Positions 1 through 64,000 of a DNA stretch of 64,000 nt are shown here, one piece after another. The translations under genes were made by a program, and so were the position numbers. The first letter of the stretch is position 1; each line of letters opens with the position of its first letter. Location of the stretch: contig JASBVM010000017.1 in the NCBI GenBank assembly GCA_029961055.1, positions 62,001-126,000 on the forward strand. Reading direction: 5' to 3'. This DNA is from Bacillota bacterium (lineage in GTDB: Bacteria > Bacillota > Sulfobacillia > JAIMAT01). The notes beneath the pieces were generated by a model. It did not search any database. It was not told where the DNA came from and saw only the letters and a list, made by a program, of their open reading frames with translations.

Positions 1-1
1 C

Positions 2-232
2 GGTCTCCCCGAGCAGCTCCTCTTCCACGCCGCAACGCGCCAGGCGGGCGACGGCACCTGGCGGACGGCAGGCGGGCGGCTCCTGACCGCGGTCGGCATA
101 GGGCCCACGCTGGCGGCGGCCCGGGACCGCTCCCAGGCGCTAGTCGCCTCGCTCCGGCTCGACGGGGGCCTCTGGCGCCGCGACATCGGTCGGGCCGCGC
201 CGGGACCGGAGCCCGGCACCCGGTCTCAGTAA
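2..232 (+). CDS. purD: phosphoribosylamine-glycine ligase, C-terminal fragment
   Basis: The gene enters from the left edge, so only the last 76 residues are visible. They carry the PurD C-terminal signature: a GGR turn, a TAVGIGPTLAAARDRS helix and an ending WRRDIG. PurD joins phosphoribosylamine to glycine, the second step of de novo purine synthesis in the cytoplasm. Its TAA stop overlaps the end of the convergent dehydrogenase gene by 7 bases. A purine operon to the left would be expected but lies outside the window. Confidence 0.88.
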   Translation, partial: GLPEQLLFHAATRQAGDGTWRTAGGRLLTAVGIGPTLAAARDRSQALVASLRLDGGLWRRDIGRAAPGPEPGTRSQ

Positions 233-1215
233 CCCGCCTCCAGTTCCACAAGGTTGCAGAGCGGCTGACCGGCCAGGTAGCGGCGCAGGTTGGCCGCGAA
301 GAGCTCGGCGCCCCGGCGCGGCGTCTCCGGCGAACTCCAGGCCACGTGGGGCGTGACCAGGACGCGCGGATCGCCCCAGAGCGGGCTCTCGGGAGGAAGC
401 GGCTCCCGCTCGAAGACGTCCAGCGCCGCCCCGGCGATCCTCCCCGAGCGGAGCGCCTCGACCAGCGCGGCCTCGTCCACCAGCGCCCCCCGGCCGACGT
501 TGATCACCACCGCCCGCTGCGGCAGCCATCCGATCTTCTCGGCGTCCAGATAGTGCTCCGTCTCCGGCGTCCGCGGCAGCGACAGGAGGAGGTAGTCGGC
601 CTGGGCGAAGAAGGCGCGGGCCGACTCGGGACCGCCGACCTCGTCCGCCCAGCCGTCCCCGGTCTCCACCGGACCCGGCCGGCGGCGAAGCCCCAGCACC
701 CGCATCCCCAGTCCGCGCGCCCGGCGCGCCACCTCGCGACCGATGGAGCCGTAGCCGGCGATGACCAGCGTCGCCCCCTGCACCTCCCGCGCCTCGTGCG
801 GGCGCCAGAGCCGCGCCTCCTGCTGGCGGACGTACTCCGGCAGTCCTCGCGCCAGGGCGAGCACGGCCAGGATCACGTGTTCGGCGATGGGGACGGCGTT
901 GGTTCCGCTGGCGTTGGTCAGGAGGATCCGGCGCCCGGCCCGCGCGGCCTCGCGGAGCGGCTCGACCAGGCGGTCGACGCCTGCCGAGGCGGCATGGACC
1001 CAGGCGAGCCGCGGCAGCAGCGGGAGGAGCGGCTCCAGCCGGATGTGGCCGCCGGCCACCACCACCTCGACCGCGGCCAGCTCGGCGCCCAGCGCTCTCC
1101 ACCACCCTTCCGGCGGCCTCTCCGAGGGCGGCAGGAGCCAGCGGACCGGCGGCCATCCGGGCTGCCAGAGCTCCGCCTGGCGGCGGAAGAAGGGGGCCAG
1201 GACCAGCACGGGCAC
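226..1215 (-). CDS. D-2-hydroxyacid dehydrogenase
   Basis: A 329-residue NAD(P)-dependent oxidoreductase that interconverts 2-ketoacids and D-2-hydroxyacids. The nucleotide-binding turn GYGSIG is at residues 154-159, and the family catalytic set is visible as R242 (in NVGRGA), E271 (FEREP) and H290 (TPHVAW). The GTG at 1215 is preferred because GGGAG lies just upstream; a second GTG two codons later is possible. The physiological substrate cannot be told: glyoxylate, hydroxypyruvate and phosphoglycerate reductases share these motifs. It follows the aminotransferase gene on the same strand with a 47-base gap, so the pair may interconvert an amino acid, its ketoacid and the hydroxyacid. Confidence 0.85.
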   Translation of the reverse strand: MPVLVLAPFFRRQAELWQPGWPPVRWLLPPSERPPEGWWRALGAELAAVEVVVAGGHIRLEPLLPLLPRLAWVHAASAGVDRLVEPLREAARAGRRILLTNASGTNAVPIAEHVILAVLALARGLPEYVRQQEARLWRPHEAREVQGATLVIAGYGSIGREVARRARGLGMRVLGLRRRPGPVETGDGWADEVGGPESARAFFAQADYLLLSLPRTPETEHYLDAEKIGWLPQRAVVINVGRGALVDEAALVEALRSGRIAGAALDVFEREPLPPESPLWGDPRVLVTPHVAWSSPETPRRGAELFAANLRRYLAGQPLCNLVELEAGY

Positions 1216-1262
1216 GGGTGCTCCCGACCGGGAGTGGGGCCGCGGACGCCCGGCGCCGGCGC

Positions 1263-2429
1263 TCAAACGGCCGCCGCCTCCCGCGCCCGGTCCAGCACCT
1301 CGCCCAGGACGCCCGCCGCCTCTTCCAGCCGCTCCTCCCTCTCGTGGGTGAAGCAGAGCCGGATCGCCCCGGGCTCGTGCCCGTCGACGGTGAAGGCGCG
1401 CCCGGCGGCGTAGCGGAGGCCCCTCGCCTCGGCCAGGGCCTGGAGGCGGACCGCGTCCACCCCCACCGGCAGCCGGAGCCAGACGAAGAAGCCGCCGGCC
1501 GGCACCTCCCAGCTGGCGCCGCGCGGGGCGAGCCACCGCTCCAGCCCCGCCAGGAGCGCGTCCCGTCGCGCCCGGTAGGTCCGCCGGAGCGCGGCGACGC
1601 GCCCGGGGAGGTCGGCTTCCTCCCACCAGGCGGCGAGCAGCTCCTGGACGAAGGGTTGCGTCTCGCCGCCCGGCCGGAGGGCGGCCAGCCGCCCGAGGAG
1701 CTGGGGCTCGGCCACCGCCCAGCCGATGCGCAGGCCCGGCGCCACGATCTTGGAGACCGTCCCCACCAGGATCGTCCGCTCCGGCGCCAGCGCCGCCAGG
1801 GGCAGCGGCGGCTCGCCGTCGAAGGCCAGGTCTCCGTACGGGTCGTCCTCCAGCATCAGGAGGTCGTGGCGGCGGGCCAGATCCGCCAGCCGCCGCCGCG
1901 CCGGCTCGCCCAGGGTGCGGCCCGTCGGATTCTGGAAGGTCGTGGTCAGATAGAGGAAGGCCGGCCGCTGCCGGAGCCCGGACTCCACCTCCCGGAGCGC
2001 GCGCTCCAGCGCATCCAGGTCGAGCCCTTCCCCGTCCATGGGCAGGGCCTCGAGACGGCCGCCGGCATTCCGGCCGAAGATGCGCAGGGCGCCGAACCAG
2101 GTCAGCTCCTGGAGCCAGACCGGACGATCCGGCGCGAGGAGCGCGCGGGCCGCCAGGTCCAGCGCCTCGGCCGCGCCGGCCGTCACCAGGATCCGCTCCG
2201 GCTCGACGCAAAGGCCGCGCCGGGCCAGGTGGAGCGCCACCTGCTGCCGCAGCCGGCGCGGCCCGTCCCCGCCCCCGTATTGCAGCGCACGCGGGTCGCC
2301 CTCCAGCACCCGCGCCGCCGCCCGCGCCAGCTCCTCCCGGGGAAAGGTGGCCTCCTCCGGCAGGCCCCCGTCCAGCGCCCAGCCCGTGGCGGGGGCGGTC
2401 GCCCCTCGCCCGGCCGCTGCTCTCTCCAT
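1263..2429 (-). CDS. PLP-dependent class I/II aminotransferase
   Basis: A 388-residue fold-type I aminotransferase of the 2-aminoadipate/MocR-like subgroup, without the winged-helix domain of true MocR regulators. Visible motifs are the FQNPTG segment near residue 165, D196 before PYG (contacts the pyridine nitrogen), the Schiff-base lysine K227 in TVSKIVAPG, and the phosphate/carboxylate arginine in LRIGW. The usual reaction is transfer of an amino group between an amino acid and 2-oxoglutarate, but substrate specificity cannot be read from sequence. Probably co-transcribed with the D-2-hydroxyacid dehydrogenase. Confidence 0.85.
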   Translation of the reverse strand: MERAAAGRGATAPATGWALDGGLPEEATFPREELARAAARVLEGDPRALQYGGGDGPRRLRQQVALHLARRGLCVEPERILVTAGAAEALDLAARALLAPDRPVWLQELTWFGALRIFGRNAGGRLEALPMDGEGLDLDALERALREVESGLRQRPAFLYLTTTFQNPTGRTLGEPARRRLADLARRHDLLMLEDDPYGDLAFDGEPPLPLAALAPERTILVGTVSKIVAPGLRIGWAVAEPQLLGRLAALRPGGETQPFVQELLAAWWEEADLPGRVAALRRTYRARRDALLAGLERWLAPRGASWEVPAGGFFVWLRLPVGVDAVRLQALAEARGLRYAAGRAFTVDGHEPGAIRLCFTHEREERLEEAAGVLGEVLDRAREAAAV

Positions 2430-2515
2430 GCCTCTTCATCGCCTCCGCGCGCCGCGGAGGAGGCGCCTCCGCGCGCACCGACTCGGGCGGCGCCGGTCGG
2501 CGGCCGCCTTCAGGG

Positions 2516-3451
2516 TTATTGCAACGCGCGGAGTTGAGGTACCTGCTCCACGGGAAAGTCGAGTTCCAGAAGGGCGCCGCCGCGCAAAACCGTCAGCTTG
2601 GCGCTCTGCCCCGGCCGGTAGAGGCTGAGCCGCTGGCGGATGGTGCCCAGCGAGTCGGCGGGGACGTCGTCGACGCGCACCACCAGGTCCAGCGGCTGGA
2701 CGCCGGCTCTGGCCCCGGGCCCGTTCTCGGTCACCATGCGGACGGCGATGCCGCGGTCGACCGGAAGTCCCAGGAGGCTGACCATCTCCGGCTCGATCAC
2801 CTCGCGCTGGCCCGAGAAGCCCAGCCAGGGATGGGTGGCCTCCCCGTGCTCCAGGATCTGGCCGATCACCCGGGTGAAGGCGGGCGCTCCCACCGCCAGG
2901 CTCAGACCGTGCATCCAGGGGATGCCGTTGATCCCGGCCACGCGGCCGTCCAGGAGGAGCAGCGGGCCGCCGGTGTTGCCGGGGTGGATGGGGGCGTCGG
3001 TCACCACCAGGCCGTCCACGGGGATCCGCTCCGGCCGGTAGACGGTCCGGTCGACGCCGCTGATCACGCCGGAGGTGACCTCGATCTGGTCGCCCATGGG
3101 ATAGCCCAGGGCGACCACCGCCAAGCCGGGGCGGAGCTCCTCCTCCGGCACGAACTGGACCGGCGGTGCCTCCTGCCAGGCCGGCTCTCCGTCCTCCATC
3201 TCCAGGAAGCCCAGGAAATAGAGCGGGTCCGCCGCGATCCGGCGGGCGTGCCGCTCTCTGCCGTCGGGCATCTGCACCAGGACCCGCTCCTGCTGCAGGA
3301 CCTGGGAGTTGCAGACCAGGTGGCGCTCGTCGAAGGCGAAACCCGTCCCGAAGGCGACGCGCTCCCCCGCCTCGTCCACCGAGGTGACGTGGGCCAGGCG
3401 GGGCGCAACGGCCTCCATCGCCTTTCGGATCGCTTCGGAGAGTGCGTCCAT
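2516..3451 (-). CDS. HtrA/DegP-like protein with PDZ domain, catalytic triad lost
   Basis: A 311-residue trypsin-fold protein (residues 1-205) followed by a PDZ domain (about 215-305). There is no signal peptide or membrane segment, so it should be cytoplasmic, unlike usual HtrA. Aligned by eye to the HtrA motifs, the catalytic His of TNNHVV is Gln50 (CNSQVL), the Asp of DPxTDLAVL is Phe79 (DPLYFLGFL) and the Ser of GNSGGPL is Thr160 (GNTGGPL). All three triad positions are changed, so proteolysis is unlikely and a peptide-binding or scaffolding role is more plausible. ATG 3451 follows GGAGGCGAG; upstream in-frame starts lack such a site. Confidence 0.8.
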   Translation of the reverse strand: MDALSEAIRKAMEAVAPRLAHVTSVDEAGERVAFGTGFAFDERHLVCNSQVLQQERVLVQMPDGRERHARRIAADPLYFLGFLEMEDGEPAWQEAPPVQFVPEEELRPGLAVVALGYPMGDQIEVTSGVISGVDRTVYRPERIPVDGLVVTDAPIHPGNTGGPLLLLDGRVAGINGIPWMHGLSLAVGAPAFTRVIGQILEHGEATHPWLGFSGQREVIEPEMVSLLGLPVDRGIAVRMVTENGPGARAGVQPLDLVVRVDDVPADSLGTIRQRLSLYRPGQSAKLTVLRGGALLELDFPVEQVPQLRALQ

Positions 3452-3623
3452 CTTCTCGCCTCCCGCCGCCCCAAAGTATAGCCGAGCCGGCAAGGCCGGC
3501 CGCCCCGCGGGGCCCCCTGCCCCTCCCCGCCCCTTTCGCGCTCCAGACGCCTATTTCATTCATCGGCAAACGGGTAGAATGATCCCAACCGTTGAGGAAG
3601 GTTTCCGACAGGAGGTGTCGCCT

Positions 3624-5231
3624 GTGGAGGTGCCCCTCACCCCCCTCCGCTTCCTCGAGCGCAGCGAGCGGCTCTACGGGGGCAAGGAGGCGATCGTCTG
3701 CGGCGAGACGCGGCTGACCTACGCCCAGTACGCCGGGCGCGTCCGCCGCCTGACCGCCGTCCTCTCCGACCGGCTGGGCGTCCGGCGGGGCGATCGCATC
3801 CTCTACCTGGGCATGAACTGCCATCGGCTGCTGGAGCTCTACTACGCCGTCCTGCCCCTGGGGGCCATCCTGGTGCCGGTCAACATCCGCCTCAGCCCGG
3901 CGGAGGTCTCCTTCATCCTCCACGACGCCGAACCGGTGGCGCTCTTCGCCTCGCCCGAACTCCTCCCGCTCGTCGGCTCGCTGGACGAACCCCCGTCGGT
4001 GCGCCACCACGTGCTGGTCTACCGCGGCGCCGACGGCCAGCTGCCGGGAGGCTGGCTGGAGTTCGACCCCCTCCTGGAGGAGGCGGAGGAGCGGCCGCTC
4101 GGGCTGCCGCCGGACGAGCGTGAGGTCGTGGAGGTCTTCTACACCAGCGGCACCACCGGCCGGCCCAAGGGCGTCATGCTCACGCACCGGAACCTCTACC
4201 TGCATGCGCTCAGCGCCGTGCTGGCGCTCCAGCTGGACGACAGCGAGCGGATGATCGTGGGCACCGTACCGCTCTTCCACGTCAACGCCTGGGGGACGCC
4301 GCAGTTCATGGTCGCCGCGGGCGGAACGCAGATCGTCGTCCCCCGCTTCGACCCCGAGCTGTTCGCCCGGGCCGTGGAACGGGAGAAGGCCAGGACCGCG
4401 CTGATGGTCTCCACCATGCTCAACGCGCTTCTCAACTACCCCGACCGTTCCCGCTACGATCTCTCCAGCCTCCGCCAGATCGTCCTGGGCGGCGCACCCG
4501 TCGCCTACGAGCTGGTCCGCCGCGCGCGCCAGGAGCTGGGCTGCCTGGTGCGGGTGGGCTACGGCCTGACCGAGACCTGCCCCATCGTCTCCGTCTCGGT
4601 GATCAAGTCGACCCTGGCCGACCGCCCCCAGGAAGAGCTGGACCGCCGCCTCGCCATGACCGGACTGCCGCTGCTGGGCAACGAGGTGCGGGTCGTCCAC
4701 GAGGACGGCAGCGAGGTGGCCTGGGACGGCCAGGACGTGGGCGAGATCCAGGTCCGCGGCGACAACGTCATGGCCGGCTACTGGAAGCGGCCGGAGGAGA
4801 CCGCCGCCGCCTTCGCCGAGGGCTGGTTCCGCACCGGCGACCTGGCCGTGGTCGACCCCGAGGGCTATCTCAACATCGTCGACAGGAAGAAGGACATCAT
4901 CATCTCCGGCGGCGAGAACATCTCCTCCATCGAGGTGGAGGACGTGCTCTACACCCACCCCGCGGTGCTGGAGGCGGCGGTGCTCGGCGCGCCCGACCCC
5001 CAGTGGGGCGAGGTGCCGGTGGCCGTCGTGGTCCTGCGCCCCGGGACCCAGGCCAGCGAGCAGGAGCTGATCGGCTATGCCCGCGACCGCCTGGCCCACT
5101 TCAAGGCGCCGCGGCGGGTCATCTTCGCCTCCGAGCTGCCCAAGACAGGGACCGGCAAGATCGTCAAGGCCGAACTGCGCAAGACCTACTTCGGCCGGAG
5201 CGAGGCGGTGAACGCCGCCGGCGAGGGCTGA
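3624..5231 (+). CDS. acyl-CoA synthetase (AMP-forming)
   Basis: A 535-residue ANL-superfamily enzyme that activates a carboxylic acid, probably a medium- or long-chain fatty acid, through an acyl-adenylate to its CoA thioester. Motifs in order: P-loop YTSGTTGRPKGV near 173, GYGLTETCP, the hinge region FRTGDLAVVD, DRKKDIIISGGENIS, and the catalytic lysine in KTGTGKIVK close to the C-terminus. GTG 3624 is chosen because AGGAGGTG ends seven bases upstream; an upstream ATG at 3580 has no such site. It stands alone, divergent from the HtrA-like gene. Confidence 0.87.
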   Translation: MEVPLTPLRFLERSERLYGGKEAIVCGETRLTYAQYAGRVRRLTAVLSDRLGVRRGDRILYLGMNCHRLLELYYAVLPLGAILVPVNIRLSPAEVSFILHDAEPVALFASPELLPLVGSLDEPPSVRHHVLVYRGADGQLPGGWLEFDPLLEEAEERPLGLPPDEREVVEVFYTSGTTGRPKGVMLTHRNLYLHALSAVLALQLDDSERMIVGTVPLFHVNAWGTPQFMVAAGGTQIVVPRFDPELFARAVEREKARTALMVSTMLNALLNYPDRSRYDLSSLRQIVLGGAPVAYELVRRARQELGCLVRVGYGLTETCPIVSVSVIKSTLADRPQEELDRRLAMTGLPLLGNEVRVVHEDGSEVAWDGQDVGEIQVRGDNVMAGYWKRPEETAAAFAEGWFRTGDLAVVDPEGYLNIVDRKKDIIISGGENISSIEVEDVLYTHPAVLEAAVLGAPDPQWGEVPVAVVVLRPGTQASEQELIGYARDRLAHFKAPRRVIFASELPKTGTGKIVKAELRKTYFGRSEAVNAAGEG

Positions 5232-5250
5232 GGCCGGCGCGACCCTTCCT

Positions 5251-6120
5251 TCAGAGGCGGAGGAGCCAGCGGGGCCCCTCCGCCTCTTCCGTCTCGCCCC
5301 GCCGCCAGCGGCCGTACGCCGCCGCCACCTCGGCGCCGAAGAGGACCACCACCGAGAGCAGGTAGATCCAGAAGAGGAGGAGGACGCCGGCGGCGAGGCT
5401 TCCGTAGACGGCGTGGAAGTGGGCCAGGCGGGCCGCGTAGAGGGCGAATCCGTAGCGGAGCGCCTCCACGCCCAGCGCCGCCACCAGCGCCCCCGGCCAG
5501 ACGTCGCCGAAGGGCGGCTCGCCGCCGGGCAGGAAGTGGTAGAGCGCGGCCAGGGCCCCCCAGACCAGGAGCGGCGGCAGCACCGTCAGCAGCAGCCCCG
5601 CCGTCCGCCCGCCCAGGCCGCCCAACCCGGCGCGGGAGAGAGCCTCGCGCAGGAGCGCGCCCACCCCGAGGCTCAGGAGGGCCGCCAGGAAGAGCGCGGC
5701 CACCGTCGCCAGCAGGGTGACCAGTCCCAGGGCGCGGCGGCGCAGCAGGGGGAGGTGCTCGTTCCGCTCCCAGACCTGGTCCAGGGCGCCGGCCAGCACG
5801 GTGAAGACGCCCGATCCCGCCCAGAGCAGCCCGAGGCCGCCCACCGCTCCCAGCTGGCCGCGCAGGTCGCGGAGCCTCTCGAGGCCGGTGGCGACCACTG
5901 CCTCGCTGGTGGGAACGTAGAGGCGGACCAGGTCCGCCAGGGCGCGGCGGAAGCCCTCGCCCGGCTCCACCGCCGCGGCCAGGAGCGCCAGAAGCAGGAG
6001 GAGGGGGAAGAGGGAGAAGAGGCCATAGTAGGAGAGCGCCGCGGCCATGGTGCCCCCGCGGTGACGGCTGAAGCGGAAGCCGGCCCGGATGAGGATGCGC
6101 AGCAGAGCCACCCGCCCCAC
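5251..6120 (-). CDS. YihY/UPF0761 family inner-membrane protein
   Basis: A 289-residue polytopic membrane protein with about six hydrophobic segments. The family hallmark is at the N-terminus: a basic stretch RFSRHRGG, then ALSYYGLFSLFPLLLLL. The C-terminal LLFWIYLLSVVVLFGAEV segment is also typical. These proteins were once annotated as ribonuclease BN or BrkB; the biochemical role is unsettled. Start is GTG at 6120 or the GTG at 6111; both follow purine-rich sequence. It is convergent with the acyl-CoA synthetase gene and divergent from moeA. Confidence 0.82.
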   Translation of the reverse strand: MGRVALLRILIRAGFRFSRHRGGTMAAALSYYGLFSLFPLLLLLALLAAAVEPGEGFRRALADLVRLYVPTSEAVVATGLERLRDLRGQLGAVGGLGLLWAGSGVFTVLAGALDQVWERNEHLPLLRRRALGLVTLLATVAALFLAALLSLGVGALLREALSRAGLGGLGGRTAGLLLTVLPPLLVWGALAALYHFLPGGEPPFGDVWPGALVAALGVEALRYGFALYAARLAHFHAVYGSLAAGVLLLFWIYLLSVVVLFGAEVAAAYGRWRRGETEEAEGPRWLLRL

Positions 6121-6178
6121 CCCCCACCGGTGTTAGACTGCCCCAGGCGACCCTTCCCGGGAAGGGAGAGAGAACCGG

Positions 6179-7498
6179 TTGTTGCTCAGCGTTCCCGAGG
6201 CGCTGGCGCGCCTCTTGGCCGTCCCGTGCCGGCTGGGCGTGGAGACGGCGCCCCTGGAGAAGGCGGCAGGCCGGATCCTGGCCGAGCCGCTCCACGCACC
6301 GCGACCGCTCCCGCACTTCGACCGGGCGGCCATGGACGGCTATGCCCTCCGCTCCGCGGAGACGGCGGGAGCCGGGCCGGGCCGAGCGGTCCGTCTCCGC
6401 GTCGCCGTCACCTCCCGCGCCGGGGAGCCGGCCCCGCGCGGGCTCGCCCCCGGCGAGGCCGCCCGCATCTTCACGGGCGCGGCACTCCCTCCGGGCGCCG
6501 ACGCGGTGATCCGCCAGGAGGAGGTCGCGCGGGACCCGGAAGGCTTCCTGCTTGTCGAGGAACCGGTGGAGGTGGGGAGAAACGTCGACCCGGCGGGCTG
6601 CGAGGCGGCGGCAGGCCAGCTCCTCCTTCCCGCCGGCAGCCTTCTCGGTGCGCCGGAGGTGGCGCTGGCCGCCAGCCTGGGGCTGACCCGGCTCCCCGTC
6701 CGGGAACGGCCGAGGCTGGCCGTCCTCTCCACCGGGGCGGAGCTGGTGGAGCCCGGCCAGCCCCTGGCGCCGGGCATGATCTACAGCTCGAACCGGTTCG
6801 CCCTGGCGGCCATCGCCGCCGAGTGGGGGGCGCAGGTGGCCTGGACGGGGAGCGTGGACGACGACGCCGGCGCCATCGCCGAAGCGGTCCGGGCCCAGGC
6901 CGGGCGCTTCCACCTCCTGGTCACCAGCGGCGGCGCCTCGGTGGGCGACTACGACTGCGTGGCCGCGGCCCTGGATCGGCTGGGTGCGGAGATCCTCTTC
7001 CACGGCGTCGCCCTCAAGCCGGGCACGCCGGCGCTGGCCGCGCGCCTGGGCGACGCGCTCGTGCTCGGCCTGCCGGGGACACCCGGCGCCGCCTACACCG
7101 TCTTCCGGGTGCTGGCGGTGCCGCTCCTCCAGCACTGGCTGGGCGTGGCCGGGGGCGGCCCCCGTCCGGGGGAGGGGGAGGACGCGGCGAGCGCGGCCAC
7201 GCCCGGCGACGGCTGGACCGCCGTTCTCGAGAGCCCGCCCCCGAGCGCTTCCCCCCGGCTGGAGCAGTATCTGGCCGCCTCCCTCCGCCGGCAGCAAGGG
7301 CGCCTCTACGCCCGCCCGCTGCGGCGCGGCCACGCCAACTCGCTCCTGGCCTGGCTGGGGGCGGACGCGCTGGCGCGGATCCCGGCCGGTCCGCTTCCTC
7401 CGGCGGGGAGCGCGGTGGAGGTGCTGCCGCTTCACCCGTGGCGCCTCGCGAGCGCCCCGGAGGGCACGCCTCCCGGTCTCGACAGGAAGGAGGGGTGA
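6179..7498 (+). CDS. moeA: molybdopterin molybdenumtransferase MoeA
   Basis: MoeA inserts molybdate into adenylylated molybdopterin, the final step of molybdenum-cofactor assembly. The 439 residues show the N-terminal FDRAAMDGYALR segment, IFTGAALPPGADAVI, the MoCF domain with STGAELVEPG, YSSNRF and VTSGGASVGDYDCV, and FHGVALKPGTP. The start is a TTG at 6179 (a second TTG follows at 6182) preceded by a GGGAGAGAG stretch. A run of acidic, low-complexity residues near 330 interrupts domains III and IV. It heads an operon with mobB and a methyltransferase. Confidence 0.9.
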   Translation: MLLSVPEALARLLAVPCRLGVETAPLEKAAGRILAEPLHAPRPLPHFDRAAMDGYALRSAETAGAGPGRAVRLRVAVTSRAGEPAPRGLAPGEAARIFTGAALPPGADAVIRQEEVARDPEGFLLVEEPVEVGRNVDPAGCEAAAGQLLLPAGSLLGAPEVALAASLGLTRLPVRERPRLAVLSTGAELVEPGQPLAPGMIYSSNRFALAAIAAEWGAQVAWTGSVDDDAGAIAEAVRAQAGRFHLLVTSGGASVGDYDCVAAALDRLGAEILFHGVALKPGTPALAARLGDALVLGLPGTPGAAYTVFRVLAVPLLQHWLGVAGGGPRPGEGEDAASAATPGDGWTAVLESPPPSASPRLEQYLAASLRRQQGRLYARPLRRGHANSLLAWLGADALARIPAGPLPPAGSAVEVLPLHPWRLASAPEGTPPGLDRKEG

Positions 7499-7502
7499 GG
7501 CC

Positions 7503-8063
7503 ATGGCCGGCGCCATCGCCGTGCTCTCCGTCGTCGGCCGTCACAAGGCGGGGAAGACCACCCTCGTGGAGGGACTGATCCGCCAGCTCCGGCGCCGCGG
7601 TCTCCACGTCGCCACCCTCAAGCACGACGCCCACGGCTTCGACATCGACGTGCCCGGCAAGGACTCCTGGCGCCACCGCCAGGCCGGGGCGGAGCTGGTG
7701 CTGATCGCCTCGCCGGCGCGGCTGGCGATGGTGCAGGAGCTCCGCGAGGAAGCCCCGCTCCCCGCCATCCTTCAACTTGCCGCCGACCGCGCCCCCTGGC
7801 TTGACCTGATCGTGACCGAGGGCTACCGGACCGGCCCCCTCCCCAAGATCGAGGTGGTCCAGACCGCGCGGGGCGGTCCCCTCAACGCCGGCGATCCGGA
7901 GCTGCTCGCCCTGGCCTCCGACCGGCTGCCCCTGGAGGGCGCCCCGCCGGGCATCCCCTGCTTCGACTGGAACGACCTGGAGGGCCTGGCCGATCTGGTC
8001 CTCGCCCGCCTGCCGCAGCTGCGCCGTCACGGCCCGCGGCCCCGCTCCTCCGAACGGCCTTGA
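7503..8063 (+). CDS. mobB: molybdopterin-guanine dinucleotide biosynthesis protein MobB
   Basis: A 186-residue P-loop GTPase with VVGRHKAGKTT at residues 10-20 and the family segment LKHDAHGFDIDVPGKDSWRH. MobB assists attachment of GMP to molybdopterin to give the bis-MGD form used by DMSO-reductase family enzymes such as formate dehydrogenase. ATG 7503 follows AGGAGGGGTGAGG, four bases after the moeA stop, so the two are surely co-transcribed. MobA is not in the window. Confidence 0.88.
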   Translation: MAGAIAVLSVVGRHKAGKTTLVEGLIRQLRRRGLHVATLKHDAHGFDIDVPGKDSWRHRQAGAELVLIASPARLAMVQELREEAPLPAILQLAADRAPWLDLIVTEGYRTGPLPKIEVVQTARGGPLNAGDPELLALASDRLPLEGAPPGIPCFDWNDLEGLADLVLARLPQLRRHGPRPRSSERP

Positions 8064-8731
8064 GCGAGTCCGACCGGGAGCGCTGGAACCGCCGCTACGC
8101 CGAAGGAAGGGGGCCGCGCCAGGAGCCCGACCCCTTCCTGGTCGCCTCCCTTCCCTGGCTCCACCCGGTGCGTACGCCCGCCCGGGCGCTCGACCTCGCC
8201 TCGGGACCCGGGGGGAATGCGCTCTGGCTCGCGGAGCGGGGCTGGTCCGTGGAGGCGCTGGACATCTCGGACGTGGCGCTGGAACGGTTGACCGGGGAGG
8301 CGCGCCGCCGGGGGCTCTCCGGCCGTATCCGCGCCCGGCGGGCCGACCTGGAGCGCTGGCGGCTGCCTTCCTGCGGGGAGGCGGCGTACGACCTGGTGGT
8401 CCTCACCTGGTACCTGGAGCGCCGGCTCCTGCCGGAGATGCGGAAGGCGGTCCGGCCCGGCGGGTTCGTGCTGGTCCGGACCTTCCTGCGCGGTACGCGG
8501 CGGCCGCTGCCGCCGGCGTGGGTGCTGGAGCCGGGCGAGCTCCTCGAGGCCTACCGGGGCTGGCGCACCCTCCGCCACGCGGAGTCGACGGCGCTGGGCG
8601 AGGCGGCCTACCTGGGCCAGCGTCCCGCCGGCACCGGCGCCACCGCCGGCCGACCGTCACCGCTCCCCGGACGGACGGCCGCCCGCCCGCCCTCCTCGCT
8701 CCTCGACGGCGTCGACGCGGAGCCGGGCTAG
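8060..8731 (+). CDS. class I SAM-dependent methyltransferase
   Basis: A 223-residue TehB-like methyltransferase. The N-terminal WNRRYAEG, motif I ALDLASGPGGNALWLA (about 44-58), the acidic residue of EALDIS and the post-motif RPGGFVLVRTFL are all visible. The substrate is unknown. Its TTG start overlaps the mobB stop as TTGA, implying translational coupling. The last 75 bases overlap the convergent SWIM-domain gene, and the encoded tail after about residue 195 is low-complexity, so an earlier ancestral stop may have been lost. Confidence 0.78.
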   Translation: MSESDRERWNRRYAEGRGPRQEPDPFLVASLPWLHPVRTPARALDLASGPGGNALWLAERGWSVEALDISDVALERLTGEARRRGLSGRIRARRADLERWRLPSCGEAAYDLVVLTWYLERRLLPEMRKAVRPGGFVLVRTFLRGTRRPLPPAWVLEPGELLEAYRGWRTLRHAESTALGEAAYLGQRPAGTGATAGRPSPLPGRTAARPPSSLLDGVDAEPG

Positions 8732-10234
8732 GAAGCGGGCCAGCCGCGCGCGCTGCTGGACGCTGGCGCGTCCCGACCGGAGCAGCCGCCGGCCCAGTCC
8801 CTGCGCTTCGCCGGGCCGCTCGCGCCCCAGCCGGACGATGGCCCGCAGGATCAGCTCCACCGGCGTGTCCGGGTCCTCCAGGGCGGAGCCCAGCTCCTCC
8901 GCCAGCGCCGCCGGGTCGTCCTCCTCCAGGAGCGCCTCCAGCACCGACGCCCGCCCCTCCTGCTGCCGCAGGGCCGCACGGGCCGCCCCCGCCATCTCCG
9001 CCCAGGCGCCCCGCTGCCGCGCCGCCCGCCGCAGGCACCGGTATCCGCCGCTGTCGGCCTTCTCCGCGTAGTTGGCCACCCGCAGGGCGAAGGCCTCGCC
9101 GGAGCGGCCCGCCGCCTCCAGCAGCTCCGCCAGGCGGCTCCGCCAGGCCCTCACCGCCGCACCGGTGGCGCCGGCCAGCGCCCGGCGGGCCGCGGCGACG
9201 GCGCCCTCCAGGTCGCCCCGCTCCAGGCGCGCCTCCACCCACCGCTCGCCCACCGCGGGCAGCCCGGCCGCCTCTTCCATCACGCGCTCCGCCTCCTCGC
9301 CCCGCCCCCTCAGCGCCAGGAGGTCGGCCAGCGCCAACACCGCCCGCTCGCGCCGCTCCCTCGCCTCCTCCAGGCCCAGCCGCCGCTCCGCCTCCGCCTC
9401 CTCCGAGGCCGCGCGCAGCAGACGGTCGACCACCCCGCGCCCGTCCAGGCGGGCCACCGCCCGGAGGAGGCGGGCGTAGAGCCCCTCGGGCAGCTGCGGC
9501 GCCGCCAGGAGACGGGCCAGAAGCCGGAGCTCCGGGCCGTCCACCGGCGCTGCTCCGGCCTCCAGCTCGTCCAGCCAGCGGGCGACCAGCCTCCCCCAGG
9601 CCGCCGGGTCCAGCCGGGACCGGATCTCCTCCGGCAGCTCCAGGAAGCGACCGGCCAGCTCCCCCTCCCGGCGGACGCGCTGGCGACGCCCTTCCTCTCC
9701 CTCGCCCGGGCGCGGCGCCAGGCTGTCGGACAGCTCCTCGAACCGGGCCCCGGCCTCGCCGGGCTTCTCCGCCAGAAAGCTCTCCAGATGGCGCAGCCGT
9801 CCCGCCGGCGGCTGCGCCTCCCAGCCCCGTCCCTCCCCCGCCTCCAGGAGGACGGCCAGCGGATCCTCCGGCGCCTGCAGCAGGCGCCAGAGCAACTCGC
9901 CCAGCTCCCCGGGCGGCGCCCCCTGCCAGGGGGCGGCCAGCGCCTCCAGGTCGGCGAAACTCTCCGGCTCCCTGCTCCACGCCCAGAGGAGCGCCAGCGC
10001 GTGCCGGCAGGGCTGCCGCCTGCCGCAGCTGCAACGGGTCTCCGCGGACCCGGCGGCCAGGCGCGCCTCCACCCGGTAGCGGTCGTGTGCCCCGTCCACC
10101 CGGCCGGCGATCCGGTCCCGCCAGCGGAGACGAGCCCCCACCCGGCCCAGCATCCAGTAGTCCTGAGCCGCCTCCAGCCTGCGCACGTCGGCGAGGGCCA
10201 GCAGGCGAGCCTCGTCCAGCGCCTCCGGATGCAC
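8657..10234 (-). CDS. SWIM zinc-finger protein
   Basis: A 525-residue protein with one recognisable domain: near residues 68-80 the sequence CSCGRRQPCRHALAL matches the SWIM CxCx(n)CxH zinc finger, a DNA- or protein-binding module. The rest is Leu/Ala/Arg/Glu-rich helical sequence that looks like solenoid (TPR-like) repeats. Function is unknown. Start is GTG 10234, four bases after the stop of the upstream PH-like gene, so the two are likely co-expressed. The downstream end overlaps the convergent methyltransferase gene. Confidence 0.7.
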   Translation of the reverse strand: MHPEALDEARLLALADVRRLEAAQDYWMLGRVGARLRWRDRIAGRVDGAHDRYRVEARLAAGSAETRCSCGRRQPCRHALALLWAWSREPESFADLEALAAPWQGAPPGELGELLWRLLQAPEDPLAVLLEAGEGRGWEAQPPAGRLRHLESFLAEKPGEAGARFEELSDSLAPRPGEGEEGRRQRVRREGELAGRFLELPEEIRSRLDPAAWGRLVARWLDELEAGAAPVDGPELRLLARLLAAPQLPEGLYARLLRAVARLDGRGVVDRLLRAASEEAEAERRLGLEEARERRERAVLALADLLALRGRGEEAERVMEEAAGLPAVGERWVEARLERGDLEGAVAAARRALAGATGAAVRAWRSRLAELLEAAGRSGEAFALRVANYAEKADSGGYRCLRRAARQRGAWAEMAGAARAALRQQEGRASVLEALLEEDDPAALAEELGSALEDPDTPVELILRAIVRLGRERPGEAQGLGRRLLRSGRASVQQRARLARFLARLRVDAVEERGGRAGGRPSGER

Positions 10235-10237
10235 GGC

Positions 10238-10738
10238 TCAGCCCAGCTCCAGGCGAAAGCCCGCCAGCCGCGCCAGGAAGGCGGCCACCGTCACCGGCAG
10301 CTCCACCTGGAAGGGGAGCGCCAGCACGTCCCGCATCTCGCCGCGGAAGAGCGCCACCTCCACCACGTCCAGGAAGGGGACCTCGGCCCGCTCCACCCGG
10401 TCCAGGCCCAGCTCCAGCGTGCTCTCCCCGCCCTCGAAGAAGAGACGGCGGTTGGTCACCACCAGCTGCCCGCTCTCGCGCACCTCGTAAGCGAGCTGCT
10501 CGCCCTCCTCCACGGCGCGCAACAGGTTGGCCGGCAGGCGGACGAAGGGCTCCTCGTCCGCGGCCAGACCCAGCCGGTAGGCGGGCTCCACGTCGCCCAG
10601 CACGGGCAGCTCGGACGACTCCAGCACCCGCTGCGCGCCGGCCAGGTCGCGCCGGCGGGCAGCCGCCCGGAGGGCCGCGTCACGGCGCCCGGAAGGCCGC
10701 CCCCGATCCGGACCTTGCGGGCGCCTCCAGGGGAACAC
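10238..10738 (-). CDS. hypothetical protein with PH/GRAM-like C-terminal domain
   Basis: 166 residues. The first third is basic and Ala/Arg-rich. The C-terminal part (ESGQLVVTNRRLFFEGG, then two further strands and a closing amphipathic helix) has the strand pattern of bacterial PH/GRAM-like domains, where VVTNRRLFF is typical. No enzyme motif is seen. GTG 10738 is chosen because GGAGGTGAG sits three bases upstream; an ATG eight codons earlier would swallow that site. Probably an operon with the SWIM gene; function not known. Confidence 0.6.
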   Translation of the reverse strand: MFPWRRPQGPDRGRPSGRRDAALRAAARRRDLAGAQRVLESSELPVLGDVEPAYRLGLAADEEPFVRLPANLLRAVEEGEQLAYEVRESGQLVVTNRRLFFEGGESTLELGLDRVERAEVPFLDVVEVALFRGEMRDVLALPFQVELPVTVAAFLARLAGFRLELG

Positions 10739-10802
10739 GGCCTCACCTCCCGACGAGAGCATAACCCGGCGACCCGGCCCCCAGCGCGGCAGGCGGCCAG
10801 GG

Positions 10803-10831
10803 TTGACAGGGTCCGCACCCCGGCATATGCT
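10803..10831 (+). promoter_or_regulatory. sigma-A-type promoter of the selenoprotein operon
   Basis: TTGACA (10803-10808), a 17-base spacer and TATGCT (10826-10831). The -35 is perfect and the -10 matches at four of six positions. Transcription would start near 10838, about 160 bases before the oxidoreductase ATG. Confidence 0.75.
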
Positions 10832-10846
10832 CACCGTACGTGCGGT

Positions 10847-10862
10847 ATACCCGATGGGGTAT
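10847..10862. promoter_or_regulatory. G/C-tract inverted repeat, candidate CstR/CsoR operator
   Basis: ATACCC-GATG-GGGTAT is a perfect 6-base inverted repeat with a 4-base spacer, placed at about +10 to +25 of the preceding promoter. DUF156-family repressors (CsoR, CstR) bind short inverted repeats of this TACCC-N4-GGGTA kind, and a DUF156 gene is the last gene of this operon, so autoregulation is the natural reading. Confidence 0.7.
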
Positions 10863-10997
10863 CTGTGCTTGGGGTTGTCCCTGTGGCAACCGGTCCCTCC
10901 GGCTTCCCCACGCGGATCGGGTAAGCTTCGGTGGCGGGGGGCTGCTTGCGGTGGTTCGGCGGGCGACGCCCGTACAGACCTTACAGAAGGAGGAGCC

Positions 10998-11657
10998 ATG
11001 AGCGAGCGATTCATCTCGCAGGAGGACGCGGCCACCATCGCCTCGATGATGGGCGAGACGAGCGGTACCGCCCAGGTCCTGCTGCTGGTCGGCAAGAACT
11101 GCCGCTTCTGCAAGGAGACGCGGCAGCTGATGGAGGAGCTGCACGAGATCAGCCCCGAGCACATCGCGCTCCGCGTCGTCGACGTCGACGAGGATCCCGA
11201 GGGCGCCTCGCTGGCCGAGCAGTACGGCGTGGAGGGGAAGACGCCGGCCATCATCTACCTGGACGCCGACGGCAACGACACCGGCATGCGCTACTTCGGC
11301 ATCCCCTCCGGCTACGAGTTCGGCGCCCTGATCGAGGACCTGGTCGACGTGGCCAACGGCCGCTCGCAGCTGAGCGCCGCCAGCCTGGAGAAGGTGAGGG
11401 CGCACGACGAGGAGCTGGTGATCCGGGTCTTCGTCACACCCACCTGACCGTACTGCCCCCGGGCGGTACGCCTGGCTCACCAGATGGCGCTGGAGAACCC
11501 GAAGATCCGCGCCGAGGCCATCGAGGCGTCGGAGTTCCCCTCGCTGGCCAACCTCTACAACGTCTTCGGCGTACCCAAGACCGTCACCGACAAGGGCGTC
11601 GACTTCGACGGGGCGCTGCCCGAGCCGATGTACATCAGCCAGGTTCTGGGCGGCTGA
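10998..11657 (+). CDS. selenocysteine-containing protein disulfide oxidoreductase (UPYC), UGA read through
   Basis: Read conventionally, the frame stops at TGA 11445-11447 after 149 codons. The next codons in the same frame give PYCPRAVRLAHQMALENP and continue without a stop to TGA 11655, completing a 219-residue protein with two thioredoxin folds, the length and layout of the PDO/glutaredoxin-like family. Module 1 has CRFC (35-38) and cis-Pro83; module 2 has U150-P-Y-C153 and cis-Pro193 in FGVPKTV. The TGA therefore replaces exactly the nucleophilic first Cys of the usual CPYC. Supporting evidence is the SECIS-like hairpin after the TGA and selC in this window. ATG 10998 follows AAGGAGGAG. 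The likely role is thiol-disulfide, or persulfide, reduction in the cytoplasm. The alternative is a single TGC-to-TGA nonsense mutation, which the intact downstream frame argues against. Confidence 0.87.
11459..11475 (+). promoter_or_regulatory. SECIS-like hairpin inside the coding sequence
   Basis: Bases 11459-11464 (CCGGGC) pair with 11470-11475 (GCCTGG), with one G-U pair, closing a loop GGUAC at 11465-11469. The loop begins 18 nt after the UGA and opens with GGU, the element SelB recognises in the Escherichia coli fdhF loop. Known bacterial SECIS loops lie roughly 16-37 nt past the UGA and carry a G among their first two bases. A competing 9-pair hairpin (11449-11457 with 11462-11470, one G-U pair) sits directly after the UGA. 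Confidence 0.6.
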
Positions 11658-11724
11658 GCACCTGGTCTCCACGATCCCTCGCTGCGATCGCAGGTACGGG
11701 GCGCTGCCCGAGCCGATGTACATC
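11608..11724 (+). repeat. 29-base direct repeat at the 3' end of the selenoprotein gene
   Basis: Bases 11608-11636 and 11696-11724 are identical over 29 positions, offset by 88 bases, and remain similar to the following stop codons (11655 and 11743). The first copy encodes the GALPEPMYI tail of the oxidoreductase. The spacer contains the 12-base palindrome CTGCGATCGCAG (11682-11693). Confidence 0.85.
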
Positions 11725-11745
11725 GGGCAGGTGCTGGCTGCCTGA
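11696..11745 (+). pseudogene. 3' remnant of a second oxidoreductase gene copy
   Basis: In its own frame this segment would read GALPEPMYIGQVLAA and stop, matching the last 15 residues of the preceding selenoprotein (GALPEPMYISQVLGG) with three substitutions. No start or upstream homology is present. It is best explained as the tail of a tandem duplicate whose body was deleted. Whether that copy used Cys or Sec cannot be known from this fragment. Confidence 0.65.
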
Positions 11746-11786
11746 ACGCCGGGTGGAGGGTCCCCGCGGGCGGAGGTGCTGAGCGG

Positions 11787-12053
11787 ATGACCATCGACGA
11801 AGAGCTGCTCAAGGAGCTCATGGCCCGGATGCGCCGCATCGAGGGGCAGGCCCGGGGCATCCAGCGGATGCTCCAGGAAGGGCGGAGCTGCGAGGAGATC
11901 GTCACGCAACTGAGCGCCCTCCGCTCGGCGGTCAACAAGGTGGCGGTCGAGGTGATGACCGCCAACCTGGAAGAGTGCCTGCAGGCTCCCGTGGGCAGCT
12001 CGCAGCGGGAGGCGCTGGAGCACGCCCGCGACATCTTCCTCCGCTTCTCCTGA
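11787..12053 (+). CDS. cstR: CstR-like DUF156 transcriptional repressor
   Basis: An 88-residue all-helical repressor of the CsoR/RcnR/CstR family: RMRRIEGQARGIQRML, then C35 and C64. In copper sensors (CsoR) the ligands are Cys, His and Cys, the His lying four residues before the second Cys. Here that position is N60 in TANLEEC, the arrangement of the persulfide sensor CstR (ENLIEC in Staphylococcus aureus), so the expected signal is sulfane sulfur through a C35-C64 cross-link. ATG 11787 follows GGAGGTG. It is the distal gene of the selenoprotein operon and has a matching operator at 10847-10862. A different metal specificity is possible but less likely. Confidence 0.8.
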   Translation: MTIDEELLKELMARMRRIEGQARGIQRMLQEGRSCEEIVTQLSALRSAVNKVAVEVMTANLEECLQAPVGSSQREALEHARDIFLRFS

Positions 12054-12076
12054 ACGGGGGCGACGAGGAGGAGGGG

Positions 12077-12107
12077 CGAAGCGGCCGCAGATGCTGCGGC
12101 CGCTTCG
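12077..12107 (+). terminator. terminator of the selenoprotein-cstR operon
   Basis: A perfect 14-base inverted repeat (12077-12090 and 12094-12107) with loop ATG, followed by TCGTTT. It starts 24 bases after the repressor stop and separates it from the convergent pepV. The T-run is weak, as with other hairpins in this genome. Confidence 0.75.
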
Positions 12108-12140
12108 TCGTTTCGTCCGCGCCAGCCCCGCGGTCTCGGC

Positions 12141-13541
12141 TCAGCCCGTGGTCTCGCAGGCCAGGTAGGCCATGGCCCTCGCCCAGATCCGCGCCGCCCG
12201 CCGCAGGTCGTCCAGGGCGATACGCTCGTCGGCGTTGTGGGCCAGCTCCGGCTGGCCCGGCATGACCGGGCCGAAGGCGACCCCACGGGGGATGAGGCGG
12301 GCGTAGGTGCCGCCGCCGATGGCGATGAGGGTGGCCGGCCGGCCCGTCACCTCCTCGTAGGCGCGGGAGAGGAGGCGGATCTCCGGGCTCTCCGCCGGCA
12401 CATGATGCGGCGGCTGGTCGTGCACCCGCTCGACCCCGTAGCCAAGCGCGGCCAGGCGGCGCTCGATCCGGTCGAGCAGCAGCTCCCGGCTCAGGGTGAC
12501 CGGGTAACGGAGGTTGAAGGTGCCACGGAGGCGCCCTTCCTCGTAGCGGAGGACGCCGAGGTTGGCGGTGAGCGGTCCGGAGACCTCGTCGCTCAGGGCG
12601 GCGTCCAGGCCGGAACCGTCGGTGGGCAGCAGCGCGCGGAGCGATTCCAGCGCCTTCCGCCAGCCTTCGGCCAGTCCCTCCCCCGCGAGGAGGGCCTCCA
12701 GCAGAAGCCCGACGGCGTTCACCCCCTGCTCGGGCGTGCTGCCGTGGGCCGCGCGGCCGCTGGCGTGCAGGCTCCAACCGCGGGGGTGGGCCTCCACCTC
12801 GACGCGGCCGCCGTCCGGCCGCGCGCCGGCCGCCGGTCCGGGCCGCCAGCGGGCGTCGACCAGGGCGGTCGCCTCGTCGGGGACCACGTTGGGGCGACTG
12901 CCGCCCCGAATCTCCAGGACCGCGCCCTCGCGCTCCCCGTCCAGCGTGCGCGCGGTCACCGCGTCGAAGTCGAGGATGCCCTTCTCGGCATTGATGATGG
13001 GGAAACCGGCGTCCGGCGAGAAGCCGAGCTGCGGCCGCTCCTCCCGCGCCATGTAGTACTCCATGTCGGCCCATCCGCTCTCCTCGTCGGTGCCGTAGAT
13101 GAGGCGGAGGCGCCGCTTCCAGTGAGGCCGGGCGGCCGCCAGCGCGGCCAGCGCATAGAGGGCGGCCGCCGAGGGGCCCTTGTCGTCCACGGCGCCGCGA
13201 CCGACCAGCTGGCCGTCCACGACCTCGCCGCCGAAGGGCGGGTGGCTCCAGCCGCTGCCGGCCGGGACCACGTCCAGGTGGCAGAGGACGCCCACCAGCT
13301 CCGCTCCCTCCCCCACCTCCAGGTGGCCGGCGTACCCGTCCACGTTCCGGCTCCGGAAGCCGAGCCGCTCCCCCTCGGCCAGCGCCCGCTCCAGCGCCCG
13401 CGCGGGCCCGGGGCCGAAGGGCGCACCGGGCTGAGCTCCTTCCTTGACGCTGGGGATGCGGAGCAGCTCCTGCGCGAAGCGGACCATCTCCGCATCGTGC
13501 GCCCCGAGCCAACGATCGATGGCCTCCATCTCCAAAGCCAA
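12141..13541 (-). CDS. pepV: PepV/Sapep-type M20 dipeptidase
   Basis: A 466-residue di-zinc peptidase of family M20, the usual length for PepV. Visible metal and catalytic residues are H88 and D90 in LCHLDVVPAG, bridging D119 in GAVDDKGP, general base E153 with E154 in GTDEESG, and D177 in FSPDAGFP. A lid domain occupies about 190-380. PepV removes the N-terminal residue of dipeptides in the cytoplasm during peptide use. The start falls behind GGAGGGAG. A small membrane-protein gene lies just upstream on the same strand. Confidence 0.85.
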   Translation of the reverse strand: MALEMEAIDRWLGAHDAEMVRFAQELLRIPSVKEGAQPGAPFGPGPARALERALAEGERLGFRSRNVDGYAGHLEVGEGAELVGVLCHLDVVPAGSGWSHPPFGGEVVDGQLVGRGAVDDKGPSAAALYALAALAAARPHWKRRLRLIYGTDEESGWADMEYYMAREERPQLGFSPDAGFPIINAEKGILDFDAVTARTLDGEREGAVLEIRGGSRPNVVPDEATALVDARWRPGPAAGARPDGGRVEVEAHPRGWSLHASGRAAHGSTPEQGVNAVGLLLEALLAGEGLAEGWRKALESLRALLPTDGSGLDAALSDEVSGPLTANLGVLRYEEGRLRGTFNLRYPVTLSRELLLDRIERRLAALGYGVERVHDQPPHHVPAESPEIRLLSRAYEEVTGRPATLIAIGGGTYARLIPRGVAFGPVMPGQPELAHNADERIALDDLRRAARIWARAMAYLACETTG

Positions 13542-13577
13542 TGCGCGAACTCCCTCCTTCGTCCGCTGCCTCGTCGG

Positions 13578-13706
13578 CTACCTCCTCGGCGCCGCTCCCA
13601 GCAGGCGGGGCAGGAACCGCCCCGCCAAGAGGACGAGGCCGTTGACGAGCAGCGCCATGGGGATCACCGGAACCAGAAACCAGAAGAGCCACTCGAGCGC
13701 CGGCAT
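13578..13706 (-). CDS. 42-residue single-span membrane protein
   Basis: The product begins MPALEWLFWFLVPVIPMALL and is almost entirely one hydrophobic helix, ending with basic residues (RFLPRLLGAAPRR), which predicts an inside-positive C-terminus. GGAGGGTGG precedes the ATG by six bases, and pepV follows 37 bases downstream, supporting a real small gene. No family is recognised. Confidence 0.55.
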   Translation of the reverse strand: MPALEWLFWFLVPVIPMALLVNGLVLLAGRFLPRLLGAAPRR

Positions 13707-13862
13707 CTTCCACCCTCCCAGCCGCCGGGCCTGCGGGGCCAACCCTGGCCCGTCGCACCCCCAGCCTTCGCCTTGAACGTCCCCCGCCCCTCTGCTAGCG
13801 TAAAGGCGGCCGCCCGCAGGAACGGACGCCGCTGCACTGCGGGCCAGCGGGAGGGATCGGGG

Positions 13863-14039
13863 TTGTCCAGCGTAGGTTGGATCCTTTCGAACGTTCTCCT
13901 TCCCCTGCTTTTCCTCTTCCTGTTCGTGGCGGGATGGGGCCGTATCGTCATCCCGTTCGACCGCCTGCTCTACCGTGATCCGAAGAGTCTGTACGAGGAG
14001 CGGGTGCGGACGGAGTGGAGCACCCCCAAGCCCCGCTGA
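13863..14039 (+). CDS. 58-residue membrane protein of unknown function
   Basis: The TTG at 13863 follows GGGAGGG. The product has one strong transmembrane helix (VLLPLLFLFLFVAGWG) and a charged tail (YRDPKSLYEERVRTEW) that should face the cytoplasm. A weak promoter, TTGAAC (13773) with 17 bases to TAGCGT (13796), lies upstream. It is divergent from the small membrane protein at 13706. Nothing else can be said about its role. Confidence 0.5.
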   Translation: MSSVGWILSNVLLPLLFLFLFVAGWGRIVIPFDRLLYRDPKSLYEERVRTEWSTPKPR

Positions 14040-14102
14040 CCGGCACGGGACCAAGCCGCCCCGGTGGAGGGGCGGGACCGCACAGCCCGGTGGAGACGGA
14101 TG

Positions 14103-14134
14103 GGAGCTGCCCGCGGAGGAAGGCGGGCAGCTCC
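14103..14134 (+). terminator. hairpin terminator
   Basis: A perfect 12-base stem (14103-14114 with 14123-14134) and an 8-base loop, followed by TCTTG, lying between the small membrane-protein gene and the glnA promoter. The remainder of 14040-14248 shows no gene. Confidence 0.6.
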
Positions 14135-14248
14135 TCTTGCATCTCCCGGCTCCCTCGCCCGTCCCGGGGCACGGCCCGGCCCCCGCTCCCGTCCGGGAGG
14201 CCTCCGCGAGCTGCTTGTCAGAGTGTCAGGTTTTCCTTACAAGCTGAC

Positions 14249-14278
14249 TTGCACGTGCCTCTGCGGCCCTCTTATACT
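14249..14278 (+). promoter_or_regulatory. glnA promoter
   Basis: TTGCAC (14249-14254), an 18-base spacer and TATACT (14273-14278), 30 bases before the glnA start codon. Just upstream, TGTCA and TTACA (14224-14241) resemble a GlnR/TnrA half-site pair but are one base too far apart. Confidence 0.65.
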
Positions 14279-14307
14279 GAGGTATCCATGCTGAGGAGGT
14301 GGGCCTC

Positions 14308-15822
14308 TTGGAAACGGCCGAAGCGAAACGAGCCGCGGGGGTCCTCGCGGAACACTCCCAGGGAGTGAGCGCGGAGGCCGTCGGATCCAACATCTTCCTG
14401 CGCCCGTCGGACGCCGACGAGGTCCTGGAGCTGGCCCGGCGGAGCGGGGTGGTGATGATCGACCTGCGGCTCACCGACGTTCCGGGGCGGTGGCACCACA
14501 TCACCATGCCGGTCGAGATGTTGGATCGGGAGCTCTTCGTCTCGGGCGTCCCCTTCGACGGCTCCAGCATCCCCGGCTTCAGGTCGATCGAGGAGAGCGA
14601 CATGGTGATGGTCCCCGACCCCACCACCGCCTTTCTGGATCCCTTCACGGAGGCGCCCACCCTGGTGATGACCTGTGACGTGGTCGAGCCGGACGGTGCT
14701 TCCTACAGCAGGGATCCCCGCTCCGTGGCGAAGCGCGCGGAGGCGTACCTGAAGAGCACAGGGATCGCCACCAAGAGTTACTGGGGGCCCGAACTGGAGT
14801 TCTTCATCTTCGACAAGGTCACTTTCCACGCCGACCAAGGCTCCGCCGGGTACTCCATCGACTCGGTGGAGGCCGAGTGGAACCGGGAGCTGCTCGACTC
14901 GGGTTCGCGCATCCGCCCGAAGACGGGCTACTTCCCGGTCGCGCCGCTGGACCAGCTGCAGGACGTGCGCACGGCCATGGTGCGGAACCTCCAGGCGGCC
15001 GGCCTGCCGGTGGAGCGCCACCACCACGAGGTGGCGACGGCGGGCCAGGCGGAGATCAACTTCCGCCGCGACACCCTGACCCGGACCGCCGACAACGTCC
15101 AGCTGTACAAGTACATCATCCGGAACACCGCCCGCCGCTACGGGAAGACGGTCACCTTCATGCCCAAGCCTCTCTACGGCGACAACGGCTCGGGGATGCA
15201 CACGCACCAGAGCCTCTTCGACGAGGAGCGGCCGCTCTTCTACGACCAGCAGGGCTACGCCCGTCTGAGCGCCATCGGCCGCTACTACGTGGGCGGCCTC
15301 CTCGTCCACGCGCCCTCGATCCTGGCCCTCAGCAACCCGACCACCAACTCCTACCGGCGGCTGATCCCGGGCTTCGAGGCGCCGGTCAACCTGGTCTTCG
15401 GCAAGGCCAACCGGAGCGCCGCCGTCCGCGTTCCCGTGGGGTCGAGCAAGCCCGAGTCGGTGCGCATCGAGTTCCGCCCGCCTGACGCCACGGGCAATCC
15501 CTACCTGAGCTTCGCGGCCATGCTGATGGCCGGCCTGGACGGCATCCTCAACCGTATCGAGCCCTCGGAGCTCGGCTTCGGCCCGCTGGAGCGGAACGTC
15601 TATACGCTCTCGCCGGAGGAGCGCGCCCGGATCCGGAGCGTCCCGGGCTCGCTGGAGGAAGCGCTGGACGCGCTGGAGCGGGACCACGACTTCCTCCTGC
15701 GCGGCGGCGTCTTCGACGAACAGCTGATCGCGGACTGGATCGAGAGCCACAGGAAGCAGGACGTGGAACCGGTCCGCCAGCGGCCCCACCCGTACGAGTT
15801 CTACCTGTACTGGGACGTCTGA
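14308..15822 (+). CDS. glnA: glutamine synthetase, type I
   Basis: A 504-residue GSI that makes glutamine from glutamate, ammonia and ATP as a dodecamer. Seen in order: the beta-grasp domain with VPFDGSSIPGF (Asp50 loop), the metal-binding GPELEFFIFD, the NNxH-type loop GSGMHTHQSLF, RLIPGFEAPVNL, and NRSAAVRVP. The conserved tyrosine of NVYTLSPEE corresponds to the adenylylation site of beta-type enzymes; whether it is used is unknown. TTG 14308 sits eight bases past AGGAGG, while the GTG at 14299 overlaps that site. Monocistronic, with its own promoter and terminator. Confidence 0.93.
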   Translation: METAEAKRAAGVLAEHSQGVSAEAVGSNIFLRPSDADEVLELARRSGVVMIDLRLTDVPGRWHHITMPVEMLDRELFVSGVPFDGSSIPGFRSIEESDMVMVPDPTTAFLDPFTEAPTLVMTCDVVEPDGASYSRDPRSVAKRAEAYLKSTGIATKSYWGPELEFFIFDKVTFHADQGSAGYSIDSVEAEWNRELLDSGSRIRPKTGYFPVAPLDQLQDVRTAMVRNLQAAGLPVERHHHEVATAGQAEINFRRDTLTRTADNVQLYKYIIRNTARRYGKTVTFMPKPLYGDNGSGMHTHQSLFDEERPLFYDQQGYARLSAIGRYYVGGLLVHAPSILALSNPTTNSYRRLIPGFEAPVNLVFGKANRSAAVRVPVGSSKPESVRIEFRPPDATGNPYLSFAAMLMAGLDGILNRIEPSELGFGPLERNVYTLSPEERARIRSVPGSLEEALDALERDHDFLLRGGVFDEQLIADWIESHRKQDVEPVRQRPHPYEFYLYWDV

Positions 15823-15844
15823 CACCCCGGCACGCCCCTTCGTC

Positions 15845-15873
15845 GCGCCTCCCGGCGATGCGCCGGGGGGCGC
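15845..15873 (+). terminator. glnA terminator
   Basis: A 13-base stem with one G-U pair (15845-15857 with 15861-15873), loop ATG, then TTCCTTCC, starting 22 bases after the glnA stop. Confidence 0.75.
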
Positions 15874-15916
15874 TTCCTTCCGGCGCCCGGCGGCCAGGGG
15901 GCGGCCGGCCGTCGTA

Positions 15917-15925
15917 TGGTATAGT
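15917..15925 (+). promoter_or_regulatory. extended -10 promoter of the CDF transporter
   Basis: TGGTATAGT is a TGn extension joined to a good -10 (TATAGT, 15920-15925). No convincing -35 is present, as expected for extended -10 promoters. It lies 48 bases before the transporter ATG. Confidence 0.5.
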
Positions 15926-15973
15926 CGTGAGGTGCACGTCGAGTTCCCGCGGCGGTCGATGGAGGCGCCCGGA

Positions 15974-16897
15974 ATGACCTTCCAGCTCTCCGAGAAAGAG
16001 TCTCTCCGCCTGCAGAGCGTCCAGCGGATCCTATGGATCGTCCTCGGCCTCAACTGGGCGGTGGCCGGGGCCAAACTGCTGGTCGGCAGCGCGATCGGCA
16101 GCGCCAGCATGGTCGCCGACGGGTACCATTCCTTCGCCGACGGCGCCTCCAACATCATCGGCCTCGTCGGCGTCACCCTGGCGGCGCGGCCCAGCGACCG
16201 GGAGCACCCGTACGGTCACAAGAAGTTCGAGACGCTGGCCGCGCTGGGCATCGCCATCCTTCTCCTGCTGGTGCTGGCCGAGATCGTCAGCAAGGCGGTC
16301 GGCCGCCTCCTGCACCCCGCCCCGCCCGAGGTGACGCCGGCCAGCTTCGCGGTGATGCTGGTCACCATGGCGATCAACTACGGCGTCTCGCGCTACGAGC
16401 GCTCCGCGGGCCGGCGGCTCTCCTCGGACGTGCTCGTCTCCGACAGCGCCCATACGCTCAGCGACCTCTTCGTCTCCACCTCGGTGCTGATCACCCTGGC
16501 GGCCAGCCGCCTCGGCCTTCTCTGGGTGGACGCGGTGGGTTCGCTGGTCATCGCCGGCTTCATCGGCAAGGCCGCGTGGGAGATCCTCGCCCACGTGCTC
16601 CAGGTGCTCGGCGACGCGGCCGTCCTCCACCGCGAGGAGCTGGAGCGGACCATGCTCTCGGTCCCGGGGGTGCGCGGCTGCCGCGACGTGCGGAGCCGCG
16701 GCCGGGCCGACGACATCAAGGTGGACGCGGTCATCTACCTGGAGCCCGCCCTGCCGCTGGAGGCGGCCCACGAGCTGGCCGACCGCGTGGAGAGGGCGGT
16801 CCGGGACCGCTTCCCCGGAGTGACCGAGGTGCTCTTGCACGTGGAGCCCGCCGCCCGCGAGCCCGGCCCGGCCGTGGGCCAGACGCAGCGGAGGTGA
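15974..16897 (+). CDS. cation diffusion facilitator family transporter
   Basis: A 307-residue CDF antiporter exporting divalent cations (Zn, Mn, Fe or similar) against protons. There are six hydrophobic segments. The two halves of the transport site are visible as HSFAD in segment 2 (VADGYHSFADGAS) and HTLSD in segment 5 (VSDSAHTLSD). The soluble C-terminal domain with VPGVRGCRDVRSRGRADDIKVD follows. ATG 15974 has GGAGG eight bases upstream, better placed than the GTG 14 codons earlier. Metal specificity is not predictable. The next gene begins three bases after its stop. Confidence 0.87.
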   Translation: MTFQLSEKESLRLQSVQRILWIVLGLNWAVAGAKLLVGSAIGSASMVADGYHSFADGASNIIGLVGVTLAARPSDREHPYGHKKFETLAALGIAILLLLVLAEIVSKAVGRLLHPAPPEVTPASFAVMLVTMAINYGVSRYERSAGRRLSSDVLVSDSAHTLSDLFVSTSVLITLAASRLGLLWVDAVGSLVIAGFIGKAAWEILAHVLQVLGDAAVLHREELERTMLSVPGVRGCRDVRSRGRADDIKVDAVIYLEPALPLEAAHELADRVERAVRDRFPGVTEVLLHVEPAAREPGPAVGQTQRR

Positions 16898-16900
16898 GCG

Positions 16901-18409
16901 ATGGAGCGCCAGCCCATCCCGCCCTTCTCCCAGGAAGACCGGCGCCTGCTGGAACCCTTCCTCTCGGATCTGGACGCGCCGGTCTACGCCATCCACGGCC
17001 TCCCCGAGGAAGTGATCGCGGTGGTCTTCGCCTACGTCAGCCGGAGCCCGCGCTCCTTCCGGGAGAACCTGCTCAAGCTGCTGCGGGAGGACCTCCAGGC
17101 CTACGCCGGCGCGAGCCCGCTCCTGCCGGCGCGCGCCTCGGCGGAGGCCTCCGCCTTTCACGACAAGTGGGTGGTCGGCTACGGCCACTCCTCGGTCGCC
17201 GAGCACGCCGTCGTCCACCTGGGGGTGGAGCGGATCTCGCGCCTGGCCTCCGCCGAGCTGGAGCTCTCCAATCCCTTCCTTTCGTTCACGGAGTACAGCC
17301 AGCGCTACCAGCAGCCTCGCCCGGGCGACTGGGTGCTGCCGCCGGACCTGCCTGCGGAAGGGCGGCAGCTGGCCGAGGAGACCTGCGCCGAGCTGTACGG
17401 GCTCTATCGCCGGCTCCTGGAGGAGCTGAGCGAGGCGCTCCGGCGGGAGGTCCCCCGGCGGCCCGACGAGAGCGATGAGGCGTACGCCCGCCGCCGCCGG
17501 CGGCAGGCCTTCGAGGACGCCCGCTTCACCCTCCCCCTGGCCACCGCCACCCAGCTGGGCCTGACGGCCAACGCCCGGGCGCTTCGCGACGCCATCCGCC
17601 GGCTCCTGGCCTCGCCCTACCCCGAGGTGGTCGCCCTGGCGACGGCGCTGCGCCAGGCGGCGGAGCACGACGTGCCCACCCTCCTCCGCCACGCCGAGCC
17701 CGACCCGGCTTGGGAGGCCTGGCGAGAGGCGGCCGCGGCGACGCCGGGGAGCGTCCGGGCGACGGGCGCCCGCGGCGCCGGCGAGGCGGCGGGGGCGACC
17801 TCTCCGGTCGCCACGGGCGGCGCGGCCCGCCTGCTGGAGCCCGAGCCGCCCCAGGTGGCGCTGGAGCGATTCGCCCGGGCCTGGACCGCCATGCTCCCCG
17901 GGGAGGAGGCGGCGCCGGCGGAGCTCTTCGCCCACGCAGCGGCGGCGCTGGGCGAGCACAGGGAGGCTCCGCCCCCCTTCCACGCGCTTCACTACCGGTT
18001 CGAGGTGGAACTCTCGGAGGCGGCCTGGCACCAGCTCCTCCGTCACAACCGCCGCTGCCAGTTCTACCCCGGTCCGCCGGGCGCGGCCGGGGGGTGGACG
18101 ATCCCCCCGGCGGTGGAACAGGCGGGCCTGGGCGGGCGGCTGGAGGTGGCTCTGGAGAAGGCGGAGTCCACCGCCCGCCGGCTCGCCGCCCTCTCGCCCA
18201 CGGCGGCCCACTACCTGGTGCTCAACGCCCAGCGGCGCAGGGTCCGGGCGGAGATGGACCTGGCGGAGCTGATCCACCTGGCGGAGCTGCGGGGGAAGCC
18301 CGAGGCGCAATGGGAGATCCGCGGCCTCGTCCGCGCCATGGTGCGGGAGGCGGTGCGCGCCCATCCCTTCCTGGCCGGGGTGCCGGCGCTGGGGGCGCTG
18401 GCGCTTTGA
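16901..18409 (+). CDS. tandem ThyX-like (FAD-dependent thymidylate synthase fold) protein
   Basis: 502 residues, about twice the length of ThyX, apparently two ThyX-like domains in one chain. Domain 1 has GYGHSSVAEHAVVHLGVERI and the EYSQRY element, but where ThyX has its RHR signature it reads ELSNPFLSF. Domain 2 has WHQLLRHNRRCQF, a partial RHR, and LSPTAAHYLVLNAQRRR. Neither half keeps the full RHRx7S motif, so thymidylate synthesis cannot be assumed; an altered flavin or nucleotide reaction is possible. A low-complexity linker lies around 285-315. ATG 16901 follows GGAGGTGAG. It is coupled to nth through a TTGA overlap. Confidence 0.72.
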   Translation: MERQPIPPFSQEDRRLLEPFLSDLDAPVYAIHGLPEEVIAVVFAYVSRSPRSFRENLLKLLREDLQAYAGASPLLPARASAEASAFHDKWVVGYGHSSVAEHAVVHLGVERISRLASAELELSNPFLSFTEYSQRYQQPRPGDWVLPPDLPAEGRQLAEETCAELYGLYRRLLEELSEALRREVPRRPDESDEAYARRRRRQAFEDARFTLPLATATQLGLTANARALRDAIRRLLASPYPEVVALATALRQAAEHDVPTLLRHAEPDPAWEAWREAAAATPGSVRATGARGAGEAAGATSPVATGGAARLLEPEPPQVALERFARAWTAMLPGEEAAPAELFAHAAAALGEHREAPPPFHALHYRFEVELSEAAWHQLLRHNRRCQFYPGPPGAAGGWTIPPAVEQAGLGGRLEVALEKAESTARRLAALSPTAAHYLVLNAQRRRVRAEMDLAELIHLAELRGKPEAQWEIRGLVRAMVREAVRAHPFLAGVPALGALAL

Positions 18410-19203
18410 GCGGTCGCCGGGCCGGGGCGGCCGCGGGTGGAAGGGCGGAGAAAGAGCGGGTCCGCTCCATCCTGAGGACCCTCTCGCGGCTCTACCCCGA
18501 GCCGCGGACCGCCCTGCGCTGGACGACACCCTTCGAGCTGCTGGTGGCGACCATGCTCTCGGCCCAGTCCACCGACGCGGGCGTCAACCGCGTGACGGAA
18601 CGGCTCTTCGCGGGCCCCCACGAGCCCGAGGACCTCTGCAGGATGGGGGCGGAGAGGCTGGCCGAGGAGATCCGGGCGCTCGGCCTCTTCCGCTCCAAGG
18701 CGCGGCACATCGTGGAGACCGCCTGCATCCTCGCCCGGGAGTACGGCGGTCGGGTGCCGCGGACGCTGGAGGAGCTGACCCGGCTGCCCGGGGTCGGGAG
18801 GAAGACGGCCAACGTGGTGCTGGCCAACGCCTTCGGCCTGCCGGCCATCGCGGTGGACACCCACGTCTTCCGCGTCTCCCACCGCCTCCACCTGGCCGAC
18901 GGCCGGACGCCCGAGGCGACGGAACGCCAGCTGCAGGCGCGCGTCCCGCGCCGGCTCTGGTCGAAGGCGCATCACTGGCTGATCCTGCACGGCCGCAGGG
19001 TCTGCACGGCGCGCCGGCCCCGCTGCGGCGAGTGCCCGCTCCTGCCCTGGTGTCCGTCTGGTCTGGCAGGCCAGGCCGGCGGGGATGGGACGGGGGGCCG
19101 GCGGCCTCAGGCGGTGGGGACGGCCGGGGAGGCAGCCGGCTTCCTGGCGACCTCTCCGGAGCCGGAGGCGAGCGGCACGCGGACCACGAAGCGCGCTCCC
19201 TGA
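18406..19203 (+). CDS. nth: endonuclease III
   Basis: A DNA glycosylase/AP lyase that removes oxidised pyrimidines. Helix-hairpin-helix LPGVGRKTANVVL carries the catalytic Lys, VDTHVFRVSHRL carries the catalytic Asp, and the 4Fe-4S loop CTARRPRCGECPLLPWC has the C-x6-C-x2-C-x5-C spacing. The TTG at 18406 overlaps the stop of the ThyX-like gene; no better start exists in frame. After the cluster the chain runs on for about 50 low-complexity residues not found in typical Nth. That tail overlaps the end of the convergent kinase gene by 97 bases. Confidence 0.88.
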   Translation: MSGRRAGAAAGGRAEKERVRSILRTLSRLYPEPRTALRWTTPFELLVATMLSAQSTDAGVNRVTERLFAGPHEPEDLCRMGAERLAEEIRALGLFRSKARHIVETACILAREYGGRVPRTLEELTRLPGVGRKTANVVLANAFGLPAIAVDTHVFRVSHRLHLADGRTPEATERQLQARVPRRLWSKAHHWLILHGRRVCTARRPRCGECPLLPWCPSGLAGQAGGDGTGGRRPQAVGTAGEAAGFLATSPEPEASGTRTTKRAP

Positions 19204-20576
19204 CCGGGGCTGCTCTCGACGTGGATGCTGCCGCCGTGCTCCTGGGCGATCCAGCGCGCGATGGAGAGGCCGAGGCCCGTGCCGTCGCGGGCCCGGCCAT
19301 GCTCGGCGCGCCCGCGGTAGAAGCGCTCGAAAATCTTCTCCTGCTCCTCCGGCGGGATGCCGGGGCCCTGGTCCTGGACGGCCAGCTCGAGCCACGGGTC
19401 GACCCGCCGGGCCGCCAGAGAGACGGTCCCGCCCGCCGGGCTGTGCCGGACCGCGTTGTCCAGGAGGATCATGAAGAGCTCCTTGAAGTAGTCGGGCTGG
19501 CAGCGGATGGTGACACCCTCCAGGGGCTCCAGGTCGACCCCGACGATCTGGACGTCGCGGCGGAAGACGCGCGCCTGCCGGAGCGCCGAGCGCAGGATGG
19601 CGAGCGGTTCTGCCGGCTCGAGGCGGAGGTGCTGGCCCGCGTCCGCCCGCGCCAGGAGGAGCAGGTCCGAGACCAGCCGGGACATCCGCTCCGACTCGTC
19701 GCCGATGTCCCGGAGCGCCGCCTCCTCGTCGCCTGTCAGGCCTCCCGCACGGCGGAGGTACTCCACGTTCCCCCGCACCACGGTCAGCGGCGTCCGGAGC
19801 TCGTGGGAGACGTCGGCCAGGAAGCGCCGCTGCGCGTCGAAGCTCTGCTGGAGCGCGCTGTGGGCCGCCTGCAGGCCGCTCAGCATCTGGTTGAAGGTGG
19901 CCGCCAGCGTACCGATCTCGTCCTGGGGCCCCTCGTAGGCGACGCGCCGCGAGAAGTCGCGCGAGAGGCCGATGGCGCGGGCGGCGCTGGTGATCCGCCC
20001 GATGGGCGCCAGCGCCACGCTGGCGAGGAACCAGCCCACCACCGCCGCGGCCAGCACGGTCAGCGCCGACCCCGTGATCAAGAGGAAGCGGAGCCGCGCC
20101 AGCGTCTCCGACAGCCCCAGGAGCGGCTGCGCCACCTCCAGCGCGCCCACCACCTTCCCGTCGCTCAGCGCGATCGGCACCTGGTAGGTGCGCAGCGCCT
20201 GCCGCCCTTCCCCGTAGGTGACGAAGACCGGGTGCTCCGGGACGGTGCTGCGACGGTCCACGGGCTCGAAGGGGAGTGTCCCCTCTCCCAGGTTGGCCGA
20301 CCGGGCGCGGACCCGCCCGCTCAGGTCGTAGACCTGGACCATCAGCCCCGCCGTGGCGTAGGTGTTGAGCGGCGGGATCTGGACGACCATCTGGAACGGC
20401 TCCACCATCCGGATCTGCGTGGAGCGGAGGATGTTGCCCGCCTGCGTGGCCAGGTTCCGGTCCACGTCCCGCAGGAGCAGGTTGGACATGATGGCGTAGA
20501 GCAGGAGGCCCAGGAGAAGCAGGGTGACGGCCAGCACACCGCTATACCAGAGCGTAAGCCGCAGCCGGACCGACAT
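19107..20576 (-). CDS. two-component sensor histidine kinase
   Basis: A 489-residue membrane kinase. Transmembrane helix 1 is at about 8-30, followed by an extracytoplasmic sensor of roughly 130 residues, helix 2 (about 165-187), a HAMP linker, HisKA with phospho-acceptor H258 in DVSHELRTPL, and HATPase_c with DNAVRHSP (N box), DQGPGIPPEEQ (G1) and GTGLGLSIARWI (G2). It lies six bases after the response-regulator stop and forms a pair with it. The signal is unknown. The domain order resembles VicK/PhoR-class kinases but lacks a PAS domain. Confidence 0.9.
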   Translation of the reverse strand: MSVRLRLTLWYSGVLAVTLLLLGLLLYAIMSNLLLRDVDRNLATQAGNILRSTQIRMVEPFQMVVQIPPLNTYATAGLMVQVYDLSGRVRARSANLGEGTLPFEPVDRRSTVPEHPVFVTYGEGRQALRTYQVPIALSDGKVVGALEVAQPLLGLSETLARLRFLLITGSALTVLAAAVVGWFLASVALAPIGRITSAARAIGLSRDFSRRVAYEGPQDEIGTLAATFNQMLSGLQAAHSALQQSFDAQRRFLADVSHELRTPLTVVRGNVEYLRRAGGLTGDEEAALRDIGDESERMSRLVSDLLLLARADAGQHLRLEPAEPLAILRSALRQARVFRRDVQIVGVDLEPLEGVTIRCQPDYFKELFMILLDNAVRHSPAGGTVSLAARRVDPWLELAVQDQGPGIPPEEQEKIFERFYRGRAEHGRARDGTGLGLSIARWIAQEHGGSIHVESSPGQGARFVVRVPLASGSGEVARKPAASPAVPTA

Positions 20577-20582
20577 CGACCC

Positions 20583-21284
20583 TCACCCGCTCTCCCGTCC
20601 GGGCGCGGCCCCGTCGCGCAGGACATAACCCGCGCCCCGGACGGTGTGGATCAGGCGCGGCTCGCCCTCCTGCTCCAGCTTCTGCCTCAGGTAGCCGACG
20701 TACACCTCCAGCACGTTGGAGGAGCCGCCAAAGTCGTACCCCCAGACGTTCTCCAGGATGCTCTCGCGGCTCAGCACCTGGCGCGGATGCCGCAGGAAGT
20801 AGACGAGCAGCTCGAACTCCGTCGCCGTCAGCTGGATCTCGCGCCCGCCGCGCACCACCTCGCGGGCGGCCAGGTCCACGGTCAGGTCGGCGAAGCGCAG
20901 GACCCTCTCGCTCCCACCCTGGCGGCGCCGCAGCAGCGCCCGGATGCGGGCGCTCAGCTCGTCGAAGGCGAAGGGCTTGACCAGGTAGTCGTCCGCGCCT
21001 GCGTCCAGGCCGAGCACGCGGTCGGAGACCTCGTCCCGGGCGGTCAGCATCAGGATCGGCACCGACTCGCCGGCGGAGCGGAGGCGCCGGCAGACCTCGA
21101 TCCCGTCCACACCAGGCATCATCACATCGAGCACCACGAGGTCGGGGACCGAGTCCCGGATCTGGCGCAAGGCCTCCTCGCCGTTGGAAGCGCTCGAAAC
21201 CTCGTAGCCCTCCAGCGTCAGGTTCCGCCTCAACATGGAAGTGATCTTGGGATCGTCGTCGACGACGAGGATCCGCTCCTTCAC
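20583..21284 (-). CDS. OmpR/PhoB-family response regulator
   Basis: 233 residues: a receiver domain with acidic triad DDD at 9-11, phosphorylation site D53 (VVLDVMMPG) and conserved Lys in YLVKPFAF, then a winged-helix DNA-binding domain with [13 protein letters not shown] and [18 protein letters not shown] 21284 is chosen because GGAGGAGG lies seven bases upstream; the ATG 16 codons earlier has no such site. First gene of the operon with the kinase. Target promoters are not identifiable here. Confidence 0.9.
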
Positions 21285-21392
21285 CCCCGTGCCTCCTCCG
21301 GCCGATGCCGCCACTCCCGTCTCTTCGGTCATGGTAGCATCGCCGGGTCACGGATGGCCTGCCGGCCGGCCGTTCGAGCCACCGCTGCGGGC

Positions 21393-21590
21393 TCAGAGCG
21401 CGGGCTGCGGACGCGGCCGTATGCGCAGCGCGGAGAGCTTGAGCGGACGCCGCTCCCCCTCGGCGTCAAGGAGAAAGACGTCGAGCTTGCCTCCCCGCCA
21501 GTTGAACTCGGCGCAGCAATCCCAGCAGTAGTAGTGCCGCGGACCCACCTTGCCCACTTCGCGGCTTCCGCAGCGAGGGCAGGTGACCAT
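21393..21590 (-). CDS. small zinc-ribbon protein
   Basis: A 65-residue protein with two CxxC pairs, CPRCGSREVG and YYCWDCCAEF, spaced as in a zinc ribbon, followed by a short two-strand domain (KLDVFLLDAEGERRPLKL). It probably binds zinc and protein or nucleic acid. ATG 21590 stands nine bases after CGGAGG. A monocistronic reading is likely, divergent from nothing and downstream of the trxA terminator. No family name can be given. Confidence 0.65.
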   Translation of the reverse strand: MVTCPRCGSREVGKVGPRHYYCWDCCAEFNWRGGKLDVFLLDAEGERRPLKLSALRIRPRPQPAL

Positions 21591-21677
21591 CCTCCATCGC
21601 CTCCGTGGAGTATCCACTGCACGCCTACTGTAGCCATCCAGGCTGAGACGGGTCTGAAGCCAACCTGTGAAGTTGCT

Positions 21678-21717
21678 GAGACCCGAGGCGGCGCCGAGCG
21701 GCGCCGCCTCGGGTCTC
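21678..21717 (-). terminator. trxA terminator
   Basis: A perfect 18-base stem (21678-21695 with 21700-21717) and 4-base loop, 39 bases past the trxA stop on the minus strand. It is the longest hairpin in the window but lacks a proper T-run. Confidence 0.7.
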
Positions 21718-21755
21718 CTTGCCCCTCTCCTGCCGGATCCTGCCCGCGGCTTCCC

Positions 21756-22079
21756 TCAGCCGAGCACCTTGTCGATGGCGCGCTTCAGCTGCTCCTTGGG
21801 ACGGTAGCCCACCAGCCGCTCCACCGGCGCTCCTTCCTTGAAGATCAGGAGCGTCGGGATGCTCATGACCCCGAACCGGGAGGCCAGGTCGGGGTTGGCG
21901 TCCACGTCCAGCCGCGCCACCTTGAGCCGCCCCTCGTACTCCTCGGCCAGCTCCTCGACGATGGGCGCCAGCATCCGGCACGGGGCGCACCAGTCGGCCC
22001 AGAAGTCGACCAGAACCGGCAGCTCCGACCCCGCCACCTCGGACTGGAAGCTGGCGCTGTCCACCTCGATCTCGGCCAC
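21756..22079 (-). CDS. trxA: thioredoxin
   Basis: A 107-residue classical thioredoxin: DFWADWCAPCRMLAP with redox motif WCAPC (C31, C34), and cis-Pro in SIPTLLIF. It reduces protein disulfides in the cytoplasm and accepts electrons from thioredoxin reductase, which is not in the window. GTG 22079 follows AAAGGAGGGG at eight bases. It is a Cys-only paralogue of the fold found in the selenoprotein at 10998. Confidence 0.95.
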   Translation of the reverse strand: MAEIEVDSASFQSEVAGSELPVLVDFWADWCAPCRMLAPIVEELAEEYEGRLKVARLDVDANPDLASRFGVMSIPTLLIFKEGAPVERLVGYRPKEQLKRAIDKVLG

Positions 22080-22152
22080 ACCTGTCCCCTCCTTTGCACG
22101 CTTGCCGGGCTCCGCCCCCTGCCACTGTCGCGAGAAGGAAGGCTCGCCGCCT

Positions 22153-22365
22153 TCAGGACTCGACCTCCCGGGCGAAGCCGACGCTCCGCGAGGGCCGCTC
22201 CTGCTCGTAGACGATGTAGACGCCTGCGCCCTCCTCGGCCTCCAGCGCCCAGCGCATCTGCACCACCTGCTCCTCCGGGTGCTGCGCCAACCACGCGTTG
22301 AGCGCCTCGGCCAGCGCCTGGCCGCGACCCGCCACGAACTCGACCCGCAGGCGTGATCCCTTCAT
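22153..22365 (-). CDS. 70-residue protein, possibly Cse60-like
   Basis: The ATG at 22365 is preceded by GAGGAGG at eight bases, a much better site than the ATG 22 codons upstream. The product starts MKGSRLRVEFVAGRG, has a helix with NAWLAQHPEE, then two strands (VVQMRWALEA, GVYIVYEQE). This pattern recalls the small sporulation protein Cse60, but similarity is weak and only by eye. It lies upstream of trxA on the same strand with a 73-base gap. Confidence 0.5.
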   Translation of the reverse strand: MKGSRLRVEFVAGRGQALAEALNAWLAQHPEEQVVQMRWALEAEEGAGVYIVYEQERPSRSVGFAREVES

Positions 22366-22484
22366 CCGGACGACCTCCTCGGTCCCCGGCTCGGCCGCCG
22401 TGCCCGGCACCGGCCGTTCGCCTGGCTCCATGCTCTCGAGCCTCCCCCCGGCCCTGCCCGCCGTCGCTCCCGCCCCGGGCGGGA

Positions 22485-23663
22485 TCAGGCCTCGACGGTC
22501 AGCGAGGCCAAGTCCCTGGGATAGTAGGTGAGCCACTCGGCCCCGCTGTCCGTGACCAAGATCGTATCCGAGTGTCGAAAACCCGCAAAGCCGGGCACGT
22601 AGATCCCCGGCTCGAGGCTGAAGACCATGCCCGGCTCGAGCGGGGTGGGATCGCCCACGTCGAGGAAGGGCGCCTCGTGCATCCCCATGCCCAGCCCGTG
22701 CCCGGTGTGGTGGCGCCAGTAGGCCTCCAACCCCTCGTCACGGAAGAAGGCGCGGACGGCGGCGTCCACCTGCGCGCAGGTGACGCCGGGCCGGATCTGG
22801 TCGAAGGCGACCTGCTGCGCCCGCACCATGAGCTGGAAGAGGCGCTCCTGCTCCGGCGTCGGCGCCCCCACCACCAGCGTCCGCTCCAGCTCGCTCCCGT
22901 AGCCGCCGACGTTGGCCGAGGCGCCGGTGACCAGGACGTCACCCGCCCGGATGCGCGCGTGGGTGGTGACGGCGTGGGGGAGCGCCGAGCCCTTCCCCAC
23001 CTGCCCGCGGAAGCCGGCGAAGGCCGGTCCCGAGTTGGGCGGCAGCAGCTCCCCCACCGTCCGGATCATGGCCAGCGTCGCCTGCCCGGTCGCCTGCAGG
23101 CTGATCTCGGTCTCGGTCCGCCCGGGCCGGATCGCCTCCTGCAGGTAGCGATGGGCCAGATGGCCCCAGCGGACGCTCTCGCGGATCAGCTCCACCTCTT
23201 CCGGCGACTTGACCTGGCTCATGCGCGTGACGATGTCGCCGGCCCGCTCCACCGTCGCCTCGGAGAGCACCTCGCTCAGCCGCGGCCCCGCGTAGCCGTA
23301 GCCGCCCGCATACCCGTCCGAGTCCACCCCCAGCCGGGCTCCCGCCAGCCCGCGGTCGCGCAGGAACCGCGCCAGGTGAAGCATCGGGTGCTCCTCGTCC
23401 GGGTACTCCGGGTAGGCGAGCACCTCGTCCACCCAGGCCGTCAGCTCGGCATGCTCCACCTCCAGGCGGGGCACGAAGAGCCAGGTCTTCCCGGCGGTCA
23501 AGACCAGCGCCATCGGCCGCTCGGTGGCGATGAAGGCGAAGTTGGAGAGGTAGCGGACATGGCTCGGGCTGAAGGCGACCAGCGCCTTCAGCCCTCGCTG
23601 GTCCAGCTCGGCGCGCACCCGCCGACGCCGCTCCTCGAGCGTCTTCCTGCCGATCCCCAGCAT
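22485..23663 (-). CDS. M24-family (creatinase/prolidase-like) hydrolase with altered metal site
   Basis: 392 residues with a creatinase N-terminal domain (1-145) and a pita-bread M24 domain. The histidine element HHTGHGLGMGMHE and the first Glu in SLEPGIY are kept. Of the five metal ligands of aminopeptidase P, however, the first Asp is Gly247 (VLVTGASAN), the second is Glu258 (YGSELER) and the last Glu is Ser (FRHSDTILV). This resembles creatinase or ectoine-hydrolase-type members that work without metal, so the enzyme probably cleaves a C-N bond other than Xaa-Pro. Its start overlaps the upstream stop as TGATG. Confidence 0.75.
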   Translation of the reverse strand: MLGIGRKTLEERRRRVRAELDQRGLKALVAFSPSHVRYLSNFAFIATERPMALVLTAGKTWLFVPRLEVEHAELTAWVDEVLAYPEYPDEEHPMLHLARFLRDRGLAGARLGVDSDGYAGGYGYAGPRLSEVLSEATVERAGDIVTRMSQVKSPEEVELIRESVRWGHLAHRYLQEAIRPGRTETEISLQATGQATLAMIRTVGELLPPNSGPAFAGFRGQVGKGSALPHAVTTHARIRAGDVLVTGASANVGGYGSELERTLVVGAPTPEQERLFQLMVRAQQVAFDQIRPGVTCAQVDAAVRAFFRDEGLEAYWRHHTGHGLGMGMHEAPFLDVGDPTPLEPGMVFSLEPGIYVPGFAGFRHSDTILVTDSGAEWLTYYPRDLASLTVEA

Positions 23664-24016
23664 CAGCTTTCCACCCCTCCCGGCGCCGGCACCTCCACGT
23701 CTCCCAGCTCGCGCCAGCGTTCTCCGTCCCAGATGGAGCAGTAGATCTTCCGGCCCGGCAGCCCGGGTTCCTCGTGCAGGATGAACTGGAGCCCGCGGCG
23801 CCGGAGCTGCTTGGGATAGACGTCGTCGGGAAGGCTGAGGAGGCTCCCCAGCACCTCCCGCGCCATCTGCTCGGCCTCCGCCTGGCCGAGCGGCGGCGCG
23901 GGCGGATGCTCCCCCGAGTTCCAGCGCAGCAGCTCGCTCAGCTCCGCCACCGCCCGCTGGGGCAGATCCAGGGATTCCACCTCCCCCGGAGCGTCAGGTA
24001 GTCTAGCATCGGCCAT
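23663..24016 (-). CDS. conserved hypothetical protein, coupled to the M24 gene
   Basis: 117 residues, acidic N-terminal half and a compact C-terminal part (RRGLQFILHEEPG, KIYCSIWDGERWREL) with alternating strands. No known domain is recognised. It overlaps the downstream hydrolase start by one base (TGATG), which implies translational coupling and possibly a shared function. The ATG at 24016 has only a weak ribosome site. It is divergent from the glycosyltransferase gene with 34 bases between starts. Confidence 0.55.
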   Translation of the reverse strand: MADARLPDAPGEVESLDLPQRAVAELSELLRWNSGEHPPAPPLGQAEAEQMAREVLGSLLSLPDDVYPKQLRRRGLQFILHEEPGLPGRKIYCSIWDGERWRELGDVEVPAPGGVES

Positions 24017-24050
24017 TGTATCTCGCCGGAGAAGGCTTCCGGGACCCGGG

Positions 24051-25250
24051 GTGGGAGCGGTGCCCAGGCTTCCCCTTCCTTGGCTCTTCACAGCGGCCGG
24101 GGCCGCGCTCTTCGCCGGCCACGGGCTGGCGGCGGCGGCGCGCCTCCGGCGCCTGGGGGCGCTCACGCCCTCCCGGCCCACGGGAGAGGCGCAGGCGGCC
24201 CTGCCACCCGAGGTGAGCGTGGTGCGGCCGGTCCACGGCGGCGGCCGGGCCGCCCTGGACGGGCTGGAGTCCTGGCTCCGCCTGGAGGAGGCGCGGGACG
24301 TCGAATTCGTCTTCGCCTTCCAGGAACCCGACGATCCTGTGCTCCGTGCTCTGCCGGCGCTCCGCCGGCGTCACCCCCGCCGCAGGATCCGCGCGGTGGT
24401 GGCGCCGGTGGAACCGGGGTACACCGGGAAAGGCGCCAACCTCCTGCACGGGGTGGCCGCCGCCCGGGGCCGCTTCCTGGTGCTGGCCGACGCCGACATG
24501 GTGGCGGCGCCGGGCGCCCTGCTCGCGCTGGTGGAGCCGCTCCGCCGGCCGGGTGGGGAACGGACCGCCGTCAGCGCCGTACCCGTCCACCGCGGGGCGC
24601 GGGGCCTCTGGGGCCTCCTCTACCAGACGCACATGAACGCCACCGTGCTGGCCGAGTGGCTTCCCTGGGCGGGTCGCCTGGACGTGGGCGCGCCGGGGGC
24701 GGCGGTCGCCCTCCGCCGGTCGCTGCTGGAGGGCATCGGCGGCGTGCCCGCCTTCGGCCGCCACATCAACGACGACGTCCGGCTGGGGCAGCTGGTCCGC
24801 CGCGCCGGCGGTCGCATCGTGCTCGGCCCGCTGCTGCTCTCGCCGGTGGGCAGGAAGAGCCGGGCGCAGCTGGAAAGCCTTCTGGCGCGGGGTGCGCTCA
24901 TCTTCCGGCGGATGCTGCCGGCGCATCTGCAAGCGGTCCACCACCTGGTACACTACGCCTACCTCCCCATGGCGGCGCTGGGGCTGGGGGATCGTCGTTG
25001 GCTCCAGGCGGCGGGTCTCTACCTCCTGGCCAAGATGGGCCTCTCCGCCTGGGTGGCGCGCCGGATCGGCGAGCCGCCGCTGCCGGCGGCCCTGGCGGTG
25101 CCGCTGCTGGACGCCGCTTCCTGGCTGGCCGAGGCGCGGACGCTGCGCCGGGGCAGGCTCCGCTGGGGCGGCCTGGAGTACCGGGCCGACGGCGCGGGGC
25201 GACTCGCCGTTCCGGCCGGCCACGACCCCGCACGTCACGAGACGCGATGA
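24051..25250 (+). CDS. glycosyltransferase family 2/21-like membrane protein
   Basis: A 399-residue enzyme with an N-terminal transmembrane helix, a GT-A domain and three C-terminal hydrophobic segments, the architecture of ceramide glucosyltransferase-like (GT21) and hopanoid HpnI-type enzymes. Motifs: VSVVRPVHG, ADADM (nucleotide-sugar/metal), INDDVRLGQ (catalytic Asp region), and KSRAQLESLLARGALIFRRM, which may stand for the Q/RxxRW element. The acceptor is probably a lipid, but neither donor nor acceptor is certain. The GTG start at 24051 has only a distant GGAGAAGG; GTG 24060 is possible. Confidence 0.72.
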   Translation: MGAVPRLPLPWLFTAAGAALFAGHGLAAAARLRRLGALTPSRPTGEAQAALPPEVSVVRPVHGGGRAALDGLESWLRLEEARDVEFVFAFQEPDDPVLRALPALRRRHPRRRIRAVVAPVEPGYTGKGANLLHGVAAARGRFLVLADADMVAAPGALLALVEPLRRPGGERTAVSAVPVHRGARGLWGLLYQTHMNATVLAEWLPWAGRLDVGAPGAAVALRRSLLEGIGGVPAFGRHINDDVRLGQLVRRAGGRIVLGPLLLSPVGRKSRAQLESLLARGALIFRRMLPAHLQAVHHLVHYAYLPMAALGLGDRRWLQAAGLYLLAKMGLSAWVARRIGEPPLPAALAVPLLDAASWLAEARTLRRGRLRWGGLEYRADGAGRLAVPAGHDPARHETR

Positions 25251-25262
25251 GGTGAGTCCGGA

Positions 25263-26504
25263 TTGGACTGGGAGCGCTACCCCGCCGTACTGGGCACGAT
25301 CCTCCTGAGCATCGTCCTGGCGGGTATCGTCGTCTGGCTGCTCAGCCACTTCCTGACGACGCTCCTGGTGATCGCCTTCTCCGCCCTGCTCGCCTTCGTG
25401 GTCAGCCCCGCCGTGGACGCCGTGGAGCGGCTGGTCCGCGTCCGCGGCGTGGCCATCGCCGTGGTGGTCGTGGTGGGGGCGGGCACCCTGGGCGGCGGCA
25501 TCTTCCTCCTCGCCGGGCCGGTGGTCCGCCAGCTGACCCAGCTGGTCGAGACGTTGCCGCACTGGATCACCCGGGCCCAGGCGGAGTTCCCGCACTGGCT
25601 CGACTTCCTGGCCCAGCAGGGGATCGTCCTCGACCTGCGCTCGCTTCAGGGCGAGCTGATCAACCGCCTGCAGAGCAGCCTCTCGACCATCCTGTCGGCC
25701 ACCGGCGCCGTCGCCAGCACCGTCAGCTCCACCGTCGCCAACGTCGTCCTGGCGCTGGTCCTGATGGTCTACTGGCTGATCTACGGCGAGCGGATCTGGC
25801 AGAGCTTCCTGCTCCGCCTGCCGCATCACGTCCAGCCGCTGGCACGGCTGGTCGCCGCCGCCGCCAGCCGGGCACTGGGTGGCTACTTCCGCGGTCAGGT
25901 GACGCTGGCGCTGATCATCGGCGTTCTCCACGGCGTCGGCTCATGGGCGCTGGGGCTCCCCTACTCCGCCATCATCGGCGTGCTGGGCGGCCTCTTCGAG
26001 CTGGTCCCCATGTTCGGTGCGGTGCTGGGCGCCATCCCCGGCGTGCTGATCGCGCTCCTCCAGCCGCACCCCTTCCCCCTGACCCTCTGGGTGGTCCTCT
26101 ACTTCGTGCTGGTGCAGCAGCTGGAGGGGAACGTGCTGGCGCCGCGTATCACCGGCCATGCCGTGGGCATCCACCCGCTCACCGCGCTGATCGCCCTGAC
26201 CGCCGGCTTCGAGATCGCCGGCCTCCTGGGCGGCCTGGTGGCGGTGCCGCTGGTGGGCATGTTCACGTCCATCCTCCGCAACCTCGGTCCCGCCGTGGAG
26301 GCGCTCCGCCGCGGGAGCCAGCCGCCTCCCGACCTGCCGCCCGACGGCGGCAGCGGCACCGGCTCCGGCGGTCGCGACGAGGGGGACGCCGGACCCGGAG
26401 CTCCCGGGGACGGTACCGCCGGCCAGCCCCGGCACCCCGCCCCGGACGCCCACGAGCCGCCCCCCCGCCGGCTGCCGCTCCGCCGCCGGCCCCCCCGGGG
26501 CTAG
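25263..26504 (+). CDS. AI-2E (PerM/TqsA) family transporter
   Basis: 413 residues with seven to eight hydrophobic segments and the family segment GYFRGQVTLALIIGVLHGVG followed by GGLFELVPMFGAVLGAIPGVL and VQQLEGNVLAPRITG. Members export varied small molecules, including autoinducer 2 in some bacteria, and others are sodium/proton antiporters; a specific substrate cannot be claimed. The TTG start follows GAGGTGAG, 12 bases after the glycosyltransferase stop, so the two form an operon. The last 65 residues are a Gly/Pro/Asp-rich tail. Confidence 0.82.
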   Translation: MDWERYPAVLGTILLSIVLAGIVVWLLSHFLTTLLVIAFSALLAFVVSPAVDAVERLVRVRGVAIAVVVVVGAGTLGGGIFLLAGPVVRQLTQLVETLPHWITRAQAEFPHWLDFLAQQGIVLDLRSLQGELINRLQSSLSTILSATGAVASTVSSTVANVVLALVLMVYWLIYGERIWQSFLLRLPHHVQPLARLVAAAASRALGGYFRGQVTLALIIGVLHGVGSWALGLPYSAIIGVLGGLFELVPMFGAVLGAIPGVLIALLQPHPFPLTLWVVLYFVLVQQLEGNVLAPRITGHAVGIHPLTALIALTAGFEIAGLLGGLVAVPLVGMFTSILRNLGPAVEALRRGSQPPPDLPPDGGSGTGSGGRDEGDAGPGAPGDGTAGQPRHPAPDAHEPPPRRLPLRRRPPRG

Positions 26505-26534
26505 GAGGGTCCAGGCCGGCTCCGCCGGCCCGGA

Positions 26535-27002
26535 CTATTCGCCCGCCTTCGTCTCCTTCTCGCCCGCTTCCGCCCTCTTCGCCTCGGCCAGTCCCTTCTC
26601 CAGCGCGTTCCAGGCCAGCGTGGCGCACTTGACCCGCACCGGGAACTGGCGGACACCCTCCAGGGCGAGGAGGTCGCCGTCCTCCGGCGTCAGCTCCGCC
26701 TCCCCGCGCAGCATGGCCTTGAAACGCTCGGCCAGCCGGAGCGCTTCCTCCCCCGGTTTCCCCTTCACCGCCTCGGTCATGATGGAGGCGGAGGCCTGGC
26801 TGATCGAACAGCCCTGCCCCAGGAAGCGGATGTCGGCGATCCTCCCCTCCGGGTCCAGGCGGAGCGTCAGGCGGATGGTGTCGCCGCAGCTGGGGTTGCG
26901 CAGGTCGACCGGCGAGCCGCCCCCCTCCACCGTGCCGCGGTTGCGGGGGTGGGTGTAATGGTCCAGCAGGACCGCCTTGTACAGCTCATCCAAGGAGGAC
27001 AT
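26535..27002 (-). CDS. sufU: Fe-S cluster assembly sulfur-transfer protein SufU
   Basis: A 155-residue IscU-fold protein. The zinc ligands typical of SufU are visible: C39 and D41 in NPSCGDTI, C65 in GQGCSISQASASIM, and C126 in RVKCATLAW. SufU accepts persulfide sulfur from SufS and passes it to SufBCD. The start overlaps sufS by 17 bases. The last 20 residues are a charged tail. It is the final gene of sufCDSU here. Confidence 0.92.
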   Translation of the reverse strand: MSSLDELYKAVLLDHYTHPRNRGTVEGGGSPVDLRNPSCGDTIRLTLRLDPEGRIADIRFLGQGCSISQASASIMTEAVKGKPGEEALRLAERFKAMLRGEAELTPEDGDLLALEGVRQFPVRVKCATLAWNALEKGLAEAKRAEAGEKETKAGE

Positions 27003-28236
27003 GGCTGAAGTACTCTCTCGCCTCCTCCAGCGCCTCGGCCAGGACGTCGATCTCCTCCGGCAGCGTGTAGATGTAGAAGCTCGCCCGGGCGGTGGAGGGG
27101 ACGTCCAGCCAGCGCATCAAGGGCTGGGCGCAGTGGTGCCCCGCCCGGACCGCCACCCCTCGCCGGTCCAGGACCATGGAGAGGTCGTGGGGGTGGACCG
27201 AGAGGAGGTTGAAGGTGACGACGCCCGCGTGCTCCTTCTCCGGCGGGCGGGGCCCGTAGATGCGGAGCCCCTCGATCCGCTCCAGCCGCTCGTAGGCGTA
27301 GCGGGTCAGCTCCCGCTCGTGGGCCGCCACGTTCTCCATGCCCAGCCCCTCCAGGTACTCCACCGCCGCCTCCAGGCCGATGGCCCCGGCCACGTCCGGC
27401 GTGCCCGCCTCGAACTTCCACGGCAGCTCGTTCCAGGTGGAGTGGTCGGGGAAGACCTCCGCGATCATCTCGCCGCCGCCGAAGAGCGGCTCCGTCTCCT
27501 CCAGGATCTCGGGGCGGGCCCAGAGCGCCCCGATGCCCATGGGGCCCAGCATCTTATGGCCCGAGAAGGCCAGGAAGTCACAGTCGATCGCGCCCACGTC
27601 CACCGGCATGTGCGGCACGCTCTGCGCCCCGTCCACCAGCGCCCGCGCGCCCACCCGGTGGGCTTCCCGGCAGATGGCCTCCACCGGGTTGACCGTGCCG
27701 AGCACATTGGAGACGTGGGTGACGGTCACCAGCCGGGTCCTCCGGCCCAGCTTCGCCTTGAAATCGGCCCAGTCCAGCTCGCCGTCCGGCGTCAGCCGCG
27801 CGTAGACCAGGGAGGCGCCCGTCTCGCGCGCGACCAGCTGCCAGGGGACCAGGTTGGAGTGGTGCTCCATCTCGGTGAGCAGGATCTCGTCGCCCGGCTT
27901 CAGGTTCTGCCGCGCCCAGCCCTGGGCGACCAGGTTGATCGCCTCGGTGGTGTTGCGGACGAAGATCAGACCGCGCGGATCGCCCGCGCCGATGAAGCGA
28001 GCCACCCGCGCCCTCGCCCGCTCGTACGCCTCCGTCGCCTCTTCGCCCAGCGTGTGGATGGCCCGGTGGACGTTGGCGTTCATCTCCCGGTAGTACCGGT
28101 CGACCGCCGCCAGCACCGCCTCCGGCTTCTGCGAGGTGGCGGCGGAGTCCAGGTAGACCAGGGGGCGGTCGTGCACCCGGCGACGGAGGATGGGGAAGTC
28201 CTGCCGGATTCGGCGGGCGTCCAGCGCCATGGTCAT
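26986..28236 (-). CDS. sufS: cysteine desulfurase SufS
   Basis: A 416-residue group II cysteine desulfurase that releases sulfur from cysteine as an enzyme persulfide. The PLP lysine is K228 in AFSGHKMLGP and the catalytic cysteine is C369 in AGHHCAQPLM. YLDSAATSQKP near the N-terminus is typical. ATG 28236 overlaps the sufD stop as ATGA, with AGGAAG just upstream; the ATG two codons later is an alternative. Confidence 0.94.
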   Translation of the reverse strand: MTMALDARRIRQDFPILRRRVHDRPLVYLDSAATSQKPEAVLAAVDRYYREMNANVHRAIHTLGEEATEAYERARARVARFIGAGDPRGLIFVRNTTEAINLVAQGWARQNLKPGDEILLTEMEHHSNLVPWQLVARETGASLVYARLTPDGELDWADFKAKLGRRTRLVTVTHVSNVLGTVNPVEAICREAHRVGARALVDGAQSVPHMPVDVGAIDCDFLAFSGHKMLGPMGIGALWARPEILEETEPLFGGGEMIAEVFPDHSTWNELPWKFEAGTPDVAGAIGLEAAVEYLEGLGMENVAAHERELTRYAYERLERIEGLRIYGPRPPEKEHAGVVTFNLLSVHPHDLSMVLDRRGVAVRAGHHCAQPLMRWLDVPSTARASFYIYTLPEEIDVLAEALEEAREYFSHVLLG

Positions 28237-29566
28237 CCCAGCTTCCTGTCGATGGATCGTGCGAAGGTCTCGCGGAGGGCTCCCTCCGGCACGCGTTCCA
28301 GGAGCGGCTGAAAGTAGCCCGCCACCACCAGGCGGCGCGCCTCCTGCGGGGGAATGCCGCGGCTCTCCAGGTAGAAGAGCTGCTCGTCGTCCACCTTCCC
28401 CGCGGTGGCCGCGTGACCCGCCTGGACCTCGTTCTCGTCGATGACCAGGCTGGGGATCGCCTCTCCCCGCGCCGCCCGGTCCATCAGCAGCGTGCCCTCC
28501 CGCTGGTAGGCGTTCGACGCCTTGGCCCCGCGCAGGATATGCGTCCGGCCGCGGAAGATCGAGCGCGCCTCGTCGAAGAGGGCGCCCCGGGCGGTCATCT
28601 CGCTGGTCGTCTTGCGACCCTGGTGGATCATCTCGCCCGGGAAGTCCAGGTGCTGCCCTCCGGTGCCCAGGAAGGCCAGCGCCGCCCGGGAGCCGGAGCC
28701 GTCGCCCAGGAGCTCGGAGCGGAAGCCCGAGCGGCTCACCCGGGCGCCGAACTCGCCCAGCACCCATTCCACCGAGCTGCCCGCCGCCTGCCGGGCGCTC
28801 CGGCGGGCGAAGGCGAAGGTCCCGTCCCCCAGGAGCTGGAGGCCGATGTAGCGAAGCCGGGCCTCCTCGCCGGCGTAGACCTCGACCCCGTGGAGGTAGA
28901 GCCCTGGCGCCCCGGTCGCGGGCCTCCCGGCCACGGCGACCACCACGGTCGCCTCCGCCTCGGGCTCCAGGACGACCAGGCTGTGGCCGACGGCTCCTTC
29001 CTCCGGCCGGTCGAGCCAGTCCAGCAGAAAGAGCGGCGCCTCCACGCGCACCCCGCGACCGACGTGGAGGAAGAAGCCGCCGCGCCAGGCCGCCCGCTCC
29101 AGCAGGTCGAGCTTGGTCTCCTCCGCCCAGGCGGGCCCGAAGAGATGGGAACGCACCAGCTCCGGCTCCTCCCGCACCGCCTGCGCCAGCGCCAGGAAGC
29201 GGACGCCCTCGGGGAGCGACCCCTCCCCCGGCAGGACGACCGGCTCCCCGTCCCACTCCTGAAGGACGGCGGCCTCCCTCGACGCCGAGAGGAGCGGCTC
29301 CAGCTCGGCGGGCATCCGCGTCGCCGGCAGGTCGGAAGGCCGGGGGCCCTCCGGGCGAAGCGGCTCCACCCGGTCGAGGGAGAAGCCGAGCGAGGCCAGA
29401 TTCGTCTTCCTCCAGGCCTCCACGTTGGCTGCGGGCAGGTCGGTCGCCTCGTACCTCCGCCAGGCCTCCCGGCGACTCTCCGCCACCCATTCCGGCTCCC
29501 CCAGGGCGGCCACCCTGCGGGCGAAGAGCTCGGCGTCCAGCGGACGCCCGGCCTCGGTGCTCAGGC

Positions 29567-29570
<4 letters not shown>
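28233..29570 (-). CDS. sufD: Fe-S cluster assembly protein SufD
   Basis: 445 residues, the normal length of SufD, with the C-terminal beta-helix signatures DFPGEMIHQGRKTTSEMTARG, ARSIFRGRTHI and SLVIDENEVQAGHAATAGKVD. It is scored as SufD rather than SufB because it lacks the extra cysteine-rich and YRELN-type features of SufB. SufD forms the scaffold with SufB and the SufC ATPase. It overlaps sufC by ATGA. Confidence 0.9.
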
Positions 29571-30355
<785 letters not shown>

Positions 30356-30379
30356 GGCTCCAACCCCTCGAACCGAAGT

Positions 30380-30418
30380 AAATCCGACTTCCCAAGTAGG
30401 ATTTCATCCGGTAGGATA
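30380..30418 (-). promoter_or_regulatory. suf promoter and 25-base dyad operator
   Basis: On the minus strand TATCCT (30413-30418) is a -10, with TTGCCG 16 bases upstream as a poor -35. Just downstream, 30380-30404 is a dyad: AAATCCGACTT and AAGTAGGATTT around CCC, complementary at 10 of 11 positions. Dyads of 25 bases are usual for Rrf2-family regulators such as IscR. GTAGGAT recurs at 30411, hinting at a second site. Confidence 0.55.
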
Positions 30419-30466
30419 CCACACTCGCCGGCGCCGGCAAATCCCGCCTGCACGGTTCGAGCAAGG

Positions 30467-31570
30467 TCAAACCGGGATCACGTGCAGGTCGCGCGGCAGC
30501 CGGCTGAGCACTCGCGCCCCCTCCCCGGTCACCTCGACGATCTCTTCCAGGCGGATCCCCCAGCGGCCGGGGAGGTAGACGCCCGGCTCCACCGAGAAGA
30601 ACATGCCCGGCTCCAGCCGCGTCCGGCTCTGCCGGTGGATCCAGGGCGGCTCGTGGGTGGCGAGGCCGATGCCGTGCCCCAGCCGGTGGGTGAAGGTGGG
30701 ACCGTAGCCGGCCTCTTCGATCACCCGGCGTGCGGCCGCGTCGACCTCGGCGGCGACGACGCCCGGGCGGATGACCGCCAGCGCCGCCTCCACCGCCCGC
30801 TCCACCACCGCGTGGACGCGGCGGACCTCTTCCTCCGGCTCGCCCAGCACGGCCACCCTGGTCAGGTCGGAGCAGTAGCCGTCCAGGGTGGCGCCGATGT
30901 CCATCACCACCGGCTGCCCGGGGACGACGGGCTCGCCGGAGGTGTGATGGTGGGGCAGGGCGCCGTGGGCGCCGGCCGCCACCAGCGCGAAGTCGACGCG
31001 TTCGGCGCCCCCTTCCTGGAAGGCGCGCTGGATGGCGGCCGCCACCTGCCTCTCGGTGGCGCCGGGGCGGAGCGCTGCCCAACCTGCCTCCATGGCCCGG
31101 TCGGCCAGGGCGGCGGAACGCTGGAGCCGCTCGGCCTCCTGGCGATCCTTCACCGCGCGGAAGGGCTCCAGCGCCGGTCCCAGGTCGACGAACTCGCCCC
31201 CCACCCGCCGCAGGACGGGGAGCAGGGTGGCGGCGGGCATCCTGCCGTCCACGGCCACCCGTTTGGTCTTGTGGACGCCCAGCCGGTGGAGGAACTCGCC
31301 GATCCGCACACCCGGGTCCTGATCGTCGCTCCAGACCACCCAGACGAGGCCGCCCGCGCCCTCGGGCCCCAGCGCGCGGCGGAACTGCTCCTCGTTCAGC
31401 TGCGGGACGAAGAGTCCCGTCTCCGCGTGGGTGATGGCCAGCAGGCAGGGCCGCTCGTCCGCCACGGGCGTGAAGCCGAGGAGATAGCGCATGGTGTCGC
31501 CGGGCGCCACCAGCACCGCGTCCGCCCCCAGCCTGCGCAGCGCCTGACGGCCCGCTTCCAGTCGGATCAC
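30467..31570 (-). CDS. M24-family Xaa-Pro peptidase
   Basis: A 367-residue prolidase/aminopeptidase P-like enzyme that removes residues next to proline. All five metal ligands are in place: the two Asp of MDIGATLDGYCSDLTR, His in HRLGHGIGLATHE, and the two Glu of SVEPGVY and GIRLEEIV. This contrasts with the altered paralogue at 22485. GTG 31570 follows GGAGGAGGGAGG; a GTG at 31621 overlapping the fabL stop is possible but has no such site. Likely in one transcript with fabL. Confidence 0.86.
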   Translation of the reverse strand: MIRLEAGRQALRRLGADAVLVAPGDTMRYLLGFTPVADERPCLLAITHAETGLFVPQLNEEQFRRALGPEGAGGLVWVVWSDDQDPGVRIGEFLHRLGVHKTKRVAVDGRMPAATLLPVLRRVGGEFVDLGPALEPFRAVKDRQEAERLQRSAALADRAMEAGWAALRPGATERQVAAAIQRAFQEGGAERVDFALVAAGAHGALPHHHTSGEPVVPGQPVVMDIGATLDGYCSDLTRVAVLGEPEEEVRRVHAVVERAVEAALAVIRPGVVAAEVDAAARRVIEEAGYGPTFTHRLGHGIGLATHEPPWIHRQSRTRLEPGMFFSVEPGVYLPGRWGIRLEEIVEVTGEGARVLSRLPRDLHVIPV

Positions 31571-31617
31571 GCTCCTCCCTCCTCCGAAGTTCCTGCCGCC
31601 GGGAGCCTCCCCGCTCC

Positions 31618-32379
31618 TCACCGGAGCGAGTACCCGCCGTCCACCACCAGCACCTGGCCGCGGACCATCTCGGCCTCGTCCGAGCAGAGCCAGGCGACCG
31701 CGGCCGCGATGTCCTCCGGCCGCAGGATCCGGCCCGCCGGCGTCTCCCGCTGCGCGGAGGCCAGGAGCTCCTCCCGGTTGGGGAAGTGGCGGATGGCGTC
31801 GGTGTCGACCACGCTGCCCGAGACCGCGTTGACGGCGATCCCGTAGCGGGCCAGGTCGACCGCCAGGTAGCGGGTGAGCGCCTCCAGCGCCGCCTTGGAG
31901 ACGCCCACGGCCACGTAGTACGGGATCACCCGGTGCGAGCCGAGGCTGGTGATGTTGACGATCCGCCCGCCGCCCGCCTTCTGCATCAGCGGCACCGCCG
32001 CCTGCGAGCAGAGGAAGGCGCCGCGCGCGTTGATGTTCATGGTCCAGTCCCAGCCCTTGGCGTCCAGCTCCATCACCGGGTGGAGCGAGCCCGAGGCGGC
32101 GTTGTTGACCAGGATGTCCAGGCGGCCGAAGGTCGCCTCCACCTCGTCGAACATGGCCTGTACCCGTTCCGGCTCGCCCACGTGCGCCCTGACCAGGTGA
32201 GCGCGCCGGCCCATCGCCTCGACCTCTCCCGCCGTCTCCTCGGCCGGCTTCCGGTTGCGGAAGAAGTTGATCGCCACGTCGGCGCCCTCGGCGGCCAGCC
32301 GGAGCGTGATCGCCCGGCCGATCCCGCGCGAGCCGCCGGTCACCAGCGCCACCTTGCCTGCGAAACGGCCTTCACCCAT
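31618..32379 (-). CDS. fabL: enoyl-ACP reductase FabL
   Basis: A 253-residue short-chain dehydrogenase that performs the last reduction in each round of fatty-acid elongation. FabL is distinguished from FabG by the wider catalytic spacing: Y155-x6-K162 in YVAVGVSKAALE, and by NAVSGSVVDTDAIRHFPNREEL. The cofactor loop TGGSRGIG is at 14-21. It is divergent from a second SDR gene across a 200-base intergenic region in which no strong promoter is evident. With HadAB-like genes and ACP in the window it suggests a type II fatty-acid system. Confidence 0.85.
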   Translation of the reverse strand: MGEGRFAGKVALVTGGSRGIGRAITLRLAAEGADVAINFFRNRKPAEETAGEVEAMGRRAHLVRAHVGEPERVQAMFDEVEATFGRLDILVNNAASGSLHPVMELDAKGWDWTMNINARGAFLCSQAAVPLMQKAGGGRIVNITSLGSHRVIPYYVAVGVSKAALEALTRYLAVDLARYGIAVNAVSGSVVDTDAIRHFPNREELLASAQRETPAGRILRPEDIAAAVAWLCSDEAEMVRGQVLVVDGGYSLR

Positions 32380-32579
32380 CCGGATCCCCCCGCTTCCGGG
32401 CCGCTCCAGCGCGCCCGGCTTCGCCGTCCGTTCCGGTTCCGCACCGGTTCCGATTCCGCGCGCGGCCGCCGACTTCCTGGGGCGGAACGGCAGCGGAGGA
32501 AGTATAGCCCGTCCCAACCCCTCCCCGCGTTGCGCGCCCCGGGCCGCGACCGGTATCTTGCCTCCGGGGGTGCAGCTGG

Positions 32580-33365
32580 ATGGGGCGGCGGGAGGGAGGC
32601 CCGGAGACCCCGCCCGGGCGGGTGGCGGTGGTGACCGGGAGCGCGACCGGTATCGGCGCCGCGGTGGTGCGGGTGCTGGCCGAGGCGGGCTACGAGGTCG
32701 GCGTCAACTGGTTCCACAGCCGGGAGCGCGCCGAGGAGCTGGTCCGCTCCGTCGAGGCGCTGGGGCGGCGTGCCCTGGCCGTCCAGGCCGACATGTCCCG
32801 GCGGGAAGAGGTGGACGCCGCCTTCGACCGCTTCCTCGACTTCTTCGGCCGGGTGGACGTGCTGGTCAACGCCGCCGGTCCCTTCATCTTCGAGGATCGG
32901 CCGCTGCTGGAGACCTCGCCGGACGAGTGGCGGGAGCTGCTGGACGGGAACCTCTCCAGCGTCTACTGGGCGGTGCGCCGGGTGCTGCCGGGCATGCGCC
33001 AGCGGCGCTGGGGGCGGGTGATCAACTTCGGCATGACCGGTTCGGCGGTGGCCGGCTCCTACGTGCGCGCGACCGCCTACGCCGCGGCCAAGAGCGGGCT
33101 CGCCTCGCTCACCCGTTCCCTGGCGCTGAGCGAGGCGCCCTACGGCATCACCGTCAACATGGTCTCCCCGGGCCTGATCCGGCCGGCCTGGAAGGAGCGG
33201 CGCATCGCCGAGGCGCGCGCGGCGCGCGACCCGGCGGTCCCGCTGGGCCGCCCCGGGACGGGGGAGGACCTGGCGCGGGTGGTCCTCTTCCTCTGCGAGG
33301 AGGCGTCCGACTTCCTCACCGGCAACGTGATCGAGGTGACCGGAGGGTGGCGGCCCGAGCCGTGA
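32580..33365 (+). CDS. SDR-family oxidoreductase (FabG-like)
   Basis: A 261-residue classical SDR: TGSATGIG cofactor loop near 20-27, NAAGP, the catalytic Tyr/Lys in ATAYAAAKSGLASL, and the C-terminal DFLTGNVIEVTGGW. Reaction is NAD(P)H-dependent ketone/alcohol conversion; it could be a 3-oxoacyl-ACP reductase or act on another substrate. The motif before the Tyr reads MTGSAVAGSY, so the active-site Ser is probably the one in TGSAV. Transcribed alone, divergent from fabL. Confidence 0.78.
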   Translation: MGRREGGPETPPGRVAVVTGSATGIGAAVVRVLAEAGYEVGVNWFHSRERAEELVRSVEALGRRALAVQADMSRREEVDAAFDRFLDFFGRVDVLVNAAGPFIFEDRPLLETSPDEWRELLDGNLSSVYWAVRRVLPGMRQRRWGRVINFGMTGSAVAGSYVRATAYAAAKSGLASLTRSLALSEAPYGITVNMVSPGLIRPAWKERRIAEARAARDPAVPLGRPGTGEDLARVVLFLCEEASDFLTGNVIEVTGGWRPEP

Positions 33366-33414
33366 AGAGGCGCCGGCCAGCCACGGCCGGCGCCCGGTCC
33401 TGCGCCCGGCCGGC

Positions 33415-33696
33415 TCAGGTGCCGGGGGCGTACCGCTCCCGCAGCGTCCGCAGCCTCTCCAGGGCCGCTTCCTCCGCCTCGTCCGCGCGGCTGGCCCAGT
33501 CGCCGCCTTCCTCCGCCTTGAGGCGGATGTTGCCCACGGTCCTGGCCTCCACCTCGTCCAGGAAGGCGCCGATCTCCTCCGCGCCGTACTCGCCCCAGGT
33601 GCCCGCCACCACCCGGCGGAGGAACTCCTCCAGGTCGAGCGGCTCCTCCATCGCCAGCTCCGTGTAGAGCTCGTCCAGCGTCGGCTTCCCGCCCAC
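33415..33696 (-). CDS. hypothetical acidic protein downstream of folE
   Basis: 93 residues, rich in Glu, Leu and Arg, predicted all helical, with a Trp-containing central turn (AGTWGEYGAEEIGAFL). No domain is recognised. GTG 33696 follows a G-rich tract and lies 16 bases after the folE stop, so it is likely the second gene of that transcript. Confidence 0.55.
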   Translation of the reverse strand: MGGKPTLDELYTELAMEEPLDLEEFLRRVVAGTWGEYGAEEIGAFLDEVEARTVGNIRLKAEEGGDWASRADEAEEAALERLRTLRERYAPGT

Positions 33697-33712
33697 CCGC
33701 GATCCCCCCGGC

Positions 33713-34288
33713 TCAGCTCCAGCTGTCGGCGCGGAGCAGGCGGAGCGCCTCGTTCCGGGTCGCTTCCTGCTCCGCGAAGACGCCGCGGACGGCGGAGGTG
33801 ACGGTGACCGACCCCGGTTTTCGGATCCCGCGCATGGTCATGCAGAGGTGTTCCGCCTCCACCACCACGAGCACGCCCTTGGGCCGGAGCTTCCCCTCGA
33901 TCGCCTCCGCCACCTGGGCGGTCAGCCTCTCCTGCAGCTGGGGCCGGCGGGCGGCCGACTCCACCACCCGGGCCAGCTTGGAGATGCCGGTGATCAACCC
34001 GCCGGAAGGGATGTACGCCACGTGCGCCCGCCCCCGGAAGGGAAGCAGGTGGTGCTCGCACATGGAATAGAACGGGATGTCGCGGACGATCACCAGATCG
34101 TCGCGCTCCACGTGGAAGAAGCTGGTCATCTGCTCGGCGGGGTCGGCGCCCACGTCGCTGAAGAGCTCGGCGTAGGCATCGGCGACGCGCCGGGGCGTCT
34201 CCCGCAGCCCCTCGCGGTCGGGCTCCTCGCCGATGGCCAGGAGGATCTCGCGCACCGCGTGCGCGATCCTCGTCCGGTCCACCTCCAT
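33713..34288 (-). CDS. folE: GTP cyclohydrolase I
   Basis: A 191-residue FolE that opens GTP to dihydroneopterin triphosphate for folate synthesis. The zinc ligands are visible: Cys in [10 protein letters not shown] with the following His, and Cys in [22 protein letters not shown] and [11 protein letters not shown] are further signatures. It is divergent from the dehydratase pair. No other folate gene lies beside it. Confidence 0.95.
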
Positions 34289-34418
34289 CGTTCGACCGCC
34301 TCCTTGGCACGGCTCCTCTCAGTGTAGAGGGTGGTCGGTGCGATACAAGCCGGCCTCGGCGCCGGCCGGGCCGGTTCGGGGGGCGACTGGTATCCTTTGC
34401 CCGGAGGTGTTCTCGCTC

Positions 34419-34856
34419 TTGCAGCAGGATGAGCAGGCTGCGGAGGGACTGGAACCGTCCCTGGTGGGCCGCGCATCGCCGCCGCGACCCGTCCGCGTCG
34501 AGCCGGAGGCCGTCCGCCGCTTCGCCCGGGCGCTGGGCGACCCGCGCGCGGACGATCCCGGCTGGGTTCCGCCCACCTTCCCCATCCGCTTCGGCATCTG
34601 GGAGAGCGGCATACCGGGGCTGCAGCTGGACCTGCGCCGCGTCCTCCACGGGGAGCAGGCGTTCCGGTACGCCCGTCCCCTCCGCCCCGGCGAGGAGCTG
34701 GAAGTGCGCAGCCGCGTGGCCGACGTGCGGCGGAGGAAGGGTTCGCAGGGCTCGCTGACGCTTCTCGACCTGGAGATGCTGGGAGTGGACGCGGAGGGGC
34801 GGGAGGTCTTCGCCGCCCGGACCACCCTGGTGGTGCGCGAGGGGGTGGGGGGATGA
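34419..34856 (+). CDS. MaoC-like N-terminal dehydratase subunit (HadA-like)
   Basis: 145 residues of hot-dog fold, matching the FAS1/HadA-type N-terminal MaoC domain that lacks catalytic residues: VRRFARALGDPRADDPGWVPPTFPI and, later, LRPGEELEVRSRVADVRRRKG. TTG 34419 stands 11 bases past GGAGGTG. It overlaps the next gene by ATGA, and such pairs form heterodimeric 3-hydroxyacyl-ACP (or -CoA) dehydratases, as mycobacterial HadA with HadB. Confidence 0.75.
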   Translation: MQQDEQAAEGLEPSLVGRASPPRPVRVEPEAVRRFARALGDPRADDPGWVPPTFPIRFGIWESGIPGLQLDLRRVLHGEQAFRYARPLRPGEELEVRSRVADVRRRKGSQGSLTLLDLEMLGVDAEGREVFAARTTLVVREGVGG

Positions 34857-35287
34857 GCGTCGACTGGTCGGGGCTTCGGCCCGGCGACGAGTTGCCGCCG
34901 ATGTTCTACGGCCCGGTGAGCCGGGAGCAGCTGGCCGCCTACGCGGAGGCCTCGGGCGACCGGAACCCGATCCATCTCGACGACCGGGTCGCCCGCGCTT
35001 TCGGCCTGGAGGGCGTCATCATCCACGGCATGCTGGGCATGGGGATCCTGGGCGCCGCGCTGGGCCGCTGGGCGGGGGCCGGGGGCTGGGTCCGCTCCTT
35101 CGAGGTCCGCTTCGCCCGCATGATCCGCCCCGGCGAGCCGCTGACGGCCCGCGCCCGCCTCCTCCGCCGCGAGGGAGGCCGGGCGGAGCTGGAGGTCTGG
35201 ATCGATCCCGGTGACGGCAGTCGCGCGACCCGAGGCCGCGCCGTCCTGGAATGGGAACCGGGGACGGCCAGCACCACCACGCCTTGA
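34853..35287 (+). CDS. MaoC-like dehydratase catalytic subunit (HadB-like)
   Basis: 144 residues with the hydratase-2 motif: SGDRNPIHLDD gives D36 and H41, the catalytic dyad for adding or removing water at the 2,3-bond of an acyl chain. The rest of the hot-dog fold, VIIHGMLGMGI, follows. It is translationally coupled to the HadA-like partner. A role in fatty-acid elongation or degradation is inferred from fabL and an SDR nearby. Confidence 0.8.
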   Translation: MSVDWSGLRPGDELPPMFYGPVSREQLAAYAEASGDRNPIHLDDRVARAFGLEGVIIHGMLGMGILGAALGRWAGAGGWVRSFEVRFARMIRPGEPLTARARLLRREGGRAELEVWIDPGDGSRATRGRAVLEWEPGTASTTTP

Positions 35288-35343
35288 CATTCATGACGGG
35301 TTTGTATTAGAAAGTGATTGCTAACCGATAGCGGCTATCGGTT
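35284..35343 (+). promoter_or_regulatory. perR promoter with 21-base palindromic operator
   Basis: TTGACA (35284-35289) lies over the stop of the preceding dehydratase gene; TTAGAA (35307, 17-base spacer) or TATTAG (35305) serves as -10. At 35323-35332 and 35334-35343 AACCGATAGC meets its exact complement around a single G, immediately after the probable start of transcription. It does not match the TTATAATnATTATAA PerR box of Bacillus. Confidence 0.7.
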
Positions 35344-35370
35344 GGCAGTGGGTGCCGGGTGGTGGAAGGC

Positions 35371-35832
35371 ATGTGGTCGACGACGGTCGCGGCGACCCTC
35401 CGCGAGTCGGGCAAGCGGATGACCCCCCAGCGGCAGGCGGTGGTGGAGGCTCTGGAAGAGCTGCAGAACGCCCACCCGGCCGCGCAGCAGGTGGCCGAGC
35501 GGGTCCGCCGCCGCCAGCCCATGGTCTCCGAGGCGACGGTCTACAAGATCCTCTCGGAACTGGTGGGCCTCAACCTGCTGGCCGCGGTGGACGTCCACGA
35601 CGGGCGAGTGCACTACGACCTGAACACCGCCCCCCACGCCCATGCCGTCTGTCGCCGCTGCGGCCGGATCGACGACGTCCGCGTCGGCACCCGGGCCTGG
35701 CCCTACCGGGGCGGAGCGGAGGCCGAGGAGGCGCTGGCGCTGCCGGCGGGCTTTCGCCTGGAGGCGGTGGAACTGGTCCTGCGCGGCCTCTGCGCCGATT
35801 GCGCCCGGCGGGCGGCGGGAGCCGCCGGTTGA
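35371..35832 (+). CDS. perR: PerR-type Fur-family regulator
   Basis: 153 residues. The winged helix has MTPQRQAVVEAL and SEATVYKILSEL. The structural zinc site is C94-x2-C97 and C141-x2-C144. Regulatory-metal candidates H35, D83, H89, H91 and D102 fall at the spacing of the Bacillus subtilis PerR ligands H37, D85, H91, H93 and D104, and D83 (rather than Glu) favours PerR over Fur. Downstream rubrerythrin supports a peroxide-sensing role. ATG 35371 or GTG 35359 may be the start. Autoregulation is likely through the palindrome upstream. Confidence 0.86.
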   Translation: MWSTTVAATLRESGKRMTPQRQAVVEALEELQNAHPAAQQVAERVRRRQPMVSEATVYKILSELVGLNLLAAVDVHDGRVHYDLNTAPHAHAVCRRCGRIDDVRVGTRAWPYRGGAEAEEALALPAGFRLEAVELVLRGLCADCARRAAGAAG

Positions 35833-35884
35833 AGGCGGTATGGAGCCAGTCCAGTCAGGTCAGGACTTCCATGAGGAGGTGCCC

Positions 35885-36313
<429 letters not shown>

Positions 36314-36383
36314 GCCCGGCCCGGCGGGGCGGGGAGAGGTGCTGGCCCGTCCCCGCCGGGTTCGTTCGCGAGGGGGGAGCTTC

Positions 36384-37724
36384 GTGGGGGAGGAGACGGC
36401 GGTCCGCTCGCCGACGCCCGGCGAGGAAGGGTTCTGGAGCGCTGCCGCGGTCCGCGCGGAGATGGAGCGCGTCTTCGACATCTGCAACGGCTGCCGCCTC
36501 TGCTACAACCTGTGCCCCTCCTTCACCACCCTGCTCCAGCGCATCGACGAGAAGGGCGACGGCGACCTGCAGGCCCTCGACCAGGTCGATTACGACGCGT
36601 TCGTCGACCTCTGCTACGAGTGCCACCTCTGCTACCCCAAGTGCCCCTACACGCCCCCGCACCGGTATGCCATCGACGTGCCGCGACTCGTCCTCCGGGC
36701 GCGGGCGGTGCGGGCGCGGGAGCAAGGGGTGAAGCCGCAGGACCGCTTCCTCGGGGAGACCGACCGCCTGGGCCGGCTCGGCACGCGGCTGGCCCCCGTG
36801 GTCAACGCCCTCAACCGGAGTCCCCTGGCCAGGGGGTTGATGGAGCGGCAGGTAGGCGTGGCGCGCCAGGCGCGCCTGCCCCGTTACGCCGCCCGCCCCT
36901 TCCATCGCTGGTGGGAGGAGCACCGGCCGGGCGACCCGCCCGAACGGGGCGGGAGCCGCCCGCTGGCCGAACCCGGCTCCAACGGCCGCGTCGTCCTCTT
37001 CACCACCTGCACGGTGGAGTACAACGAGCCCGAGACGGGTGTCGCCGCCGTGCAGGTCCTGGAGCACAACGGGGTGGAGGTGGGGCTCCCGCACCAGCGA
37101 TGCTGCGGCATGCCCTTCCTGGACGGGGGCGACGTGGAGAGCGCCCGGCGGAACGCCGAGTACAACGTCACCCAGCTCGACGCCTGGGTGCGGGCGGGCT
37201 ACACGGTGGTCAGCCCGGGACCCACCTGCAGCTACACGCTGAAGGTGGAGTACCCCTGGCTCCTCGACGGCGACCCCGCCGCCCGCAGGGTGGCGGAGGC
37301 GACCCGCGACCTGGGCGAGTACCTGATCGAACTCCATCGTCAGGGGAAGCTCTCGACGGACTTCCAGGACGTCCCGGCGCGGGTGGTCTACCACCTCCCC
37401 TGCCACCTGAAGGTGCAGAACATCGGCGCCAAGTCGCGAGACCTCCTCCGCCTGATGGGCGCGGAGGTGACGACGGTGGAGCGCTGCTCCGGCGTCGACG
37501 GCACCTGGGGGTTGAAGGCGCAGAACCACGCGCTCTCCCTGCAGGTGGCGAGGCCGCTCTTCCGCCGGGTGGAGGAGGAGCCGGAGGCGGTGGTGGCCGG
37601 CGACTGCCCGCTGGCCGCGCTGCGCGTGGAGGAGGGAACCCGCCGCCCGGTGCAGCATCCGGTCCGGCTCCTGGCGCGCGCCTACGGCCTGGCGCCGGAA
37701 GCCTCCTCGCCGGGGAAAGACTGA
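36384..37724 (+). CDS. GlpC/HdrD-like Fe-S oxidoreductase
   Basis: 446 residues with two 4Fe-4S motifs, C34/37/40/44 ([12 protein letters not shown]) and C77/80/83/87 ([12 protein letters not shown]), then two CCG-type cysteine-rich domains ([11 protein letters not shown] with [20 protein letters not shown] with [10 protein letters not shown]). The last differs from a canonical CCG. Such proteins pass electrons between quinones or dehydrogenases and soluble acceptors. Lying between a rubrerythrin without rubredoxin and a DUF3501 gene, it is a good candidate electron donor for peroxide reduction. GTG 36384 follows GGGGGGAG. Confidence 0.82.
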
Positions 37725-37747
37725 CTCAGGAAGGAGGCGATCACGCG

Positions 37748-38344
37748 TTGCAACCGCTTACCATGAACGACATCCAGCCTCTCGACGAGTACCTGAAGGT
37801 GCGGGACGAGCGGCGGAGGCAGGCGATCGCGCTCCGCAACCGCCGGCGCGTCAGCCTGGGCGACCGCCTCTCGCTGGGGTTCGAGAACCGCGAGACGGTG
37901 GCCTATCAGGTGCAGGAGATGATGCGGGCCGAGCACATGCGCGAGCCGGCCAAGATCCAGGAGGAGATCGACACCTACAACCAGCTGGTCCCGGGGAAGG
38001 ATGAGCTGAGTGCCACGCTCTTCATCGAGATCCCGGACCAGTCGCTGATCCGGCAGGAGCTTCACCGCTTCGCAGGCATCGAGGAGTCGATCTTCATGGT
38101 GCTCCCCGACGGCCAGCGGATCCAGGCCGAGCCGGACGAGCACCGCAGCAAGGAACGGCGTGGCGAGGAGACCACGGCGAGCGTCCACTACCTCCGGTTC
38201 CACCTGGGCGAGCAGGGAAGGCGGAGCTTCCTGGAGGGGAAGGGGCGGGTCGTGGTCGAGAGCGTCCATCCCCAGTACAGGGAGCAGGCAGTGATCGGCG
38301 GCGAGACCTGGGATTCGCTGGCCGAGGACCTGCGCCAGTCGTAG
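37748..38344 (+). CDS. DUF3501 family protein
   Basis: 198 residues matching DUF3501 by its start (MNDIQPLDEYLKVRDERRR), the segment VSLGDRLSLGFENRETVAYQVQEMMRAE and the end FLEGKGRVVVESVHPQY. No cofactor motif is seen. As I recall, this family usually sits beside rubrerythrin and GlpC-like Fe-S genes, as here. TTG 37748 is ten bases past GGAGG; the ATG five codons later is too far. Biochemical function is unknown. Confidence 0.78.
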   Translation: MQPLTMNDIQPLDEYLKVRDERRRQAIALRNRRRVSLGDRLSLGFENRETVAYQVQEMMRAEHMREPAKIQEEIDTYNQLVPGKDELSATLFIEIPDQSLIRQELHRFAGIEESIFMVLPDGQRIQAEPDEHRSKERRGEETTASVHYLRFHLGEQGRRSFLEGKGRVVVESVHPQYREQAVIGGETWDSLAEDLRQS

Positions 38345-38386
38345 CCGGGCGGGCAGGGCGCCGGAGGGGGCAGGCCGGTGAGGAGA

Positions 38387-39337
38387 TCAGTCGAGGCGGC
38401 GACCCGCACCCAGGGCCATCGCCTTCCGGTAGACGCGAGCGGCGGTGGCCACGTCCTCCACCCCCAGGCCCAGCGACTCGAAGAGGGTGATGGCGTCGGG
38501 AGAGGGCCGGCCGGGAAGGCGGCCGCTCAGGATCTCCCCCAGTTCCACTACGCGCGACCAGCCCTCGCCCTCCTCGCCGAAGGCCCGGTGGAAGTCGCCG
38601 GCCTCGAGGCGCGCCTGGGCGCGGTCGTCCACCGCCACCACCGCGGCGCGCTCCAGCGCCTCCGCGTCCACCTCGGCGTGCTCCCTGCGGTTGGAGCCGA
38701 CCGCGTTGACGTGGGCGCCGGGCTTCAGCCAGCGGCCCAGGAGGACCGGGTCGGCGGCGGTGGTGACCGTGACCACCACGTCGGCGCCGCGCACGGCCGC
38801 CTCGGCGTTCTCTTCGGCCGCCGCCTCGACGCCGTAGCGCTCGCGCACCTCGGCGGCCAGGCGCTCGCGGCGGTCGCCGCTGGGCGAGTAGATGCGGACC
38901 ATGTGGATGGGCCGCACCGCCAGGATCGCCTCGATCTGGGAGCGGGCCTGCCAGCCGGCTCCCAGGACGGCCAGCTGGTCGGCCTCGGGGCGCGCCATCA
39001 GGCGGGTGGCCAGACCGGAGGCGGCACCGGTCCGCATCTGCCCGAGCCGGTCTGCCTCGATCAGGGCGAGCAGCTCGGCCGTGCGGGCATCGAAGAGGAC
39101 GATCACAAACTGGGTGCCGCCGGCGCCGCCGGCATAGGCCTTGAGGCCCATGACGCCGCTGGCGGGGAGGGAGGCGGGCATGACACTGAGCACCGTCCCC
39201 TCGCCGCGCAGCCGCTCCCGGTTGCGGCAGTCGGCGCTGCCCTCCGCCTTGGCGCGGAAGGCTTCCTCCACCGCCTGGAGGGCGTCTTCCATGGTGAGGA
39301 TCTCGGTCACGTCGCGCTCGGTCAGGTAGATGGCCAC
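38387..39337 (-). CDS. ornithine cyclodeaminase/mu-crystallin family protein
   Basis: 316 residues with the family features: N-terminal LTERDVTEILTMEDAL, the substrate-binding region SVMPASL, the NAD loop AVLGAGWQARSQIEA, and GAHVNAVGSNRREHAEVD. Members include ornithine cyclodeaminase, alanine dehydrogenase and imine reductases, so the exact substrate is open. GTG 39337 stands eight bases after GGAGG. Convergent with DUF3501. Confidence 0.8.
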   Translation of the reverse strand: MAIYLTERDVTEILTMEDALQAVEEAFRAKAEGSADCRNRERLRGEGTVLSVMPASLPASGVMGLKAYAGGAGGTQFVIVLFDARTAELLALIEADRLGQMRTGAASGLATRLMARPEADQLAVLGAGWQARSQIEAILAVRPIHMVRIYSPSGDRRERLAAEVRERYGVEAAAEENAEAAVRGADVVVTVTTAADPVLLGRWLKPGAHVNAVGSNRREHAEVDAEALERAAVVAVDDRAQARLEAGDFHRAFGEEGEGWSRVVELGEILSGRLPGRPSPDAITLFESLGLGVEDVATAARVYRKAMALGAGRRLD

Positions 39338-39455
39338 GAGCACCGCCTCCTCGCAGAGCGAAGTTGGCCCTTCGCCGGACGCTTCCTGCCACGACAAGGA
39401 TTCCGTCGATCCGGCATGGGTTGCGCAGCGGGGGCGCGGGCGGAGCGCCGGCGGT

Positions 39456-39485
39456 TTGCAAGCGCCTGGGAGCAAGGACCATAAT
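39456..39485 (+). promoter_or_regulatory. superoxide dismutase promoter
   Basis: TTGCAA (39456-39461), an 18-base spacer and CATAAT (39480-39485). The untranslated leader holds an inverted repeat, TTCCCTG (39507-39513) with CAGGGAA (39527-39533), which may be a regulatory hairpin. Confidence 0.6.
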
Positions 39486-39582
39486 GGTTCCCGGTCAACG
39501 GCGCTTTTCCCTGTAAGAACCTTAGGCAGGGAAGGCTGGAGGAGTCGTCATCCGTCTCACCCATCTCACAGGAGGGATGAAG

Positions 39583-40206
39583 ATGCCGCGCAAGTTCAAG
39601 GAGAACCTGAAGCCCCAGGAGCTCGAGGGGCTTTCCCAGAAGCAGATCGACCAGCACTTCGACGTCCTCTACAAGGGCTACGTCAACAAGACCAACGAGA
39701 TCGAGGAGAAGATGAAAAGCGTCAACCTGGACGAGGCCAACGCCACGTACAGCCTCGTCCGGGAGCTGAAGAAGGAAGAGGTCTTCGCCACCAACGGCGC
39801 CCGTCTTCACGAGGGCTACTTCGGGAACCTGAAGAAGGGCTCGGGGCAGCCCGGCGGTCCCATCCTCCAGCTGATCAACGAGGACTTCGGCTCCTTCGAG
39901 AACTGGCAGAAGGAGTTCCTGGCGCTGGGCATGTCCGCGCGCGGCTGGGTCGTCCTGGCCTTCGACTGGGATGACGGGAAGCTCCACAACTACCTGACCG
40001 ACATCCACTCCGAGGGGGTCTGGGACGCCTCGCCCCTCCTGGTGCTCGACGTCTACGAGCACGCCTACTTCATCGACTACGGCACGGCGCGCAAGGACTA
40101 CCTGAACGCCTTCATGAGGAACATCGACTGGGACGTGGTCAACCGGCGGGTCGAGAAGCTGAACGTCATGGCCCACCGGCAGGGCCGCGGCGAAGACTGG
40201 CGCTGA
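39583..40206 (+). CDS. Fe/Mn superoxide dismutase
   Basis: A 207-residue SOD that converts superoxide to oxygen and peroxide. Metal ligands by alignment are H25 (QHFDVLYKGYV), H76 (ARLHEGYFGN), D156 and H160 (LDVYEHAYFIDYG). ARGWVVLAFDWDDG is the C-terminal domain core. The metal cannot be assigned with confidence. ATG 39583 is preferred since GGAGGG abuts the earlier ATG at 39577. No secretion signal is present, so it is cytoplasmic. Single gene with its own promoter and terminator. Confidence 0.9.
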   Translation: MPRKFKENLKPQELEGLSQKQIDQHFDVLYKGYVNKTNEIEEKMKSVNLDEANATYSLVRELKKEEVFATNGARLHEGYFGNLKKGSGQPGGPILQLINEDFGSFENWQKEFLALGMSARGWVVLAFDWDDGKLHNYLTDIHSEGVWDASPLLVLDVYEHAYFIDYGTARKDYLNAFMRNIDWDVVNRRVEKLNVMAHRQGRGEDWR

Positions 40207-40220
40207 CCCCCGTCGAAGCG

Positions 40221-40250
40221 GAGGAAGCCCTCCCCCGGGAGGGCTTCCTC
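40221..40250. terminator. bidirectional terminator between sod and the Nudix gene
   Basis: A perfect 13-base stem (40221-40233 with 40238-40250) with 4-base loop CCCG between convergent genes. Confidence 0.7.
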
Positions 40251-40273
40251 CTCGCCGGTGCGCCACCCCGCGT

Positions 40274-40780
40274 TCAGGCACCGCCCCGCCTCCCCCGGCC
40301 GCCGAGCCAGTCGCGCAGCGCCTCCCCCGTGCTCTCGAAGGCCAGCTCCGACCAGGGGATCTCCTCGGGCAGGAAGGTGCGGATCTCCAAGGTCTCCGGG
40401 CCCGGCCGGGGCTCCCCCTCCAGGACGCGGGCGGCGTACACCACCGTCACCACCACCGAGTCCACGTAGGAGTAGACGCCCACCAGGCCTTCCAGCTCCA
40501 CGCGCAGGCCGACCTCCTCCTCCGTCTCGCGGCGGGCGGCCGACTCCACCGTCTCGCCCCGCTCCAGGTAGCCGCCGGGGAAGACCCATCGCCCGCGGCC
40601 CGGGTCGATGGCGCGGCGCAGCAGGTAGAGCCGCCCGTCGCGAACGGGGATGGCGCAGGCGCTCACCTTGGGATCCAGGTAGAAGACGTAGCCGCAGGCT
40701 TCGCAGCGCAGGCGCGGGCGGTCGTCGGGGGCCCGGAGGCGCCAGCGCAGGCGCCTTCCGCAGGCAGGGCAGTAGAGCAC
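40274..40780 (-). CDS. Nudix hydrolase with N-terminal zinc ribbon
   Basis: 168 residues. A zinc ribbon (CPACG and CEACG, residues 4-30) is followed by a Nudix domain with the box GGYLERGETVESAARRETEE continuing into EVGL, the Gx5Ex7REUxEExGU pattern. This layout resembles NADH pyrophosphatase NudC, but the NudC SQPWPFPxS element is not evident, so a generic nucleoside-diphosphate-linked hydrolase is the safer call. It starts three bases after the stop of the next gene upstream, hence operonic. Confidence 0.85.
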   Translation of the reverse strand: MLYCPACGRRLRWRLRAPDDRPRLRCEACGYVFYLDPKVSACAIPVRDGRLYLLRRAIDPGRGRWVFPGGYLERGETVESAARRETEEEVGLRVELEGLVGVYSYVDSVVVTVVYAARVLEGEPRPGPETLEIRTFLPEEIPWSELAFESTGEALRDWLGGRGRRGGA

Positions 40781-40783
40781 CCC

Positions 40784-42268
40784 TCACGCCACCTCGGGCG
40801 GGGGAAGCAGCCGGATGTAGAGCGCCTCGCCGCTGGACTGGACGGTGCCCCGCGCCGCCTCCACCTCCAGGCCGTCCACGCGCAGGAGGAGTCCCTCCTC
40901 GAAGAGGGCCGGCCGGCCCGGCGGCAGCTCCTCCTCGTCGCCGAAGAGGCGGACCCGACCGCTGACGTTGACCTCGAGCAGCCCGGCGCGGAGATCGTGG
41001 ACCAGCGGTCGCCCGCTCACCTCCAGCCGCGCCCCGTCGAACCGGAAGCTGGCGCTGCGCGTGTAGAGCGTCAGCCCCTCGTGGATCCGCTCGCCCTCGG
41101 TCGGCGGCGTCGCCGAGAGCAGGCGGAGGCGGGAGACGTCGAAGATGAGAAGCGTGCCGGGGGCGCGCAGCACCAGGTCGACCAGCTCCTGCTTCCTCTG
41201 GCGGCGCAGGTCGGCGGCGTCGTGCTCGGCCAGGAGGCGGTGGTCGTAGTCGTACCGCGTCTCCACCTGGCGGAGGAGCGCCTCGTCGCCGTCCCCCCCG
41301 TCGAAGGTCACGTGCTCCTCCAGCAGGTCGTCGAGGCTCGGACCTCCCGGGAGGATCCGCCCCGGCCAGCCCGGTTCCAGCCGTTCCAGGACCAGCGCCA
41401 TCCCCAGCCCGCTGTAGGTGAAGCGGCGGCGCAGCGCTCCCCGCCCCAGGTAGTTGATCCGCCGCATCTCCTCCAGCCGCTTCAGCTGGAGCTCCGCCAC
41501 GTGCAGGTAGCCCGCCTGCCCGGTGATCTCGCGGAAGACGGCCGAGGGCTCGTAGCCCTGCCGGACCCGCTCCATCGCCTTCCACTCCACGTAGCCGGCC
41601 GGCCCCTCGCGCAGCTCCATCGCCTGTTCGTAGGCGACGGTCTCGTCCTCCATCCAGGCGCGGCGCTCGCGCCGGACCAGGGCGAAGGCCCGGGCCCAGC
41701 GCTCCAGGGGCATCCCCTGGACCCCCTGGACGGCGTCGGCCAGGAGAAGGCCCTCCAGGTTGCCCAGGGCGTTGTTGGCCGCATCGTCCACCGGGTAGGC
41801 CGCGCTTCCCTCCAGCTGGACGGGGTTGACCGAGACGCCCAGCCGCCCCGCCCAGGCATGGAAGGCCTGGTGGATCACGAGGAAGACGAAGCTCTCCAGA
41901 TCCTGGTTCCCCTCCCCGCTCCACTCCACGGGGAGGAAGGCCGTCCGCTGGTTCCGGTAGGGCAGGATGGCGGCGCCGCCCTTCACCCGCGCCGGCGCCT
42001 CCACCGTGTAGCCCACGGGGCCGATCACCCGCTCCCCGCGCAGGAAGACCGGATGGGCGCCGGCGGGCGGATTGCGGTGGCCGACCAGGACGCATTCGCC
42101 GTCGGCCGTGTAGAAGCCGACGGCCGAGTTGCGCATGCGCCAGCCCGGCCAGAGCGGCTCTCCCGCCTCGTCGATCCGGACCGCCTCCAGCCAGGCGGTC
42201 AGCGCACGCTCCTGGCCGGTTTCCAGCTGCTCACGAAGCACTCCCGCTTCCACGTCGGCTCTCCCCAC
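40784..42268 (-). CDS. unknown 494-residue protein with an HQxxH motif
   Basis: A hydrophilic protein with no signal peptide. The middle carries VIHQAFHAWAG at 132-141, in which H133 and H137 have the spacing of a zinc-peptidase HExxH but the catalytic Glu is Gln134; ELREGPAGYVEW at about 219-230 resembles the downstream EGxAxYVE helix that gives the third ligand in several gluzincin families. The last 120 residues look like beta strands. This suggests a peptidase-like fold that binds metal or has lost activity; no family name is claimed. GTG 42268 overlaps the spore-protein gene by 38 bases. Confidence 0.6.
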   Translation of the reverse strand: MGRADVEAGVLREQLETGQERALTAWLEAVRIDEAGEPLWPGWRMRNSAVGFYTADGECVLVGHRNPPAGAHPVFLRGERVIGPVGYTVEAPARVKGGAAILPYRNQRTAFLPVEWSGEGNQDLESFVFLVIHQAFHAWAGRLGVSVNPVQLEGSAAYPVDDAANNALGNLEGLLLADAVQGVQGMPLERWARAFALVRRERRAWMEDETVAYEQAMELREGPAGYVEWKAMERVRQGYEPSAVFREITGQAGYLHVAELQLKRLEEMRRINYLGRGALRRRFTYSGLGMALVLERLEPGWPGRILPGGPSLDDLLEEHVTFDGGDGDEALLRQVETRYDYDHRLLAEHDAADLRRQRKQELVDLVLRAPGTLLIFDVSRLRLLSATPPTEGERIHEGLTLYTRSASFRFDGARLEVSGRPLVHDLRAGLLEVNVSGRVRLFGDEEELPPGRPALFEEGLLLRVDGLEVEAARGTVQSSGEALYIRLLPPPEVA

Positions 42269-42554
42269 CGCTCTCCGCCCGCTTCAGCCGGCGGGTCATC
42301 CATCCGCCCAGCCGGCCGGTCTCCGCCGCCGTCAGGCCACCCCAGCCGGAGGAGCGGACCCGCTCTTCCAGGCCCAGTTCCCGGGCGACCTCCAGCTTCA
42401 AACGCGCCAGCGGGCCGTCGCCCGCGAAAGGATCCTTCCTGGCCCTGCCCTTCCCGCCGGCCGCGGCCGCCGGCTTGGCACCGGCCTTCGCCTGCGCCGC
42501 CGCTCCGGCCTGCGGCCTCCGGCCCTCGGATCGCTGATCCTGCTTCGCCCCCAC
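42231..42554 (-). CDS. alpha/beta-type small acid-soluble spore protein, extended
   Basis: 107 residues. The C-terminal half (48-93) is a SASP domain: LARLKLEVARELGLEERV, then LTAAETGRLGGWMTRRLKRAE, matching the K-E-IA-ELG and GxxGGxM(V/T)K pattern; LEVARE is where the GPR protease would cut. SASPs coat and protect spore DNA. The N-terminal 45 residues, rich in Ala, Lys, Gly and Gln, are not typical and may add nonspecific DNA binding. GTG 42554 follows GGCGGAGGTG. It is strong evidence that the organism sporulates. Confidence 0.82.
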   Translation of the reverse strand: MGAKQDQRSEGRRPQAGAAAQAKAGAKPAAAAGGKGRARKDPFAGDGPLARLKLEVARELGLEERVRSSGWGGLTAAETGRLGGWMTRRLKRAESGGESRRGSGSAS

Positions 42555-42611
42555 GGGCCCGTTCACCTCCGCCCGCCTAGCCTCTCCGGCTCGGGGGCGG
42601 AGCTTACGCGG

Positions 42612-42640
42612 GGAGCGGCATCCCACTCCGATGCCGCTCC
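42612..42640 (-). terminator. selC terminator
   Basis: A perfect 11-base stem (42612-42622 with 42630-42640) with 7-base loop, downstream of selC on the minus strand and before the spore-protein gene. No T-run follows. A smaller TTGAC/GTCAA repeat lies between it and selC. Confidence 0.6.
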
Positions 42641-42682
42641 GCGGACCAATCCGGGTCCGGTTGACCGAACCGTCAAATCCCA

Positions 42683-42777
42683 TGGCGGGAGCATGTGGGA
42701 ATCGAACCCACCCGGGACAGCCCGTGCCCCACGACGGTTTTGAAGACCGCGAGCGACACCAGTCGCCAGCTGCTCCC
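42683..42777 (-). tRNA. selC: tRNA-Sec (anticodon TCA)
   Basis: 95 nt including an encoded CCA. The anticodon loop CTTCAAA carries TCA at 42741-42743, with stem GCGGT/ACCGT. The D arm is a long stem closed by a 4-base loop TGGT, the variable arm is long, and the T arm is GTGGG-TTCGATT-CCCAC, all hallmarks of selenocysteine tRNA. The acceptor begins GGGAGCA and ends TGCTCCC; the eighth pair expected in tRNA-Sec is a G-A mismatch. Its presence shows the organism can decode UGA as selenocysteine if selA, selB and selD exist elsewhere; none is in this window. Confidence 0.95.
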
Positions 42778-42783
42778 GCCAGA

Positions 42784-42812
42784 ACTGTAGGATCGGCGCC
42801 CCCGGCTGTCAA
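42784..42812 (-). promoter_or_regulatory. selC: selC promoter
   Basis: On the minus strand TTGACA (42812-42807), exactly 17 bases, then TACAGT (42789-42784). The tRNA begins seven bases further on, so the primary transcript has almost no 5' leader. Confidence 0.8.
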
Positions 42813-42867
42813 ACCGCGGCTCCCCCAGGCCAGGGCAGGTGGGCGCCGCCGGGGCCGGCCGCCCCGG

Positions 42868-43857
42868 CTAGGAGGCGCCCGAGTAGCTGTTGGTGGCCTT
42901 CGCCTTCTGCTTCAGGTCCGCCAGCCAGCCGGGCAGTCGCTGCTGGACCGCCTGGTCGAGCAGGATCTGGTGGATCCGGTCCTTCACCTGCTCATACTTC
43001 GCCGGCACCGGGGGCTTGATCGCCTCCGCCTGGAGGATCTCCCAGCCGGCCTGCGTCTGGACGGGTTGCGAGATCTCGCCCTGCTTGAGCGCGGAGAGGG
43101 CCGACTCCGCCGCCGGATCGAGGGTGCCCGGGCTGACGTAGCCCAGCTCCCCGCCCTTGTCGCGGGTGGCCGCGTCCAGCGAGTACCGCTTGGCCAGCGC
43201 GCCCCAGTCCCCGCCGGCCGCCAGCTGCCGGCGGACCTGGTCCGCCTCCTGCTGGCTGGGCAGCAGGATGTGACGCGCCTTCACCTGCGCAGGCGTGTCG
43301 AACTGGTCGTGGTTCTGGGCGAAGTAGTCGCGCATCTGCTGGTCGGTGATGCGCACGTCGCCGCCCAGAAGCTTCTCCAGCTCCAGGTTGATGCGGATGT
43401 TCCGGCGCAGGACCGTCTCGGTGATGCCGGCCTGGGCCAGCGCCTGCCGGTAGGCCTGGTCGCTGGCGAAGCGCTGGCGCGTCTGCGCCAGCTGCCGCTC
43501 CACCTCCTGGTCGGTGATCCGGATGCCTTTCCGCTGGGCTTCCTGGTCGACGAGCCGCTCCGAGATGATCTGGTCGACCGCGGCGGCCAGCTGCTGCCTG
43601 CCGCCGGGCTGCTCCGCCAGCGCCTGCAGCAGGTCGCTCTGGGTGATGGGCTTGCCGCCGACGCTGCCTACCGCCTGCTGAGCCTGGGCGCCCTGCAGCC
43701 GCGCGATCCACACGCCACCCGCCAGCGCCACCAGCAGGAGAACCATCGTGCTCCACAGGAAGGGATCACGCCAGCGGACCCCTCCCGACCCCGTCGGGTT
43801 CTCCGGACCTCCCTGCAACCGCTCTCCCCCCAACGTCACCGGCTCCGGCCGGTCCAC
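42868..43857 (-). CDS. prsA: PrsA-like peptidyl-prolyl isomerase
   Basis: 329 residues: a short cytoplasmic tail, one transmembrane anchor (FLWSTMVLLLVALAGGVWI, about 33-51), a SurA-type N-domain (about 65-180) and a parvulin domain with ARHILLPSQQEADQV, YSLDAATRDKGGELGYV and QTQAGWEILQ. It folds exported proteins on the outer face of the membrane. Unlike Bacillus PrsA there is no lipobox; it is anchored by a helix. GTG 43857 has a G-rich site upstream. Confidence 0.85.
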   Translation of the reverse strand: MDRPEPVTLGGERLQGGPENPTGSGGVRWRDPFLWSTMVLLLVALAGGVWIARLQGAQAQQAVGSVGGKPITQSDLLQALAEQPGGRQQLAAAVDQIISERLVDQEAQRKGIRITDQEVERQLAQTRQRFASDQAYRQALAQAGITETVLRRNIRINLELEKLLGGDVRITDQQMRDYFAQNHDQFDTPAQVKARHILLPSQQEADQVRRQLAAGGDWGALAKRYSLDAATRDKGGELGYVSPGTLDPAAESALSALKQGEISQPVQTQAGWEILQAEAIKPPVPAKYEQVKDRIHQILLDQAVQQRLPGWLADLKQKAKATNSYSGAS

Positions 43858-43875
43858 GTCCCCCAGCCTAACAGG

Positions 43876-43902
43876 AAAAGGCCCCGGTGACCTACCGGGG
43901 CC
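43876..43902 (-). terminator. terminator of the acyl carrier protein gene
   Basis: A 9-base stem (43880-43888 with 43894-43902), loop of five, followed on the minus strand by TTTTCCTGTT. It is the best rho-independent terminator in the window and lies between the carrier-protein stop and prsA. Confidence 0.85.
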
Positions 43903-43968
43903 CCCAACCCGCGCTGCCTCCCTGCGGCCCGAGATCGCCGGCGACCGGCTCCGGAGAGGGCAGCAGCC

Positions 43969-44208
43969 CTACTCCTGGTGGGCCTTGATGTAGTCGACAG
44001 CGTCACGGACGGTGGAGATCTTCTCCGCGTCCTCGTCCGGGATCTCCAGTCCGAACGCTTCCTCGAAGGCCATGATCAATTCGACGGTATCGAGGGAGTC
44101 GGCGCCCAGGTCCTCCACGAAGGAGGCGTCCGGAGTCACCTTCTCCTCGTCGACACCGAGGTTCTCCACGATGATTTCTTTCAGCTTGTCGAAGATCTCC
44201 TGATCCAT
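43969..44208 (-). CDS. acpP: acyl carrier protein
   Basis: 79 residues, strongly acidic, with the phosphopantetheine site S38 in [10 protein letters not shown]. It carries growing acyl chains in type II fatty-acid synthesis. ATG 44208 is seven bases from GGAGG. Usually it neighbours fabF or rnc; here it stands alone between prsA and a metal hydrolase gene. Confidence 0.96.
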
Positions 44209-44335
44209 CCCGTGCCCTCCTCGGATCGGTGGTCGGGTTCTCCGTCTCCTCCCGAGCCTTGTGCAGCCGCGCCCCGCGGCGCGGGGCGCGCGCTGCGCCG
44301 CGACGTAATGACAATACGCGGCGTCCCCTCCCAAC

Positions 44336-45052
44336 TCAACCCTTGTAGGTCTCGCCGGGGCGCAGCACGTGGACCCTCAGGCCAGGCACCCGTCCCGCCG
44401 CCTCCAGGAAGGCCTCCGCCGTCCCCGTCAGCGCCGGGAAGGTGCCGTAGTGGATGGGGATCACGTCCTGGAGGCCCAGCCAGGTCGCCGCCACCGCCGC
44501 CTCCTCCGGGCCCATGGTGTAGAGGTCGCCGATGGGCAGGAGGCCGATCTGCGGCCGGAGCCTCTCGCCGATCAGCCGCATGTCGGAGAAGAGGGCCGTG
44601 TCGCCGGCGTGCAGGAGGCGCCGCCCGTCCTCCAGGGTGAGGACGAAGCCCGCCGCAGCGCCGCCGGCCACGATCCGGCCGTCGGCGTCGCTGATGCCGC
44701 CCGAGTGCTCCGCCGGGATCATGGTCACCCGGAGGCCCGCCGCCTCCACCGTGCCGCCCTTGTTCATGCCGATCACGTTGGCAAGTCCCTGGGCGCCCAG
44801 GTAGGTGGCCACCTCGTGGATCGCCACCACCGGCGCGCCGCTCTCGCGGCCCAACCGCACCGCATCGCCGAGATGATCGAAGTGCCCGTGGGTGACCAGC
44901 ACCAGATCCGCCTCGCGCCAGCCCCGGAAAGGCTCGGGACAGGCGGGGTTCCCCTCCAGCCAAGGGTCGATCAGGAGCTGGCGGCCGCCCGGTGTCCGGA
45001 CCCGCACCGCCGCGTGGCCCAGCCAGGTGATCTCCAGCTCACCCGTGGCCAA
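44336..45052 (-). CDS. UPF0173 metal-dependent hydrolase
   Basis: A 238-residue metallo-beta-lactamase-fold protein with LGHAAVRV at the N-terminus, metal motif [10 protein letters not shown], a further His in PAEHSGG, Asp in [11 protein letters not shown] and His in PIHYGTFP. The substrate of UPF0173 is unknown. The TTG start lies three bases after the dinB stop and after GGAGGGG, so it is coupled to dinB. Confidence 0.87.
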
Positions 45053-45055
45053 CCT

Positions 45056-46276
45056 TCACCCCTCCTCTCGTCGCTGCCGCTTCATACGACGGATGGACCG
45101 CGATTCCTCCGCCGCGCCCCAGACCAGCGCCCGCGGGCCGAAGCGCGCGCGCAGGGCGTCCACCGTCCGCCACAGGCTCTCCGACCTGCCTGCCTCGCCG
45201 GCCCGGCCCGCCCCGGGGGTGAGGAGCAGGCTCAGCTGCTCACCGCGGCCGCCCTCGCCCTCCAGTCCGGAGAGCTGGACGCCCAGGAGGCGGACCGGCT
45301 CGCCCTGCCAGGCCCGTTCCAGGAGCGGGAGTACCTGCCGGTAGATCTCGTCGTCGCCGGAGACCGGCCGCGGGAGCGTGCGGCTGCGGGTGCGCGTCCG
45401 GTAGTCGCCGGTGCGCAGCTTGAGGGTGACGGTGCGGCCCGCCACCCGGAGGGCGCGGAGCCGTGCGCCCACCGCCTGGCTGAGGGACGCCAGGCGGCGG
45501 AGGATCTGGTCGCGGTCGGTCAGGTCGCGGGGGTAGGTCTCTTCCTCACCGATCGACTTGGCCTCGCCGGCGGGCGCCACCGGGCGGTCGTCCTCGCCCA
45601 GGGCGAAGCGCCGGAGCTGCTCGCCGCGGCGGCCGAAGCGCGCCCGGAACCAGCCCTCCGTCCGCGCGCGCAGGTCGGCGACGGTCCGGATCCCCTCCCG
45701 CTCCAGCCTCTCGGCCGTGCGCGGGCCGATCCCCCAGAGCCGCCGCACCGGTAGCGGCGCGAGGAAGCCGGGCACCTCCTCCGGCCGGACGACGCGCAAG
45801 CCGTCGGGCTTGGCCAGGTCCGAGGCGATCTTGGCCACCAGCTTGTTCGGCCCCACGCCCACCGAGACCGCAAGCCCGATCTCGCGCCGGACCTGGGCGC
45901 GCAGCTCGACCGCCAGCGCCTCGGCCTCCCCCGCCGGCACCTCCAGGAAGGCCTCGTCCACGCTGAGCGGCTCGATCACCGGGCTGAAGCGCTGGAAGAC
46001 GGCGAACATACGCCGGGAGACCTCGCGGTACCGCTCGTGCCGGCCCGGCAGGAAGACCCCCTTCGGGCAGAGCCGCCGCGCCGTCGCCATGGGCATGGCC
46101 GAGTGGACGCCGTAGCGGCGCGCCTCGTAGGAGCAGGTGGCCACCACGCCGCGCGGGCCCAGGCCCCCCACGATGACCGGCTTCCCGGCCAGCTCGGGGT
46201 GATCCAGCACCTCGACGGCGGCGAAGAAGGCGTCGGCGTCGCAGTGGAGGACCGCTCTCCCCTGCCGCCTGCTCAC
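45056..46276 (-). CDS. dinB: DNA polymerase IV
   Basis: A 406-residue Y-family translesion polymerase. Catalytic acidic residues are in LHCDADAFFAAVE and LSVDEAFLEV; SVGVGPNKLVAKIASDLAKP, LWGIGPRTAERL and the little-finger domain follow. GTG 46276 overlaps the stop of the upstream ThiF-rhodanese gene as GTGA. No beta-clamp motif is obvious at the C-terminus. Confidence 0.9.
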   Translation of the reverse strand: MSRRQGRAVLHCDADAFFAAVEVLDHPELAGKPVIVGGLGPRGVVATCSYEARRYGVHSAMPMATARRLCPKGVFLPGRHERYREVSRRMFAVFQRFSPVIEPLSVDEAFLEVPAGEAEALAVELRAQVRREIGLAVSVGVGPNKLVAKIASDLAKPDGLRVVRPEEVPGFLAPLPVRRLWGIGPRTAERLEREGIRTVADLRARTEGWFRARFGRRGEQLRRFALGEDDRPVAPAGEAKSIGEEETYPRDLTDRDQILRRLASLSQAVGARLRALRVAGRTVTLKLRTGDYRTRTRSRTLPRPVSGDDEIYRQVLPLLERAWQGEPVRLLGVQLSGLEGEGGRGEQLSLLLTPGAGRAGEAGRSESLWRTVDALRARFGPRALVWGAAEESRSIRRMKRQRREEG

Positions 46277-47526
46277 GGCCCGTCGCTCTCCAGCGGCAGC
46301 TGCTCCGTCTCCCAGGCGAGGAGGCCGCCCTCGAGGTTGTAGGCGAGGCGGAAGCCGCGGCGGCGCAGGAGGCGGACCGCCTCGGCGCTCCTCGGCCCGG
46401 CCAGGCAGACGGCGAGAAGAGGCCGCCCCGGCTCCAGCTCCCCCAGCCGCCCAGGAAGCTCTCCCAGCGGGATCGAGCGCGCGCCCGGGATCCGCATCTG
46501 CGCGAACTCCCATGGCTCGCGCACGTCCACCAGCTGGGCCGCTTCCTGGCGGAGCAGGCGCCAGGCCTCGGCGGGGGCGAGCGACGGGACCTCCTCCTCG
46601 CCCTCCCCGCCCTTGGCGCCGTCGGCGCCCTCGGCGTACGAGTCGCGCGCGCGGGCCCCGCCCTCCTCCTCCGGGCCGGGCGCGAGCCCGCAGAAGGCCT
46701 CGTAGTCGATCAGTCCGGTCAGCTCCGGGTGATCTCCGCAGGCGGGGCAGGCCGGGTTCCGCGCCCAGGCGAGTTCCTGGAAGTCGCCCTCGAGGCCGTC
46801 GTAGAGGAGGAGGCGAGAGCTGAGCGGCCGCCCGACCCCCAGGAGAAGCTTGATCGCCTCCACCGCCTCCAGGCTGCCGAGGACGCCGGTGACGGCGCCC
46901 ATCACGCCGGCCTGGGCGCAGCTGGGCACGCTCCCCGGGGGAGGCGGCGACGGGAAGAGGCAGCGGTAGCAGCCTCCGCCGGGCAGGAAGACCGTCACCT
47001 GCCCCTCCCAGCGCAGGACGCTGGCGTCCACCCAGGGTTTGCCCAGCAGGACGCAGGCGTCGCTGAGGAGGTAGCGGGTGGGGAAGTTGTCCGAGCCGTT
47101 GACAACCAGGTCGTAGCCGGCCAGGATCTCCAGGGCGTTGGCCGAAGTGAGCCGGACGGGGTGGATCTCCACCTCCACCTCCGGGTTGAGGGCCCGGAGG
47201 CGCTCCTGCGCCGAGACCGCCTTGGGACGCCCCAGGTCCGCCGTGGCGTGGAGGATCTGCCGGTGCAGGTTGGAGAGCTCCACCCGGTCGCCGTCCACCA
47301 CGCCGATCCGGCCGACGCCTGCCGCAGCCAGGTAGAGGGCGGCCGGCGAACCCAGCCCGCCCGCCCCCACCACCAGTACGGACGCCTGCCGCAGGCGCTC
47401 CTGTCCGGCCACGCCGACCTCGGACAAGATCATCTGGCGACCGTAACGCTGCCATCCGCCGGCGACCCGCTCCGCCGCCAGCGGCTTGCCCCCCTCCTCC
47501 GTCCTTCTCCCCTCCCCTGCCTTCAT
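46273..47526 (-). CDS. ThiF/MoeB adenylyltransferase fused to rhodanese (MoeZ-like)
   Basis: 417 residues. The E1-like domain has VGAGGLGSPAALYLA (ATP), VDGDRVELSNLHRQ, NGSDNFPTRY and zinc cysteines in CYRCLF and CPACG. After an acidic linker (about 285-315) a rhodanese domain ends the chain, with LVDVREPWEF and the catalytic Cys in AVCLAGPRSAEAV. Such proteins adenylylate a carrier-protein C-terminus and then supply sulfur, for molybdopterin, thiamine or tRNA thiolation. moeA and mobB in the window make a cofactor role likely but not proven. No good ribosome site precedes ATG 47526. Confidence 0.85.
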   Translation of the reverse strand: MKAGEGRRTEEGGKPLAAERVAGGWQRYGRQMILSEVGVAGQERLRQASVLVVGAGGLGSPAALYLAAAGVGRIGVVDGDRVELSNLHRQILHATADLGRPKAVSAQERLRALNPEVEVEIHPVRLTSANALEILAGYDLVVNGSDNFPTRYLLSDACVLLGKPWVDASVLRWEGQVTVFLPGGGCYRCLFPSPPPPGSVPSCAQAGVMGAVTGVLGSLEAVEAIKLLLGVGRPLSSRLLLYDGLEGDFQELAWARNPACPACGDHPELTGLIDYEAFCGLAPGPEEEGGARARDSYAEGADGAKGGEGEEEVPSLAPAEAWRLLRQEAAQLVDVREPWEFAQMRIPGARSIPLGELPGRLGELEPGRPLLAVCLAGPRSAEAVRLLRRRGFRLAYNLEGGLLAWETEQLPLESDGP

Positions 47527-47663
47527 ACTAGTCCCGGCGCCCTTTGCACGCGCGGCGGGCGACGACTACGCTGGAGACCTGCCCCGGGAGGTCCGGGGGA
47601 GATCCGGGGGCGGAGCGCCCGGGAGAGCCGGGCACGCCCGCCCCGCAGGGAGGCATGCCGTCG

Positions 47664-48614
47664 ATGGAGTACCGCCACCTGGGCCGGACCGGCCTGCGCG
47701 TCAGCGAGATCGGCCTCGGCTCCTGGCTCACCTACGGAGGAAGCGTCGGCCGCGAGCAGGCGATCGCCTGCATCCGCCGCGCCTACGACCTCGGTGTCAA
47801 CTTCTTCGACACCGCCGACGTCTACCAGCACGGCGAGGCGGAGCGGGTGCTGGGCGAGGCGCTGCGGGACCTCCCCCGCACCTCCTACGTCCTGGCCACC
47901 AAGGCCTTCTGGCCGGTGGGCGAGGGGCCCAACGACCGCGGGCTCTCGCGCAAGCACCTGATGGAATCGCTGGAAGGAAGCCTGCGCCGCCTGGGCGTGG
48001 ACTACGTCGACCTCTTCTACTGCCACCGCTTCGATCCGGAGACGCCGCTGGAGGAGACGCTCCGGGCGCTGGAGGACATGCAGCGCCAGGGGAAGGTCCT
48101 CTACGCCGGCGTCAGCGAGTGGAGCGCGCTCGCGATGGCGGAGGCGCTGGCCATCCAGGAGCGCCACGGCTGGGCGCGCCTGGCCGCCGACCAGCCGCAC
48201 TACAACCTCCTGGCGCCCGAGATCGAGCAGGAGATCCTCCCCTTCTGCGCCCGCGAGGGGATCGGGGTGGTCGCCTATTCGCCGCTGGCCGAGGGGGTCC
48301 TCACCGGCAAGTACCGGCCCGGGGCCGAACCGCCCGCCGGCAGCAGGGCTGCCCGGGTGGGCGCGGGCGTGATGGCCCGCTACCTGGAGCCGGCCGCCCT
48401 GGAGCGGGCGGAACGCCTCCGCCAGCTGGCCGCGGAGGCGGGCGTCAGCCTGGCCCGCTTCTCGCTGGCCTGGGTGCTCCGCCGGCCCGAGGTGAGCGCC
48501 GCCCTGATCGGCGCCAGCCGGCCGGAACACGTCGAGGAGAACGTGGCCGCGGCGGGGCTCCGACTGCCGGACGAGATGTGGGAACGCGCCCAGGCCGTCG
48601 TCACCGGGGCCTGA
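47664..48614 (+). CDS. aldo/keto reductase
   Basis: A 316-residue TIM-barrel NADPH oxidoreductase. The catalytic tetrad is visible as Asp and Tyr in FFDTADVYQHGEAE, Lys in LATKAFW and His in FYCHRFDPE; ALIGASRPEHVEEN is the cofactor-binding end. The substrate is unknown; similarity is closest to Kv-beta/YghZ-type members. ATG 47664 has GGGAGG ten bases upstream; the ATG at 47655 is too close to it. Confidence 0.87.
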   Translation: MEYRHLGRTGLRVSEIGLGSWLTYGGSVGREQAIACIRRAYDLGVNFFDTADVYQHGEAERVLGEALRDLPRTSYVLATKAFWPVGEGPNDRGLSRKHLMESLEGSLRRLGVDYVDLFYCHRFDPETPLEETLRALEDMQRQGKVLYAGVSEWSALAMAEALAIQERHGWARLAADQPHYNLLAPEIEQEILPFCAREGIGVVAYSPLAEGVLTGKYRPGAEPPAGSRAARVGAGVMARYLEPAALERAERLRQLAAEAGVSLARFSLAWVLRRPEVSAALIGASRPEHVEENVAAAGLRLPDEMWERAQAVVTGA

Positions 48615-48684
48615 ACCCCGCGGGCCGGGCGCGTCCCGGCGGCGTCACGCCCCGGGGCACGCGCGCCCCGGGGACGTCCGCCGC

Positions 48685-49029
48685 CTAGGTGTTCTCCTCG
48701 TCGGCCTCCGCCGCGGCCTGGCCAGCCTTGCCGGCCCGGTCGTAGGGCGAGTTGCCGTAGCGCGGGTAGGCCTGCCGGCTGGTTCCCGGAGCCCCCGGGT
48801 GGATCGCGTCGCTGGCGGCGTCGGTGGCCGCGCTCGAGACCCACCCGGCCTGCGCCGTCTCGTCCGCGGCACCACGCTCGCTGGTGGCCGCGGCGCGCAG
48901 GTCCGCGTCGCTCAAGGCGTCCCGAGCCGCCGCCCGGCGCGCCTCCTCCGGCGCGCCTTGGCGCCCGCGCCTCTCCGCCTCCCGGCGCGCCTCGTCCCTC
49001 AGGTTCCGGCCGCCCTTCGCCTCCGCCAT
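48685..49029 (-). CDS. hydrophilic low-complexity protein, unknown
   Basis: 114 residues, nearly all charged, Ala, Gly or Ser, with no hydrophobic core. The first half is Arg/Glu/Ala-rich and helical; the end reads QAYPRYGNSPYDRAGKAG. AGGAGGTG lies eight bases from the ATG, so translation is likely. Composition resembles intrinsically disordered spore or stress proteins, but no family signature is present. Confidence 0.6.
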   Translation of the reverse strand: MAEAKGGRNLRDEARREAERRGRQGAPEEARRAAARDALSDADLRAAATSERGAADETAQAGWVSSAATDAASDAIHPGAPGTSRQAYPRYGNSPYDRAGKAGQAAAEADEENT

Positions 49030-49147
49030 GCGAGAGACACCTCCTGCGGATCCGCCTCGGGCGGTCCGCAGCCGCTAGCTTTCCCGGCGGCCGGGGCGGT
49101 ATGTCCGGGCGCGGCGCCCAGGTCGCCCCTGCGGGCCCAAGCCGAGA

Positions 49148-49461
49148 TCACCGGGGGGAGGCGCCGGTCTTACGCGCTCTCGCGCCGCCGGCTTCCCGCT
49201 TCCTCCGGGACCGTCTGCGCAGGCGCAGGTCTTGCACCCCGTCCGCGGGCGTTTCGCGTCTCCGGGCCACTCTCGCCGGAGCGCCGGGAGCGTCCGGGGC
49301 ACCTCCACATTCTCGCCCCGGCGGCGGGCATCCAGGCGCTCCTTCACGCGAGCAAGGCCCCAGTTGAAGGCGAAGCGCCGCGCGCCGACGTGCGACGCCA
49401 GCGCCCCGGCCGCGCGAGGAGAAGGATCCAGCGCGAAGCGGTACGCCTGGAGCGTCCTCAC
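49148..49461 (-). pseudogene. tnpB relic of an IS200/IS605-type element
   Basis: The first 70 codons from GTG 49461 read MRTLQAYRFALDPSPRAAG, then RRFAFNWGLARVKERL and LPALRREWPG, the N-terminal helix-turn-helix region of TnpB/OrfB transposon nucleases. The RuvC catalytic core is entirely absent. Further on, a shifted frame gives SRRKREAGGARARKTGASPR and a stop at 49148, which resembles a TnpB C-terminus. It therefore looks like a gene with a large internal deletion. No TnpA gene or clear element ends were found. Confidence 0.65.
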
Positions 49462-49532
49462 GACTCGCAGGCCGCAGCCATAGCCTTCTCCGCCCGGCGG
49501 CGGGCCGAGCGGCGGCGCCGGACTCGCCCGCC

Positions 49533-51455
<1,923 letters not shown>

Positions 51456-51591
51456 TCCGTCGGACCTCCTCGGGCACCGCCCGGCCTTGGATCTGGCGGG
51501 CGAGACCGGTAACTGCTAGTGTGAATGCATACAGGTGTCGGGCTCCCGCGGGAGGCCGGCACGTTCATCTCGATGGGGAGGTTGCGCCCCC

Positions 51592-53235
51592 GTGGCCATT
51601 GGAAGTTTCTCCGAACTCCACCTCAAGCCCGAGCTGGTGCAGGGCATCACGGCGATGGGCTTCGAGACGCCCACGCCGATCCAGTCCGAGGCACTGCCCA
51701 TCGCCCTGGAGGGGCGCGACCTGATCGGCCAGGCGCAGACGGGCACCGGCAAGACCGCCGCCTACGGCATCCCCATCCTCCAGCGGCTGGAGCCGAACCG
51801 CCCGGTTCAGGCGCTCATCCTCTGCCCCACCCGCGAGCTGGCCATCCAGGTGGCCGAAGAGCTGACGCGCATCGGCCGCTTCCTTCCCGCCCGTGCCCTG
51901 CCAGTCTACGGCGGCCAGGCCATCGAACGCCAGATCCACGCGCTCCGCCAGGGGCCGCCGATCGTGGTGGGCACCCCCGGGCGGCTCCTGGACCACCTGC
52001 GGCGGGGAACGCTCTCGCTGGACGCGGTCCGCTTCCTGGTGCTGGACGAGGCGGACGAGATGCTGGACATGGGCTTCATCGACGACGTGGAGGCGATCCT
52101 GGCCGAGACGCCGCCGGAGCACCAGACGATGCTCTTCTCGGCCACCGTGCCCGAGCCGGTGGAGCGGCTGGCGCGGCGCTTCCTGCGCGATCCGGCGCGC
52201 GTGCGGGTGGCGGGGACGACGCTGACGGTCCCCGTCGTCGAGCAGTACTGGGTGGAGGTGCGCGACCGGGAGAAGCTGGAGGCGCTCTGCCGCTTCGTCG
52301 ACGTGGAAGACCCGGGGATGGCGCTGGTCTTCTGCCGGACCAAGCGGGGCGTCGACGAGCTGGCGGACCACCTGCAGGAGCGCGGCTACTCCGCCCAGGC
52401 GCTCCACGGCGACCTCAGCCAGCGGGAGCGCGACCGGGTGATGGCCCAGTTCCGCTCGGGCCAGCTGGAGATCCTCGTGGCCACGGACGTGGCCGCCCGC
52501 GGCCTGGACATCGAGGGCGTCGACTACGTCTTCAACTACGACATCCCGCAGGACCCGGAGGTCTACGTCCACCGCGTCGGCCGGACGGCACGGGCGGGCC
52601 GGAGCGGGGTCGCCATCACCTTCGTCACCCCGCGGGAGCGGAGCCTCCTCCGCCTGATCGAGCGGCTCACCCGCGCGCGCATCGAGCGCCGCGCCGTGCC
52701 CACGGTGGCCGAGGTGCGCGAGCGCCACTTCCGCGCCCTGGCCGAGCGCGTCCTCGACGCGCTGGAGGCGGGCGAGGGAGCGCCCGAGGAGGAAGAGGCC
52801 CAGGCCGTGCCGGAGGCGGAGCCGGATCTGGCGCCCTACGCCCGCATCGCCCACGAGCTCCTGGAACAGTACGAGAGCGAACAGGTGGTCGCCCACCTGC
52901 TGCGGATGCTCGACACCGGCGCCCGTTCCGGCGCCCTCGCCGAGGAGGAGCCGTCCGGACCCGCCGACTTCGGCGATACCGGCGCGGAGCCGGGCATGGT
53001 CCGCCTCTTCATCGACATCGGCCGGCGCGACCGCGTCCGGCCCGGCGACATCGTGGGCGCCATCGCCGGCGAGTCGGGCATCCCCGGCAGCGTCATCGGC
53101 CGCATCGACATCTACGACCGCTTCACCTTCGTGGAGGTGCCCGAGGAGCACGCCGCGCGGGTGCTGCGTGCCATGCGGGACAACCAGATCCGCGGCAAGT
53201 CGGTCAACGTGGAGCCGGCTCGGCGGGACCGCTGA
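51592..53235 (+). CDS. DEAD-box RNA helicase with DbpA-type RNA-binding domain
   Basis: 547 residues: Q motif GFETPTPIQSEALP, motif I AQTGTGKT, Ia PTRELAIQ, II DEAD, III SAT, IV LVFCRTKRGVDELA, V ARGLDIEGVDYVFNYD and VI HRVGRTARAGRSG. After an acidic linker (about 405-425) a C-terminal DbpA-like domain (about 475-545) has MVRLFIDIGRRDRVRPGDIVGAIAGE. CshA/DeaD-type enzymes remodel RNA in ribosome assembly and decay. GTG 51592 lies 11 bases past GGGGAG. Confidence 0.9.
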   Translation: MAIGSFSELHLKPELVQGITAMGFETPTPIQSEALPIALEGRDLIGQAQTGTGKTAAYGIPILQRLEPNRPVQALILCPTRELAIQVAEELTRIGRFLPARALPVYGGQAIERQIHALRQGPPIVVGTPGRLLDHLRRGTLSLDAVRFLVLDEADEMLDMGFIDDVEAILAETPPEHQTMLFSATVPEPVERLARRFLRDPARVRVAGTTLTVPVVEQYWVEVRDREKLEALCRFVDVEDPGMALVFCRTKRGVDELADHLQERGYSAQALHGDLSQRERDRVMAQFRSGQLEILVATDVAARGLDIEGVDYVFNYDIPQDPEVYVHRVGRTARAGRSGVAITFVTPRERSLLRLIERLTRARIERRAVPTVAEVRERHFRALAERVLDALEAGEGAPEEEEAQAVPEAEPDLAPYARIAHELLEQYESEQVVAHLLRMLDTGARSGALAEEEPSGPADFGDTGAEPGMVRLFIDIGRRDRVRPGDIVGAIAGESGIPGSVIGRIDIYDRFTFVEVPEEHAARVLRAMRDNQIRGKSVNVEPARRDR

Positions 53236-53581
53236 GCGCATCGCCGGGAGCGGCCTCCACCAGCAGGAGGCCACCGGCGCGTCCCACCACGCGGACGCGG
53301 TCGCCGGGGTGGAACGCTTCCTCCTTCTCCGAGGCGGCGCTCCAGATCTCGTCGCTGCCTTCCAGGCGGACGAGGCCGGGCCGCCCCGGCCCGGGAGGAA
53401 GCAGGACCCGCCCCGGGCGCCCGCGGAGGCCGGCCTCGACGCCCCTCTTCTGCATGGCCCCTCCCTCCCCCCGTGAAGGCGGCGCGACCCCTCGGCCCGC
53501 CGCGGGAAGGCGCAGCGAGAGCCAGGTCAGGAGCGCCAGAGCGCCCGCCAGCAGCAGGTAGAGGCTCTCCGGGCCGGCCAT
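53204..53581 (-). CDS. NfeD-like membrane protein
   Basis: 125 residues: one N-terminal transmembrane helix (SLYLLLAGALALLTWLSL) and a C-terminal OB-fold of NfeD type (RPGRVLLPPGPGRPGLVRLEG, HPGDRVRVVGRAGGLLLVE). NfeD proteins usually partner stomatin-like proteins or membrane serine proteases, neither of which is adjacent. ATG 53581 follows GGGGAGGCGAG. Its end overlaps the convergent helicase gene by 32 bases. Confidence 0.72.
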   Translation of the reverse strand: MAGPESLYLLLAGALALLTWLSLRLPAAGRGVAPPSRGEGGAMQKRGVEAGLRGRPGRVLLPPGPGRPGLVRLEGSDEIWSAASEKEEAFHPGDRVRVVGRAGGLLLVEAAPGDALSGPAEPAPR

Positions 53582-53736
53582 CGTCTCGCCTCCCCCTCCC
53601 CGCCTCGCTTCGTCCCCGGCCGCAGCCGCTCCTCCCCGCGCTCCCGCGCCGTCCCGGCGACCTCCCGGGACCTCCCGGGGAGGCGTCGCCCGCCGCCCCG
53701 GGGAGGGTCGGGGCGGGCGGAGGCGAAGAACGGGGC

Positions 53737-55545
53737 ATGAGCTCGTCACTGGGAACCGCTCAGCCCGCTCCGCGTCCCCGATCGCTCCGGCGGCCCTGGC
53801 CGCGGCGCCGCGCGTGGTCTCTCCTGGCCGTGCCCGTCCTCGTCCTGGCCGGCTGGCTCACCTGGCCGCTTCCCCGCCTGGCCTGGTCGCCCTCCGGCGG
53901 CGCCGTGCTCGTCCAGGGCGACCGCCTCTCCTCCCAGCGCCCCTGGGTGGTGGGAAGCGGCGGCCAGGCGCAGGTCTTCCTGCCGCTGGAGTGGGTGCGG
54001 AGCCACCTCGACCCGCACCTGGTCTGGGACGCCGCCTCGGGCCAGGTGATCGTCACCCGGAGCGACGCCGTCTACCGTCTTCCCCTCCGCTTCCCGGTGG
54101 TGATGCACGACGGCCGGCCGTGGATGGAGCTGGCGCTCCTGCAACGGCTCTACGGAGCGCCCCTGGCCTGGGTCCCGGCGTCGCGGACGGTGGTGGCCGA
54201 CCCCGCCGGCGCCGCCTACGGCGGCGGCCACGTGCGCGGCTCGGGCGACGTGCCGCTCCGCGCCCACCCCTCCTGGCGAAGCGGCGCCTACGCGTGGTTG
54301 AAGCCCGGCACCCCGCTCCTGGTCCTGCGCCAGTCGCTGGTCTGGCTCGAGGTGAGGGATCCGCAGGGCCGCCTGGGCTGGCTCCCGCTCTGGCGCGTCC
54401 GCCTGGGCGGCGGCCAGGTGGCCCGGGCTGCCCGGCCGGCGGGTCTGGCGCTGCCGGCGGCAGGCGAGGCGGCTGGCAAGGCGGCGGGCGGGGGCGGCCA
54501 GGCCGCCGCCCTGCCCGCGTGGGCGCCGCACCCGCCAGGAAGCGCGCCGGGAGCGGCCGACGGGCCGCGGATCCCGCCGGGCGAGCGGCTCAACCTGGCC
54601 TTCAGCCTCGTCACCCGGCAAGGCCTCCCCGGCGCCGTCCCGCCGCCGGCGCCCGGCGCCAACGTCTTCGCCCCCACCTGGTTCGAGCTGGCCAACGGCG
54701 CCGGCGACGTGACCAGCCTGGGCTCGGTGGGCGCCGTCGACGCCGCCCACCGGCGGGGGATGCAGGTCTGGGCGGTGGCCACCAACGGCTTCGACCCGCA
54801 GCGGACGCACCTCTTCCTGCAGAGCGCGGCCGCCCGGCAGCGGTTCGTCGCGCAGCTCCTGCAGCAGGCCGCGCTCTACCGGCTGGACGGGATCAACCTG
54901 GACTTCGAGAACGTCCTCCCCGCCGACGGGCCGCTCTACACCCAGCTGGTCCGGGAGCTGGTCCCGCCCGCGCACGCCCAGCGGCTGACGGTCAGCGTGG
55001 ACGTGGCCATCCTGGGCGGCTCCCCGACCTGGTCGGGCTTCTTCCAGCACACGGAGCTGGGCACGGCGGCCGACTTCCTGGTGCTGATGGCCTACGACCA
55101 GACCTGGAGCGGCGCGCCGGCGGCGGGACCGGTGGCCGCCGTCGACTGGACGGAGTCGCAGCTGCGCCAGGCGATCCGGCAGATCCCCGCCTCGCGGCTG
55201 CTCCTGGGCGTGCCCTCTTACACCCGGGTCTGGACGGAGACGCCCGCGCCCGGCGGCGGGGCACCCAAGCTCACCTCCGCCGCCGTCTCCACCAGCCAGG
55301 GCTGGAAGCTGGCGGCGCAGCACGGGGTGAAGCCGGTCTACGACGCCCGCACCGGCCTCTACCTGGCGGAGTACCGGCAGGGGGGCAGCCGCGTCCGGAT
55401 CTGGCTGGACGGGCCGCGCACCTGGCAGGCGCGGGTCGGCCTGGTGCGGCAGTACCGCCTCGCCGGCGTCGCCGTCTGGCAGCTGGGCCTGGCCTCGCCC
55501 GACCTGTGGGCCGCGCTGAAGGGGATCCAGCAGCCGCCCTACTAG
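53737..55545 (+). CDS. exported GH18 glycoside hydrolase with stalk-like N-domain
   Basis: 602 residues with an N-terminal membrane helix (about 27-47), a copper-amine-oxidase-like stalk domain (VWDAASGQVIVTRSD), an SH3-like domain and a GH18 barrel. The catalytic motif is D384-G-I-N-L-D-F-E391 with E391 the proton donor; LMAYDQTWSG and the closing VAVWQLGLASPDLW are typical. Related spore-former proteins (YaaH, YdhD) act on cortex peptidoglycan, so a spore or wall role is inferred. A Pro/Gly/Ala linker lies around 225-280. Confidence 0.82.
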   Translation: MSSSLGTAQPAPRPRSLRRPWPRRRAWSLLAVPVLVLAGWLTWPLPRLAWSPSGGAVLVQGDRLSSQRPWVVGSGGQAQVFLPLEWVRSHLDPHLVWDAASGQVIVTRSDAVYRLPLRFPVVMHDGRPWMELALLQRLYGAPLAWVPASRTVVADPAGAAYGGGHVRGSGDVPLRAHPSWRSGAYAWLKPGTPLLVLRQSLVWLEVRDPQGRLGWLPLWRVRLGGGQVARAARPAGLALPAAGEAAGKAAGGGGQAAALPAWAPHPPGSAPGAADGPRIPPGERLNLAFSLVTRQGLPGAVPPPAPGANVFAPTWFELANGAGDVTSLGSVGAVDAAHRRGMQVWAVATNGFDPQRTHLFLQSAAARQRFVAQLLQQAALYRLDGINLDFENVLPADGPLYTQLVRELVPPAHAQRLTVSVDVAILGGSPTWSGFFQHTELGTAADFLVLMAYDQTWSGAPAAGPVAAVDWTESQLRQAIRQIPASRLLLGVPSYTRVWTETPAPGGGAPKLTSAAVSTSQGWKLAAQHGVKPVYDARTGLYLAEYRQGGSRVRIWLDGPRTWQARVGLVRQYRLAGVAVWQLGLASPDLWAALKGIQQPPY

Positions 55546-55557
55546 CGAATGCGCGGC

Positions 55558-56070
55558 TCAGGAAGGGGCCTGTTCGGGGAGGAGGACGTAGATCCAGCCC
55601 TCTTCCTCGCGGCAGCGCAGCTCGGGGAGGCGTTGCGGCTCCGCGCCGTCCAGGCGCAGCCCCTCCGGGCCGAAGCTGGCCTGGCAGGCCGGACAGCGGA
55701 AGAGCGACTCCCGCTCCAGCCACTGGACGAAGCGGCGGTCGACGGGGCAGACGCCCTCGAGGGCGCGGGGCGGCCCTCCGGGCTGGGGTCGCATCACGTA
55801 GACCGCGCGACCCTCGGCCACGCGCAGGTGGGGCGCGTCCGGCACCGCCGCCGAGGGCAGGAGCCGGGTCCAGCGGCCGCCGGTGGCCAGCGCCTCCACC
55901 TCGGCCGCCTGCCGCTCGACCTCCTCGCCGACGCCGGCGTGGCGGGCGAAGTTGTCCACCGTCTGGACCAGCGAGCCGAAGAGGATCTTGAAGAAGTCCT
56001 TCCGGTCGGCCCGCCGCCGGAGGAGGTCGTCCTCCTCTTCCGGACGCTCGTTCTCGCTCGTCTCGCCCAT
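55558..56070 (-). CDS. Rieske-fold protein without histidine ligands
   Basis: 170 residues. The C-terminal half follows the Rieske pattern: ALEGVCPVDRRF, FRCPACQASFGPEGLRLDG and LPELRCREEEGWIYVL. A 2Fe-2S Rieske centre needs C-x-H and C-x2-H; here these read C108-P-V110 and C126-P-A-C129, so both His are gone and a normal cluster is impossible. Three Cys (108, 126, 129) remain, possibly for zinc or redox use. An amphipathic N-terminal helix (RKDFFKILFGSLVQTV) recalls Rieske anchors. Convergent with the GH18 gene. Confidence 0.65.
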   Translation of the reverse strand: MGETSENERPEEEDDLLRRRADRKDFFKILFGSLVQTVDNFARHAGVGEEVERQAAEVEALATGGRWTRLLPSAAVPDAPHLRVAEGRAVYVMRPQPGGPPRALEGVCPVDRRFVQWLERESLFRCPACQASFGPEGLRLDGAEPQRLPELRCREEEGWIYVLLPEQAPS

Positions 56071-56284
56071 CCCCCCGCCCGGGACGCCGCCCGGCCCGGA
56101 GACGGCGGGCGGTGCGGCGCACCGGGTGCTCTCTCGGTTCGATTCTAGCCTCTTCCGGCCCCGGATCCCGGCCCTCCCCGCTCCGCCGCCGTCGAGTCGA
56201 TCGGGCCGGCCGCAGGGCGCGGGCTCCACCGTCTGCCGGCCGGCGAGGCGGAGATGGTAGAGTTCACGGCGAGGGGGTCGCAGG

Positions 56285-57781
56285 GTGTCCGAGGGCCCGG
56301 ATACGGCCGGGATCTATCTGGAGGCGGCGGGCGAGCGCCTCATCGTCGAAGAGGGGTACGAGTGGGCGCAGGGCGTCCCGCCCCGTCTGGCCGAGCTGGC
56401 CGACCGCGTCCTGATCCGGGAGCGGTGGGGGCGCCTCGACCTCCTGGCGCTCCTCCCGCCGGCGGTGGCCACCGACCGGGAGCGGCTGGAGGAGGCGCTG
56501 CAGGCGCTGGCCGGCTGGGCCCGCGGCCTGCGCAGCTGGTCGGGCCGCGGGGTGGAGGCGCTGGGGGTGGCGGTGACGGAGCCGGGGAGGCCGGCCGCCT
56601 TGGCGGCGGGCCCCTTCCTGTCGGAACGGGGGTGGAGCGTCCAGCTGGCGGTGGTCGACCCCGGCCGGCAGGAGATCCGGGGGCCCGCCGTGGCCGCGCG
56701 CCACCCGGCGCTCGGCCGCTTCGCGCCCATCGGCCCGGAGGAACGCCGGCGCATCGAGGAGGCGCCGCCGGAGCGCCGCAGAGGGCTCGGCCGCTGGCTC
56801 GCGGTGCCGGGGAGCTCGGCCAACCCCTGGGTGACGACGCTCCTCCTGGGGCTGATGGCGGCCGTGGGAATGGCCGAGGGCGTCCGGAGCGACCCGTTCT
56901 CCCAGTCCGTCCTCCTGGACTGGGGGGCGCGCCTCAACGCGCTCATCGTCCTCGGGCAGCCGTGGCGCCTCTTCACCTACGCCTGGCTGCACGGGAGCTG
57001 GATCCACCTGCTGCTCAACGGCTTCGCGCTCCTGCAGGTGGGGCCGCTGGCGGAAGGCGCCTACGGCCATGCGCGCACCCTTCTGATCTACCTGGCGGGC
57101 GGTGTGGCGGCGGGGCTGGCCGGGCTGGTCGGGCTGCCGGCGGTCAGCCTGGCGGTCGGCGCCAGCGGCGCCATCATGGCGCTCCTGGGCGCCATCCTGG
57201 TGGCGCTCTGGTCGGCCACCCCGGCCGTGCGCCGGCAGATGCTGACGCCCATGGCGGTCTGGATCCTGGTCATCCTGGGCTACGGCCTGATCGTCCCCAA
57301 CATCGACAACTGGGCCCACGTGGGCGGCCTGCTGGCCGGCATCCTCCTGGGCCTGGCCATGGGCCGGCCGGGGGACCGCCCGGCCCCGCTGGCCTGGGCC
57401 GCCATGGCGGTGGCCGCCGCCGTCGCCGTGGCGCCGCTCCTCCCCCTCTTCCTGCCCGCTGCCGGGGCGCCGGTGCTGGCGGCGACCCGGGCGCTGGTCC
57501 CCGCGGGCCAACGGCCGGCCTACTACGACTTCTTCTACCGGTACGGCGAGGCGGCCCTCCACGCCCAGGACCCGGTGACCGCCGCCCAGGCCTTCGAGGG
57601 TGCCGCCTGGTCCCGGCCGGAGGAGGCCGACGCCCACTTCCTCTACGCCCAGGCGCTGGCGGCCAGCGGGCGCCCCAGGGAAGCGCTCGCCCAGGCCGAG
57701 CAGGCCGACCGGCTCCGCCCCGGCGATCCCGCCATCGAGGCGCTCCTCCGGCAGCTCCAGCTCCGCGGGGCCGGCAGCTGA
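56285..57781 (+). CDS. rhomboid protease with N-domain and TPR-like tail
   Basis: 498 residues. An N-terminal soluble domain of about 175 residues is followed by six or more membrane helices of a rhomboid, with catalytic S294 in GASGAIMALLG and H345 in NWAHVGGLLAG, and the loop-1 sequence TYAWLHGSWIHLLLNG. A C-terminal pair of TPR-like helices (DFFYRYGEAALHAQDPVTAAQAF onward, 24 residues of which begin the repeat) faces the cytoplasm or exterior. It cleaves within membranes; its substrates are unknown. GTG 56285 follows GAGGGGG. Confidence 0.86.
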   Translation: MSEGPDTAGIYLEAAGERLIVEEGYEWAQGVPPRLAELADRVLIRERWGRLDLLALLPPAVATDRERLEEALQALAGWARGLRSWSGRGVEALGVAVTEPGRPAALAAGPFLSERGWSVQLAVVDPGRQEIRGPAVAARHPALGRFAPIGPEERRRIEEAPPERRRGLGRWLAVPGSSANPWVTTLLLGLMAAVGMAEGVRSDPFSQSVLLDWGARLNALIVLGQPWRLFTYAWLHGSWIHLLLNGFALLQVGPLAEGAYGHARTLLIYLAGGVAAGLAGLVGLPAVSLAVGASGAIMALLGAILVALWSATPAVRRQMLTPMAVWILVILGYGLIVPNIDNWAHVGGLLAGILLGLAMGRPGDRPAPLAWAAMAVAAAVAVAPLLPLFLPAAGAPVLAATRALVPAGQRPAYYDFFYRYGEAALHAQDPVTAAQAFEGAAWSRPEEADAHFLYAQALAASGRPREALAQAEQADRLRPGDPAIEALLRQLQLRGAGS

Positions 57782-57788
57782 GCGCCCG

Positions 57789-58823
57789 TCAGAGGCGCAT
57801 CCGCCGGGCACGGCGGAAGAGCGCCTCGATCTCGGGCAGGCGGCGTTCCGCCTCCGCGCGGCCCGCCTCCACCATGGCCGGAAGCGCCTCCACCTCGGTC
57901 AGGCCCGCCCGGGGCAGGGCGGGTCGCAGCACCAGGTCGGCGGTGGCGGCCAGCTGCCAGCGGGCCAGGTGACGGCCGGCCACCTCGGCGCTCCGCCCGA
58001 GGATGCGCGCGATGCCCCGCACCTCCCCCGGCGGCTCGGAGACGCTCCCCAGGTCGACGGCGATGACGAGGCGGGCGCCCAGGAGTCGCGCCGCCGGAGC
58101 GGGCACGGGCTCGCCGACGCCGCCGTCCACCAGCACCCGCCCGCCCAGCCGCTTGGGGGTGTAGAGCCAGGGGATGGAGCTGGAGGCGCGGACGGCGGCC
58201 GCCACGTCGCTGGCGGCGACCAGCTCGTGCTGATCGGGGAGCGCCCCCTCCGCGCCCGCCGGGCTCCCCCCTCTTCCCCATCTTCCCCCTCTCCCCCCGG
58301 CCGGCGCGACCAGCCAGCGGCGGCCGGTCAGGACCACCGTCGTCCCGGCCAGGAGGTCGCAGGCCACCACCGCCAGGCGGCGGGGCAGCTCCTCGAAGCG
58401 GAGCACCGGCAGGTTCTCCCGCAACCAGCGTTCGAAGCGCAGGCCGGTGGCCAGGCCGCTGGGGCTGGGCCGCATCCAGCGGCTCTGGACGCCCAGCGCC
58501 TCGAGGAGCACCCGGGAGCCGATGTAGGCCAGGTCCAGCGGGTTGCGGCTCATGTCCAGGAGCTGGACCGGCGCGAGCCGCCGGAGCCGTTCCTCCACCT
58601 GGCGGGCGTCCAGGCCGCCGGCCCAGAGTGCGCCCACCAGGGCACCGGCGCTGGAGCCGGTCACCAGGTCGGGTTCGAGGCCGTGTTCTTCCAGCACCTG
58701 GAGGACGCCGAGGTGGGCGCCGCCGCGGATCGAGCCTGAACCCAGGGCCAGGGCGATCCGGGGAGGCGGGACCGGCCCGCCCACCTCCGGCTCCGTCACG
58801 TGCGGCACGACGTGCTCCGCCAT
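57789..58823 (-). CDS. patatin-like phospholipase
   Basis: A 344-residue lipid acyl hydrolase. The oxyanion loop is GSGSIRGGAHLGVL (28-41), the nucleophile S58 lies in TGSSAGALVGA, and the dyad Asp in LVDGGVGEP. Helices near the C-terminus are Arg/Glu-rich. The rssA/YchK-type family acts on membrane lipids, but a precise substrate is unknown. A Gly/Arg-rich insertion around 178-195 is not typical of the family. Convergent with the rhomboid gene. Confidence 0.84.
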   Translation of the reverse strand: MAEHVVPHVTEPEVGGPVPPPRIALALGSGSIRGGAHLGVLQVLEEHGLEPDLVTGSSAGALVGALWAGGLDARQVEERLRRLAPVQLLDMSRNPLDLAYIGSRVLLEALGVQSRWMRPSPSGLATGLRFERWLRENLPVLRFEELPRRLAVVACDLLAGTTVVLTGRRWLVAPAGGRGGRWGRGGSPAGAEGALPDQHELVAASDVAAAVRASSSIPWLYTPKRLGGRVLVDGGVGEPVPAPAARLLGARLVIAVDLGSVSEPPGEVRGIARILGRSAEVAGRHLARWQLAATADLVLRPALPRAGLTEVEALPAMVEAGRAEAERRLPEIEALFRRARRMRL

Positions 58824-58886
58824 CGCGTTGCCACCTCCGGGCCCTCTTCGCCGACGGTGCTACACTGCCCGGCGGGGAGGGCGATC

Positions 58887-59603
58887 ATGTCGGGACAAGG
58901 GCTCGAACCCGGCCGCGGGGCGGGAGGTCGCCTGGTGCTGGCCGGCCCCGCCGAGGCGGCGATCGAGGTGAAACGGTCCCGCTTCGTGGCGGCGGTGGCG
59001 CCCGCGGCCACGCCGGCGGAGGCCCGGGCCTTCTGGCTGGAGCGCCGGCGGCACCTGCCCGACGCCCGCCATCACGCGGTCGCCTGGCGCGTCGAGGAGG
59101 AAGGCCGGCCGGCCGAGCACGCCTCCGACGACGGCGAGCCCGGCGGCACCGCGGGCCGCCCGGCGCTGGCGGCGCTCCGGCAGCACGGGCTGGAGCGGGT
59201 GGTGCTGGTGATCAGCCGCCACTTCGGCGGCATCCTGCTGGGCGCCCCCGGGCTGGTGCGCGCCTACCGCCGCGCGGCCGAGGAAGCTCTGGCGGCCGCC
59301 CCCGTCCGGCTCCTGCTCCCGCGCCCCGCGTACGCGCTGGAGGCGGCCTACCCCGTCTGGGACCGGCTGGTGGCCCTGGCCGAACGGGCCGGCGCCCGCC
59401 TGGAAGCCCCTGTCTACGAGGAAGTGGTCCGCGCCACGCTCCTCCTTCCTCCCGAAGGGGGCGAGGCGCTGCTCCGGCACCTGCGGGAGCTGGGGCCCAC
59501 CCCGCCCCGCCTGCAGCCGCTGGGGGAGCGATGGTGCCCGGCGCCGGCCTCTTTCTCTCCGTCTTCCTCTCAGCCTGCCGGTCCGCCGACCAAGTCCGGG
59601 TGA
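58887..59603 (+). CDS. YigZ/IMPACT family protein
   Basis: 238 residues with the UPF0029 signature: IEVKRSRFVAAVAPAATPAEA, ARHHAVAWRV, HASDDGEPGGTAGRPAL and VVLVISRHFGGILLG. The family binds nucleic acid or ribosomes; its function in bacteria is unclear. ATG 58887 stands six bases past GGGGAGG. The last 34 bases overlap panE on the other strand. Confidence 0.86.
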   Translation: MSGQGLEPGRGAGGRLVLAGPAEAAIEVKRSRFVAAVAPAATPAEARAFWLERRRHLPDARHHAVAWRVEEEGRPAEHASDDGEPGGTAGRPALAALRQHGLERVVLVISRHFGGILLGAPGLVRAYRRAAEEALAAAPVRLLLPRPAYALEAAYPVWDRLVALAERAGARLEAPVYEEVVRATLLLPPEGGEALLRHLRELGPTPPRLQPLGERWCPAPASFSPSSSQPAGPPTKSG

Positions 59604-60511
59604 CGGAGCCGGAGGAGGGCGGCCAGGGTGGAGAGGACCGGCGTCGCCAGCTCGTGCCGCTGCGCCCGCCGGACCACCGACTCCACCAGCTCCAGCTCCA
59701 GCCGGCGACGGGCGCGCAGGTCGGCCAGCATGGAGGTGGGCTGGTCGGCCATGGCCCGCGAGAGCGCCAGGCCGTCGGAGATGATGCTCTCGGCCAGGTG
59801 GTAGCCCTCCGCCTCCGCCACCGCCACCACCTCGCCCATGCCGGCCACCGCCACCGCCCGCGCGCCGGGCTCCTCCAGGACCGCGCCGATCTCGCGCTCC
59901 GCCAGGGCGGTCATCGGGTTCCAGACGGCGTTCCAGACCAGCTTCGCCCACTTGACGGCCATGATCTCCGAGCTGACGGTGAGCGGAATCCCGCCGCGGC
60001 CCAGCGCCGTCTGGAGGGCCGTCAGGCGCCCCTCCGCCCGCGGCCGCAGGGCGGCCGGAAGCTCGGGCGGCAGGCCGGCCGTCAGGCGCAGCGGCCCGCC
60101 CTGGCGGATGCGCCCGTCCTCCAGCTTCTGCGCGGGGCCGTAGACCACCGCCGGGAAGAGCCGCTCCCGCCCCAGCAGCTCGCCCAGCACGGCCTCGTTC
60201 TCGATCCCGTTCTGCGGCGAGAGGATGGAGGTGGAGGCGGGCAGGGCTTCCTGCCAGCTGCGGATCGCCTCCGCGGTGGCGTAGGACTTGACCGCCACCA
60301 CCAGCCAGTCCGGCTCGGGCAGGGCGTCGCCCGGCTCGAGGAAGCGGGCCTCGACCTCCGTCACCCCTTCCGGCGCCTCCACCCGCAACCGGCCTCCGTA
60401 CGCCCTCGCCTGGCCCGGCCGGACCAGGAAGAGCACCTCCTCGCCGGCGCGGTGGAGCGCCGCCGCCAGGCAGCCGCCGATGGCGCCCGCCCCGAGGATG
60501 GCCACCCGCAA
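59570..60511 (-). CDS. panE: 2-dehydropantoate 2-reductase
   Basis: A 313-residue ketopantoate reductase (PanE/ApbA): NADPH loop AILGAGAIGGCLAAAL at 4-19, VAVKSYATAEAI, LSPQNGIENE and the catalytic lysine in AVKWAKLVWNAVWNP. It makes pantoate for pantothenate and CoA. The TTG start is nine bases past GGGAGGTG. Some family members act on other ketoacids, so panE is probable but not certain. Confidence 0.85.
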   Translation of the reverse strand: MRVAILGAGAIGGCLAAALHRAGEEVLFLVRPGQARAYGGRLRVEAPEGVTEVEARFLEPGDALPEPDWLVVAVKSYATAEAIRSWQEALPASTSILSPQNGIENEAVLGELLGRERLFPAVVYGPAQKLEDGRIRQGGPLRLTAGLPPELPAALRPRAEGRLTALQTALGRGGIPLTVSSEIMAVKWAKLVWNAVWNPMTALAEREIGAVLEEPGARAVAVAGMGEVVAVAEAEGYHLAESIISDGLALSRAMADQPTSMLADLRARRRLELELVESVVRRAQRHELATPVLSTLAALLRLRHPDLVGGPAG

Positions 60512-60707
60512 CGCAGGACACCTCCCGAAGGGGGAGTTGGCGCGTCCCCTTCCCGCCTCCTTCCGGCCTCCGGCCGAGCGCGGGGCGGGGGCGGGGCGGC
60601 CGAGCAGGCGGCGGGAGGGGCGGACGCGCGCGGTGACAAAGATAGCTTCGGGGGTCGCGAGCGGGCGACTGCGAGCCCGGGCGCGAGAACCACCCTGGGG
60701 GGAAGCT

Positions 60708-61226
60708 ATGGACGAAGCGGCCGAGTATGTCGTCTACACCGACGGCGCCTGCTCCAACAACCAGGCGCCCGGAGGGCAGCCCGGGGGCTGGGCGGCCGTC
60801 TTCACCGACGGCACCTGCCTCTCCGGCGGCCACCCCGCCACCACCAACAACCGGATGGAGCTGACGGCCGCCATCGAGGCGCTCCGCCACACCCCGCCCG
60901 GCAGCCGCGTCCGGGTCCGCAGCGATTCCGCCTACGTGGTCAACGCCTTCCTGCAGGACTGGTTTTCGGGCTGGGAACGGCGGGGATGGAGGAACAGCAA
61001 GGGCCAGCCGGTCGAGAACCAGGACCTCTGGCGCGAGCTCCGCCGGCTCGCCGCCGAGCGCCGGGTCAGCTGGGAGAAGGTGCACGGTCACGCCGGCGAC
61101 CCGCTCAACGAGAAGGCGGATCGCCTCGCCGTCGCCGCCATCCCTCGCCCTGCGGCCCCGAGGCCGCCGGACGGCCGCCGCGACGGGCAGCCTGGCGACG
61201 GCGGCGGCGGGGAGAGGCAGGCCTGA
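60708..61226 (+). CDS. rnhA: ribonuclease HI
   Basis: A 172-residue RNase H that cuts RNA in RNA-DNA hybrids. The four catalytic acidic residues are D12 (VYTDGACSNN), E51 (NRMELTAAIEAL), D73 (RSDSAYVVN) and D138 (NEKADRLA), with the flexible His in VHGHAGDPLN. The last 28 residues are a Pro/Gly/Arg tail. ATG 60708 follows a GGGGGGAAG stretch. Confidence 0.93.
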   Translation: MDEAAEYVVYTDGACSNNQAPGGQPGGWAAVFTDGTCLSGGHPATTNNRMELTAAIEALRHTPPGSRVRVRSDSAYVVNAFLQDWFSGWERRGWRNSKGQPVENQDLWRELRRLAAERRVSWEKVHGHAGDPLNEKADRLAVAAIPRPAAPRPPDGRRDGQPGDGGGGERQA

Positions 61227-61350
61227 GGCGGTCGGTGCCGGGGGGCTTCCACGGCCCCCGGGAAGAGGCGCGCACCGCGGGCATCGCGGGACGGACGAGG
61301 AGGGGACCGCTCGGGACGCCGACCGGGACGGAGCCGAGGCAGGCGCCGGG

Positions 61351-61815
61351 TCAGCTCGTCGAGGGCTGGTCCCCCCGGCGCAGGAAGTCGACCAGCGCCT
61401 CCAGGGCCAACTCGTAACCCAGCGGACCGAGGCCGGTGACGGTACCCAGGGCGACGGGCGCGATCACCGAGTGATGGCGGAACTCCTCGCGGGCGTAGAT
61501 GTTGGAGAGGTGCACCTCGACCACAGGAAGCCCGACCGAGCGGATGGCGTCGCGCAGCGCGATGCTGTAGTGCGCCAGGGCGCCGGGGTTGAGCACCACC
61601 CCTTCCTGGCGGTCGAGGCAGCGGTGGATGGCTTCGACCATCTCGCCCTCGCCGTTCCACTGCTCGAAGGCGAGCCTGCAGTCGAGCTGCGCGGCGCGCC
61701 GTTCGAGTCGCCGGCGGATGTCCTCGAGCGTCTCGTGGCCGTAGATGGCGGGCTCCCGCCGCCCGAGAAGGTTGAGATTGGGGCCGTTCAGGACGAGGAT
61801 CCGCTCTCCAGCCAC
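61351..61815 (-). CDS. aroQ: 3-dehydroquinate dehydratase, type II
   Basis: A 154-residue AroQ of the shikimate pathway. NGPNLNLLGRREPAIYG includes the catalytic Arg and Tyr25, LNPGALAHYSIALRDAI is the substrate loop, and the catalytic His lies in VVEVHLSNIYAREEFR. GTG 61815 is six bases after GGGGGAG; upstream in-frame starts give a spurious Arg/Gly extension. No other aro gene is adjacent. Confidence 0.93.
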   Translation of the reverse strand: MAGERILVLNGPNLNLLGRREPAIYGHETLEDIRRRLERRAAQLDCRLAFEQWNGEGEMVEAIHRCLDRQEGVVLNPGALAHYSIALRDAIRSVGLPVVEVHLSNIYAREEFRHHSVIAPVALGTVTGLGPLGYELALEALVDFLRRGDQPSTS

Positions 61816-61940
61816 CTTCGCTCCCCCCACCGACCCGTCACCGCCGCTGCCCACAGGGAAACGTACGCGGGCGGGGCCGTGCGCTCCTGCCCGCACCACG
61901 GTTCAGTCCCCGAGACGCTCCGGGGTCGCCGCCTCCTGCC

Positions 61941-62009
61941 GCGCTGGGCGGTGACGCGCAGTCCCCGCCTCTGCAAGAGCTTGATCGCCTGCTCCTGCGT
62001 CGGATCCAC
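61941..62009 (-). pseudogene. 5' fragment of a Fur/PerR-family regulator gene
   Basis: From GTG 62009, which has GGGGAGG upstream, the product reads MDPTQEQAIKLLQRRGLRVT followed by AQR, exactly the first helix and turn of Fur proteins (compare GKRMTPQR in perR at 35371). After Arg23 the similarity stops and the frame continues as Arg-rich nonsense. The helix-turn-helix, dimerisation and metal sites are missing, so a deletion has removed nearly all of the gene. It lies 36 bases downstream of dps on the same strand. Confidence 0.6.
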
Positions 62010-62045
62010 GCCAGCCGCCTCCCCGGAAGAAGCTCTGCCACGACG

Positions 62046-62552
62046 TCAGTCAGCCGTTTCGAGGTGGGCCGCCAGGAACCAGAGGTCCTTGTCCGCCTGG
62101 CGCGCGAGTTGGGTCAGCAGGTCGGCCGTGACGGGATCGCCGGACTTCGCGGCGAGCTCGATGCCCGCATAGAGTCTGGCCGTCACCTTCCTGAGGCCAT
62201 CCGCCACCCAGCCGATCCACCTGGAGGAGGTCCGCTCACCGGCGGACTCCGACGGGGAGCCGCCACCGGGCGCCTCCCATACCTCGGCCACCTCCGCGGC
62301 GGTTCCCCGGGCGCTCCCGCCCAGTTGGACGGCGCGTTCGGCCAGCAGGTCGACGCCCTCTTCCAGATGGGAGGCCACCTGATCCAACAGCTCGTGGATC
62401 TCCAGGAAGTTCTGCCCCTTGACGTTCCAGTGCGCCACTTTGGTCGCCAGCTGCTGGCCGCGCAGGGAGAGGGAGAGCTCCTGGAGCTCCTGGACCAGCG
62501 CTTCGCGGGCTTCGGGTCCGATGGAGACGGCTGCACTTCTCGTGTCGGTCAT
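62046..62552 (-). CDS. dps: Dps-family ferritin-like protein
   Basis: A 168-residue Dps that oxidises and stores iron as a dodecamer and shields DNA from peroxide. The intersubunit ferroxidase ligands are H41 (VAHWNVKGQNF), H53, D57, D68 and E72 (DLLAERAVQLGG), with the standard Dps spacing. A central insertion GGGSPSESAGERTSS (around 105-120) is unusual. It has its own near-consensus promoter flanked by repeated palindromes, and a truncated Fur-family gene follows. Confidence 0.88.
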   Translation of the reverse strand: MTDTRSAAVSIGPEAREALVQELQELSLSLRGQQLATKVAHWNVKGQNFLEIHELLDQVASHLEEGVDLLAERAVQLGGSARGTAAEVAEVWEAPGGGSPSESAGERTSSRWIGWVADGLRKVTARLYAGIELAAKSGDPVTADLLTQLARQADKDLWFLAAHLETAD

Positions 62553-62597
62553 GCGACATACCACCCCTTTCCGTCGCCGCTTCCGCAGGGGAGCGTT

Positions 62598-62637
62598 GAC
62601 TGAGTCCGAGTATAGACTGAGTCTTAGGAAGATGCAA
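62598..62637 (-). promoter_or_regulatory. dps promoter with two GACTGAGTC sites
   Basis: On the minus strand TTGCAT (62637-62632), 17 bases, TATACT (62614-62609). The 9-base palindrome GACTGAGTC occurs at 62598-62606 and 62615-62623, starts 17 bases apart: one copy fills the spacer next to the -10, the other lies just downstream. A bound protein would block RNA polymerase. Confidence 0.75.
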
Positions 62638-62796
62638 GTCTGACGGAGTCCGCCTGCCGGTCGCTTCCTCGCTACAATGGACGAGCCGGTTGCACGTGAA
62701 GCAACCTTGTCCGGGACCGCCGGCGCGCTCCCGAGGGCGCGGGTCCCCGGGGGGCGGACCCCCCGGGGACCGGCGACGGCGACGAAGGAGGCGGCC

Positions 62797-63444
62797 ATGA
62801 AGCCGGGAACCCCCCGCTCCCGCGAACTCACGCTCGACGTCGACGGAACGCGGCTCCACGTCGTGATCCAGAGGAAGGCGGTCAAGAACGTCAACGCGCG
62901 CCTGGCCGGCTCGGAGCTCCGCGTCAGCGCGCCCGCGGCCGTCCCCGACGACGTGCTCGAGCCCGTCGTCCGCGATCTCGCGAGGAAGCTGCTTCGCCGC
63001 GTCGAGGCACGCCGGATCAACGGCCAGACCGACGCGCTCGCGCTGGCTCGGCGCGTCGCCGCCCGCTTCCCCGAGCCGCCGGCCGTCCGCCAGGTCCTCT
63101 TCGTCACCACCCAGTCCGCCCGCTGGGGGAGCTACAGCGCCGCCACCCGGACCGTCCGCCTCAACGCCATCCTGCTCAGGATGCCTTCCTGGGTGCTGGA
63201 GTCGGTCGTCGCGCACGAGCTGGCGCACGTCTTCCACCTCGACCACTCGCCCGCCTTCCGCGAGCTGCTCCGCCGCGTCGACCCCCGCGCGGACGAGGCG
63301 CACGCCTTCCTGGCGGGGGTGAGCTGGCTCGCCCGCTCGTGGGGGAGCCTGCCCGCCGCGGAACGGCGGCGGCTGGCGGGCATGGCGCCCGGGGAGGGGG
63401 AGGGTCGGGGCCTTTCCGGCGGCGCCGATACGGGAGCATCCTGA
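62797..63444 (+). CDS. YgjP-like (DUF45) metallopeptidase
   Basis: 215 residues. Zinc motif HELAH at 140-144 with the following HLDHSPAF (third ligand H150), and upstream the family element QSARWGSYSAATRTVRLN, as in YgjP/SprT-like proteins. The natural substrate is unknown. ATG 62797 follows AAGGAGG; the reading frame is open for another 40 codons upstream but without a matching site. Divergent from dps. Confidence 0.85.
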   Translation: MKPGTPRSRELTLDVDGTRLHVVIQRKAVKNVNARLAGSELRVSAPAAVPDDVLEPVVRDLARKLLRRVEARRINGQTDALALARRVAARFPEPPAVRQVLFVTTQSARWGSYSAATRTVRLNAILLRMPSWVLESVVAHELAHVFHLDHSPAFRELLRRVDPRADEAHAFLAGVSWLARSWGSLPAAERRRLAGMAPGEGEGRGLSGGADTGAS

Positions 63445-63539
63445 GGCGCGCGCCCGCCGCGGGCGGGCGACGACCGTCCGGCTTCCTTCGCAGCAGGTGT
63501 TGCCGCATGCGCGTCCGCCCGATCGCCAGCGACGTGTAG

Positions 63540-63640
63540 CGCAGGATGAGGTGGGAGCCGCGCTGCCGGTCCTCGACGAAGCCGAGACGATGAAGCGCTC
63601 GGCGCAATTCAGAGGCCGTCCGTCGCGGCAGCGGCGGCAC
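63540..63640 (-). pseudogene. decayed hicA toxin gene
   Basis: From GTG 63640, directly after hicB, the product reads LPRRTASELRRALHRLGFVE and RQRGSHLILRY, the first half of a HicA mRNA interferase including the catalytic His of GSH. The second half (VPVH and the GTLxxILxQ helix) is missing; instead the frame runs into Arg-rich sequence overlapping the neighbouring gene. The toxin is probably inactive. Confidence 0.6.
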
Positions 63641-63847
63641 CTACACTTCCACCTCGGCGAGCGACTCCCTCCCGGGCGGGATGTCCAATCCATGCTCCTT
63701 GCGGTATTCGAGCGTGAGCTGGATCGCTTGCTTGATGTTTTCCAGCGCCTCGCCCTGTGTGCGCCCGGAGCTTGTACAGCCCGGCAGGCTCGGCACGTAG
63801 GCGAACCATTCGGCGTCCGAACGTTCCAGAACGACGACGTAGCGCAT
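63641..63847 (-). CDS. hicB: HicB-family antitoxin
   Basis: A 68-residue HicB N-domain: RYVVVLERSDAEWFAYVPSL, PGCTSSGRTQGEALENI and a helix ending EYRKEHG. It lacks the C-terminal DNA-binding domain, as in short HicB forms. It precedes a broken hicA, so it may be an orphan antitoxin. GTG 63856 is an alternative start. Bases 63857-64000 show no further gene. Confidence 0.8.
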   Translation of the reverse strand: MRYVVVLERSDAEWFAYVPSLPGCTSSGRTQGEALENIKQAIQLTLEYRKEHGLDIPPGRESLAEVEV

Positions 63848-64000
63848 CGGCACCACCGGCTTTCATTCTATCTATCCCTTCCGTCGCCCAGGGCGCCGGG
63901 CGTGTGGCTGGAGCCGTCGGCAACCGGCCCGCCGTGGCCGACTGCGGCCACCGTCTCTGACCGGGATGACTGCAAACGCACTGGCCGCGGAAGCCCCGGA

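Follow-up and report, generated by a model that had tools for sequence, protein, structure and literature searches.

An in-frame UGA codon in the window, the 64,000-nucleotide stretch of Bacillota DNA analysed here, almost certainly encodes selenocysteine (Sec) in a known kind of redox enzyme, as judged from sequence comparison. The enzyme is a protein disulfide oxidoreductase (PDO), and its gene and that of a dithiol CstR-type repressor probably form an operon. The explanation that best accounts for the whole, and in which we have good confidence, is that this operon is induced by reactive sulfur and that its Sec-containing PDO reduces disulfides and persulfides.

A TGA codon at the active site of a disulfide oxidoreductase

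The PDO gene (219 aa) lies at 10998..11657 on the plus strand, its ATG preceded by a Shine-Dalgarno-like aggagg. The frame translates as MSERF...FVTPT*PYCPRAVRL...VLGG*, where the sole internal TGA is codon 150 (11445..11447, plus strand). The active-site positions are CRFC at residues 35-38, UPYC at 150-153 and Pro193 within a VPK motif. The original prediction, made from the letters of the window, held that the TGA falls on the first Cys of the second CxxC motif and that 69 residues including Pro193 follow before a second TGA; translation together with the Cys of homologues bears out the former, and 69 sense codons are indeed found between codon 150 and the final TGA. Standard gene calling truncates the protein at residue 149, and the half with this active site is lost.

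TGA also works as a normal terminator, both the PDO gene and the one after it ending in TGA, which rules out a simple or general reassignment of UGA. A phage origin was also rejected, as no match was found among phage records. Between the PDO and the repressor gene, a partial tandem copy (85%) of the PDO 3′ end is found at 11696..11754 (plus strand). It copies the last 59 bases around the PDO end, stop included, and is not present in the same-genus genomes G001 and G002.

The PDO scores 221.2 bits against the NCBIfam family TIGR02187 (PDO_seleno_TRX; curated cut-off 185), and in sequence alignment its two thioredoxin modules, with CRFC and UPYC, align to the solved PDOs 1j08 and 1a8l. The cut-off of AhpF (TIGR03140) is not reached (60 bits against 502.9), the N-terminal part of the profile alone being matched. 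Zhang et al. recorded the UxxC form in 2006 for Carboxydothermus hydrogenoformans and Symbiobacterium thermophilum, under the name 'homolog of AhpF, amino-terminal domain' (PMC1794560); it is also listed as a Grx-like domain protein. Reviews of 2022 and 2026 include TIGR02187 with UxxC and treat this selenoprotein family as predicted, without established function (PMC9312934, PMC13188914). Because the family cut-off is passed and the UxxC form already appears in the 2006 survey and the later reviews, the selenoprotein family is known and not new, while the finding itself is right. The selenoprotein reading of the original prediction stands; the known family, the CstR-like neighbour and the operator went unmentioned in it.

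Using tblastn at the tool's threshold, we found a PDO match in 29 of 61 genomes. TGA occurs at precisely codon 150 in 23 distinct sequences (the window's own and those of 22 relatives), and 18 homologous sequences have Cys at this position, which the original prediction had proposed to check. Except in one distant paralogue, TGA and Cys sequences have the same motif context. With 23 distinct sequences sharing TGA at one codon and 18 having Cys there, chance is excluded. Decay in related strains, also looked for, is not seen: two same-genus orthologues with 90-91% identity keep the TGA and have no further stops. The exchange is also recent, since genus g27 includes one TGC species alongside two with TGA. 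On a tree built from 40 sequences, about seven changes between the Sec and Cys labels are needed, at least two of them forced by well supported branches.

Other PDO paralogues were observed as well. The genome of the window (G000) has a diverged Cys paralogue (SPTCSRC, G000:C46:24734, L002) without TGA. Three genomes of one genus carry extra PDO paralogues with an in-frame TGA (G024:C1, G043:C1 and G055:C1), one of which, in G043, sits in a 618-codon open frame; these further TGA-bearing paralogues are possibly AhpF-like fusions.

Decoding genes and a hairpin linked to the TGA

The window was predicted to carry selC, and both ARAGORN and Rfam (76.9 bits) identify a tRNA-Sec with anticodon UCA at about 42683..42777 on the minus strand. 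The search for the remaining genes in the same genome gave selA (G000:C23, 580 bits), selB (G000:C1, 316 bits) and selD (G000:C51, 334 bits). The selD gene itself has an in-frame TGA (G000:C51:79907), as do nearly all above-cut-off selD genes of the class. Among the relatives, own genome included, selA is over the cut-off in all 22 genomes with the TGA form; in G012 and G035, the two genomes that have a PDO but gave no selA match, the PDO is of the Cys form. No selB over the cut-off was found in the draft genome G001, despite selA, selD and a TGA gene there.

Downstream of the TGA, computational folding gives a bSECIS-like hairpin, CCGGGCG-GUA-CGCCUGG, at 11459..11475 on the plus strand (+15 to +31 when the T of TGA is numbered 1). 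Such a hairpin is found in 23 of 23 Sec copies, with a stem of 5-8 bp starting 13-21 bases from the T of TGA and a loop of 3-5 bases that contains GU or GG. Its position is shifted in genus g27. The stem occurs in compensating versions (CCGGGCG/CGCCTGG, CCAGGCG/CGCCTGG, CCGGCCGC/GCGGCTGG and CAGCGC/GCGTTG), and the loop GGU is presumably located about as in E. coli fdhF. The hairpin is missing from most Cys copies, though not from all: L007, closely related to TGA copies, is among those that have it. Compared to synonymous resampling, the mean folding z is -1.5 for Sec copies and +0.3 for Cys copies, a contrast that counts as support and not as a strict test since the sequences are related. 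Folded alone, the window's sequence has its energy minimum in a different helix right after the TGA (CGTAC...GTACG, +5 to +26); we set this helix aside because what the Sec copies have in common is the hairpin at roughly +13 to +34.

The TGA/Cys exchange, the Sec genes and the TGA-linked hairpin all support the predicted Sec enzyme, and they bear on two other ways to read the gene. A decaying pseudogene or a sequencing error, with a Cys codon turned into a stop, would account for the in-frame stop, and the partial copy of the PDO 3′ end nearby would suit it too. This reading is refuted because many families conserve TGA at the one codon, and we give it practically no credence: the sequences of 22 relatives have the same TGA without other stops, selA, selB, selC and selD are all in the genome, and the hairpin is conserved. 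It is also very improbable, if slightly less so, that UGA acts mostly as a stop, giving a 149-residue one-module protein as the main product and only minor, selenium-dependent read-through. Module 1 has a CRFC site of its own, and bacterial Sec insertion competes with termination; against this, the C-terminal stretch of 69 residues is well conserved in the family, and the full-length protein is therefore under selection.

A CstR-like repressor and its candidate operator sites

Directly 3′ of the PDO gene lies the gene of a CstR-like CsoR-family repressor of 88 aa with two Cys (11787..12053, plus strand; PF02583), an arrangement found in three same-genus genomes. A CsoR gene also adjoins the PDO in G012 and G042, and CsoR genes are located within about 4 kb of it in G005, G008 and G033. 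The repressor has Asn in place of the copper-ligand His, as does its best PDB hit, 7mq1, and both Cys and the Asn are kept in G001 and G002. The sole other PF02583 gene in the genomes of this genus keeps the copper His (read in G001 and G002). The sulfane-sulfur sensor ScCsoR needs both Cys and has the site ATACC-n6-GGTAT (PMC7533328).

Upstream of the PDO, a sigma-70-like promoter, TTGACA-17-TATGCT, is found at 10803..10831 on the plus strand (10/12 matches, 0.1 expected), and its TTGACA is conserved in the genus. Just downstream of this promoter, the palindrome ATACCCGATGGGGTAT (ATACCC-N4-GGGTAT; 10847..10862, plus strand) fits the published ATACC-n6-GGTAT site and is a candidate CsoR/CstR-type operator, kept in both same-genus relatives amid diverged flanks. 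The motif is common to copper CsoR and sulfane-sulfur CsoR proteins (PMC7533328), so the candidate operator cannot by itself name the effector.

Allowing up to one mismatch, the motif occurs seven times in G000, compared to none for the reversed control. The sites precede a thioredoxin-reductase-like (trxB-like) gene (L092; TIGR01292, 287 bits, under the cut-off of 343), a YruB/Uxx-star-type glutaredoxin (L095/L100) and an FTR-catalytic-like protein with a TusA/YedF-like tail (L094). Another site is located between a Trx-like gene and a gene of the CoA-disulfide-reductase (CoADR) family (L097; TIGR03385, 450 bits, under the cut-off of 579). The FTR-catalytic-like protein (L094, 5158-5802, G000:C51) has the pattern CPC..CPC..CHC, and its closest NCBIfam model is FtrB_double_U. 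An SQR-like gene (NF049943, 340 bits, under the cut-off) is preceded by a site in G001, and its G000 copy has one at the same place with two mismatches. The sites at C51:90949 and C9:169799, two of the seven in G000, do not evidently fit this picture. The latter (L092, 7800) was rejected as an operator: it sits in a hairpin between convergent trxB-like and korB-like genes and is probably terminator sequence. A match to it is also found in G001 and G002.

Outside the genus, the operator is found within 600 bp upstream of the PDO in 7 of 19 bacterial loci (reversed-pattern control, 0), and in many class members the PDO lacks both this operator and an adjacent CsoR gene. No CsoR operator was found near the archaeal PDO loci examined. 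Sites in G008 precede CoADR-like and SQR-like genes, a site in G005 precedes a TrxR-like gene, and sites in G012 precede a glutaredoxin-GroES pair and a CcdA/TlpA-like pair; where a gene lay outside the NCBIfam scans, its name (for instance CcdA, GroES or HIT) was given by eye only. The reversed control also matches in G012 and in two low-GC Sulfobacillus-like genomes, so single sites in these three mean little.

The same selenoprotein could instead belong to a copper-stress operon whose repressor senses Cu(I). The repressor is of the CsoR family, its operator type is common to copper CsoR, and the PDB titles of its best hits, 7mq1 included, read copper-sensing. We take 7mq1 to be from work on a pneumococcal persulfide sensor. 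We consider copper sensing unlikely: Asn stands at the Cu-ligand His position, whereas the paralogous CsoR in the genus retains His, and the sites precede SQR-, CoADR-, TrxR- and Grx-like genes, with no copper ATPase, chaperone or export gene recognised at the operator sites examined.

Proposed role and comparison with known systems

For the reactive-sulfur operon, we propose the following mechanism. UGA150 would be decoded as Sec by SelB, tRNA-Sec and the directly downstream hairpin, which would place Sec at the nucleophile position of the C-terminal UPYC site. By analogy with PDO and thioredoxin chemistry, the N-terminal CRFC probably takes electrons, which would come from the co-regulated thioredoxin reductase, and relays them. 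ATACCC-N4-GGGTAT is most likely the binding site of the repressor, both at its own promoter and at those of the thioredoxin-reductase-like and other sulfur redox genes. A persulfide or polysulfide would crosslink the repressor's two Cys, release it and so induce a chain, thioredoxin reductase feeding Sec-PDO, for the reduction of protein disulfides and persulfides. In S. aureus, Trx-like proteins are known to reduce protein persulfides (PMC6196236), and in E. faecalis a CoA-persulfide reductase is under CstR control (PMC9405070).

A more specific version, which we put forward tentatively and hold to be somewhat less than an even bet, is that in this Bacillota class the CstR-type repressor runs a selenium-based depersulfidation chain (TrxR to Sec-PDO) together with SQR-like and CoADR-like enzymes. 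The advantage of Sec would be that a selenolate reacts faster with persulfides and with sulfur-oxidised thiols and is resistant to over-oxidation. Evidence from the operator and the neighbouring gene points to a specific candidate role for the PDO, in reactive-sulfur stress and fed by the co-regulated thioredoxin reductase, and the operator sites supply a set of candidate co-regulated genes.

The new part appears to be the control of the PDO by a sulfur-sensing repressor, predicted from the gene neighbourhood and the operator sites, alongside other sulfur-handling enzymes. A full-text search of the open-licence literature found no report joining a PDO or TIGR02187 selenoprotein with a CsoR-family regulator. 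The PDO of the window shares with TIGR02187 (PDO_seleno_TRX) a full-length match, two thioredoxin modules and Sec as the first residue of the second CxxC. It differs in belonging to a distinct genus, known here from draft genomes alone, and in adjoining a CstR-like repressor. With the archaeal PDOs 1a8l and 1j08 it shares the two-module layout over residues 6-217 and the CPYC and VPK motifs, the archaeal proteins having Cys where the window PDO has Sec. Finally, the repressor resembles the CstR-type sensors (CstR of S. aureus and E. faecalis, CsoR of S. coelicolor and YrkD of B. licheniformis) in its CsoR family, its two Cys, a candidate ATACC-n6-GGTAT site and a predicted regulon with SQR-like and CoA-disulfide-reductase-like genes, whereas the putative regulon described here adds Sec-PDO, thioredoxin reductase, glutaredoxin and FTR-like genes.

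Follow-up and report, generated by a model that had tools for sequence, protein, structure and literature searches.

A probable SECIS element with covariation across its loop in a TIGR02187-family selenoprotein gene of an uncultured Bacillota bacterium

In the 64,000-nucleotide stretch of Bacillota DNA analysed here (the window), a gene that ORF callers terminate at position 11447 raises the question of whether its UGA at 11445-11447 is read as selenocysteine (Sec) and, if so, what is the role of each of two overlapping hairpins that follow. The original prediction described a SECIS-like hairpin and a second, mutually exclusive hairpin, and proposed that the two folds could compete, with SelB binding or ribosome position deciding between readthrough and stop. 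The features discussed are these:

10998-11657, + strand: gene for a two-thioredoxin-domain protein disulfide oxidoreductase (translation, TIGR02187 PDO_seleno_TRX, Pfam Thioredoxin_3)
11445-11447, + strand: UGA predicted to be read as selenocysteine, residue 150 (aligned with Cys in Cys homologues)
11459-11475, + strand: probable SECIS hairpin with loop GGUAC on a stem of 11459-11464 and 11470-11475 (conservation and covariation of the stem among UGA homologues, not among Cys ones)
11465-11468, + strand: loop N1-G-U-N2, with N1 and N2 (here G and A) covarying in the family (mutual information, Watson-Crick counts)
11449-11470, + strand: competing hairpin of nine pairs that exists here but lacks conservation (covariation not above shuffles, rarely intact in homologues)
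42687-42777, - strand: tRNA-Sec gene, selC (Rfam RF01852, 76.9 bits against a gathering threshold of 47; ARAGORN)

The UGA shares its frame with the ATG at 10998, and 69 more codons follow it before the stop at 11655. Translated with UGA as Sec, the product has 219 residues, with CRFC in its first thioredoxin domain and UPYC in its second, where the UGA takes the first Cys position of the CPYC site. NCBIfam model TIGR02187 (PDO_seleno_TRX) matches the translation with 221.2 bits (E 9e-66) against a curated cut-off of 185, and this score, along with the UxxC in the second thioredoxin domain, places the protein in the family. The selenoprotein family listed as 'homolog of AhpF N-terminal domain' (TIGR02187, UxxC; PMC13188914), with members in Symbiobacterium thermophilum and Carboxydothermus hydrogenoformans (PMC1794560), shares the NCBIfam model, the UxxC position, and the UGA with its SECIS. 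The gene shows no essential difference from that known family, of which it is an additional member, from an uncultured member of the Bacillota.

The six-pair stem that had been predicted, with GGUAC as its loop, is present. Its lower half consists of C11459-G11475, C11460-G11474 and G11461-U11473, and its upper half of G11462-C11472, G11463-C11471 and C11464-G11470. The loop, 11465-11469, starts 18 nt after the last base of the UGA, a spacing of 17 or 18 nt. RNAfold favours a seventh pair, G11465-C11469, leaving the triloop GUA, at -10.5 kcal/mol versus -9.3 kcal/mol for six pairs. Criteria for bacterial SECIS elements were those of the bSECISearch model as given in PMC13188914, namely a loop of 3-9 nt, a stem of 4-16 bp, a G in the first two loop positions, a UGA-loop spacing of 16-37 nt and an energy of -7.5 kcal/mol or lower (PMC13188914). 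The hairpin lies within the published consensus in loop (5 or 3 nt, GGUAC or GUA), stem (6 or 7 bp), G, spacing (17 or 18 nt) and energy (-9.3 to -10.5 kcal/mol). At the gathering threshold, Rfam models find only the tRNA-Sec gene in the whole window. The single-sequence fold is not significant against dinucleotide shuffles (z = -0.72). Among synonymous-codon shuffles the six-pair stem arises in 6.3% and an equal or better energy in 4.2%, and the corresponding figures for the nine-pair stem are 4.1% and 3.6%. Neither hairpin is far beyond chance in this sequence alone, and homologues are therefore needed to decide.

We searched the phylum, the class and two further classes, scanned GTDB contigs and fetched regions, and examined 187 homologues at the Sec codon, 117 with UGA and 70 with Cys. 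The third codon positions that fall in the stem (11459, 11462, 11471 and 11474) are mostly C, G, C and G in the UGA genes; in the Cys genes they are not so kept and are free to vary. Energy of the SECIS region relative to synonymous shuffles has a median z of -2.8 in UGA genes versus -0.2 in Cys genes. Of the UGA genes, 86% satisfy the bSECIS criteria; the share is 6% among Cys genes and 14% when the UGA genes are synonymously shuffled. In an aligned set of 60 distinct sequences, 97.8% of cells are paired, with seven double-changed, and none of 500 shuffles reaches as high; this set holds those of 80 distinct sequences that share a common register, the other 20 (shifted register or side branches) being left out, a choice that favours the structure. 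The stem has 90% of cells paired when sequences are not selected, and a few UGA homologues (L035, L051) use other registers. Absence of conserved pairing among homologous UGA genes had been named as one finding that would refute the prediction; such pairing is present, with covariation, and it is relaxed in the Cys homologues.

The state of the residue itself, Sec or Cys, has changed at least 24 times on a tree built without the residues of the element. Recent exchanges are seen among close relatives, with L049 beside L051 and L053, and L064 beside L085; L049 has the codon TGC, yet its sequence past that codon is still that of its Sec relatives. Across genomes of the class, 64 of the 76 with a UGA copy of the gene gave a tRNA-Sec match; of the 14 whose copies all have Cys, 7 did so, as did 22 of the 64 remaining genomes. 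The majority of the 12 genomes that have a UGA copy and lack a tRNA-Sec match carry a UGA-containing selD.

The source genome encodes SelB, SelD and tRNA-Sec. Its SelB has the GTPase, EF-Tu domain 2, SelB beta-barrel, SelB-wing_2 and SelB-wing_3 domains, and the C-terminal part finds its best matches in the solved SelB chains 1lva, 2uwm, 2ply and 1wsu. Two other genes with UGA codons provide comparisons. The selD gene (L164 535) has its own in-frame UGA; the hairpin behind it reads CAGGUCC-GGC-GGACCUG and places its loop 17 nt past the UGA. In an fdhA-like gene (L168, reverse strand 1930) an in-frame UGA precedes GGUUCCC-GGUCU-GGGAGCC, whose loop lies 18 nt past that UGA. In all three hairpins, including that of the TIGR02187 gene, a G occurs in the first two loop positions; the fdhA-like loop is GGUCU where ours is GGUAC, at a similar distance from the UGA. 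The E. coli fdhF SECIS likewise has a G-U in the loop of its upper hairpin, which begins 11 nt after the UGA, and differs in a bulged U of the 5' arm that SelB contacts (PMC8659212); the 5' arm in the window has no such bulge. The SECIS identity is consistent across these lines, since the bSECIS criteria, the protein family, the Sec machinery, the compensatory changes in the stem and the similar hairpins of selD and the fdhA-like gene all agree.

Within the loop, position 11465 is the third base of an Ala codon (GCN) and 11468 the third base of a Val codon (GTN). Both sites are synonymous, and all four bases occur at each in UGA genes. In UGA genes no other two sites of the region share as much mutual information: the APC-corrected value is 0.76, against 0.33 for the next pair. 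In 91 distinct sequences that encode Ala-Val here, the N1-N2 combinations are C-G (21), A-U (16), G-U (15), G-C (13), G-A (12), U-A (11) and G-G (3). Wherever N1 is other than G, it is Watson-Crick complementary to N2 across the central GU, in 48 of 48 distinct sequences where 13.8 would be expected. In the alignment, 11465:11468 is paired in 86.7% of cells, compared with 45.7% in shuffles. The pair 11465-11469, which the published consensus suggests, shows no covariation, because 11469 hardly varies. In the window's own G-G-U-A-C, G11465 can pair with C11469 instead. Judging by these sequences, N1 would always be able to pair, with C11469 if it is G and otherwise with 11468 across the two-base G-U.

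An RNA contact is not the only conceivable source of such a signal. A bias in codon pairs or in base composition could also be proposed, as could shared descent, given that 11465 and 11468 are the third positions of adjacent Ala and Val codons, that the homologues do share descent, and that standard folding models forbid hairpin loops of two bases. Against this, non-G cases are complementary in only 54 of 153 Ala-Val codon pairs elsewhere in the same UGA genes and in 14 of 30 Cys homologues. A tree built without these residues requires at least 32 changes in the state of the pair, and all six supported independent C-G contrasts agree (p 0.03); among A-U and U-A contrasts none is contrary, with too few informative for a test. 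With 11465:11468 also the strongest mutual-information pair of the region, we consider an origin in codon pairs, base composition or descent unlikely.

We favour, with some reserve, a SECIS loop in which a Watson-Crick pair closes only two bases, so that an extruded G-U would be presented to SelB. When N1 is not G, its partner would sit one base closer than in the published bSECIS consensus, and the pair would be invisible to standard folding programs. Conservation of the loop G-U alone says nothing about SelB, because the Val codon also fixes it. In E. coli and Moorella, the G-U of the fdh loop is flanked by G and C, which might amount to the same geometry and serves as a lead. In the selD homologues of the class, checked for the same N1-GU-N2 rule, the loops differ and are mostly NGN triloops or CGGA-like, and support for the rule is confined to the TIGR02187 family. 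Covariation at two synonymous sites provides evolutionary evidence on the geometry of the SelB-binding loop, and it may help explain SECIS elements that searches miss or place in the wrong register. If the two-base-closing pair were generally valid, both the bacterial SECIS model and SECIS searches would be refined. The cross-loop pair is the part that deserves specialist attention.

The second hairpin of the original prediction also exists as described: 11449-11457 pairs with 11462-11470 in nine pairs around the loop CCCG, and this fold is mutually exclusive with the SECIS. At -13.7 kcal/mol it is 3.2 kcal/mol more stable, it is included in the minimum-energy fold of 11437-11490, and its predicted probability in naked RNA is about 1; at 60 C it still leads (-8.1 vs -6.2). 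All four genomes of the genus retain its sequence. A two-state switch, in which SelB supply or ribosome position would choose between readthrough and termination, draws on this dominance and on the report that SelB binds free SECIS ahead of the arrival of the ribosome (PMC5311926), a step that the competitor would hinder. Homologues, however, do not maintain the fold. Competitor covariation is at the level of shuffles (82.6% of cells paired vs 82.4%), the eight pairs tested (11450-11457 with 11462-11469) are all intact in 2 of 77 distinct homologous 30-mers, and three of the pairs are broken in a third to half of UGA genes. The median energy z of the competitor region is -0.6 in UGA genes and 0.0 in Cys genes. 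Tyr, Cys, Ala and Val codons account for the bases of the competitor. A link between the Val codon GTA and the competitor was considered by eye only and rejected, GTA occurring also in the competitor-free homologues L090 and L105.

The nine-pair fold is also lost once about 5 nt past the UGA are masked: the computed SECIS probability is 0.88 with 5 nt masked and at least 0.98 with 6 or more. With UGA in its A site, a ribosome occupies about this many nucleotides or more, and its arrival would therefore settle the competition between the hairpins. An evolved switch is thus not supported, and we regard competition between the folds as a determinant of readthrough versus stop, the part of the original prediction that lacks support, as highly improbable. 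As SelB is reported to bind free SECIS (PMC5311926), before the ribosome comes into play, a species-specific delay in loading is possible: with a predicted probability near 1 on RNA free of ribosomes, the competitor could slow the loading of SelB in this species.

That the UGA is a plain stop, yielding a 149-residue protein with a decaying downstream frame, is scarcely credible: the end point chosen by ORF callers and the partial duplication of the gene tail at 11697-11745 may suggest it, but the downstream frame is open, its protein sequence is conserved in distant homologues with UGA or Cys, and the Sec machinery is in the genome.

From sequence, homology, the presence of the machinery, and the covariation of stem and loop, we conclude that 11459-11475 is very probably a functional bacterial SECIS that directs Sec insertion at the UGA, the nine-pair hairpin being a side effect of codon choice. 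The SECIS reading, within an already known selenoprotein family, is strongly supported. The mechanism we propose goes further and predicts that SelB binds, that Sec is inserted, that the ribosome melts the competitor, and which bases SelB contacts. A ribosome at UGA 11445-11447 would hold the first downstream nucleotides, clearing on arrival the nine-pair hairpin, a species-level by-product, and the SECIS hairpin would then fold at the mRNA entry. In the family loop N1-G-U-N2-C, N1 would be paired and the central GU displayed on a closed stem, where the C-terminal winged helix of SelB would bind the GU-containing loop. SelB would thereby bring Sec-tRNA-Sec to the UGA, producing the UPYC active site of the second thioredoxin domain. 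Ordinary annotation would truncate this clean and well-supported selenoprotein gene at the UGA.

Several further observations concern the surroundings of these genes. The selB gene (L165 2321-5337, contig C1) directly follows a thioredoxin reductase-like gene, identified by reading, whose product is a plausible partner of the selenoprotein. Adjoining the tRNA-Sec gene, an ORF at 42231-42680 on the - strand encodes a small acid-soluble spore protein domain (PF00269, E 1e-8), which suggests a spore former. The final 49 bases of the selenoprotein gene (11609-11657) are repeated, with several differences, at 11697-11745, 88 bases downstream; in three genomes of the same genus this tail is present once and the next gene lies closer, which indicates a partial tandem duplication in the source genome. 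That next gene (11787-12053, + strand) encodes a CsoR-type metal-sensitive transcriptional repressor (PF02583, E 4e-24), and the pair of selenoprotein and repressor genes is conserved across the genus. A second, distant homologue of the selenoprotein in the source genome, L159 (contig C46:24734-25189), has Cys (CSRC) at the Sec position.
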